From: Actinomycetota bacterium
Lineage (GTDB): Bacteria; Actinomycetota; Acidimicrobiia; Acidimicrobiales; Ilumatobacteraceae
Direction: 5' to 3'
NCBI GenBank assembly: GCA_027729785.1
Contig: JAQCDY010000004.1
Location: 1-43,783, forward strand
Length of the DNA: 43,783 nt
The position numbers and the translations under genes were made by a program. Under the pieces are notes generated by a model. The model saw nothing but the letters and a program-made list of their open reading frames with translations, had not been told where the DNA came from and did no database searches. How positions within the stretch are numbered: the stretch's first letter is position 1; each line of letters begins with the position of its first letter. Shown piece by piece: positions 1-43,783 of this stretch.

Positions 1-35
1 CCCGGCTGCATTCGGCTAATAAACAAAGATCCCCG

Positions 36-62
36 TAGAACCCATATAACATATGGGTTCTA
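36..62. repeat. Perfect 12-bp inverted repeat TAGAACCCATAT-AAC-ATATGGGTTCTA (possible terminator or regulatory hairpin)
   Basis: Read directly from the sequence: 12-bp arms around a 3-nt spacer, in the non-coding stretch upstream of the PhoH gene. Confidence 0.7.
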
Positions 63-303
63 GATAACCACAAATCAATTAGCCACGTATTTAAAGCAAC
101 AAATCTTGCCTGTGGACAAACATCTACCAGACACCCCGAGCCGACGCCGCTGATCGGCCCGAAAATTCGCTGGACTAGTTAATTTTTGGGTTCCGAAAGA
201 AATTTTAAACAAATTTTTAAAAATCCCATAAATTCGCCCTCTAGCGAGCACTTTTGACGCCTGCCATCCACCAACGCCAGTCGCCCAGCGACCACACTTA
301 CTT

Positions 304-1695
304 TTGTTGTCATCTTCAAATTTGATTTCTGAAAAAGCAAACGAGCTGTTCGCTGAGTTGCTTACAACTCCAGCAGGCTCGCGGGTTGTACTTGACACTT
401 CAGTTCTAGTCGCCGATCCCAACTGTCTGCATAACTTTCCGAACTGCGCGATCGTTATTCCATTAACAGTGATCGAGGAACTTGACGGTTTAAAAACACG
501 AATGGATGACGTCGGTCGCTCTGCTCGCAGCGCGCTTCGCGCGATCGAAGATCTGCGTCGCAAAGCAGGTGGCTCACTCAAAGAACCGACACCAGTCAGC
601 AACACCGAATCAGGGTCGACCGTGCAAATTGAGGTCAACGGCATCCAAAAACACCTACTTATTGAGCATGGGCTCGACCCCCAGGTGCCCGACAACCGAA
701 TAATCGGTGCCGCACTGGGTCAGGCCTCAGTTTCACCGACCTGCATCGTCTCTAACGACGCCGCACTACGCATCAAAGCCGCCCACCTGGGGCTGACCGC
801 GCTCGAACATCGGCCCGTTAACGGTGGTCGCTCTGAAAAACCGATGGGCTGGTCGACATTCGACACTTCAGTTGAGATAATCGACAGCCTCTACAAGTCG
901 GAGGGCATCGAAAAATCAGAAATCAAAGATGCCGAGGGCCTCTATGAGAACAATTTTGCCGTCCTACGCTGTGGCTCGCAGTCTGCACTCACCCGATGCC
1001 GAGATAACGAGTTGCGGCTGATGCAACAATCGGCCCCAGAAGCCTGGGGACTACGCGCTCGCAACAAAGAACAGCGCTTTGCCCTCGAACTTTTGCTTGA
1101 TCCGCAAATCACGGTCGTTGCGCTCGACGGTCGCGCGGGCACCGGCAAAACTGTTTTGGCAATCGCCGCTGGTCTTGAACAAGTCGTTGAACAACATCGC
1201 TACGAACGCCTCGCCGTCTATCGACCACTCGTTCCGGTGGGACGCGCTGATGTTGGTTTTCTTCCCGGTGGTCTTGAAGAAAAACTTGATCCATGGATGT
1301 CAGCAATTCACGACGCCGTAGTCGCGCTCACAGATGATCGCTCGAGCAGCGACGCCCGCGGGTTGATCGACGACTTAATCGCCCGTGGTCAGTTAACGCT
1401 CGAATCGGTCACCTTCTTGCGCGGCCGCAGCCTGCAAGCCCAAATTGTCGTTGTCGACGAGGCCCAGAACCTAGAGCCGACTACTTTGAAGACAATCTTG
1501 ACCCGAATCGGAGAAGGCACGAAAGTGATTTTCACGGGCGACACCAGCCAGATCGACGCACCATACATGGGCGAAACCAACAACGCGCTGGCTGTTTTAG
1601 TTCAGGCATTTGCCGGACAAAGTTGCTTTGGCCACATCACGCTCGAAGCCTGTGAACGCAGTGAAGTTGCCAGTCTGGCTGCTGAACTTCTCTAA
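304..1695 (+). CDS. phoH2: PIN domain-PhoH family ATPase (PhoH2-type)
   Basis: N-terminal PIN-like segment (VVLDTSVLVADPNCLHNF...VIEELDGLK), then Walker A GRAGTGKT and VVDEAQN/FTGDTSQID motifs of PhoH; TTG start. Confidence 0.88.
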   Translation: MLSSSNLISEKANELFAELLTTPAGSRVVLDTSVLVADPNCLHNFPNCAIVIPLTVIEELDGLKTRMDDVGRSARSALRAIEDLRRKAGGSLKEPTPVSNTESGSTVQIEVNGIQKHLLIEHGLDPQVPDNRIIGAALGQASVSPTCIVSNDAALRIKAAHLGLTALEHRPVNGGRSEKPMGWSTFDTSVEIIDSLYKSEGIEKSEIKDAEGLYENNFAVLRCGSQSALTRCRDNELRLMQQSAPEAWGLRARNKEQRFALELLLDPQITVVALDGRAGTGKTVLAIAAGLEQVVEQHRYERLAVYRPLVPVGRADVGFLPGGLEEKLDPWMSAIHDAVVALTDDRSSSDARGLIDDLIARGQLTLESVTFLRGRSLQAQIVVVDEAQNLEPTTLKTILTRIGEGTKVIFTGDTSQIDAPYMGETNNALAVLVQAFAGQSCFGHITLEACERSEVASLAAELL

Positions 1696-1761
1696 ATCAC
1701 ACTTCTGTAATTCAAAATATCTTCGCGCAAAGTTTTACAACCTATTAGTTCACTTAATACT

Positions 1762-2157
1762 GTGCCATTTATGCCTTATGGCCCCGAGGATTCAGGCTTA
1801 CAACCTGACGAATTTCCTGATCAGCAACTCAGCGTCGAAGCGCTACAAGCACTCTTGCGACTCAGAGACTGGTGTGACAAGTCGAACTGCAAAGGCAAGC
1901 GTCACCTATTTTTCGGACAAAACTCAGAGCGCCCGCAAGCGAGAATTAAGCGCGAGATCAAAGCCTCTTCGATTTGTAAATGCTGCTCGGTCAAATCTGA
2001 CTGCCGCGAGTTCGCACGCTTAAATCATGAATATGGTTATTGGGGTGGCGAGAACGAAGAACAACGACACCTTGCGGGATTCAAATTAATCGCCCCGATT
2101 GGAATCCGCGCAAAAGTCTTTCGCCCCGAGCAAATAAATAATCAAACTGACACCTAG
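1762..2157 (+). CDS. WhiB-family Fe-S transcriptional regulator
   Basis: Four-Cys pattern (DWC...SICKCCSVKSDC) followed by GYWGG, the G[VI]WGG-like WhiB turn. Confidence 0.85.
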   Translation: MPFMPYGPEDSGLQPDEFPDQQLSVEALQALLRLRDWCDKSNCKGKRHLFFGQNSERPQARIKREIKASSICKCCSVKSDCREFARLNHEYGYWGGENEEQRHLAGFKLIAPIGIRAKVFRPEQINNQTDT

Positions 2158-2207
2158 AAGTCGCTAAACACAGTCCACAACGCTCGGGTCATACGTCTCG
2201 GCGTGCC

Positions 2208-2618
2208 ATGATTGAAGACATGGCATCCGTCGCAAAAGACCCCGACTCACTCGTAACTTCATTTTTTGAACTCATTCAAGGACATCATCTGACGGCGGCG
2301 CTTGACCTAATGTCACAAGATTGTGAATACGACAACGTGCCGATCACGAAAGTTTTTGGTCGTGCCGCCATCGAACAAACGCTCGGGGGTTTTCTCGCCG
2401 AGTGTTCGGCCTACGAGTGGATCATCCACCACCAAGTTGCCACCGGCGACCTCGAGCACGGTGTAGTAATGAACGAACGCACCGACAGATTTCAAATCGA
2501 TAGCCGCTGGGTCGAACTCGATGTCGCAGGTCTGTTCGTCGTCAGCGACTCGAAAATTGCGCTGTGGCGCGACTACTTCGACCGCGAAAATTTCACCAAA
2601 TCACTCGCGTCCAAATAA
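2208..2618 (+). CDS. SnoaL/limonene-1,2-epoxide hydrolase-like (NTF2 fold) protein
   Basis: About 130-aa protein with an NTF2-like pattern (VTSFFELIQGHHLTAALDLMSQDCEYDNVP...ALWRDYFD). Confidence 0.7.
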   Translation: MIEDMASVAKDPDSLVTSFFELIQGHHLTAALDLMSQDCEYDNVPITKVFGRAAIEQTLGGFLAECSAYEWIIHHQVATGDLEHGVVMNERTDRFQIDSRWVELDVAGLFVVSDSKIALWRDYFDRENFTKSLASK

Positions 2619-2663
2619 TTCTCACTGGTAAGACTGCAACACAGGTCGGCTAACTTTCATTCA

Positions 2664-3254
2664 ATGCTTGAGTTTCTAAAAAATAAACCGCTTGGCGAGC
2701 TTAAGTTCGCGGTTGTCGACACCGAAACTACTGGGCTCTCCGGCACCAACGACCATGTTCTACAACTTGGTGTCGTAATTTCACGCAGCGACGGCACAAT
2801 CGAAGAACAATACGAGACTTTTGTCAAACGATTCTTCTGGAAACCGGGCCGACTCGGCGCCTACAAGGTGCACGGCATCAAACGTTCTGACCTGCGCAAA
2901 GGCATCAGCCCCCAAGAAATGATCAATCGATTAAATCAACTTCTCAACGAAACAATTTTCGTTGCCCACAACGCAAAATTCGACATCGGTTTTCTCAACG
3001 GCGAAGCAGACCGCCTCAAAACTAAAATCAATTACAACGGGCCACTCGACACACTGAAAATGTCGCGTGCGCTCGACCCAAAACGAGTCAACTCGCACAG
3101 GCTAAAAGATGTGACGGCGCGTTACGGCGTCACTGTCACCCGCCCACACGACGCGTTAGCCGACGCACTTGGCACTGCGTTGGTTTTGCCACATCTTTTT
3201 GCCGAGCACAAAATCACCACCACCGAAGAACTGGTCTCACACTTCGGCGCCTAG
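2664..3254 (+). CDS. DEDDh 3'-5' exonuclease, DNA polymerase III epsilon-like
   Basis: Motifs FAVVDTETTGLSG, VAHNAKFDIGFL and RPHDALADALGTA. Confidence 0.87.
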   Translation: MLEFLKNKPLGELKFAVVDTETTGLSGTNDHVLQLGVVISRSDGTIEEQYETFVKRFFWKPGRLGAYKVHGIKRSDLRKGISPQEMINRLNQLLNETIFVAHNAKFDIGFLNGEADRLKTKINYNGPLDTLKMSRALDPKRVNSHRLKDVTARYGVTVTRPHDALADALGTALVLPHLFAEHKITTTEELVSHFGA

Positions 3255-3255
3255 A

Positions 3256-4311
3256 TCAATTAGCGCTAGGTGTCGATCGATATCTTGCCAGAACTGCCGT
3301 TGCCGTCTCGTTGGCAAGGTTTTTATATTCAGCAGGTTTGAGAACTTTCACACCTTTGCCGGCTCGCAGCAACAATCGGCCCAACCAGTGCTTTGAAGTG
3401 ATCGACATTCTCAAGTCGACGCTGCCGTCTTTGTTATCAACTCTTGATAAATACGGGTAAGACTCGACAATCCAGCGAGAAGACTTTTGCACACGCAAAG
3501 TGACCTGTTGCAAACTCTCCGAAAACCAGGGCAACTCATCGTCGCGTACCTCGCGCAACTGATCAAATATTTTGGTTCCCGTGATTTTTTCGATTCGGTC
3601 GATACGAAAAACTCGATCTTCACCTGATAGGTGATCATCGGCGGCAACATACCATCGACCGGCGTCTTCAAACACTTTGCGAGCCGTGATCGTTCTCTGC
3701 GAACGTTTCTGCGTCGCTGGCGAGAAATATTCAATTTCGTGGCGCTCACCCGTATTGGCGGCATCCAAAAGTTCCTTGACATAACGCGCCTTTGGCAACT
3801 GCACCTTTATTGTTTCTGCGCCCGAAGGCATCAGCGGTGCAAGTTTGACCAACGCCGAGGCCAGCGGACCCTTTTTATTTGCGCCCGGCAACTGCATCGC
3901 CGTCTGGGCCATCACCGATACGGCAAACAATTCTGCGGTACTGAGCTTCAGCGGACGCGAAAACATCAACGGAACCTCTGCGATAACCATTCCGTCATCC
4001 ATATATACGTCGATCAACGCATCCGGCGTGTACGGCGGCACGCCACACACGGCGGCCATCTGTAGATCTTCGACTAGTTCAGCCTCACTCAAGTTGAATT
4101 GACGCGCCATCGCCGAAATCTTGATGCGCTTGCGTTGCATTATCCATGGCAACATCACCAGCAGCCCACTCACACGCTGCGCTGCGCTGCGCGGCCCGCG
4201 CCGCACTGGTCGCGCCGGTTTCTTGACCGGTTTCTTGACTAGCTTCTTGACTGGTTTCTTTTTTACAACAGGCTTGCTCGTTGATTTTGCTTTCCTTTTT
4301 GTCGCCATCAT
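3256..4311 (-). CDS. WYL-domain transcriptional regulator (PafC-like) with Lys/Pro-rich N-terminal tail
   Basis: Tandem with a second WYL protein; WYL-like core (GRWYVAADDHLSGEDRVFRIDRIEKI); N-terminus KKKPVKKLVKKPVKKPARP. Confidence 0.82.
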   Translation of the reverse strand: MMATKRKAKSTSKPVVKKKPVKKLVKKPVKKPARPVRRGPRSAAQRVSGLLVMLPWIMQRKRIKISAMARQFNLSEAELVEDLQMAAVCGVPPYTPDALIDVYMDDGMVIAEVPLMFSRPLKLSTAELFAVSVMAQTAMQLPGANKKGPLASALVKLAPLMPSGAETIKVQLPKARYVKELLDAANTGERHEIEYFSPATQKRSQRTITARKVFEDAGRWYVAADDHLSGEDRVFRIDRIEKITGTKIFDQLREVRDDELPWFSESLQQVTLRVQKSSRWIVESYPYLSRVDNKDGSVDLRMSITSKHWLGRLLLRAGKGVKVLKPAEYKNLANETATAVLARYRSTPSAN

Positions 4312-5258
4312 TTACCTGCCGAAAGCTCTTCGAGCCACTGCACGACTTGATCACGCATAACTTGTGGCTCGAGTACCTCGGCGCTCTCGACCATCGCAAA
4401 TAGCCACGACTTGAATGCACCCAAATTCGCACAAGGTATCGAAAACTCAACGCTGCCATCTGCTCGATCGCGAATCACAAAACTTTCGCCAAATTCGCGC
4501 CTCACTCCACCTGCGAGCGCGGCATCAACCAGCACCACCGCACTCGTTACTTCGCCGTCGCCGGCCGCCAACATCTGCTTTTCGGTGGGCACCGCTGCCG
4601 CAACATCGAAATCAACTGGCGTTTTAAATGCTCGGGCCTCACCAGCACTTACTTCACCTTCAATTCGATCGACGCGAAACACTCGCTGATCACGGCGCAA
4701 GTGGTCAAAGCCGATGATGTACCAAAACCCGCTGCGTGAAAGCATCCCATACGGGTCAACTTGGCGTTTTTCACCCTTGTAGTTGAAATTCAACGTTTTG
4801 CGTTTCATCACGGCATCGGTGATCGTGCTCATATTCTGATCTACAAGTCCGATATTTACGCTCATCGATGCCTTGCGCATGATGCGCTCGCCACCAAGTT
4901 TCCACAACGCTTCTTCGCCGTGTTGTGCACCAAGGTGAACCGTCGCCACGGCCAACTGCAACGCAACGCGCTCTTCATCGGTAAGTCGCAGGTCGCTCAA
5001 CTCGTAATTTGAACGGTTGACCCAATATGTAACTTCGCCTGCGGCATCGCCACCAAGCGTTTTGGTTTCAATAGGAATACCCATTTCGCGCAGCGCAGCT
5101 TTGTCGCGTTCGAAAGCCGCTCGAGCAGCCTCGTCACTATCGGGATACTGCTTGCCCAATTCTTGTCTTACCTGACGCAAAGTCAGAGGCTTGGCTCGGT
5201 CCACAAGCAAGGCGAGCAAATTCATCATCCGCTCTGCCTGAGAAATTTTTACGGCCAT
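4308..5258 (-). CDS. WYL-domain transcriptional regulator (PafB-like)
   Basis: N-terminal HTH-like region plus RQVDPYGMLSRSGFWYIIGFDHLRRDQRVFRVDRI; overlaps the downstream WYL gene by 4 nt. Confidence 0.83.
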   Translation of the reverse strand: MAVKISQAERMMNLLALLVDRAKPLTLRQVRQELGKQYPDSDEAARAAFERDKAALREMGIPIETKTLGGDAAGEVTYWVNRSNYELSDLRLTDEERVALQLAVATVHLGAQHGEEALWKLGGERIMRKASMSVNIGLVDQNMSTITDAVMKRKTLNFNYKGEKRQVDPYGMLSRSGFWYIIGFDHLRRDQRVFRVDRIEGEVSAGEARAFKTPVDFDVAAAVPTEKQMLAAGDGEVTSAVVLVDAALAGGVRREFGESFVIRDRADGSVEFSIPCANLGAFKSWLFAMVESAEVLEPQVMRDQVVQWLEELSAGK

Positions 5259-5326
5259 GGCTCAAGCGTAGGTCGCCCGACTAGGCGCACCAAGCAACTC
5301 TTAATTTCGATGACTTGCTTAAATGA

Positions 5327-6958
5327 CTATTTTTTGCGTCTCATTTGGCGATACGACTGAATCAATCTTTTGGTCGAAGTGTCATTAACGCCAGACTGAT
5401 CAATGGATCTGCTCGCTTCTGATTCGTCAACTATCTGATCTTCAATTTCAAGCGACAAAGTTTTGCCCAACTCAACTCCCCATTGATCAAAACTATTGAT
5501 CTGGGCAATCACGCCATACACGAACACCCGATGCTCATACATCGCAATCAAAGCGCCAAGCGTTCGCGGGGTTATCGACTTTGCCAGCAACGTCGTAGAC
5601 GGCCGATTTCCTGGCATCGCGCGGTGAGCTTCGATCGAATTTCCACCGACTTCGTCTCGCGCGCTCCCAAATGCCAGCGCCTTGGCCTGGGCCAACATGT
5701 TGGCAACTAATGCATCATGAGAACTGGCGTCCACATTTGCCAGTTGAGCAAAGCCGATGAACTCAACAGGCACCGTTTGACTTCCTTGGTGCAACATTTG
5801 CATGAATGAATGCTGTGAGTTCGTGCCAGTTCCACCCCAAACCACAGGGGCGGTCGCGACGATTGTTGGCGAGCCATCGTGTCGCACCGATTTGCCGTTG
5901 CTCTCCATTATCAGTTGCTGCAGATAACCCGGCAATGAACGCAATGCTGACGCATAGGTCAATATCGCCTGGCTTGAAAATCGCCGAGTGCCAAAGTTGA
6001 AAACATCTATCAGCCCTAAAATCAAAGTTGCATTATCTTCCGGCAAAGCGTTTTGCATTTGATCATCGACGCTGCGCATGCCAGCGAGAAATTCGGCAAA
6101 TACGTCATAGCCAAACGCGATTATCGGCGCCAAACTCACCGCCGACGAGATCGAATACCGCCCGCCCACCCAAGGCCAAATCTGAAATGAATGTGTTGCG
6201 ACTATGCCAACCTCTGCGGCTCTCGCAGGGTTGGCTGAAACTACGACAAACTGGTCGGCAACCTGATTGTCTTCAGTTTGCACACCCAGTCCCTTTGCCA
6301 ACCATCGCGTAGCAATTTGTGCATTTGCCAAAGTCTCGGCGGTATTGAACGACTTTGAGCTGACAATGAACAATGTCTCGTGCGGCTTGCACTTGGCCAA
6401 AGCCAAGTTGATCTCGGTTGAGTCAAAGTTGGCGACAAACAAGCACTCAATATCTGGCTCTTGATTCGTCTGCAACGCGTCATAAATTAACGCTGGACCA
6501 AGATCGCTGCCGCCAATTCCAATATTGACTATTTTTTTGAACTTCTTCTCGCGTCGAACTTTCTCGGTAAAAGCCTGGATCTTCGATAACTCTTCGTGCA
6601 CTTGTCCGACCACATTTTTGCCGTCCACGTTGACTACATCAGTCGACTTGGCGCGTAACGCAGTGTGCAGCGCAGCTTGACTTTCGGTGAGATTAAGTCT
6701 TGCTCCGCTTCGCATTTCGGCAAACTTCTCCAGAACTTTGCTCTGCTTTGCCAACGCCAACAGATCTTTCAGCGCCGTTTGATCGATCAACTGCTTGGAG
6801 AAATCAACGATGATTTCAGACTGTCCATCGCTCAACGTCTTTGTCAGCATTTGTCCACGCAACTTGTCGCCGTTGAATAGCTGGCTTAAAGAACTGGTTT
6901 TTAGCCGCTCGGCGTTGGTCAAAACTTGTTGCCAAACTTCAAAAGACTCGTTAGCCAT
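5327..6958 (-). CDS. pgi: Glucose-6-phosphate isomerase
   Basis: Full-length match by recall: NIGIGGSDLGP, VVSSKSFNTAETL, WVGGRYSISSAVSL, NSFDQWGVELGK. Confidence 0.96.
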   Translation of the reverse strand: MANESFEVWQQVLTNAERLKTSSLSQLFNGDKLRGQMLTKTLSDGQSEIIVDFSKQLIDQTALKDLLALAKQSKVLEKFAEMRSGARLNLTESQAALHTALRAKSTDVVNVDGKNVVGQVHEELSKIQAFTEKVRREKKFKKIVNIGIGGSDLGPALIYDALQTNQEPDIECLFVANFDSTEINLALAKCKPHETLFIVSSKSFNTAETLANAQIATRWLAKGLGVQTEDNQVADQFVVVSANPARAAEVGIVATHSFQIWPWVGGRYSISSAVSLAPIIAFGYDVFAEFLAGMRSVDDQMQNALPEDNATLILGLIDVFNFGTRRFSSQAILTYASALRSLPGYLQQLIMESNGKSVRHDGSPTIVATAPVVWGGTGTNSQHSFMQMLHQGSQTVPVEFIGFAQLANVDASSHDALVANMLAQAKALAFGSARDEVGGNSIEAHRAMPGNRPSTTLLAKSITPRTLGALIAMYEHRVFVYGVIAQINSFDQWGVELGKTLSLEIEDQIVDESEASRSIDQSGVNDTSTKRLIQSYRQMRRKK

Positions 6959-6990
6959 TGAATTAAGGCTACTGACTAGGGTGAATAGCC

Positions 6991-7881
6991 GTGTCTGAAC
7001 CTACTGAACGCTCGGGCATCGCTTACGGACTCGGCGCCTACATCACATGGGGACTCCTGACGATCTACTGGAAGTTCCTCGAAGATTTCAATGCATTCGA
7101 ACTGATCGGCTGGCGCATTATCACTTCGGCAATAATTTTGCTGGCAATTTTGTTGTACAACAAAAATTTACGTAACCCATTTACTGCTTTGCAAAATAAA
7201 CAAACCAGAGTTCGCATCATGCTCGCCAGCATCTTGCTCTCGATCAATTGGACTACATATGTTTGGGCTGTCGTCCACGACCAAGTGCTTGAAACGGCAC
7301 TCGGCTATTTCATCGCACCAATCTTTACGATGATGATCGGCTTCATCGTTTTGGGCGAACCGATTCGCACGTCTCACCGCTTTGTAATCACTTTGGCAAC
7401 CGTCGCCATCGCAGTCTTGACATATTCATATGGTCAACCGCCTTGGCGTGCGCTGTTGATCGCTTTTTCTTGGAGCATCTACGGATACCTGAAAAAACAA
7501 ATTCAATTAACGAGCCTTGAAAGCCTTTCGGCCGAGGTGCTCGTCCTTATCTTGCCGGCGATCGGCATGGTTTGGCTCACATTTGATCGCACTGACTCAG
7601 TTGCCAATACGGCGAACGCATACGAGTGGGCTCTCGTCTTGTTGACAGGTTTGATGACCGCGATTCCGCTGTTGATGTTTGGTGCCGCTTCGCGACGCGT
7701 GCCCTTGAGTGTGCTTGGTCCGATGCAGTATCTCGTACCCACATTCAATTTTTTGCTCGGCTGGCTGGTCTATAGCGAAGACCTTGATCCACTCAAATTG
7801 CTGGGTTTCGCTTTAGTTTGGGTTGGTCTCGTAATATTTTTCGTCGACTCACTTAAGTCAGAAAAATTAAACCGGAGTTGA
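6991..7881 (+). CDS. rarD: RarD/EamA-type DMT superfamily permease
   Basis: GLGAYITWGLLTIYWKFLEDFNAFELIGWRI is the RarD signature; ten hydrophobic segments; GTG start. Confidence 0.88.
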   Translation: MSEPTERSGIAYGLGAYITWGLLTIYWKFLEDFNAFELIGWRIITSAIILLAILLYNKNLRNPFTALQNKQTRVRIMLASILLSINWTTYVWAVVHDQVLETALGYFIAPIFTMMIGFIVLGEPIRTSHRFVITLATVAIAVLTYSYGQPPWRALLIAFSWSIYGYLKKQIQLTSLESLSAEVLVLILPAIGMVWLTFDRTDSVANTANAYEWALVLLTGLMTAIPLLMFGAASRRVPLSVLGPMQYLVPTFNFLLGWLVYSEDLDPLKLLGFALVWVGLVIFFVDSLKSEKLNRS

Positions 7882-8493
7882 AACCTTAAACGCAACTCCG
7901 AGCATCAGCAGTTTCATTGACTTGATCAACTCGGCAGTACGGCGCGCATCTCGATAAACCAAATTGAAGCGCGCCAACCCCGACAGCACAACCATCAACA
8001 TGTCCTCGAGTGATTGCGCCGAAATTTCGGAATTAACTTCGCCCCGCATCACCGCGTTCTCGGAAAGCGTCAGCAAAATTCGGCCAATCTGACCATGTAT
8101 CGGCAACACTTCTCGTCTTAATTCTGCATTTCTATGTGCCTCTGACGAGACACTCATCACGAAAGAAACAACCGCCGGCTCGCGCACGGTCAAAGCCGCC
8201 AAAGCGTCAATCATCAATGAGACATTCTGGTTGATACTTTGGGTCTCACTCACCGAGTTCTCGATCGTGTCGCAAACAAGCTGTTGAACGTCGGCAAAAA
8301 CAGCAGCGTACATCTGGATTTTCGATGGGAAGTAGTGGTAAATCGCCGCAGTCGTGATGCCGACAGATTTCGCCAACTTTTTGTTGGTGGTTGCATCAAA
8401 ACCCTCTACGGCAAATGACCGTCGTGCTTCGACCAGCAATCGATTTCGCGTATCGACACCAACACACGCAGTAGGGCGACCCAATCTCTTCAT
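7867..8493 (-). CDS. TetR/AcrR family transcriptional regulator
   Basis: N-terminal TetR HTH: ARRSFAVEGFDATTNKKLAKSVGITTAAIYHYFPSK. Confidence 0.9.
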   Translation of the reverse strand: MKRLGRPTACVGVDTRNRLLVEARRSFAVEGFDATTNKKLAKSVGITTAAIYHYFPSKIQMYAAVFADVQQLVCDTIENSVSETQSINQNVSLMIDALAALTVREPAVVSFVMSVSSEAHRNAELRREVLPIHGQIGRILLTLSENAVMRGEVNSEISAQSLEDMLMVVLSGLARFNLVYRDARRTAELIKSMKLLMLGVAFKVSTPV

Positions 8494-8510
8494 ATGACAA
8501 ACTTAGTTAA

Positions 8511-9410
8511 CTAAGCGCGCAAAATCCGAGTCAGAGCGCCCGACAGTTCGATTGGTCGATCACCCTGCACCGAGTGGCCTGCACCATCCACAACCAATAC
8601 CTGTGCGTCAGGTTTTCGGCGCTTCAACTCGGCGACATCGGCATCGTCGACAACCGGAGACACTCCGCCGCGCACAAGAGTCATCGCGCACTTTAAGTCT
8701 TCGATTACATTCCAAAGTTTTGAAATTCGTGCGATTCGTTTCTCCGAATCTTCCGCCGAAGGGTGTGTCGAACGGTCGTAACGCCACTGCCACGACCCAT
8801 CATCAAGCTGTTTTGCATTATGCAAAATGCCCCGACGCAACGAACTCTCAGACCGAGTCGGGTTGTGCTCGATGGTGCGGGCAAGAAGCTCTTCAAAACT
8901 TGCAAAAGTTTGCGGTCCGTTGACAAAGTCAGTTATCGCTTTAGATTTTGCAGAGTTGACTCCGGGCGTGATATCAACGACGACTATCTGATTAGCCAAG
9001 TCACCGCGCATGCCTGCTAACGCAATCGTCGTCAACCCACCAAGCGACATGCCGACTATCAATTTTGCATCTGGGGCCCACGTCTCGATTGCGGTCGCAA
9101 CGTCAAGAGCCAAGACTGTTGGTCCATAATCACCATCTTTGCGCCAAGACGAGTGCCCATGCCCAGGCAGGTCAATCGCAACCGCCGAAATGCCCATCGC
9201 CAAAATCACCGTGTCCCAAGTGTGCGCATTTTGAGCGCTGCCATGCACGAACAAAACTTCTGGTGATGCGCTACCCCACTTCAGCGCACTCAATGTTCGC
9301 CCGTCTGCAAGTTGCATCGCAATCCGTTCAACTTTTGGCATCTTGGCGACATTCAGTGAATACTCAGAAATATTTTCACCAAACATAGAAAACTCGTCGT
9401 AACTAATCAT
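8511..9410 (-). CDS. Alpha/beta hydrolase
   Basis: LFVHGSAQNAHTWD, AIDLPGHGHS, nucleophile elbow GMSLGG, C-terminal GAGHSVQGDRP. Confidence 0.9.
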   Translation of the reverse strand: MISYDEFSMFGENISEYSLNVAKMPKVERIAMQLADGRTLSALKWGSASPEVLFVHGSAQNAHTWDTVILAMGISAVAIDLPGHGHSSWRKDGDYGPTVLALDVATAIETWAPDAKLIVGMSLGGLTTIALAGMRGDLANQIVVVDITPGVNSAKSKAITDFVNGPQTFASFEELLARTIEHNPTRSESSLRRGILHNAKQLDDGSWQWRYDRSTHPSAEDSEKRIARISKLWNVIEDLKCAMTLVRGGVSPVVDDADVAELKRRKPDAQVLVVDGAGHSVQGDRPIELSGALTRILRA

Positions 9411-9413
9411 TGA

Positions 9414-10514
9414 TTAAGGTGTGGTGCTTGTAGTGCTACTAGTCGTCGGACTACTGGTCACAGTCGTTGTCCCGACTGAACTGAGTGTCGTTGGCACTCC
9501 GCTAACCGTAGTTGGCGAAATCGGCAGCGTCGTTTCCGATGCAATTGTCGTGTAGTTCGGGTCTGGCTTATCGAAAGGTGCGACTGGCGAGCCGTATTCT
9601 TCTGGTTCCTTTATGTCGTCGAAAACATAGACCCGATCCCCATATTTGACGAGCGCCGGAAAGTATCGTGCGACCGACATCGGTATTCGCACGCAACCGT
9701 GTGACGCTGGTTTTAGAGGCACCAATATCGCACCATGTACGGCGATGTTGTAGTTGAAATAGACGGGGTTATACAACGATCCAAGTTTTGTTTCACGCAT
9801 GCCCGTGCGCCGATTATAAAAATAGAAAATGCCCGGCGGCGTTACGGCTTCACCGCAAATTCCAACTTTGATCTGCTGATCAGTCTCGTTGCCTTCTTCA
9901 CCTGGGTCAATTTTCACCTCTTCGCACCACGGCACACCCGTGCCACTCGACATATGAGTAATCAAAACTGGTTCTTCTTTTTTGAACACGATCAAAACCT
10001 GCTCGGGCAAATAAATTTCAACATGACTCGGCGAGTCGGCAATGCGCCGTGGCTTGATTATCAAATTCGACTGCATGATCGCCCAAGTCGATGGTGTCAC
10101 GACACCAGTTGCTGCCTCTCGCGATACGCTCATGACCAGTTTTTCAAACGCCCACATTGCCTGCACCGTGTTCTGCCCGAATTCACCGTCAATCGGACCT
10201 GGATCAAATTTCAAATCTTTCAAGCGTTGCTGCAAACGCAAGACATCGTCGCCCTTCATGCCAAGTTCGAGGGTGCGATCAAGTGGCACAGTCACGAGTG
10301 GCACCGAACTTGTGTCAACGACGATGTCTGGGTTTGAGCTTTCACTCGCCAGGTCATTCGAAGAACTCGACAACACCCCGACGGCGATGACCGTTGCTAA
10401 GACTGCAAACGCAAGCAGCGCGAATCTCCACCGATCGAATACTGATCCGAGTTTCGGCAAAGAGTCAGGCTCGAGACCACCAAATTCATCAGGAAACTCA
10501 TCGAATGAATTCAT
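9414..10514 (-). CDS. L,D-transpeptidase with peptidoglycan-binding domain and Thr/Ser-rich C-terminal tail
   Basis: N-terminal TM segment, LGMKGDDVLRLQQRLKDLKFDPGPIDGEFGQNT (PG-binding), YkuD motif HGAILVPLKPASHGCVRIPM. Confidence 0.9.
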   Translation of the reverse strand: MNSFDEFPDEFGGLEPDSLPKLGSVFDRWRFALLAFAVLATVIAVGVLSSSSNDLASESSNPDIVVDTSSVPLVTVPLDRTLELGMKGDDVLRLQQRLKDLKFDPGPIDGEFGQNTVQAMWAFEKLVMSVSREAATGVVTPSTWAIMQSNLIIKPRRIADSPSHVEIYLPEQVLIVFKKEEPVLITHMSSGTGVPWCEEVKIDPGEEGNETDQQIKVGICGEAVTPPGIFYFYNRRTGMRETKLGSLYNPVYFNYNIAVHGAILVPLKPASHGCVRIPMSVARYFPALVKYGDRVYVFDDIKEPEEYGSPVAPFDKPDPNYTTIASETTLPISPTTVSGVPTTLSSVGTTTVTSSPTTSSTTSTTP

Positions 10515-10530
10515 TTGAAACTACCCTGAG

Positions 10531-11295
10531 TCAACTTTTCGATCCAGTTGCAAAATCGGCAGGCTTTATCGCGTTCAGTTTCTTGCGCAGAGCGAATGCT
10601 TCACGCAAAATCTTGGTGATCACAGCAGGTGAACTCAAAGTTGAGACGCCTCGGGTGCGTGGAAAGTAATCGACGCCGAACTGAACAACTTGCATATTCA
10701 GTTTCTTGGCGCTGACTATTAGTTCGGCATCAATAAAAGAGCCTTCACTTTCTAGTTTGATCTGATCAAAAACGGTTTTACGACACAACTTAAAAGCAAA
10801 ATTGATGTCGCGAAATCTTACGCCGAATAAAATGCGCACCATCAAGTTGTAGAAAATCGAATACACGACCCGCACATACCCTTCACCGGTGCGATCAAAT
10901 CGATAAGCACTAACAATGTCGGCTTCGTATTGACTCATCAGCCGTATCGCGTTGTGTACCTCGCGCATGTCGAACGGCAAGTCAGCGTCGGTATAAAGAA
11001 CTAAGTCTCCCGAGGATGCCGCGAAACCAGACTTTATTGAGCCACCCAGTTTGCGATTCACGGGGTGATGCACGACCTTGACATGGCTGTCACGAGCCGA
11101 GGCAGTGTCTGCGAGTTGCGGCGTCGAATCGGTAGACGCGTCGTCGACAATCACGAGCTCGTAGTCAGAAATAACTTGTGACTTTTGCAGTTCAAGGCAA
11201 ATATCTTCTGCCGCATTTAACGCGCGCTGCAGATACTGTTCTTCGTTCCACATCGGAAAAAAAATGCTTAATTTTTCGAATTTCGCCTGAACCAT
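10531..11295 (-). CDS. Family 2 glycosyltransferase (dolichyl-phosphate-sugar synthase-like)
   Basis: SIFFPMWNEEQYLQRAL, LVIVDDASTDST, LVLYTDADLPFD. Confidence 0.88.
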   Translation of the reverse strand: MVQAKFEKLSIFFPMWNEEQYLQRALNAAEDICLELQKSQVISDYELVIVDDASTDSTPQLADTASARDSHVKVVHHPVNRKLGGSIKSGFAASSGDLVLYTDADLPFDMREVHNAIRLMSQYEADIVSAYRFDRTGEGYVRVVYSIFYNLMVRILFGVRFRDINFAFKLCRKTVFDQIKLESEGSFIDAELIVSAKKLNMQVVQFGVDYFPRTRGVSTLSSPAVITKILREAFALRKKLNAIKPADFATGSKS

Positions 11296-11324
11296 ACTCT
11301 TCTCAGGCTATTGTCGGTCTTGCA

Positions 11325-11753
11325 ATGTCGTCTCTTCCGCCACCTAATCCAGCACAGACCAAGCATGCAGGTTCGCTAACCCCCAGTTGGAAAATCGCGG
11401 TAATAATCACGAACGTACTGATCGCCGGCTCATTGCTTGTTTTGGCGATTTCTGCAGACAGAGTGGGCAAGCCAACTTGGTGGCTCGCGAGTCAAACAAG
11501 CGGACTATTTTCCGTCCTCTCAGTCGTGCCGTTTTTAGCCCCAGTTGGGGTGATCGTGACGACGATTCGCGCTTCAAGATTTACGCCAATTGCAGGATTG
11601 GTGGCTACGGCATTGTTGGCGGCGTCAAGCGTGGTTGACATTTCACGGTCGCCAGGCATCGCTTTGGGCGAAGCAATCCTCGCTGCATGTATGGCGTTGA
11701 CGACAATCTCCGCTTTTGCTGGGCGCAACCGCTCAGTGGCGTCTGGGCTTTAA
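11325..11753 (+). CDS. Small multi-pass membrane protein, unknown function
   Basis: The listed ORF starts at 11178, inside the opposite-strand glycosyltransferase. The in-frame ATG at 11325 (MSSLPPPNPAQTK) is more plausible. Four hydrophobic helices. Confidence 0.6.
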   Translation: MSSLPPPNPAQTKHAGSLTPSWKIAVIITNVLIAGSLLVLAISADRVGKPTWWLASQTSGLFSVLSVVPFLAPVGVIVTTIRASRFTPIAGLVATALLAASSVVDISRSPGIALGEAILAACMALTTISAFAGRNRSVASGL

Positions 11754-11793
11754 AACCCTCTCGGTTTAGCCTCGCTTGGTTCTCTACAGTTAA

Positions 11794-13161
<1,368 letters not shown>

Positions 13162-13171
13162 GTTCAGCAGA

Positions 13172-14152
13172 GTGCTAAGACGACTCCTGAATGTGGTTAA
13201 AGGTTTTGGAGTGCTCACAAAGCTTGTCGAATTTATCGTTCGCTTCAGCACGCGCCAGTGGCGCAACTCACGCGAAATACGAAACCTAATAGAGAAGATC
13301 GATTCTGAAACTTCAAACAATAAATTCATACTTCAAACGCAGTGGGCAACAGAATTGACAGGCGATCCGTTGATCTATGTGGATATTGGTTCGCGCGGTG
13401 GCCCCCAAAAAATTACCGAAGGATTCTTAAAAATTATTCACTTCGTCATTTGTGAGGCTGATAAAGATGAAGTCAAAAACCTGGAGTCAACTTTTGTTGG
13501 ATGTCAGTTTTCGGTGATCAGCAATGCAATATCCGACAGTGACACAACGCGGACACTTTATTTGACCGCATCAAGGGGTGCCTCAAGCCTTTTAAAGCCA
13601 ACCGGCAATGCCATCGGTTTGTTTGGCGGCAATGAACGAAATCTCGACCGATTCAAAATTGAACAAGAGATACAAATTAAAACATTGCCTTTGTCGGTGA
13701 GTATGCCCCCTGAAATTAAAACCATCGACATTCTGAAAATTGATGTGCAGGGACTCGAGTTCGAAATTTTGAGTGGCATGGGTGAGTTTCGCCCATTTTT
13801 AATCTGCGCAGAGTGCTCGACCGTTGAAATGTATTCTGGCCAAAAGACGCTATTTTCTGTTGGTCTGCTGCTCGAAAAATTGGGTTATATGCCGATCAAA
13901 CTCATGGAAATCACGGTGATGCCGAAAACTCGTGCGAATTTTCAGTCATGCATTCAGATTCACGGTGATGTCATATTCGTGCCAGATAATTCACCAAACG
14001 GCAGGGCAATCATCGAGCGCGATGTTGAAAAATGGTTCGCTTCACTTTGCATGCACGGCTACATGGACTTTGCCCTGTGGCAAATTGAAGAATTAAAAAT
14101 CCCCAAGCCACCGCTGGTGACCCAAACAGAAGAATTGCTGAAAAATAGTTAA
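13172..14152 (+). CDS. FkbM-family methyltransferase
   Basis: YVDIGSRGGPQ and IDILKIDVQGLEFEILSGMGE (FkbM signature); likely GTG start at 13172, since the longer listed ORF overlaps argG. Confidence 0.8.
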   Translation: MLRRLLNVVKGFGVLTKLVEFIVRFSTRQWRNSREIRNLIEKIDSETSNNKFILQTQWATELTGDPLIYVDIGSRGGPQKITEGFLKIIHFVICEADKDEVKNLESTFVGCQFSVISNAISDSDTTRTLYLTASRGASSLLKPTGNAIGLFGGNERNLDRFKIEQEIQIKTLPLSVSMPPEIKTIDILKIDVQGLEFEILSGMGEFRPFLICAECSTVEMYSGQKTLFSVGLLLEKLGYMPIKLMEITVMPKTRANFQSCIQIHGDVIFVPDNSPNGRAIIERDVEKWFASLCMHGYMDFALWQIEELKIPKPPLVTQTEELLKNS

Positions 14153-15294
14153 CGGTTGACAAGGGCGCGGGCGACGCCCGCAACAAGCGCAGCGCGCTCG
14201 CCCATTGTCGAAATCAAAACATGTTCAGTTATGGCGTGTGCCCCACCACCAACTGCGCCCATGCCATCAAGCGTCGGAATACCAATCGCCGCGGTGAAGT
14301 TGCCGTCTGAACCACCGCCGACTGCAACACCTTGCAGATTTTTAATCCCCAAATCTTTGGCCACAACTTCGGCTACACCAAAAAGTGCACGACCAGCCGA
14401 CTCGTGCATCGGCGGACGGTTCACGCTTCCAGAAACTTTTATCGTTGCACCCTCGACAACAGGCTTCAACTGTGACATCTCAAGTTCAATGCGCTCTTTT
14501 TCTTCTGGCAACACAACCCGCACATCAACTTTGATCATCGCTGCATCTGGCACGACGTTTTCTGAATTGCCAGCTGTCGCCACCGTCGGCGTTACCGTCG
14601 TGCCAAGTTCGACACGAGCCATCGCCACAATGCGCTGCACCTGCGCTGCAAGTTCAACAAGCGCGTTAACACCTTTTTCGGGTTCAAGTCCGGCATGCGA
14701 AGCCCGACCGACAATATGCACCGTGAAAGTTCCAACACCTTTGCGCGCAATCTTCAACGCGCCACCATCGGCACTCGGTTCAAGCACGAGCACCGCACCA
14801 GTCGCTCGCGCGCGCGATTCAATCAATTCGCGCGACGCATAAGAGCCGACTTCTTCGTCGGCGGTGATCAACATCTCAACGCGACTTGAGTCGCTGATCG
14901 CGCTCAATCCATGAATCGCCTGCACGATGCCGGCCTTCATATCGAAAATTCCGGGGCCACGCGCGATGTCGCCATCAACCGAAAACGGCCGCTTCGCGGT
15001 CGTGCCAAGCGGAAACACCGTGTCGTGATGACCGACGATCAAAACTTTTGTGTCGTCGCCACCTTTCCAATGCACATGCGGGCCACTCGTAGAGGGGATA
15101 ATCTCTGCCCGCCTCCCGGTTACTTTTTCGAAAAGTCCAGCCAAGTATTTTGCGCTCACTTGCAAATGTTCGATGTCTAAAGACGGTGACTCGAGATTTA
15201 CGAACTCACCAAGTTGCTCGACCATCTGCGGCACGCGTGCTTGCATCTGCTTGCGCAGTTCACTTGCAGTGGGGGTTCCCGTCGTCAAACTCAC
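14149..15294 (-). CDS. M20-family metallopeptidase (glutamate carboxypeptidase/CPG2-like)
   Basis: VLIVGHHDTVFP, FDMKAGIVQA, ITADEEVGS, GRASHAGLEPEKGVNAL, AVGGGSDGNF. Confidence 0.9.
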   Translation of the reverse strand: MSLTTGTPTASELRKQMQARVPQMVEQLGEFVNLESPSLDIEHLQVSAKYLAGLFEKVTGRRAEIIPSTSGPHVHWKGGDDTKVLIVGHHDTVFPLGTTAKRPFSVDGDIARGPGIFDMKAGIVQAIHGLSAISDSSRVEMLITADEEVGSYASRELIESRARATGAVLVLEPSADGGALKIARKGVGTFTVHIVGRASHAGLEPEKGVNALVELAAQVQRIVAMARVELGTTVTPTVATAGNSENVVPDAAMIKVDVRVVLPEEKERIELEMSQLKPVVEGATIKVSGSVNRPPMHESAGRALFGVAEVVAKDLGIKNLQGVAVGGGSDGNFTAAIGIPTLDGMGAVGGGAHAITEHVLISTMGERAALVAGVARALVNR

Positions 15295-15374
15295 CTATCT
15301 ATAGTGCCACGCACGGACACGAGAATCTCGCTGAAATATCTGTGCTTTCTCGCACAGTTTCTTGAAAATTAGTG

Positions 15375-15459
15375 TGCCCGGGATCGGACTCGAACCGATA
15401 CAGCGCTTTCGCACCAGGGGGGTTTAAGCCCCCCGCGTCTACCATTCCGCCACCTGGGC
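15375..15459 (-). tRNA. tRNA-Leu (anticodon UAA), CCA not encoded
   Basis: Reverse complement GCCCAGGTGGCGGAATGGTAGACGCGGGGGGCTTAAACCCCCCTGGTGCGAAAGCGCTGTATCGGTTCGAGTCCGATCCCGGGCA; class II variable arm; anticodon loop CTTAAAC; TTCGAGT T-loop. One acceptor mismatch (A-C). Confidence 0.93.
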
Positions 15460-15466
15460 AACCCTG

Positions 15467-15823
15467 TCAGGCTACGCGCGTTTCACCCTCATCGCTAACC
15501 AAAAGCATTTCAACACTCTGCCAAAGCACCGTTCTCGCAATTTCGGCTTCGCGTCCCGTTAACCGATTCGCAGCAACTACACCCTCGATCATGTCGCTCA
15601 GCACAGCCACAAATGGACGCCCACGCAACAGCACAGACACAACCACGCCATTATTTATTCGACGCAAACTTCGATCGACGCCGACAATACGTGGCGGGCT
15701 GCGAAAACCAGGCGGCTGCAGACCGTGTCTGTGGGCTTGACTGGCAAGCACTCGGGCCGCACCAGCGAATTGCGTATAGTGCGTTGAAACGAGCTTTTGA
15801 TTTTGAGTGTTTACGCTCGTCAT
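15467..15823 (-). CDS. Conserved hypothetical protein (about 118 aa)
   Basis: ORF with likely start MTSVNTQNQK at 15823; codon bias matches neighbouring genes; 7 nt upstream of tRNA-Leu on the same strand. Confidence 0.6.
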   Translation of the reverse strand: MTSVNTQNQKLVSTHYTQFAGAARVLASQAHRHGLQPPGFRSPPRIVGVDRSLRRINNGVVVSVLLRGRPFVAVLSDMIEGVVAANRLTGREAEIARTVLWQSVEMLLVSDEGETRVA

Positions 15824-15898
15824 GTTGCAAATTATTACAGAGGGGTATCGCACAGTTAATTCTCAAAACACCCATTATGTAATGTAAGTAGTCACGTC

Positions 15899-16822
15899 AT
15901 GACAACTAATGAACTTAACCCGATGCAGCAAAATGTTGTTGATGTGCTCGGCAAACCAGCGGGTTGGGTGCCGTTGCCACTTTCGGTTATCGACGCCGTG
16001 CGCGAACAAATCGAAACCGCGCTCGCGCCGCTGGCTGAAAAACTCACGGCTGATCGTCCACTATTCATAAGTAAAAGCAGTTTGACCACCGTGCACGGTT
16101 GCGAGGCGCATTATTTGGCTTCGCTTGATTCTTTCGAATGGACAATCCTGAATGTGCGTGGCACCGTTATGCACAAAGCTGTCGAACTCGCCATCAACTG
16201 GCGCGGCTCTGTTGAACCTGCAGCTCTCGTCGATGAAGCACTCGCCCGCCTCGAAGACGAAGAGAGTCGTGGCCCGAGCGAGTTCATCGCCCAGTTGTCA
16301 CCTGGCGAACGCGCGCAACTGCGTAGTTACGCGGTTGATCTCTACACAAAATTTGAAGAAAGTTTTCCGCCACTCAAGGCGGCTTGGCGACCAGTTACCG
16401 AAAGCGCAGCGCGGGTCGAACTCTTTGGTGGCTTAATCTTTTTGTCGACACGCGTTGACCTCACGCTTGGCGGCCCTGGCAGCAAAGTGATCATTGACCT
16501 AAAGAGCGGTCGAATTTTTTCGAACCATCGCGAAGATCTGCGATTTTATGCACTCGTAGAGTCTTTACGCTCGGGTCAACCACCACGACGACTGGCGACT
16601 TACTCACTCGAGTCGGCCCGCGCCGATGTCGAAGAAGTCAGTGAAGGTGTCTTGCAGGCCGCAGTGCGCCGCGTTGTTGACGGTGCCAACGCAATTTTTG
16701 AAATCACTCGCGAAGATCGCGAACCCAAACTAAGCCCAGGTGCACACTGTCGCTGGTGTCCGCTGCAAAAGACTTGTGAAACCGGCCAGCAATTTCTTGA
16801 GCGCGGTTTCGAAGACGACTAG
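15899..16822 (+). CDS. RecB/Cas4-like PD-(D/E)XK nuclease with probable Fe-S cluster
   Basis: VIIDLKSGR core motif and C-terminal CRWCPLQKTC cysteine cluster plus an upstream Cys (VHGCEAHYL). Confidence 0.82.
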   Translation: MTTNELNPMQQNVVDVLGKPAGWVPLPLSVIDAVREQIETALAPLAEKLTADRPLFISKSSLTTVHGCEAHYLASLDSFEWTILNVRGTVMHKAVELAINWRGSVEPAALVDEALARLEDEESRGPSEFIAQLSPGERAQLRSYAVDLYTKFEESFPPLKAAWRPVTESAARVELFGGLIFLSTRVDLTLGGPGSKVIIDLKSGRIFSNHREDLRFYALVESLRSGQPPRRLATYSLESARADVEEVSEGVLQAAVRRVVDGANAIFEITREDREPKLSPGAHCRWCPLQKTCETGQQFLERGFEDD

Positions 16823-16829
16823 CTAGTAA

Positions 16830-16916
16830 TTAACCCCGACCCATGTTCGGGCGCTTGCCATGATTGGCTTTTGAACGACGCATGCGGGCTTTTTTCTTTT
16901 TTGTTTTCTTAGACAT
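16830..16916 (-). CDS. 50S ribosomal protein bL37-like micro-protein, 28 aa (MSKKTKKKKARMRRSKANHGKRPNMGRG)
   Basis: Hand-translated reverse strand; below the ORF-track size cutoff. Lys/Arg-rich with the KANHGKRPN core of actinobacterial bL37; AGGA-like SD about 9 nt upstream. Confidence 0.85.
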   Translation of the reverse strand: MSKKTKKKKARMRRSKANHGKRPNMGRG

Positions 16917-16925
16917 GCGACAATC

Positions 16926-17933
16926 CTAGTTGGTGGCTTTGCGCCATCGGGCTCGCCCACCCGCATATGGCGATCCCTCGGCATTTGTTTTCGAGCAAAT
17001 ATAAGTCGCGCCTTTATATGTGCCGAGTGCATCGACTGGCGCGCAATACGAGCCCGGATAGATGTCTTTGGCCACTGCGCCAGGTGCCGCAGTCGAAGTC
17101 TCAGTTGTCGTCTTGGCTGGGGCGGTTGTGTTGGGTGCGTTCGTTGAAACTGCTGAACCCGCTGTCGTTGTTGTTGGGGCAACCTTTGTCGTCGTGGTTG
17201 CTTGCGCAGTGGTCTTGGTCGTCGCTGGCGGGCTAACCGAAACAGGCGCGGCGCTCCAACCAGCAATTCTCAACGACGAGCAGTCACTTGCCAACAAATT
17301 CTTTATCCGCCGATATTCACTTTGGTCCATCGACAGACCCCAACGAGCCTTCACCGAAATCCAATCGCCAAGAAATGTGCACCAATAACCTTTCATTGGC
17401 GGCATCCAATTAGAGGGATCTTTTTCGCCCTTCGACCTGTTCACACGATCAGTCACGGCGATCAATGTGCGACCATCAGTCATGTCGTTGGCATATGCCT
17501 TGCGTTGCGACTTGGTCCACGACCATGCGCCAGAATCCCACGCTTCTTTCAACGCGACGACATGATCGATGTCGACATCGCCACGGTCACTCAGATTCTT
17601 GCCGTCATACTTCGAATACCAATCACCCGCCACGACATAACAGCGGTACGGGTCAACCTGCGGCTTCGAAATACTGTCGCGCTTCAGAACTTCTTCGCGG
17701 GTGTCGCACCCATTGCCGTCAAGATCTGACCAGTGGATAAATAAACTGCGCTTGTAGCCAGTTTTATATTCATTTTTGACTTTTATCGACGCAAGCACAG
17801 ACTTTGCGTCATTGGCAACAAACTTGGTGATGACTTCTTGCGTTTGCGAATCTGCCACAACCGCGTTTAATGCAGCAGCGCCAGAAACCGCAACGACGAG
17901 CACTGCGCCGTTTACCGCGATGCGCCAATTCAT
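16926..17933 (-). CDS. Secreted HNH-family nuclease (DUF1524/GmrSD C-terminal-like) with Thr-rich linker
   Basis: Signal peptide-like N-terminus; VDIDHVVALKEAWDSGAWSW...RSKGEKDPSNWMPP; linker PATTKTTAQATTTTKVAPTTTT; C-terminal YCAPVDALGTYKGATYICSKT domain. Confidence 0.87.
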   Translation of the reverse strand: MNWRIAVNGAVLVVAVSGAAALNAVVADSQTQEVITKFVANDAKSVLASIKVKNEYKTGYKRSLFIHWSDLDGNGCDTREEVLKRDSISKPQVDPYRCYVVAGDWYSKYDGKNLSDRGDVDIDHVVALKEAWDSGAWSWTKSQRKAYANDMTDGRTLIAVTDRVNRSKGEKDPSNWMPPMKGYWCTFLGDWISVKARWGLSMDQSEYRRIKNLLASDCSSLRIAGWSAAPVSVSPPATTKTTAQATTTTKVAPTTTTAGSAVSTNAPNTTAPAKTTTETSTAAPGAVAKDIYPGSYCAPVDALGTYKGATYICSKTNAEGSPYAGGRARWRKATN

Positions 17934-17948
17934 CTTTTCAGCCTAGTG

Positions 17949-18221
17949 TTAAGCGACTTGCGAAATATTTGTTGCGGTCATCTCGTCGCTGACATCAATA
18001 AAGATGCACTCACCCGGACACACTTCAGCAGCACGCAAAACACTTTGCCGATCGCGTGGCGCGACATGAGCAAGGCTCCCCGCACCGCCCGGATCGTTCA
18101 ATGGCACACCCAACTCGGCGACATAAGCGATGCCGTCTTCAAGCAATTTAAAAGCGTCGCCGCAATGGTCTTCGCAAAGCCCGTCACCGGTGCACAAGTC
18201 TTGGTCGATCCAAACGCGCAT
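17949..18221 (-). CDS. Ferredoxin (small [3Fe-4S]/[4Fe-4S] P450-type)
   Basis: MRVWIDQDLCTGDGLCEDHCGDAF...AAEVCPGECIFID; start moved to the ATG at 18221. Confidence 0.88.
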   Translation of the reverse strand: MRVWIDQDLCTGDGLCEDHCGDAFKLLEDGIAYVAELGVPLNDPGGAGSLAHVAPRDRQSVLRAAEVCPGECIFIDVSDEMTATNISQVA

Positions 18222-18231
18222 GGTGCTCAGG

Positions 18232-18606
18232 CTACTTAGTGAGATAAGCCATAACCAGCAAAGCAATCAAAATCACATTTCGTGCAACATCTAGCCAACT
18301 CATTGGTCGCTGCGAAGTCGCACCGAAACATGAACACGGCAACCGTTCGGTGTCACCCAGGCGCACGAGCAAAAGAATTGTAAAAGCCACAAGCAAGACC
18401 AGGCTTGCCGCAACAGTCTGTTCAAACCACCAACCACTGACAAGTAGCACAGCCAAAGCAATCTCAACCAACGGCACTATTACAACAAACGGGTCGGGTG
18501 CACCCAATGCCTGAGCCTGAATCGTCCAATTATTAAAAGTCGCAAACTTGGCAACACCCGCATAAATAAATACTGCGGCAACGACTAACGCAAAAACAAA
18601 ACTCAC
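18232..18606 (-). CDS. MauE/DoxX-like membrane protein
   Basis: IYAGVAKFATFNNW...LGDTERLPCSCFGATSQRPMSWLDVARN (MauE-type). GTG start at 18606 overlaps the upstream TGA as GTGA. Confidence 0.8.
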   Translation of the reverse strand: MSFVFALVVAAVFIYAGVAKFATFNNWTIQAQALGAPDPFVVIVPLVEIALAVLLVSGWWFEQTVAASLVLLVAFTILLLVRLGDTERLPCSCFGATSQRPMSWLDVARNVILIALLVMAYLTK

Positions 18607-19097
18607 GACAACGGTGATGTCGTGACAACGGCTCCCTTTGAAAACACCATCGGGTTTCCCGCCCCTGCAACAGCCACAAGACTTTGTACTCGACCCACGA
18701 CAAACAAATGATCGCCAATTTGTGAACTTGACTCGAGTTCGCAATCAATGAACGCCACACAGCCATCGATCATCGGCGACTTCAGCGGCGAATGCGACCA
18801 CTTCACGCCTTCGTATCGATCTTCGCTCTCTTTGGCGAATCGCCAACACAACTCGCCTTGAGTTGCCGCCAACACGTTCACACAGAACACTCCAGACTCA
18901 GCGAAAGCGGGCCAAGATTTTGAATTACCGCCCACGAAAAATCCAACAAGTGGCGGATCAAGCGAGATCGAACTGAATGATCCGATCGTCAAGCCTTGGG
19001 GCTTGCCTGCTTCGTCCAGACCCGAAACGATCACGACTCCGGTCGGAAAATGTCCAAGAACTGTTCGAAATTCTTTGCTATCAAATTGCGAATTCAT
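18603..19097 (-). CDS. Flavin reductase domain protein
   Basis: FRTVLGHFPTGVVIVSGLDEAGKPQGLTIGSFSSISLDPPLVGFFVG; start at MNSQFD. Confidence 0.9.
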   Translation of the reverse strand: MNSQFDSKEFRTVLGHFPTGVVIVSGLDEAGKPQGLTIGSFSSISLDPPLVGFFVGGNSKSWPAFAESGVFCVNVLAATQGELCWRFAKESEDRYEGVKWSHSPLKSPMIDGCVAFIDCELESSSQIGDHLFVVGRVQSLVAVAGAGNPMVFSKGAVVTTSPLS

Positions 19098-19102
19098 TGC
19101 TT

Positions 19103-20062
19103 TCAGACTACGCCACAAACCTCTACCGACATTCCTTCTGCAGCGGCGAAAACTTCAAATCCACGATTCTTAGCCACGCCGGCGAGCCGTTGTGCAATCA
19201 CATCAAGCGCGTCATCGGTGCGCGACGGGTCGTGATGAAACAGCGCCAGTCGTTTGGCTGATGTTGTCTCGGCAACCCACATTGCAAATTCAAGAGTTGA
19301 GTGGCCCCAATCAGACTTAAGTTCAAATTCTGCTGGGGTGTATTGCGAATCATGAATCAGCAAATCGGTGCCCTGACAAATTTGACGAGCACCAGTTGTG
19401 AGTGCAAAACCCGTGACTGGTTGTTGGTGATCAGAAAGATAAGTCACGGTTGAATTTCTGGCAGTTACGCGATAACCGAGTGTCGGCCCCGTATGCGGCA
19501 CAAACCGACTCATCACCTTGGTGTTGCCGATCATGAAGTCATCATCGCCGATTTCGTGAAAATTGATGGTGGCTTTGAATTCATTTAAACTGATCGGGAA
19601 AATCGGCGGACAAATCTTTTTCAAGAAAATTTCGCGCAAACTTCTTCCGTCATCCTGTTTTGGCGCGTAAATATCCAGCACAGTTTCTTCGCTCAGCAAT
19701 GATCTGAAAAATGGCAAACCTTGAATGTGATCCCAATGCAAGTGGGTCAACAGACATGTGCCAACAAATGGTTCTGGCCGCAACTCGGTCTCGGTCTCAG
19801 ATTGCGAAGAGTTGATGTAGCGCAAGCCCGTGCCAAGATCAAAAATTATCGGAGCATCATTTGCTGACTTGATCGAAACACATGAAGTGTTTCCGCCGTA
19901 CCGATGCGTCTGCGGATCATGGCATGCAGTTGAACCACGCACGCCAAGAAACGTCACCGTTAAACCAGATTCCCCCACAGGTGAAACGGTATTGGTATCG
20001 CGATTCAGATGTAAAGACTCAATGGGGTGACCTTCGTCGCAGGCAACTAACTTTGAATTCAT
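19103..20062 (-). CDS. MBL-fold metallo-hydrolase
   Basis: VTFLGVRGSTACHDPQTHRYGGNTSCV, LLTHLHWDHIQGLPFF, HTGPTLGYR, LIHDSQYTPAEF, ALFHHDP. ATG at 20062, or alternative GTG at 19978. Confidence 0.88.
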   Translation of the reverse strand: MNSKLVACDEGHPIESLHLNRDTNTVSPVGESGLTVTFLGVRGSTACHDPQTHRYGGNTSCVSIKSANDAPIIFDLGTGLRYINSSQSETETELRPEPFVGTCLLTHLHWDHIQGLPFFRSLLSEETVLDIYAPKQDDGRSLREIFLKKICPPIFPISLNEFKATINFHEIGDDDFMIGNTKVMSRFVPHTGPTLGYRVTARNSTVTYLSDHQQPVTGFALTTGARQICQGTDLLIHDSQYTPAEFELKSDWGHSTLEFAMWVAETTSAKRLALFHHDPSRTDDALDVIAQRLAGVAKNRGFEVFAAAEGMSVEVCGVV

Positions 20063-20945
20063 GCCACAACCGAAAATCAAGATCGAATGCGTGTCGGCCA
20101 ACGGCACCGACTTCTCGTATCTCGAGTGTGGCACTGGCAAATTGGCGTTGTTGCTGCACGGCTTCCCCGACACAGCACAAACATGGCGTCACCTGATGCC
20201 TCAACTTGCCGCCGCTGGTTATCGCGCCGTCGCACCATTTATGCGTGGCTATGCCCCGAGCGCAGTGCCGTCTGATGGCTGTTATCAAACTGCGATGCTG
20301 GCCCGTGACGCCAACGCATTGCACGAAAAACTTGGTGGCGACGGTGATGCCGTGATTATCGGTCACGATTTTGGTGCGCTGAGTTGTTACGGTGCCGCGA
20401 TCGATGCACCAGCACGATGGCGCAAAGTTGTTGGCATGTCGGTGCCACCGACTGCTGCTCTCGGCATGGCGTTCGTACAAAATCTTGAACAAATCAAAAA
20501 AAGCTGGTACATGTTTTTCTTTCAACACGGTCTCGCTGATCTCGTAGTCGGCGCTAACAACCATGCGCTCATCAAAATGTTATGGCGCGAGTGGTCGCCT
20601 GGTTATGACGCCAGTGTCGATCTTGAATTCGTGCGCAAGTCGCTAGCCGACCCAAAAAATCTGCAAGCTGCACTCGGCTATTACCGAGCGACTCTTGGCG
20701 ACGGCTACCGCGACCCTCAACTAAGTGAATTACAAAAGCAGATGGGTGCCAGTGTGCCGACACAACCATTGCTGTATCTGCATGGTGCAGATTGCGGATG
20801 CGTCGGGGTCGATGTCTTTGAGTCAGCGAAAACTTTAGCGCCAGCCAATATCAAGTTTGAACTAATTGCAGCAGCTGGACACTTCTTGCAACTCGAACAG
20901 CCCGAAAAAGTTAACCGTCTGATTTGTGATTTCATTGCGAGTTAA
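20061..20945 (+). CDS. Alpha/beta hydrolase, epoxide hydrolase/haloalkane dehalogenase-like (Asp nucleophile)
   Basis: LLHGFPDTAQTWRHLMPQLAAAGYRAVAP, nucleophile elbow GHDFGA, C-terminal AAGHFLQLEQPEKV. Confidence 0.88.
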   Translation: MPQPKIKIECVSANGTDFSYLECGTGKLALLLHGFPDTAQTWRHLMPQLAAAGYRAVAPFMRGYAPSAVPSDGCYQTAMLARDANALHEKLGGDGDAVIIGHDFGALSCYGAAIDAPARWRKVVGMSVPPTAALGMAFVQNLEQIKKSWYMFFFQHGLADLVVGANNHALIKMLWREWSPGYDASVDLEFVRKSLADPKNLQAALGYYRATLGDGYRDPQLSELQKQMGASVPTQPLLYLHGADCGCVGVDVFESAKTLAPANIKFELIAAAGHFLQLEQPEKVNRLICDFIAS

Positions 20946-20948
20946 CTA

Positions 20949-22394
20949 GTGACGGTTACCAAAAATCCACTGCGCGACGGTTGGACAATAATTGTCAAAC
21001 GCGAATGCGCAACCTGCGTGATGGTCGTGCCCGTCATCGCCCGTCTCGTGCGCGAATTGCCGTCACTCAAGGTTTACACCCAAGATGATCCAACATTTCC
21101 AGATGGCGTCGTCTCGATCAGCGATGCTGATCTTTCCGCAAGTTGGCATGCCGACATCGACACGGTGCCGACACTAATTTTCCGCGCGAACGGCGTTGAA
21201 ACTGCGCGAACTGTCGGTTGGCTGCGCAGTGAGTGGCGCGAATTGACTGGCATCGCCGATCTCGGCGCAGAGTTGCCAGAGTTTCGACCAGGTTGCGGCT
21301 CAATGAGCGTCGATCCAGACGTGATTGACAAACTTCGCGTGCGATACGGTGGCGAAATTTTGCATGCCAGACAAATTGATATTGCTTCGGCAGAAGACGA
21401 GTTCGAGGCAATGTTCAGTCGCGGTTTCACCGACGGTCTGCCAGTCGTGCCGCCAACGCCCGAGCGTGTGATGCGCATGCTCAATGGCACTTCACGAGCG
21501 CCGCAAGAAGTCGTGGCAATTGCTCCCCCAGACTTGGTTGAACTAACTGTCGAAAAGATTGCAGTCAACGCAGTGATGGCAGGTTGCTTACCCGAATACT
21601 TGCCTTGGGTTATCGCAGCGATCGAAGCAATTTGCACCGATGAGTTCAATATGCACGGCGTGCTCGCAACCACGATGCCTGTCGGCCCTGTGATCGTGTG
21701 TAATGGCCCCGGCACACGCGCAATCGGCATGAACTCTGGTGTCAATGTTCTCGGTCAGGGAAATCGCACGAATCTCACAATCGGTCGTGCGGTGCAATTA
21801 ATTATTCGCAATGTCGGTGGCGGTCGCCCAGGCGAAGTTGACCGTGCCGCACATGGCCACCCCGGCAAGTTGAGTTTCTGTTTCGCCGAAGATGAGGCCA
21901 ATTCACCGTTCACTTCGCTAGCGGTTGCACGCGGGTTTGATGCTTCACAAAACACCGTCACGGTTTTCACTGGCGAAGGCCCACGCTGTGTTGTGGATCA
22001 ACTTGCGCGCGAACCCGAACAACTCGCGCAAACTCTTGCTGCGTGTTTGCGCACCGTTCATCATCCGAAGTTGCCGTTTGCATTTGATGCAATGTTGATT
22101 CTTGGGCCCGAGCATGCCCGAGTTTTCGCACAAGCCAAATGGGATCGTGAACGCGTATTACAAGAAATCAACGACCGTTTGCATCTGCCTGGCACCGAAA
22201 TCGTGCGCGGCGCGGGTGGCATGGCTGAAGGCGTACAAGAGGCATTCAAAGATGCGACCCTGCCAAAGTTTCGACCTGGCGGATTACTGCTTGTGCACGC
22301 AGGTGGTCCCGCAGGTCTGTTCAGCGCCATCGTCGGTGGCTGGGTCAACGGTTCCGTCGGCAGCGACCCAGTCACTAAGTTGGTAGCGACATGA
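20949..22394 (+). CDS. Thioredoxin-like N-terminal domain fused to a 'TDGLPVVPPT' domain; partner of the UGSC protein
   Basis: KRECATCVMVVPVIARL (CxxC), then FSRGFTDGLPVVPPTPERVMRML...VEKIAVNAVMAGCLPEYLPWV; stop overlaps the next ATG (ATGA). Confidence 0.72.
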   Translation: MTVTKNPLRDGWTIIVKRECATCVMVVPVIARLVRELPSLKVYTQDDPTFPDGVVSISDADLSASWHADIDTVPTLIFRANGVETARTVGWLRSEWRELTGIADLGAELPEFRPGCGSMSVDPDVIDKLRVRYGGEILHARQIDIASAEDEFEAMFSRGFTDGLPVVPPTPERVMRMLNGTSRAPQEVVAIAPPDLVELTVEKIAVNAVMAGCLPEYLPWVIAAIEAICTDEFNMHGVLATTMPVGPVIVCNGPGTRAIGMNSGVNVLGQGNRTNLTIGRAVQLIIRNVGGGRPGEVDRAAHGHPGKLSFCFAEDEANSPFTSLAVARGFDASQNTVTVFTGEGPRCVVDQLAREPEQLAQTLAACLRTVHHPKLPFAFDAMLILGPEHARVFAQAKWDRERVLQEINDRLHLPGTEIVRGAGGMAEGVQEAFKDATLPKFRPGGLLLVHAGGPAGLFSAIVGGWVNGSVGSDPVTKLVAT

Positions 22395-22918
22395 CGAATC
22401 GCGTGATTCTTGATCCGACCAGCGAAAAAAGAAACACCTCACGCGACTTGCTCGCCCGACCCAAGACGATTTCGGGCCAGACAATCGGCCTACTGGATAT
22501 TTCAAAAGCACGAGGCGATATTTTCTTGAATCAACTCGAGTCCCGACTGACAACTGCAGGCGCAAAAGTCTTGCGCTTTCGCAAGCCGACATTCACCAAA
22601 CCAGCACCAGTTGATTTGCGCCATGAAATTGCGACGAAATGCACGCTGGTTATCGAAGCCCTCGCTGATTGAGGCAGCTGTACGTCGTGCAGTGTGCACG
22701 ACATTGTTGATCTTGAAACTCGCGGTGTGCCCGCGATGTTCATCGCCTCAGATGTTTTTGTCCAAGCCGCCGAATCGCAAGCCAACGCACTCGGCTTTCC
22801 ATTAGTGCAACGCGTATTCGTGCCGCACCCGATTCAAGATCGCACCGACGATGAAATGCGTGCCATTGCTGACTCGGCTTACGTCTCGATCGTCGCTGCG
22901 ATCACAAAAACGAACTAG
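22391..22918 (+). CDS. UGSC-family selenoprotein; in-frame UGA at 22670-22672 read as selenocysteine (175 residues including Sec)
   Basis: ORFs 22391-22672 and 22694-22918 share one frame, separated only by UGA. Junction reads VIEALAD-U-GSCTSCSVHDIVDLETRGVPAMFIASDVF; hairpin follows the UGA. Confidence 0.9.
22684..22702 (+). promoter_or_regulatory. Candidate bacterial SECIS stem-loop downstream of the Sec UGA
   Basis: GTCGTGCA-GTG-TGCACGAC: perfect 8-bp stem with 3-nt loop (or 7 bp with AGUGU loop), apical loop 19 nt after the UGA. Confidence 0.8.
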
Positions 22919-22922
22919 CTAG

Positions 22923-23435
22923 TTAATCCCAGGCGTCGTCTTGGTTGTATGGTCGCGTACGAGTTGGCGCGCTGTCACGCTTCCAAACCAAAACTCTTCG
23001 CCTGAAATAACAAACTTCATCGCCCGCCTGATTGAAACCTTTGCTCTCAACCGTCACGACGCCGCGATCAGGTTTCGACGCCGAGGGTTTGACTTCCAGC
23101 ACCCGCGTCTCGGCATGAATCGTGTCGCCATGAAAAGTTGGGTGCTTGTGCTGCAGGGTTTCAACTTCAAGATTCGCAATCGCCGAGCCACTCACATCGG
23201 GCACGCTCATGCCAAGCACAAGCGAATACACCAAGTTGCCGACAACAACATTGCGACCCTGGACGCTTTGCTGTGCAAACCAATCATTTGTATGCAACGG
23301 ATGATGATTCATCGTGATCATGCAAAACAAGTGATCGTCAGCCTCCGTAATCGTCTTGCCGGGCCAATGTCGATAAACATCGCCGACTACGAAATCTTCT
23401 AGATACCTGCCGAATGGTCGCTCATGTGTCGTCAC
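22923..23435 (-). CDS. MaoC-family dehydratase
   Basis: RYLEDFVVGDVYRHWPGKTITEADDHLFCMITMNHHPLHTN...GNLVYSLVLGMSV. Confidence 0.92.
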   Translation of the reverse strand: MTTHERPFGRYLEDFVVGDVYRHWPGKTITEADDHLFCMITMNHHPLHTNDWFAQQSVQGRNVVVGNLVYSLVLGMSVPDVSGSAIANLEVETLQHKHPTFHGDTIHAETRVLEVKPSASKPDRGVVTVESKGFNQAGDEVCYFRRRVLVWKRDSAPTRTRPYNQDDAWD

Positions 23436-23445
23436 GATCTACACG

Positions 23446-24696
23446 CTAATTGCCGCGCCAATGGTCTTCGTGTGACTCTTCGCGCGACTCTTTGATAATC
23501 GGAGTGACAGGCAACTCGTCAGTGTCTGCAAGGCCATATCTTGGGTCATACTTCGGCAACGGAATTTCTCGAGTTCGATCGGTCGTTGCATTGCGTTCAG
23601 CCCACTCATAACGACTGGTGCGTTCCTTGTTGCCAGCCACGGCGTATCGCTGAAGCGACTTCAACTCGCTGGCTCGTTGCAGAGCAAACTTTCCAAAGCG
23701 CAACGACACATAACAAACACCCCCGACCAGCATTGGCAACCAGAACTGAACCAATCTGTAACTCAAGACACTTACGGTTGCGGTCGTCGTTGACAAACCA
23801 AAACCGACAAGCGACGGAATGTAAATGCCTTCGACAATGCCGAGCCCACCCGGCGTAATCGGTATTGACGTAAAAATGTTTGCCAGACCAAAAGAAATCA
23901 CGAGTCCAGTGATATTGACCGATCCACCAAACGCTCGAACAAAAACAAAAAGTGCCACGATGTCCAGGCCCCAATTTAAAAGTGACCACATCAGCACTCG
24001 TCGCAAGAGTCTTGGCTCATTGGCAAGACCGCGCAACCTTTCACCGAGATGCACCGCGACTTCGCCGGCCTTGTCTGGATCAAATCGCAGTCGCTTCGCA
24101 AGAGATCGCGTTACTTGTTCCGCTCTTCCCTCGTGGTCAACCAACCCGAGCACAACACCACCTGCCAACAACATCACGATCACGCCAAAAATTGCCGCAA
24201 CGCCGTAAAACGCGTTAACGCCTTGACCAGGAATCGAAACAATCAGCGCAACCCACAAAATAATATTCAGCACAACCGCAGAACCAACACCGGCCGTCGC
24301 CAAAGCAAAACCTGCATCCCGTCCGCTTGCGCCGGCCAAAGTCATTAATCTAAATCCCAATGCATTGCTCGCCGCCGACCCACCAGGCACCAAACTGCCG
24401 AGCGATCGGGTCGACAACTGAATTCGAAACAGTGTGAAAATGTTCACTTTGTCAGCATCCTGACCCAAAGCGACATGAGTCAGCATCGAATAACAAAACA
24501 GCGCCGCAAATTCAAGGGCTATACCCAGCAATAACCAGGATGTTTTAACTTCGCTGAGTTTGTTCAGCGCATCGCCGAAACCTGGCACGATCGGCAAAAT
24601 AAACAGCCAAAACACCAGCAGAAATAGCGGCCACTTCGCCCACCGAAAAGTTGAACGCAGGCCACTAGATCTGCGTCGCTTGGGGGCGCCGTTCAT
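23446..24696 (-). CDS. Lysylphosphatidylglycerol synthase TM-region (UPF0104) flippase-like membrane protein
   Basis: Multi-pass; RSLGSLVPGGSAASNALGFRLM and FTSIPITPGGLGIVEG signatures. Confidence 0.88.
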   Translation of the reverse strand: MNGAPKRRRSSGLRSTFRWAKWPLFLLVFWLFILPIVPGFGDALNKLSEVKTSWLLLGIALEFAALFCYSMLTHVALGQDADKVNIFTLFRIQLSTRSLGSLVPGGSAASNALGFRLMTLAGASGRDAGFALATAGVGSAVVLNIILWVALIVSIPGQGVNAFYGVAAIFGVIVMLLAGGVVLGLVDHEGRAEQVTRSLAKRLRFDPDKAGEVAVHLGERLRGLANEPRLLRRVLMWSLLNWGLDIVALFVFVRAFGGSVNITGLVISFGLANIFTSIPITPGGLGIVEGIYIPSLVGFGLSTTTATVSVLSYRLVQFWLPMLVGGVCYVSLRFGKFALQRASELKSLQRYAVAGNKERTSRYEWAERNATTDRTREIPLPKYDPRYGLADTDELPVTPIIKESREESHEDHWRGN

Positions 24697-24755
24697 CTGA
24701 CTATATTACGGCTTGGTAGTGACAATTTCGGTGCACCTAAGTAGCGTTTAACGAT

Positions 24756-26360
24756 ATGTCAGTCTCAACAAGCACTGCAGATCTCGTCGTTGCTGCGCGG
24801 ACAATTGAACTCGCCGATGCCATAGTCGGCAAGGGTGTGCGCACTCTCGCCGCTACTGGTGGCCCAGACACACAACAAGTGCTCGCCTACGACCTCGCGC
24901 ACGCCGGCGCCGCCGTCGAAACTGCTCGCTCGATGCTCGACTACGGCGCGAAAGGCGAACTTGAAGCACAACTCACTTGCGCATTCGTCGCCGACATGGT
25001 GCATGATCTAGTCACGCGATTAATCGGCCGCGAAAAACTTTGGGGTGTTGATTCGTCTGCGCTCACCAAGTCGCATGATTTCGTAGAAAAATATCGCGCA
25101 CCAGAATTTTTGTCATCGCTGGCGAACACTCCTGGTCCACGACATTTAGACGACGATTACGAAATGGTGCAAGACACGTTTCGCAGTTTTGCCAGCAAAG
25201 TAATCGCACCCCATGCCGAACATGTGCACCGAGAGAACCTCGATGTGCCCGAAGAAATAATTTCAGGTCTCGCCGATATCGGCGCGTTCGGCCTTTCAAT
25301 CCCCAGCGAATACGGTGGCTTCAGCGAAGGCGGCGACGGCGAATATATGGCAAGTTGCATCGCCACAGAAGAACTCTCGCGTGCATCTCTTGGCATCGGC
25401 GGTTCTTTGATCACTCGCCCTGAAATTCTCACCCGTGCGCTCGTCAAAGGCGGTACCGAAGCACAAAAACATGAGTGGCTACCAAAACTTGCCACAGCCG
25501 AAGTGATGGTCGCAGTTGCCGTCACCGAGCCCGACTACGGCAGTGATGTTGCATCGATCAAAACGACGGCAGTCGCAGCACAGCAAGACGGCAAAGACGG
25601 CTACGTCATCAACGGTGTAAAAACTTGGTGCACATTCGCTGCTCGCTCAAATGTTTTGATGCTCTTGGCGCGCACCGATCCAGATCGCACCAAATCACAT
25701 AAAGGATTAAGCGTGCTAATCGTGCCCAAACCCCGCGGCGAAGCGCACGGTTTTGTTTTCACTCAGCCAGGTGGCGGCCGCATGGAAGGTCGCCCGATCG
25801 ACACAATCGGTTACCGCGGCATGCACTCTTACGAAATAGCGATTGAAAACTGGTGGGTTCCAGGCGATCACTTGATCGGTGAGACAGCCGGACTCGGCAA
25901 AGGTTTTTACTATCAAATGGAAGGCTTCGAAAATGGTCGACTGCAAACTGCCGCCCGTGCTGTCGGCGTGATGCAAGCCGCCTACGAGGCATCATGCGAC
26001 TATGCACAAAATAGAAAGTCGTTCGGCAAGAACATCGGCGAATATCAAATTATTCAGGCCAAACTCGGTCGCATGGCAGTCGTCATCCAGGGTTCACGAC
26101 AATTCAGTTACGCCGTCGCCAAACTCATGGGCAAAGGTCAAGGTGCGATGGAAGCAAGCATGGTCAAGGCCTATGTTTGCAAAGCCGCAGAATGGGTCAC
26201 GCGCGAAGCGATGCAAATTCACGGGGGCTACGGCTATGCCGAAGAATATTCAGTCAGTCGTTTGTTCGTTGATGCTCGAGTGTTGAGCATTTTCGAAGGT
26301 GCAGACGAAACCCTGTGCCTAAAAGTTATTGCCCGCAAACTTGTCGAAACAGCAAAGTAA
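24756..26360 (+). CDS. Acyl-CoA dehydrogenase
   Basis: VAVAVTEPDYGSDVASIKTTA, YQIIQAKLGRMAV, MQIHGGYGYAEEYSVSRLFVDARVLSIFEGADE. Confidence 0.94.
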   Translation: MSVSTSTADLVVAARTIELADAIVGKGVRTLAATGGPDTQQVLAYDLAHAGAAVETARSMLDYGAKGELEAQLTCAFVADMVHDLVTRLIGREKLWGVDSSALTKSHDFVEKYRAPEFLSSLANTPGPRHLDDDYEMVQDTFRSFASKVIAPHAEHVHRENLDVPEEIISGLADIGAFGLSIPSEYGGFSEGGDGEYMASCIATEELSRASLGIGGSLITRPEILTRALVKGGTEAQKHEWLPKLATAEVMVAVAVTEPDYGSDVASIKTTAVAAQQDGKDGYVINGVKTWCTFAARSNVLMLLARTDPDRTKSHKGLSVLIVPKPRGEAHGFVFTQPGGGRMEGRPIDTIGYRGMHSYEIAIENWWVPGDHLIGETAGLGKGFYYQMEGFENGRLQTAARAVGVMQAAYEASCDYAQNRKSFGKNIGEYQIIQAKLGRMAVVIQGSRQFSYAVAKLMGKGQGAMEASMVKAYVCKAAEWVTREAMQIHGGYGYAEEYSVSRLFVDARVLSIFEGADETLCLKVIARKLVETAK

Positions 26361-27068
26361 CTAACTTACAAAACGCACGAGTTCGTGCAGACTCTCGATT
26401 CTTTCACAATCTTTATCGAGGTGAAACCCAAACGGGTCGAGCAATAACGGATTCAAACCAGCATTGCGTGCCCCACCCACATCGTTAACAAACGAATCGC
26501 CAATATAGGCGATTTTTTCTCGTGGCACATTCATCACGGCGATGGCTTCGTCGAAAATTTGTGGCTCTGGTTTTGCCACACCAACGACATGCGAGTCGGT
26601 CACGATCAAAACTGGCACGCCAGAACCAGCACCAACTTGACAAACATTTTCGTTGGCCAAGGTGCGCTCGATTTGACCACTCGCATTCGACACAATGCCG
26701 ATTCGCACACCCAACAAGTGCAGCCGCCACAAGCCAGCCACCGATTCGTGCAATGGAAAGCGCCACAAAAACGCAGAAAAGACTTTCAATAGTGCCGTAG
26801 CTGCATCATCTACTTTTTCATCTGCCACCCCCGCTTCACGGGCATACGCCTGGCGATACGAAACCCAAGAAATTTGATCGATCGAATCAGCAGCCTGCGA
26901 CGCCGTCGCCTCGTCGATTGCCGCCATGCCCGCATAGTGGCAACGCACCAGCGCACCAAGACTCGTGGTGCCACCAAATGGCTCAAGCACCATGCCAGTT
27001 GTCAACGGATCGGGCACAACGAATACTCCGCCTGCATCAAAAAGCAGGGCATCAAAGCGTTGAGTCAT
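26361..27068 (-). CDS. HAD-superfamily hydrolase
   Basis: ALLFDAGGVFVVPD, IGIVSNASG, KPEPQIFDEAI, IAYIGDSFVNDVGGARNAGL. Confidence 0.9.
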   Translation of the reverse strand: MTQRFDALLFDAGGVFVVPDPLTTGMVLEPFGGTTSLGALVRCHYAGMAAIDEATASQAADSIDQISWVSYRQAYAREAGVADEKVDDAATALLKVFSAFLWRFPLHESVAGLWRLHLLGVRIGIVSNASGQIERTLANENVCQVGAGSGVPVLIVTDSHVVGVAKPEPQIFDEAIAVMNVPREKIAYIGDSFVNDVGGARNAGLNPLLLDPFGFHLDKDCERIESLHELVRFVS

Positions 27069-27111
27069 AAAACTGTGACTGTGACTGTAACTTTAATTTT
27101 GTGGCGCGAAA

Positions 27112-28053
27112 TTACTTGCTGCGCTTCAGACCAGCGCGACTGCCACGCGAAATAAACTTCAACGCCATCTTGCGGCTGGCTTCATCAATCATTTCATCAC
27201 CAAACATCACGGCGCCTTTGCCCTCACCTTCGGTAGCCGATGAGTATGCATCCAAAATCGCCCAAGCGCGATCAAATTGTTCTTGGGTCGGTGAGAAAAC
27301 TTCGTTCAAAATTGCAACCTGATCTGGGTGCAACGCCCACTTGCCGTCGTAGCCAAGAGTTCGTGTTCGCTGGCAATAATTCTTGAAGCCCTCTGAGTCG
27401 CGTATATATAGGTAAGGTCCGTCTATTACTTGCAGTCCGTTCGCGCGACCAGCCATCAAGATCTTTGAAAACACATAATGAAAATGGTCGCCAGGATATT
27501 CGGCAATTTGCACTCCACCCGTGAGCACCGGCATTTCCATACTCGCCGCAAAGTCGGCCGGCCCAAAAATTATCGTCTCAAGTCGCGAACTCGCCGCACA
27601 AATTTCTTCGACATTAATCAACCCACGCGCAGTTTCAATTTGCGCTTCAATACCAATATGCCCGACCGGCAAACCATTGGCGATTTCGACTTGCCGCAGC
27701 AATAAATCTGTCGCCACGATCTGGGCAGCAGTTTCAACTTTTGGCAGCATAATTTCGTCGAGTCGCTCGCCTGCACCTGCGACTACTTCGATAATGTCAA
27801 ACGCCGTCCACTTCGTGCTCCAGTCGTTGACACGCACGCACAAAACTTTGTCGCCCCAGTCCTGAGTGCGAATCGCGTTTGCAACTCGAGGGCGCGACAA
27901 TTCTTTTTCTTTTGGTGCTACCGCATCTTCAAGATCCAAGAAAACCATGTCGGCGGCGATGCCCGGGCCTTTGCCCATCATTTTTTCTGAAGATCCGGGG
28001 ATTGATAAACAAGAACGACGGGGCAGGTCTCGTGAGCGTGCTGACATATTCAA
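27112..28053 (-). CDS. HpcH/HpaI aldolase/citrate lyase family protein (CitE/malyl-CoA lyase-like)
   Basis: RSCLSIPGSSEKMM, DMVFLDLEDAVAPKEK, IEAQIETARGLIN, GPADFAASM, GYDGKWALHPDQV. Confidence 0.92.
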   Translation of the reverse strand: MNMSARSRDLPRRSCLSIPGSSEKMMGKGPGIAADMVFLDLEDAVAPKEKELSRPRVANAIRTQDWGDKVLCVRVNDWSTKWTAFDIIEVVAGAGERLDEIMLPKVETAAQIVATDLLLRQVEIANGLPVGHIGIEAQIETARGLINVEEICAASSRLETIIFGPADFAASMEMPVLTGGVQIAEYPGDHFHYVFSKILMAGRANGLQVIDGPYLYIRDSEGFKNYCQRTRTLGYDGKWALHPDQVAILNEVFSPTQEQFDRAWAILDAYSSATEGEGKGAVMFGDEMIDEASRKMALKFISRGSRAGLKRSK

Positions 28054-28056
28054 ATT

Positions 28057-28860
28057 CTACATCGCGCTGTGGCGCAGCAGCTCAGTTGTGGGCGGGCACT
28101 CGGCAACGAATGGTTGTGATAAATCGTCGCTCACCCCCTGTTTAGAGATCACCCGCGAAAATAAACTCGCTGAAAAAACGTCAACATCACTCGCAGTCGA
28201 ACTTGCGTTTACGCCAGCAACCATCGCTGTCCATAATGCGGTTGGCAATCGGGTGCCACATGCCGTCACCAACCACACGGGCTTTTGCAAGCAATATGCC
28301 AAAGCAGCAACTCCGTGACTGCCAGCACTGCACAAAACCTCAGTCGGTCCTGCAGCCAACGCTTCGACGATGACAACATCACAACCACCAACCACTCGGG
28401 AGAGTTCTTCGAATTGCACCAGCGTCGCGTCGACATTCATCGTCGCAAGCCGCTCTACAGCCGCGTCACCGTCACCGTTGCTCTCAACCACAAAGATTTT
28501 TGCATCACCACGCGACGCCAGCGCATGCAGCACCGCAGTCGGCCAACCCACAACACAAACAACGGCATCTTGCGGCACTGCATCGCGTAAATTTTTTATC
28601 GTCGTATCATTTTTGATTTCTTCTTCGCAATCTCGCAGTGTCGAAAACGGGTCAAGCGCACCCAGCACATGACTGCACAACCACCACAACGGCGCACAGG
28701 TCGGGTGTCGTTGCACGATTCGCCGCGTCGCGAGCACAATGCCCGCCGGCTCGTGACCTAGGCCACTGAGCGCCGCCGCAGTTTCTCGCACCAGCGAAAC
28801 TGGGTCCGCACCGCGCGCCCGCGCCACATATCGCAGATGCTCAATCGGGTGCATTTCCAA
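28057..28860 (-). CDS. eIF-2B alpha/beta/delta-like (initiation factor 2B-related) protein
   Basis: VIVEALAAGPTEVLCSAGSHGVAALAYCLQKPVWLVTACGTRLP resembles eIF2B/MtnA-type Rossmann domains. Confidence 0.6.
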   Translation of the reverse strand: MEMHPIEHLRYVARARGADPVSLVRETAAALSGLGHEPAGIVLATRRIVQRHPTCAPLWWLCSHVLGALDPFSTLRDCEEEIKNDTTIKNLRDAVPQDAVVCVVGWPTAVLHALASRGDAKIFVVESNGDGDAAVERLATMNVDATLVQFEELSRVVGGCDVVIVEALAAGPTEVLCSAGSHGVAALAYCLQKPVWLVTACGTRLPTALWTAMVAGVNASSTASDVDVFSASLFSRVISKQGVSDDLSQPFVAECPPTTELLRHSAM

Positions 28861-28893
28861 AACGCTATCCCCGACTTGCTACGGTCTTTGCTG

Positions 28894-29382
28894 ATGATTA
28901 TTTCACCAAATCTTGACACCCAGCTGCAGCCGCTCAAAGGCAAGGCCCGCCCACTTGAAGAATGGCTGACGACTTTTCATCTCGCTTCGATCGTGCTCGA
29001 CCCGTTCACCAACGAAAGCGCATGGATACTGCCAACTGCGGTTCGCATCCTTCGTCAATTTGCTGGCGCGTCGGTGCGCACCAATTTCGTGATCACTGCA
29101 ACAGCCGACGAAGCGCGCGAATTTCTCGGACCAAATGCCGATGAGTTTCTCGTGTTCTGCGATCCATCACGGACATTTGTTAAGCAACTTGCGCTGACCG
29201 AACTTCCGGCGTTTGTTTATGTGCAGATCGACGGCACAGTTCCAATCAATGCGCAAGGATGGAATGCCAAAGCCTGGAGCAGTGTCGCTGAACACATCGC
29301 CTCCGTAGTCTCGTGGCGCAAGCCCAGCATTCCATCTGCAGGCGACCCCGCTTCTTTCAAAGGCACACCCGCACTCGTCTAA
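28894..29382 (+). CDS. Conserved hypothetical protein with thioredoxin-like character
   Basis: In-frame ATG at 28894 (MIISPNLDTQLQPLKGKARPLEEWLTTFHLASIVLDPF); the ORF-track start lies in the divergent gene's start region. Confidence 0.6.
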   Translation: MIISPNLDTQLQPLKGKARPLEEWLTTFHLASIVLDPFTNESAWILPTAVRILRQFAGASVRTNFVITATADEAREFLGPNADEFLVFCDPSRTFVKQLALTELPAFVYVQIDGTVPINAQGWNAKAWSSVAEHIASVVSWRKPSIPSAGDPASFKGTPALV

Positions 29383-29408
29383 GTCGGTTTTGTGAATAGC
29401 CTGTAGAC

Positions 29409-31073
29409 GTGGCAAAAAAACATCCCGAGCCATTCGTCAACTCGCCGTTGCTGCCACTCGGTCCAGACAAAACCGTCTATCGCAAAATCTCTAACGAAGG
29501 TGTCACCACCGAAGAAACAAATCTAGGCACATTTCTTCGCGTCGACCCCATCGCAATCACGACCCTCACCGAGCATGCGATGCGCGACATCGCACACTTG
29601 CTGCGAACCGAACACCTGCAACAACTCGCCGATATTCTCAAAGATCCACAAGCCAGCGCCAATGATCGCTTCGTCGCGCTCGACTTGTTAAAAAACGCCA
29701 GCATCAGTGCGGGCGGCGTGTTGCCAATGTGCCAAGACACAGGCACGGCGATCGTCAAAGCCTCAAAAGGACAGCTCGTCTTCACGGGTGGCGGCGACGA
29801 GGAGGCAATCGCAAAAGGCATCTACAACACATACCAAACCTCGAACTTGCGCTACAGCCAACTCGCACCAATCACGATGTTCGAAGAGGTCAACACCAAC
29901 ACCAACCTCCCTGCCGAAATAAAAATAAGCGCCACTGATGGCGACGAATTTAAATTCTTGTTCATCGCCAAAGGCGGCGGCTCGGCGAACAAAAGTTATT
30001 TGTTTCAAGAGACCAAAGCCCTGCTCAACGAGAAAGTCTTGTTGCCGTGGTTGTTCGACAAAATGCAAACTCTCGGCACCTCAGCCTGCCCGCCATATCA
30101 CCTTGTCATCGTGATCGGTGGCACCTCCGCCGAATATGCAGTCGAAACCGCAAAACTCGCCAGCACAAAATATTTAGATTCGCTGCCAACAAAGGGCTCA
30201 CGAACTGGCCACGCATTTCGCGACATCGAACTCGAAGCCAAAGTCCTCAAACTCGCTCAACAAACCGGCATCGGTGCACAGTTTGGCGGCAAATATTTCT
30301 GCCACGACGTGCGCGTCATTCGCCTGCCACGACATGGTGCGAGTTGCCCCGTGGCGATGGCGGTTTCGTGCAGCGCCGACCGTCAAGCACTCGGCAAAAT
30401 CACGAAAGATGGCATCTTTCTCGAGCAACTCGAACAAGACCCGGCAAGATTTTTGCCCGAAATCTCCGAAGAAGATCTCTCGACAGAAGTCGTCAACATC
30501 GATCTCAATCGCCCGATGAGCGAAGTCCGTGCCACACTTTCGAAATATCCGGTCAAAACTCGCATCATGCTCAATGGTCCGATGATCGTCGCCCGCGATC
30601 TCGCGCACGCCAAACTCAAAGAGCGTCTCGACTCAGGCAAAGGCCTACCCGACTACCTCAAGCAATATTGCGTCTACTACGCCGGCCCAGCAAAAACTCC
30701 GACAGGTTTCGCTTCAGGTTCTTTTGGCCCGACAACTGCCGGCCGCATGGATAGTTACGTCGAAGAATTTCAGCGTGTGGGCGGCAGTCTCGTGATGCTG
30801 GCCAAAGGCAACCGCTCGACGCAAGTTACACAAGCCTGCAAAACTCATGGCGGGTTTTATTTGGGATCAATTGGCGGCCCCGCAGCACGCCTCGCGCAAG
30901 ACTGCATCACCAAAGTCGAAGTGCTCGAATACGAAGAACTCGGCATGGAAGCTGTCTGGAAGATCGAAGTAAAAAACTTTCCAGCATTCATCGTCGTCGA
31001 TGACAAAGGCAACGACTTCTTTGAAATCGTCAACGCGACAGCGCTTGGCACACCAGTTCAAATTCGTAAATAG
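29409..31073 (+). CDS. fumA: Fumarate hydratase class I (FumA/B-type)
   Basis: [82 protein letters not shown] start. Confidence 0.96.
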
Positions 31074-31540
31074 TGTCGCTGGTCGAAGAAAGAAGCTCTT
31101 GCCCGCTTGGGCGATGGGCCGGCAAGCCGGGTCGCTGCCAACTTTGTGACACAGTCATTGAGTCGACTCGCCGTCGCACTTGGTGCTCAAATAAATGCGC
31201 ACGCGATTGGCAACGAAATCACATTTGGCGATTCGCCCGATCAGCAGCCAAACGTCGTGCAAAATATCGATGTCAGCGATCTGGTTGCTCTGCAGAGCGG
31301 CGTGACTGCGAAGTCAATCACATCAACCCCCGCAATGGCGCAGGTTACGGTCCTGGGTGTCATCATCACTTGAACCCCAATAGTCGTGGCATCGGTGGGC
31401 TCGAAGTTCTGTGTCATGCCCACCACGCCGAAGTCACCGCCACTCAAGCCAAAGCGCGCGCTGCCAAGCGTGCCGAAGCAAAAGCCAAAGTTAAAACAAA
31501 AACAACTAAAACTAAAACTAAAACTAAAAAATTAAATTAG
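31073..31540 (+). CDS. HNH endonuclease-like zinc-finger protein with Lys/Thr repeat tail
   Basis: CQLCDTVIE...WCSNKCARDWQRNH, CEVNHINPRNGAGYGPGCHHHLNPNSRGIGGLEVLCHAHHAE (HNH); GTG start overlaps the fumarase TAG by 1 nt. Confidence 0.78.
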   Translation: MSLVEERSSCPLGRWAGKPGRCQLCDTVIESTRRRTWCSNKCARDWQRNHIWRFARSAAKRRAKYRCQRSGCSAERRDCEVNHINPRNGAGYGPGCHHHLNPNSRGIGGLEVLCHAHHAEVTATQAKARAAKRAEAKAKVKTKTTKTKTKTKKLN

Positions 31541-32437
31541 CGACTTCATCGCCGCGCGTGTGTCGGCAATCTCTTGTGGGTCACTACTAAATTCGACAGC
31601 CGCAAAATCTGTCACGCCAATGCCGACTAAATCTGCAACGCGTTGCTTAACCTGCTCTGCAGTGCCGGCAATAACGATGTCGGCTGGCCCAGCAGCACCT
31701 TCATGGTCGAGCATCGCTCTGTAACTTGGCAACTGCCCATAAATCTGAAACACCTTGGCCGCAATTTCTGTCGCACGCGCAACATTGTCCGTTACACACA
31801 CAGGTAGCGCCGCGATCACACGCGGTGCTTTGCGCTCAGCTTTCTTTGCTGCTTCAACAATTGTCGGCACCGTCAATGACTTCAATGTTTTTGGCCCGGT
31901 GCACCAAGTAAGCGTGCCATCAGCAAGCGTGCCCGTGACACGCAACATCTGCTCGCCTAGTGCGGCAACTACAACAGAAAATGGTGACGAGCCAACACCC
32001 GTCAGTGATCCGCGTGTAGTCAACGTCTCACCCGAAAAGTTTGCAGCCTCTCCACGTGCGAGCGGCATCAAAATTGATAGATACTCGCGCAAGTGTCGCA
32101 CAGGCTTGTCATAAGACAGACCGAGCATGCCTTCAATCACGACTTTGTGACTCAGACCAATGCCCAAACACAGTCGACCCTTCGACGCAGCGTTGACCGT
32201 GTGACATTGCTGTGCAATCGCCATCGGATGCCTCGGGTAGGTTGGCACAACACTCGTGCCTATCTCAATTCGTGGCACTTCGCGACCGACTATCGCTAAT
32301 GCAGTCAACGCATCATGACCAAAGATATTTGGTGCCCAATAACTCGCGAAGCCATCTCGCTCAGCCTGGCTTGCTTCTGCAACGACATCGTCGAGAGTTC
32401 CTGAATTTACTGTCCCACCAAAGATTCCAATTTTCAT
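31532..32437 (-). CDS. LLM-class F420-dependent oxidoreductase
   Basis: MKIGIFGGTVNSGTLDDVVAEASQAERDGFASYWAPNIFGHDALTALAIVGREVPRIEIGTSVVPTYPRHP. Confidence 0.9.
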   Translation of the reverse strand: MKIGIFGGTVNSGTLDDVVAEASQAERDGFASYWAPNIFGHDALTALAIVGREVPRIEIGTSVVPTYPRHPMAIAQQCHTVNAASKGRLCLGIGLSHKVVIEGMLGLSYDKPVRHLREYLSILMPLARGEAANFSGETLTTRGSLTGVGSSPFSVVVAALGEQMLRVTGTLADGTLTWCTGPKTLKSLTVPTIVEAAKKAERKAPRVIAALPVCVTDNVARATEIAAKVFQIYGQLPSYRAMLDHEGAAGPADIVIAGTAEQVKQRVADLVGIGVTDFAAVEFSSDPQEIADTRAAMKSLI

Positions 32438-32473
32438 AATGTTCCTCTAATTAAATGACGTGCTAATGACGTG

Positions 32474-33292
32474 TTACGGAGTTGAGCTAGCAGTTGGATC
32501 ATCTACCGTATCAACTGGCTCTGGCATCACATCTTTTGCCACCGCAGAGTCGTCGCGAAACTTTGATTCAAGACACGCACCTTGTCTGAGCGGAGCAATA
32601 TCCAAGGCACGGGCAACCGCGACAGCAAAAACACTGCGTCCTTTTGGTGAGAGATGCACACCGTCTTTGTTGAGCACACTCTTCTCTTTAGAAATCGTTT
32701 CCCAGTCGAGCACCGATACATTTTCTGACTCGCCCGCAACCACATTGATCGCTGCGTTCACTTCGCGTTGAGTGTTGCGAAACAAAGATGAAGTCACAAG
32801 CAGAACTGGTCGTGGGGCGAGCTTCGACACGATCTTGCGCATTTGCTTGGCATACGAGTCTTTGTTGCCTTCGTAATTTGTGCCGAGAAATACAACTGCG
32901 GCATCCCAACCTGCTTCGGCGTTAAGTCTCTGGTCGAGCACGCGTACACCAAACTCAGCGAACCTGCTGGCTTCAGCCTCGATCGCAACTTGCCACCCAA
33001 GTGGCACGAGCGCATCGCACATTTCGTTGCCGTAGCGACTCGAGGTCGAGGCCATGATCGAATCACCGATCATCAATAATCGATTACCGCTGACTTTCGG
33101 GCCAATTAGTCCGCCGGCAACTTCAGGTAGATCAATTTCAAAGCCCTCGGGCAAAGTTATCGCCGTGCCAAAGTCATAACCAGGTATTCGTCCAACGCCC
33201 GACAACACGTCAGAGTCGCCGCTACTGCCAATATTCAAAGAGCCACAACCTGCCAAAGTCGCGGCCGCAACCACGCAAACTAGTTTCTTAAT
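32474..33292 (-). CDS. SGNH/GDSL-hydrolase-like lipoprotein, probably ATT-initiated
   Basis: LMIGDSIMASTS (GDS block), VVFLGTNYEGN, LNKDGVHLSPKG. Reading (M)KKLVCVVAAATLAGC from the ATT at 33292 gives a lipoprotein signal; the track start (GTG 33274) would truncate it. Confidence 0.75.
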   Translation of the reverse strand: MKKLVCVVAAATLAGCGSLNIGSSGDSDVLSGVGRIPGYDFGTAITLPEGFEIDLPEVAGGLIGPKVSGNRLLMIGDSIMASTSSRYGNEMCDALVPLGWQVAIEAEASRFAEFGVRVLDQRLNAEAGWDAAVVFLGTNYEGNKDSYAKQMRKIVSKLAPRPVLLVTSSLFRNTQREVNAAINVVAGESENVSVLDWETISKEKSVLNKDGVHLSPKGRSVFAVAVARALDIAPLRQGACLESKFRDDSAVAKDVMPEPVDTVDDPTASSTP

Positions 33293-35283
33293 TAAGCCAC
33301 CGTCACTTCAACTCGTGCGTCGTTGAAACACGCACCGCTTGCCAAGTCATTTAATTCATCAGGCGCAAAGGCATTCGATGTCAAACCAGTTTGTGTTGCG
33401 CGCAGCCACAAGCCTTTGGGCATGAAACAAACCCCGGGCCGCAAAGTTTCGTCAATCACCAAATCAATCTCAATCTGAGCAACATCGTTGCGCACAATCA
33501 CCCTCTTGGCGTCGATCAATTTGCGTTGTGCTGCATCTCGCGGATGCATCGAGATCGCAACTCTCGGCGGATCAGTATCAGCAAACATCGAGTTGATCGT
33601 GTGCGATGTGGCTGGCGAAATCAACACCAACGGATACTTTTCATCTGCTGCGCGATATTGCGGCAACGGTAGCTCGCTCTCGGCTGCATACAGTCGTGCT
33701 CGCTTGTCGGCAAAAGTCGGCCAAGTATCTTTAAATTGCACGGTCGTACCCGTTTTACGCAACTGCAAAGAATGCTTCTTCTGCTCAGCAATTCGATCGG
33801 CAATGGATTGCGGATCACCGTTAAATTCATCGGCGCTAAAACCCAAACGAGTTGCTAGCCCCGCAGCGAGTTCATTATTCGTACGCGACTCGCCAACGCG
33901 CTCAATCACAGGGCTAATCACTTGTGCCGCATATGAACCATACGAACCCACAAGATCATGCACTTCAAAGTGTGTTGTCGCCGGCAAAACCACATCTGCG
34001 AACTTTGCTGTGTCTGTCAACACTTGGTCATGTACGACCGTGAAAATCTCTTCGTTTGCCAAACCAGCGAGCATGCCAACTTGATCAACTGCGGTTACCG
34101 CAGGATTTGCACCTTGAACCAAAAATACCTTTGCTTCAACCGGCCAAGCACCAGCATCGCCACGCAACACGCGACCGACATGATTCATGTTCAAGGTCTT
34201 TTGTGTCGGTTGGGCCACATCTTTTGGCCACGGTGCATGAACATCAACCGAAAAACCATCGCTGGTCGAAGCCAAAATGCCAGAACCATTCGTGCCGAAG
34301 TGCCCGGCAACCAACCACAAACCAAGAACAGCCAAGACTCCACTGCCACCGTTGCGGTTTCGTTCAGGGCCATAGCCCATGCGTAAAACTGCTGGCTGTG
34401 TATTTGCGATCAACTCAAACATCTCGCGTATTTTGTCGAGAGAAATATCGCAGATCTTGCTTGCATCTTCGAGCGAATATTTGCTCGCCGCTGCCAAAAA
34501 CTCTTTGCTGCCAGTTGTATGCGACTCGAGAAACTGCGTGGCAACTTTGCCTGTGCGGGCAAGTTCGTTTGCCAATGCATATGCCAAAACCACATCGGTG
34601 CCGGGTCGCACCGCCAGATGTAAATCTGCTCGCGATGCAGTGCCCGTTTTACGAGGGTCGACCACGACAAGCTTGCCCCCTGCTTTTTGAACCTTCGCCA
34701 AGAGCGGCAACAAATGAGTGCCACTAACTGCTGGGTTGGCGCCCCAGACAACAACGAGTTTTGCGTCGACGACATCGAGCGTGTCGATACTCAACATTTC
34801 GCCGAACATCTGATCCCACGCAGCACCATAAGACGCGGCACAAATCGTGTGCAAGATTTCTGGCGCACCCAAGCGCGCAAATAGATGCGGTGTTAGATAA
34901 TTGGCTTCAAGTTTCGGTGCCGATGAGTTGTATAAATACGGCAACACCGAATCAACGCCGTGACTCGTCACGGCCGACTTAATTTTCTCGGCAACCAAGT
35001 CGAGTGCTTCATCCCAAGTCGCCGAACGAAACTCGCCATTTCCCTTCGCACCAACACGAATCAACGGCGTCATTATTCGCTCAGGCGAGTAAACCCTGTC
35101 GGCGTGATGCTTTACTTTTTTACAAATCCAGCCGTCTGTCAGCGGGTTCGACAACTCGTCAACAGGCGCAGCATCAATTTTCGTGATTCGACCAAGCGTC
35201 AAAGTCACTTCTAATGAACATGCATCGGGGCAATCTAAAGGACAGGCCGTTCGCACCAGAACTTCACCCGCAACATTCTCCAT
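33292..35283 (-). CDS. Molybdopterin-dependent oxidoreductase with N-terminal 4Fe-4S motif
   Basis: CPLDCPDACSLEVTLTLGRI...GWICKKVKHHADRVYSPERI, VVWGANPAVSGTHLLP, VVDPRKTGTASRADLHLAVRPGTDVVLA. Confidence 0.93.
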   Translation of the reverse strand: MENVAGEVLVRTACPLDCPDACSLEVTLTLGRITKIDAAPVDELSNPLTDGWICKKVKHHADRVYSPERIMTPLIRVGAKGNGEFRSATWDEALDLVAEKIKSAVTSHGVDSVLPYLYNSSAPKLEANYLTPHLFARLGAPEILHTICAASYGAAWDQMFGEMLSIDTLDVVDAKLVVVWGANPAVSGTHLLPLLAKVQKAGGKLVVVDPRKTGTASRADLHLAVRPGTDVVLAYALANELARTGKVATQFLESHTTGSKEFLAAASKYSLEDASKICDISLDKIREMFELIANTQPAVLRMGYGPERNRNGGSGVLAVLGLWLVAGHFGTNGSGILASTSDGFSVDVHAPWPKDVAQPTQKTLNMNHVGRVLRGDAGAWPVEAKVFLVQGANPAVTAVDQVGMLAGLANEEIFTVVHDQVLTDTAKFADVVLPATTHFEVHDLVGSYGSYAAQVISPVIERVGESRTNNELAAGLATRLGFSADEFNGDPQSIADRIAEQKKHSLQLRKTGTTVQFKDTWPTFADKRARLYAAESELPLPQYRAADEKYPLVLISPATSHTINSMFADTDPPRVAISMHPRDAAQRKLIDAKRVIVRNDVAQIEIDLVIDETLRPGVCFMPKGLWLRATQTGLTSNAFAPDELNDLASGACFNDARVEVTVA

Positions 35284-35322
35284 CCCTCCATTATCGCACG
35301 GGCTTTGCTCGCCCTCTGCAGG

Positions 35323-36618
35323 CTATTTAGTTGTTGTTTCTTCGGTGGAAAGCTCGTCAAAAGTGTCGATGTTGCGAAGTTGCTTAAATTTGTACCAAAA
35401 AATGCCGACAATGCCGAGTGTCGCAACGCCACCGCCGACAACAGTTGACTTCACCCCGACAAGTTGCGAAACGACTCCCGATTCGAAAGCGCCGAGTTCG
35501 TTTGTCGCGCCGATGAAAACATTTTCAACTGCCGAGACGCGGCCACGTTTGTCGTCTGGCGTCACCAACGGCACGATTGCGCCACGCACAAACACGCTGA
35601 TCATGTCACCTGCGCTCAGAATCATCACGGCAAAAAATGCAACCCAATAGTTGCTCGTCAGACCCAGCACGACAGTGCCCAAGCCAAACACGCCAACGGC
35701 AATCAACATTGACCGACCGACATGTCGGCGAATTGGTCTAAACGCCAAAAATGCAGCGGTACTTGCCGCACCAATGCCAACAGATGCGCGCAACCATCCA
35801 TAGGCGACATCACCAACCATCAGTTGATCTTTGGCGATCACCGGCAACAACGCGATTGCGCCGCCGAATAAAACTGCAAACAAGTCAAGCGAGATCGCCG
35901 CCAATAAAATCGGCGTGCGCCGAATAAATCGCAAACCTTCCATTGCCGAATGCAGCGTTGGTCTTTCGGTCTTGACCACGGCTGCAGAAATAATTTTTAA
36001 CTTGATTCGAGAAATCAAAATTATGCCCATGGCAGTCAGCCCTGCAGAAGTTGCATATGCAATCCATGGTGCGGCCGCGTACAAAAAACCTGACATTGCG
36101 GGGCCGATGATCATTGCGCCAGTCCATACTGCCGAATACATCGCCACCATTTGTGGCAACCCATGCTCAGGGGCGATCATCGGCCCAATTGATCGCATCG
36201 CTGGCGAAACAAATGCACGAGATGCACCAAACGCAACTGCGATCATAAACATTGGGGCAACACTCGTTGGGTTCGTGCGCGCATAAAACACCAGCGCCAA
36301 CGCACACATCAACTCGCCGACCATCGCCGTTACCGCTACACGGCGACGGTTATAACGATCGGCAACTGTGCCAGTTACAAAAACGAGCAAAACAACCGGA
36401 AAAAATTCTGCCAAGCCAAGCCAACCAATATCAATCTCACGACCTGTGATGTCATAAATATGTTTGCCGAGTGTCGCAGCTTGCAACATCAAGCCCACAT
36501 AAAGAGCCGAGCTGGCGATGATAAAAGATTTAACGCCAGGTGCTTGAAAAACTTCGCGTGCCGAGAGTTTGACGGGTTCTGGCAGATTTGAGTTGTCTGC
36601 GGCTTCTGACTCGTTCAC
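35323..36618 (-). CDS. MFS transporter
   Basis: 12-TM-like pattern; VTGTVADRYNRRRVAV loop motif. Confidence 0.9.
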   Translation of the reverse strand: MNESEAADNSNLPEPVKLSAREVFQAPGVKSFIIASSALYVGLMLQAATLGKHIYDITGREIDIGWLGLAEFFPVVLLVFVTGTVADRYNRRRVAVTAMVGELMCALALVFYARTNPTSVAPMFMIAVAFGASRAFVSPAMRSIGPMIAPEHGLPQMVAMYSAVWTGAMIIGPAMSGFLYAAAPWIAYATSAGLTAMGIILISRIKLKIISAAVVKTERPTLHSAMEGLRFIRRTPILLAAISLDLFAVLFGGAIALLPVIAKDQLMVGDVAYGWLRASVGIGAASTAAFLAFRPIRRHVGRSMLIAVGVFGLGTVVLGLTSNYWVAFFAVMILSAGDMISVFVRGAIVPLVTPDDKRGRVSAVENVFIGATNELGAFESGVVSQLVGVKSTVVGGGVATLGIVGIFWYKFKQLRNIDTFDELSTEETTTK

Positions 36619-36640
36619 GGCGTGAATAATCTAGTTCGCT

Positions 36641-38125
36641 TTGGTAATCACAATCCGTTTAGATAAGACTGCCAAAGTGCCTCTTTCAGACTTGGCAAAA
36701 CAAACACAATTCATCGACGCCGTCGGTCAAGCCGAACTCGTCGCCACAGGCAAAGTTTTGGCAAGCGAACTGCTTGAGGCCGCAATCGAACGCACTGTCG
36801 CATTCAACCCAGCAATCAACGCGATCAACATCACTTGGCTTGGTCACGCGCGAGACCTCGCAAAAAAATTCAAACCAAACACGAAAAAAAAGTTCGGTGG
36901 CGTGCCGTTTCTATTAAAAGACTTGGGTGCGCCTTATGCGGGCCAACACATGTCAAATGGCAATATCGCCCTCAAAAATGCCAACTACATTGCGCCGACA
37001 AATTCAAATCTGGTTCAAAAATTTATCGATTCAGGCCTGATTACTTTTGGTCGAACAAATTCGCCCGAGTTTGGCAGTGTGCCAGTCACCGAACCGTTGG
37101 CGTGGGGCGCAACCCGAAATCCATTTGATCTCAGTCGTACTTCGGGCGGTTCGAGCGGTGGCAGCGCAGCAGCAGTCGCCGCAGGAATTGTGCCCATGGC
37201 TCACGCCAGTGATGGCGGCGGCAGCATTCGCATTCCGGCTGCGTGTTGTGGTCTTGTCGGTTTAAAAACTTCGCAAGGACGAATCTCGCTTGCGCCATTT
37301 GGCGATGAGGCCAACTTCAGTGTCCACTTTGCGGTTACAAGAACCGTTCGCGATGCAGCGGCGCTGCTCGATGCGGTGCACGGCCCCGGGGTTGGCGACC
37401 GAGTCATCGCACCCGCACCAACTCGTCCATATATTCAGGAAATAGGCGCTGATCCAGGCAAACTTCGCATCGGCTTCATCGATCATCATTTGACCGGCGC
37501 AACAATCGACAGCGAGTGCATGCAAGCCGTGCGCGACACCTGCAAACTCCTCGAATCTCTTGGTCATCACGTCGAGAATTCATGGCCCGAAGCACTTGAC
37601 AACGCAGATTTCTCCGGCAAATTCACTGCGATGTGGTCGACCAATATGTCGGTTGGTTTGAACACGCTCGCCCAGATGCTCGGTCGCGCCGTCACCAAAG
37701 ACGATGTCGAACTGATGAACTGGACAATGGCCGAATATGCGAGAAACAAAACCGCAACTGACTATGCGCAAGCGGTTTATACATCGGTGATTTTTCGTCG
37801 CACGTTGCAACAGTGGTGGGCCGATGGTTTCGATCTCTTGATCACGCCTACCACGGCGCAACTGCCGCTGCCGATTGGCACGATTCGTAACATGCCCGAA
37901 GATCCAATGGGCGCCCTACGCATCGCCGGCAACTGGATTCCGCTCACGCCACCGTTCAACACCTCGGGTCAACCGGCAATCAATGTGCCGCTGCAATGGA
38001 CACGCGACGGCATTCCGGTCGGTGTGCAAATCGTCGCCGCATATGGACGCGAAGACTTGCTAATTCGTGTCGCATCACAACTCGAGACTGCCCAACCGTG
38101 GGCACACCACACCCCGAAACTTTAG
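36641..38125 (+). CDS. Amidase (amidase signature family)
   Basis: [65 protein letters not shown]. Confidence 0.95.
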
Positions 38126-38194
38126 GCGCACCAACTCTGTAACACCCTTCGGCGAAGATGGTCCTTCCCAAAAAAGAAACAGAGCAAACAATAA

Positions 38195-39154
38195 ATGAAT
38201 ACATTCACTGAAAATCCAGTCAAATACGAGCGAATCCCAAAACCAAAACACGGCAGCGAAGACTGGCTCAGATTGCGCTGGCGCGACAGCAATGGCCGTT
38301 GCACATTCGGCGCCTCCGACGCACCAGCACTCATGGGTGCATCACCGTATTCAACTCGGTCAGATCTTTTCTTCGATAAGAGTGTCGACCCAACAGTCGA
38401 AGACGACAAACCGGTTTTTCGTCGCGGCAATGTGCTCGAGCCGGCGCTACTTGAAGAAGCCTCACATTTGTTGGGCATTAATGTGTTCACCCCGTCAGTG
38501 ATGTATCGCGCCGGTCGATTCACAATCTCAAAAGACGGTGTCGACAACGAAGAATTCCCAACTGTCGGCGTCGAAGCAAAGACAACTTCGCGTTACAGCG
38601 TGCACACCGCCGATGATCTGCCGTTCGAATGGCGTTGGCAAGGTTGGGCTCAACAGTCGGTGCTCAATGTGCCGTTGTTTTTTATCGTGCTTGATCGTGA
38701 CCTGCGCATAAGTTTTGTCGAGTTGCCACGCAATCAAGAGGCCATCGATCAATTATGGGCCGAAGCCGAACGCTTCGGCTCGCTAGTCGACTCTGGCGCC
38801 CGTGCCGACTCTGAGATCAATCAGTTCAGCGCCGAACAAATCTCATCGCTGTATCGCGCAACTCCAACTGCGATTGAACTACCCGAATCAGCACGAGCAG
38901 TTCTGGCAAATTTACGCGACGCACGCGAAACTCGACGACAAGCCGAAAAACAAGAATCAATCGCCAAAGACGAACTCGCGAGATTGCTACTCGAAAACGA
39001 AATTGGCCTACTCGATGGCGAGCAAGTTGTCACTTGGCGCGAACACGCCGGCAAGCAAGCACTCGACTCAAAGCGTTTACGCACCGAACTACCCGAGGTC
39101 TACGAAAACTTTCTCAAAGTCGGCGACCCGTTTCGAGTGATGCGCGTCAAATAA
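38195..39154 (+). CDS. YqaJ viral recombinase/lambda-exonuclease-type nuclease
   Basis: GSEDWLRLRWRDSNGRCTFGASDAPALMGASPYSTRSDLFFDK, FRRGNVLEPALLEEA, TVGVEAKTTS. Confidence 0.87.
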   Translation: MNTFTENPVKYERIPKPKHGSEDWLRLRWRDSNGRCTFGASDAPALMGASPYSTRSDLFFDKSVDPTVEDDKPVFRRGNVLEPALLEEASHLLGINVFTPSVMYRAGRFTISKDGVDNEEFPTVGVEAKTTSRYSVHTADDLPFEWRWQGWAQQSVLNVPLFFIVLDRDLRISFVELPRNQEAIDQLWAEAERFGSLVDSGARADSEINQFSAEQISSLYRATPTAIELPESARAVLANLRDARETRRQAEKQESIAKDELARLLLENEIGLLDGEQVVTWREHAGKQALDSKRLRTELPEVYENFLKVGDPFRVMRVK

Positions 39155-39155
39155 G

Positions 39156-41039
39156 TCATTTCGCGATCGCAAGTCGCGACATCCAGTGTTTCCAAATAAT
39201 CACCATTGCTGCGGTGTCTAGTTCACAATATTGCAACAGCATTTTCTTGACCGCGTCGCGATGTTTGGCATCATTGCGACTCAAGCCATACATCATCTCT
39301 TGATAAGTGCGCATCGCACCAATGCCGTCGCGCACCGCTTCAACCGCAATTTCTTTGGCGTCTTCGTCGGCGATGTTGTTGCGCTCGGCTTCTAAAATCA
39401 TGCCAGTTAAGGCGCTATACGGGTCAAGTGCGCCGTCAAGGCTCTCGCGAAAATATTTTGCAAACCATGGGTCACGCCAAAGTTCTTCATTGTTGCCCCA
39501 AATCGCGGGCAACACATATTTAATGCTCATGCTGCCACCCATATCGGGGTGGTAGTAATGCTCGCCACAAAGTTCAAGCAGGTCTTGCACACGCCCCCCA
39601 TCTTTGCGGTCAGGCACGATCTTGTCGATCCACGCGGCAATTTTTTTGTCAGCGTGGTTATATCTAGTCATCTGACGACGAATATCGTGCAGCGTCGTCT
39701 GTTCGAAATTGCTCCATACAAAAATCGTGCCAATATCACCCACGGCATTGCGTAACGCGCTAGCGAAGTGAAAACTCGGAAATGCGTCATCGACGTTTAT
39801 CCATTCGGTGTGTGACAACTCTTTGTCGCCAGGCTTCAAAATCGTGTGACAGCTAAATTGAAATGCAATCTGTTCATACGGCTGCATGCCTTTGTGATAC
39901 GGCACCGCCAATCGCGATGTTTCAAAGTCAACAAAGTGCAACGGATACTCGCAAGCGTCAAGTTCATCTTTTAGCAATGGGTTGATCCACTCGGTGCCAG
40001 TTTTCGTGCACTCCAGTTGTCGAATCTGTCGCTTACCAGTTGATTTGTTCTGGTCGATAATTTTTGGCGGTATCTCAACAAGTTTCGAGATGCCGTTCTT
40101 CATCAGCCAATTCAGACCTTCTTTGCTGTTGCCCGCAACGTCAGCCAACAAGCCAATCTTGAACAGGTCGACTACATGAGGGTCGCCAGCGGCGAGTTTG
40201 CCCCAACATTCGGCAAAACCATTTTTCAGACTATTTATATTGCGATATTCACAATCACGACATTTGCTACTCAGCGGTGGCTCAATTCTGATAGTCGGGT
40301 CAGCGGCAATCTTCAACAGCGAGTTGCTCTGCGATCGCACTGTCGCGATCAACTCATCAACTTCGGCGCGCACATTTAGAAAACCCAAAAAATGCTGACT
40401 ACGCAACGCCGCAATGTCGCCGTGATAAATAGCCCGTGGCCCAGTGCTGCCAGGGTCTTTGTCGATGATCAATTCGACTTTGTTGAAGATCGCTTCTTCG
40501 TGGCAAGTTTTTGCTTTGTCCACGAGACATAACTCGGGCATAATTTTCATTTCTGGATATGCCAGTTCAAGCGCATTTGCCTGATATGTGATATCCAACA
40601 AATAGTCACGCCAGTCACTGAGAATGCCACCTTGTTTGCCGCGAAACGGTGTCGGATCATTTATCGAATCAAAACTCGCCGCCTTCACCTCAATCAGTCG
40701 CAGCAAATCACCTTTGCGCTGCAAAATGTCAATTCGCACCAACATGTCGTTGACGACAAGTGTCGGCTCAAACCACACGCCATCGCCAGGCACCGACATC
40801 AGTCGCGCTGTCGCCTGCTCCGGTGTTTCACCTACCTGCGGCACGACCCAAACACCATTATCAAATAGCGCTCGCGCCAGTGCTTCGACCATAAACCCGC
40901 CATCGGCAAAAAACTCAAGAAATGAATTCGCATTGTTTAGCGACGGGTAACCAGATTTAAAATATTTGAGTTTGACCGGGCAGTCACACCCCAGCAAAAA
41001 ATTTGACTTCGACAGCAATTTCGCGCGATCGGTCACCAA
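39156..41039 (-). CDS. DUF2779-like bifunctional nuclease: PD-(D/E)XK Fe-S domain plus DEDD exonuclease-like domain
   Basis: LLGCDCPVKLKYF and CRDCEYRN...C cysteines, VRIDILQRKGDLLRLIEVKAAS, HFVDFETSRLAVPYHKGMQPYEQIAFQFSCH. Confidence 0.78.
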   Translation of the reverse strand: MVTDRAKLLSKSNFLLGCDCPVKLKYFKSGYPSLNNANSFLEFFADGGFMVEALARALFDNGVWVVPQVGETPEQATARLMSVPGDGVWFEPTLVVNDMLVRIDILQRKGDLLRLIEVKAASFDSINDPTPFRGKQGGILSDWRDYLLDITYQANALELAYPEMKIMPELCLVDKAKTCHEEAIFNKVELIIDKDPGSTGPRAIYHGDIAALRSQHFLGFLNVRAEVDELIATVRSQSNSLLKIAADPTIRIEPPLSSKCRDCEYRNINSLKNGFAECWGKLAAGDPHVVDLFKIGLLADVAGNSKEGLNWLMKNGISKLVEIPPKIIDQNKSTGKRQIRQLECTKTGTEWINPLLKDELDACEYPLHFVDFETSRLAVPYHKGMQPYEQIAFQFSCHTILKPGDKELSHTEWINVDDAFPSFHFASALRNAVGDIGTIFVWSNFEQTTLHDIRRQMTRYNHADKKIAAWIDKIVPDRKDGGRVQDLLELCGEHYYHPDMGGSMSIKYVLPAIWGNNEELWRDPWFAKYFRESLDGALDPYSALTGMILEAERNNIADEDAKEIAVEAVRDGIGAMRTYQEMMYGLSRNDAKHRDAVKKMLLQYCELDTAAMVIIWKHWMSRLAIAK

Positions 41040-41074
41040 AACAACTTACAACTCATCCGTCGCAAAGTTTGCGA

Positions 41075-43375
41075 TTATTGCGTAGCTGAAGCCACGCGGT
41101 CGTCGCCCTTTGGGTCGCGCCACGAACGACCCGCCGGCACCACAATCACGCGTTGCAACGCCGAATCGGTGAATGTAAACGGCGACTCAACGCCTCGAAT
41201 CACCGATGACCCGCGCAGATAACCAACTGTCATACCAAATACACCGAAGAACACCGGCACGGTTGCAGGTATCGCACCCGAACCAACAGGCAAATCGTCG
41301 TAATACAAATTGACTTCACCCTTGAACCGACCAGTTGATTTAAATTCAACACGCAGCGTGTGCGCACCAACTGGCAGATCAACTTCTGCTGATACAGAAA
41401 AATAATAGAGATCTAAAAAGTTGTGCACATAATGCAGTCGTTTATCTTTGATATACACGGCGTATCCGCCGGCACCACTTCCCTGGGCAATAATCGCACC
41501 TTCGATACCTGTCGCAGGCACCGTCACCTCGGCAAAAATCTCAAACGAGCGATTGCGCAGGTTTGGCGCAACCAGAGGCGGTATCGCACCAATGCCTGGT
41601 CGATATTCGTAGCGCTCTTGTCGATATCGCTTGTCGCCAAACTTTCCTGGTTGATTGTTTAGAGGCAGAATTTGTTGCTTGTCTGCAAGGTCCCACCACA
41701 GCGCGATCATCTCTTGCAGTTTTTCAGGATGCTCACGCGCCAAGTCATTAGTCTCCGCGATGTCTTTTTCGACGTGGTACAGCTCCCACTGTTCGACATC
41801 AAAACTTATATTTGGGTCCGATCCGTCGTAAGTTGGCTCGCCTGGCAAACCTGGCAACTGATGAAATACAACTGCTTTCCACCCGTCGTGATACATCGCA
41901 CGCGAACCAAGCATCTCGTAACACTGCGTCACATGCTTGCTCGACGCTTTGGCATCGCTCAGTGTGTGCGCAAAACTCACACCTTCGATCGGTTGCTGTT
42001 CGACGCCAGCAATATGTGTCGGCGGTTCAATGCCTATCAGTTCGAGCAATGTCGGCATCACATCCACAGAATGCAAATATTGCGTTCGCACTTCGCCTTT
42101 CGCGGCAAGTTTCTTCGGCCAGTGCACGATCAACGGGTCGGTCACACCACCTTCGTGTGTTTCACGCTTCCATCGCTTAAACGGTGTGTTACCTGCCCAC
42201 GCCCAACCCCACGGATAGTGATTGTGCGCATCGGGTGTGCCGAGCAGATCAATTCGCTTGATGTTTTCTTCAAGATTTTCAGGAATGAAATTGAAATAAA
42301 ACATTTCGTTGAACGAACCTTTTGGTCCACCTTCAGAACTTGCACCGTTATCGCTCATTACGAGCACAATTGTGTCGTCGAGCTCACCCATCGACTCGAT
42401 GTGTTTGATCACTCTGCCAACTTGAGCATCAGTGTGAGTCAGAAAGCCTGCATAAACTTCCATCATTCGCGCGTAAAGTTTTTTCTCGTCGGCGCTCAAA
42501 CTCGCCCACTCTGGCACCCAATGCGGACGCTCACTCAAAACTGTGTCGCTCGGCAATAAGCCAGACTTTTTCTGTCGCGCAAAAACCTCTTCGCGCCAAG
42601 CATCCCAACCTTTATCAAACTTGCCGCGGTATGTGTCAATGAAATTTTTCGGCGCTTGGTGCGGTGCGTGACATGCACCAGGTGCAAACCACATAAAAAA
42701 TGGCTTCTCAGGGTGAGCCGCACGCAAGTCGTTTATAAATAGTTCGGCTTTGTCAGCCATGTCTTCAGTGATGTGATAACCCTGTTCTGGTGTACGCGGC
42801 GGGTCAACTTGATGATTGTCGTAAACCAAATCTGGGTGATATTGATCGGTCTCGCCGCCAAGAAATCCGTAGAAGCGCTCGAAGCCACGACCTAGTGGCC
42901 ATCGCTCTCGCGTCGATCCCATTTGGTTTTCGCCTTGTGGCGAGAGATGCCACTTGCCAAGTAGATACGTCGCATAACCGTTGCGCACCAAAATTTCAGA
43001 AATCATTCCGGCACTCGCCGGCATGATCGAGTTGTATCCCGGAAACCCAGAAACAATGTCGGCGACACGGCCCATGCCCACGCTGTGCGGGTTACGGCCA
43101 GTTAGAAGCGCGGCGCGCGTCGGCGAACACAATGCAGTCGTGTGATAGTTGCTGTAGCGCAAACCATTGCCAGCGAGTTTGTCGAAAGTTGGCGTCGCAA
43201 TGTCAGAGCCGTAACAGCCAAACTGTGCGTAGCCGACATCGTCGAGCAACACGACGAGAACATTCGGCGAGCCTTCGGGCGGGGTCGTTAATGGCGGCCA
43301 CCAAGGCGTTGAGTCGTCAAAAGTGCGACCAATCTTGCCTTTGAACTCGTTTTGCACGCGAACCCCCAACACCAA
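41075..43375 (-). CDS. Type I sulfatase (arylsulfatase)
   Basis: NVLVVLLDDVGYAQFGCYGSDIATPTFDKLAGNGLRYSNYHTTALCSPTRAALLTGRNPHSVGMG; CSPTR formylglycine motif. Confidence 0.95.
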   Translation of the reverse strand: MVLGVRVQNEFKGKIGRTFDDSTPWWPPLTTPPEGSPNVLVVLLDDVGYAQFGCYGSDIATPTFDKLAGNGLRYSNYHTTALCSPTRAALLTGRNPHSVGMGRVADIVSGFPGYNSIMPASAGMISEILVRNGYATYLLGKWHLSPQGENQMGSTRERWPLGRGFERFYGFLGGETDQYHPDLVYDNHQVDPPRTPEQGYHITEDMADKAELFINDLRAAHPEKPFFMWFAPGACHAPHQAPKNFIDTYRGKFDKGWDAWREEVFARQKKSGLLPSDTVLSERPHWVPEWASLSADEKKLYARMMEVYAGFLTHTDAQVGRVIKHIESMGELDDTIVLVMSDNGASSEGGPKGSFNEMFYFNFIPENLEENIKRIDLLGTPDAHNHYPWGWAWAGNTPFKRWKRETHEGGVTDPLIVHWPKKLAAKGEVRTQYLHSVDVMPTLLELIGIEPPTHIAGVEQQPIEGVSFAHTLSDAKASSKHVTQCYEMLGSRAMYHDGWKAVVFHQLPGLPGEPTYDGSDPNISFDVEQWELYHVEKDIAETNDLAREHPEKLQEMIALWWDLADKQQILPLNNQPGKFGDKRYRQERYEYRPGIGAIPPLVAPNLRNRSFEIFAEVTVPATGIEGAIIAQGSGAGGYAVYIKDKRLHYVHNFLDLYYFSVSAEVDLPVGAHTLRVEFKSTGRFKGEVNLYYDDLPVGSGAIPATVPVFFGVFGMTVGYLRGSSVIRGVESPFTFTDSALQRVIVVPAGRSWRDPKGDDRVASATQ

Positions 43376-43461
43376 AAATTAGCCCCTAAGCGACGGCTGA
43401 TTCGCATTGACGTGATTTTGAAACAAGCAGTACGTGTGGGCAGTTATCATTAGCAATACCA

Positions 43462-43537
43462 GCGCTCGTAGCTCAACGGATAGAGCATTTGACTTCGGAT
43501 CAAAGGGTTGGGGGTTCAAGTCCCTCCGAGCGCGCCA
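43462..43537 (+). tRNA. tRNA-Arg (anticodon UCG), CCA encoded
   Basis: GCGCTCGTAGCTCAACGGATAGAGCATTTGACTTCGGATCAAAGGGTTGGGGGTTCAAGTCCCTCCGAGCGCGCCA; anticodon loop CTTCGGA; acceptor GCGCTCG/CGAGCGC. Confidence 0.96.
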
Positions 43538-43567
43538 AAAAACATGGAATTACCCCAAGCCAATGTT

Positions 43568-43783
43568 CTAAGGGGACGAAAATTTCGTACCAGTCAAATT
43601 TGCGCCATCAAGTAATGCATTTGCCAAGATTGCGCCACTTAAGTTTGCTCCAGAAAGGTTTGCTCCACGCAAGTTTGCCATAGACAAATTTGCACCAGAT
43701 AGGTTTGCGTTAGTGAGGTTTGCGATGCGCATGTCTGCACTCAACAAATTTGCACCAGACAGGTTTGCCCCAGAAAAAATGGT
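43568..43783 (-). CDS. Pentapeptide-repeat protein, C-terminal part only (runs off the window)
   Basis: Reverse strand reads ...[68 protein letters not shown](N/D)LxX repeats. Confidence 0.92.

Follow-up and report, generated by a model that had tools for sequence, protein, structure and literature searches.

The region 22391-22918 of the window (the whole stretch of 43,783 nucleotides that was analysed) is a single gene of the UGSC selenoprotein family, made of two open reading frames joined across an internal TGA that is almost certainly read as selenocysteine (Sec). Judging from gene order and natural fusions, its product very probably works with the protein encoded by the overlapping gene 20949-22394. 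The elements of the selenoprotein gene are as follows.

22391-22918, forward strand: gene for a UGSC-family selenoprotein of 175 residues, with Sec as residue 94 and a TAG stop at 22916-22918
22670-22672, forward strand: putative selenocysteine codon TGA, residue 94 and the U of U-G-S-C; stop codon here in 135 copies, Cys in 2
22684-22702, forward strand: bacterial SECIS-type hairpin, stem 22684-22691/22695-22702 (GUCGUGCA/UGCACGAC), loop GUG 22692-22694

The initial annotation had proposed a UGSC selenoprotein split into two ORFs by an in-frame UGA. Translation confirms that the ORFs 22391-22672 and 22694-22918 form one frame of 175 codons (176 with the stop) whose sole interruption is TGA 22670-22672. 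This TGA is codon 94 and stands in the product context ...VIEALAD-U-GSCTSCSVHD..., the motif codons TGA-GGC-AGC-TGT at 22670-22681 giving Sec and then G-S-C. The glycine, serine and cysteine of the motif are invariant in 41 aligned UGSC members. The family assignment was borne out by searching the joined 175-residue protein against the UGSC models; the initial annotation had recommended a search against UGSC/CGSC homologues. Pfam UGSC PF24696 was matched at 5e-46 (157.4 bits, cut-off 25) by residues 6-172, corresponding to positions 2-171 of the 172 in the profile, and NCBIfam NF041046 (UGSC_fam) at 2.9e-48 (163.6 bits, cut-off 125). Both matches run unbroken through the TGA. Same-genus copies differ from the window at codon positions 1/2/3 by 95/67/613 substitutions before the TGA and by 55/48/357 after it, and the third-position excess downstream indicates that coding constraint extends past the TGA. 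The coding frame therefore continues through the TGA, as had been proposed. The claim that the gene is hidden was only partly right: standard gene calling splits such proteins and so hides selenium use in Actinomycetota, but since both Pfam and NCBIfam offer curated models of the family, the gene would not escape a Sec-aware pipeline. Alternatively, translation might truly end at the UGA after 93 residues and start anew at the in-frame GTG 22694 to make the second half as a protein of its own. Such an arrangement is highly improbable, since the split would halve both the predicted and the curated domain, two family members with a plain Cys codon read straight through, and GTG 22694, an internal codon that starts on the last base of the hairpin loop, overlaps the hairpin and encodes a conserved valine.

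The Sec site was compared across relatives. UGSC was found above cut-off in 58 of 100 related genomes, with exactly one internal TGA in each such copy. With the upstream partner gene as query, contigs from one genome per species yielded 80 loci, in records titled Actinomycetota, Chloroflexi, Acidobacteria, Proteobacteria, Myxococcota and others; at nearly all of them UGSC adjoins the partner gene and the TGA occupies the same codon. Over all examined loci with a visible motif (137 copies), a stop codon is present at the site in 135 and Cys in 2. Relatives with a sense codon other than Cys or Sec had been named beforehand as a finding that would speak against a selenoprotein, and no such residue occurs. 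In Geodermatophilus obscurus DSM 43162 and Candidatus Blastococcus massiliensis the Sec codon is TAG instead of TGA, and the tRNA-Sec of both species carries the anticodon CTA. ARAGORN mislabels these two tRNAs (loci L140 and L166) as tRNA-Pyl; Rfam scores them as tRNA-Sec. The CUA tRNA-Sec and the UAG-encoded UGSC proteins of Geodermatophilaceae have already been published (Mukai et al. 2016, cited in PMC5330540). That the TGA of the window is an error for TGC or TGT appears very unlikely, because independent assemblies of many phyla carry TGA (or TAG) there. Two public MAGs recovered in the comparison are titled Bifidobacterium breve and Ferrithrix thermotolerans (L119, L120). Their partner genes are 94% and 90% identical to that of the window, as in genus-mates, and the titles look wrong.

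The RNA following the TGA folds into a stem of 8 bp capped by the loop GUG, 12-30 nt past the UGA. As expected of a bSECIS element, this hairpin comes shortly after the UGA and has a G in its apical loop, and it may be the SelB site. Taken alone, the window hairpin is not more stable than shuffled sequences (minimum energy z = -0.95). Its wobble-position pair 22687/22699 (codons +5 and +9) is preserved in 104 of 104 distinct sequences as G-C, G-U or A-U; A is never opposite C and always with T (Fisher p = 1.6e-4, shared ancestry ignored). Codons +4, +6, +7, +8 and +10 after the TGA are almost frozen across phyla, shared ancestry again being ignored: Ser is AGT and Val is GTG in 87/87 copies, and Thr ACG, Cys TGC and Asp GAC are each used in 86/87. 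Codon choice is much freer at conserved residues of the gene away from the hairpin. On the other side of the Sec codon, the preceding Asp codon (22667-22669) is GAT in 76/87 copies, GAC being as common or commoner at other conserved Asp sites; the preference may reflect an influence of codon context on how the UGA is read.

A check of the host for selA, selB, selD and tRNA-Sec had been suggested in the initial annotation and gave a divided result. The assembly, 86% complete at 1.44 Mb in 139 contigs, contains an intact adjacent selA-selB pair on contig C131, with 399 and 288 bits, above cut-off, whereas neither tRNA-Sec nor selD was detected in it. The Rfam tRNA-Sec matches that it yielded were rejected as ordinary tRNAs. 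Assembly gaps are the likely explanation because most genus-mates have these genes: among 28 genus-mates, tRNA-Sec was detected above cut-off in 15, selD in 21 and selA in 19. The Sec trait, scored as tRNA-Sec or selA present, is associated with UGSC in the 100 genomes (62 with both, 17 with the Sec trait only, 1 with UGSC only, 20 with neither; Fisher p = 5e-10, shared ancestry ignored). The sole UGSC-only genome is 84% complete and has selD. A fragmented MAG whose assembly contains neither tRNA-Sec nor selD would suit a pseudogene, or a TGA created by sequencing or assembly error. This explanation, already refuted for the family, is scarcely credible given the same-codon TGA in independent genomes of many phyla, the selection on both flanks and the TAG with its matching tRNA-Sec in Geodermatophilaceae. 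Overall, the selenoprotein interpretation is supported by the conserved SECIS-like hairpin, the conservation of the site and the selA-selB pair.

Two genes upstream of the selenoprotein gene are relevant to its function.

20949-22394, forward strand: partner gene, 481 residues, thioredoxin-like N-terminal domain and large C-terminal domain; linked to UGSC by adjacency and fusion
20061-20945, forward strand: alpha/beta-hydrolase gene, directly upstream of the partner gene (3-bp gap) and so placed in many relatives

The stop codon of the partner gene overlaps the ATG of the UGSC gene by 4 bp (ATGA), and a 4-bp gene overlap is a usual sign of coupled translation. The alpha/beta-hydrolase gene is a possible first gene of the operon, its membership being uncertain. 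The N-terminal domain of the partner (residues about 11-100) contains a CxxC motif, CATC, and its matches to thioredoxins are weak but consistent (3e-5 to PDB thioredoxins; NCBIfam thioredoxin in 30/36 members). The C-terminal domain (residues about 105-480, about 375 residues) has no Pfam match. The partner adjoins UGSC at most loci in many phyla. Among the 100 genomes, 56 have both genes, 7 UGSC only, 5 the partner only and 32 neither (Fisher p = 3e-14, shared ancestry ignored). The exceptions lie at contig ends in 5 of the 7 UGSC-only genomes and in at least 2 of the 5 partner-only genomes. In five genus-mates seemingly without the partner (G004, G011, G018, G023, G024), UGSC lies no more than about 300 bases from the end of its contig, and in G016, where the partner is present, the start of UGSC is cut off by the contig end. 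The partner is found a few kb from UGSC in G019, G008 and G005 and on another contig in G012. In G019 and G012 (L095, L114) a run of other genes, one of them glycosyltransferase-like, occupies the place of the partner just upstream of UGSC; in G019 the partner sits beyond this run.

Divergent UGSC paralogues (25-35% identity) are accompanied by partner copies of their own, which usually lack the thioredoxin-like part; the pair thus does not depend on that domain. Six proteins of even greater divergence unite the UGSC domain and the large domain of the partner in one polypeptide, with Sec in five (L238, L250-L253) and Cys in the sixth (L245). Natural fusion, together with adjacency across phyla, argues that UGSC and the partner act together. 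A fusion called UGSC/Unknown_1, in which the UGSC domain is joined to an unknown domain, was noted in 2008 (PMC2398784), and the six fused proteins probably represent the same arrangement. No paper in the openly licensed literature searched names the UGSC partner. Up to ten UGSC paralogues per genome were observed in G071 and G099 (L238, L239, L243, L245, L247-L249, L242, L100), and SDR, acyl-CoA and other catabolic-looking genes were seen by eye near some of them. A link to glycine-betaine transport, considered for a neighbour in L236, was dropped: the shared cluster is a mixture of generic ABC ATPases, among which only that of L236 looked like a glycine-betaine type.

The AlphaFold2 model of UGSC (pLDDT 94, pTM 0.87) shows strand-helix alternation throughout, and Sec94 is placed where strand 86-92 gives way to helix 95-110. 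Compared with the PDB, the model mostly resembles generic flavodoxin-like or Rossmann-like proteins with TM-scores of about 0.5 or below, MttC, lumazine synthase and flavodoxin among them, and a PDB sequence search with UGSC gave chance matches only. The predicted fold is thus flavodoxin-like alpha/beta/alpha. A thioredoxin-like fold had been guessed for UGSC in PMC2398784, and the alternating order of strands and helices argues against it, as do the generic flavodoxin- and Rossmann-like matches: in the model, a prediction and not a solved structure, the UxxC motif does not lie in a thioredoxin fold. The partner was modelled with pLDDT 90 and its thioredoxin-like domain is visible. Comparison of the predicted large domain with the PDB revealed no convincing structural relative. 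A fumarase-like fold was set aside for this domain, as TM-scores were about 0.2-0.3 and, among its conserved cysteines, Cys213 alone is kept in the fused forms.

From these observations a two-component redox selenoenzyme composed of UGSC and its partner can be proposed. On strong comparative support, SelB, aided by the hairpin 22684-22702, would place selenocysteine at UGA 22670, and the large domain of the partner may help to bind the substrate. Sec94 would attack the substrate and be released through a Se-S bond with Cys97, which the thioredoxin-like CxxC domain of the partner or free thioredoxin would then reduce. The chemical steps of attack by Sec94, resolution by Cys97 and re-reduction by CxxC or thioredoxin are put forward with somewhat less than even confidence. 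UGSC might instead be a general thiol-redox or peroxide-reducing selenoprotein, similar to the many selenoproteins of thioredoxin fold, with the partner merely an electron donor. The UxxC motif, the thioredoxin-like CxxC domain of the partner and the fold guessed in PMC2398784 are consistent with such a role. It is nevertheless unlikely, considering that the AlphaFold2 model alternates beta and alpha elements in an order other than that of thioredoxin, that the 50 PDB matches listed for it include no thioredoxin, and that the many paralogues of a genome, each paired with a large partner domain of its own, suit separate substrates better than a house-keeping reductant. The conserved overlapping partner and the natural fusions make the function of UGSC directly testable as that of one enzyme.

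A distant relationship was also considered with GrdB and PrdB, the selenoproteins of glycine/sarcosine/betaine and D-proline reductases. UGSC and its partner would then be cousins of these proteins, with the Sec reductively cleaving a C-N or similar bond in a small substrate that the partner domain helps to bind. UGSC weakly matches NCBIfam GrdF (0.008) and GrdB (0.013) over the Sec site. Profile comparison with the GrdB-like and PrdB-like selenoproteins of related genomes puts Sec on Sec every time, the probability reaching 56% against short PrdB-like proteins, and both groups have the pattern strand-UxxC-helix-ExxG-strand with a later P-[IL] motif. On the other hand, UGSC gives no match to Pfam GRDB PF07355, which is also absent from the families listed for the 41 aligned UGSC proteins, and the hhalign probabilities range from 4 to 56%, the coding of Sec as Cys inflating the match. 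We consider the cousin reading, with its chemistry, possible but doubtful; the remote link to the GrdB/PrdB Sec domain itself is suggestive only, a lead drawn from sequence profiles and not a membership. The short PrdB-like selenoproteins of related genomes (L203-L223) mostly have U-P-x-C, their ORF ends exactly at the Sec TGA, and several occur per genome in some relatives. Full-length GrdB-like proteins with U-G-T-G were also observed (L199-L201). A broader proposal, which we hold to be speculative and on balance improbable, is that UGSC and its partner, each supplying one half, make up a single widespread and undescribed family of aerobic selenoenzymes that is remotely kin to the anaerobic glycine and proline reductases. 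In some Actinomycetota this family would have expanded to several copies per genome, each specific for a substrate, often with a fused thioredoxin-like re-reduction domain.

The UGSC-containing selenoprotein family was described by Zhang and Gladyshev in 2008 (PMC2398784), according to whom it is among the commonest selenoproteins of aquatic microbes and the most used in non-marine samples. The protein of the window shares with this mostly Sec-containing family both models and the U-G-S-C motif and is an ordinary further member of it. To the 2008 account the present analysis adds the partner gene and a predicted fold; both the partner and the non-thioredoxin fold appear to be undescribed in the openly licensed papers searched. 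Unlike the fused UGSC/Unknown_1 arrangement of PMC2398784, the window encodes two separate, overlapping genes. The UAG-decoding UGSC selenoproteins of Geodermatophilaceae are the same protein with Sec in the same place; their codon is TAG and is served by a CUA tRNA-Sec, whereas UGSC of the window uses TGA. Finally, UGSC resembles GrdB and PrdB (PF07355) by a UxxC Sec site at a strand end and a similar local pattern, in contrast to which it falls below every cut-off for these proteins and has no GRDB N-terminal region.
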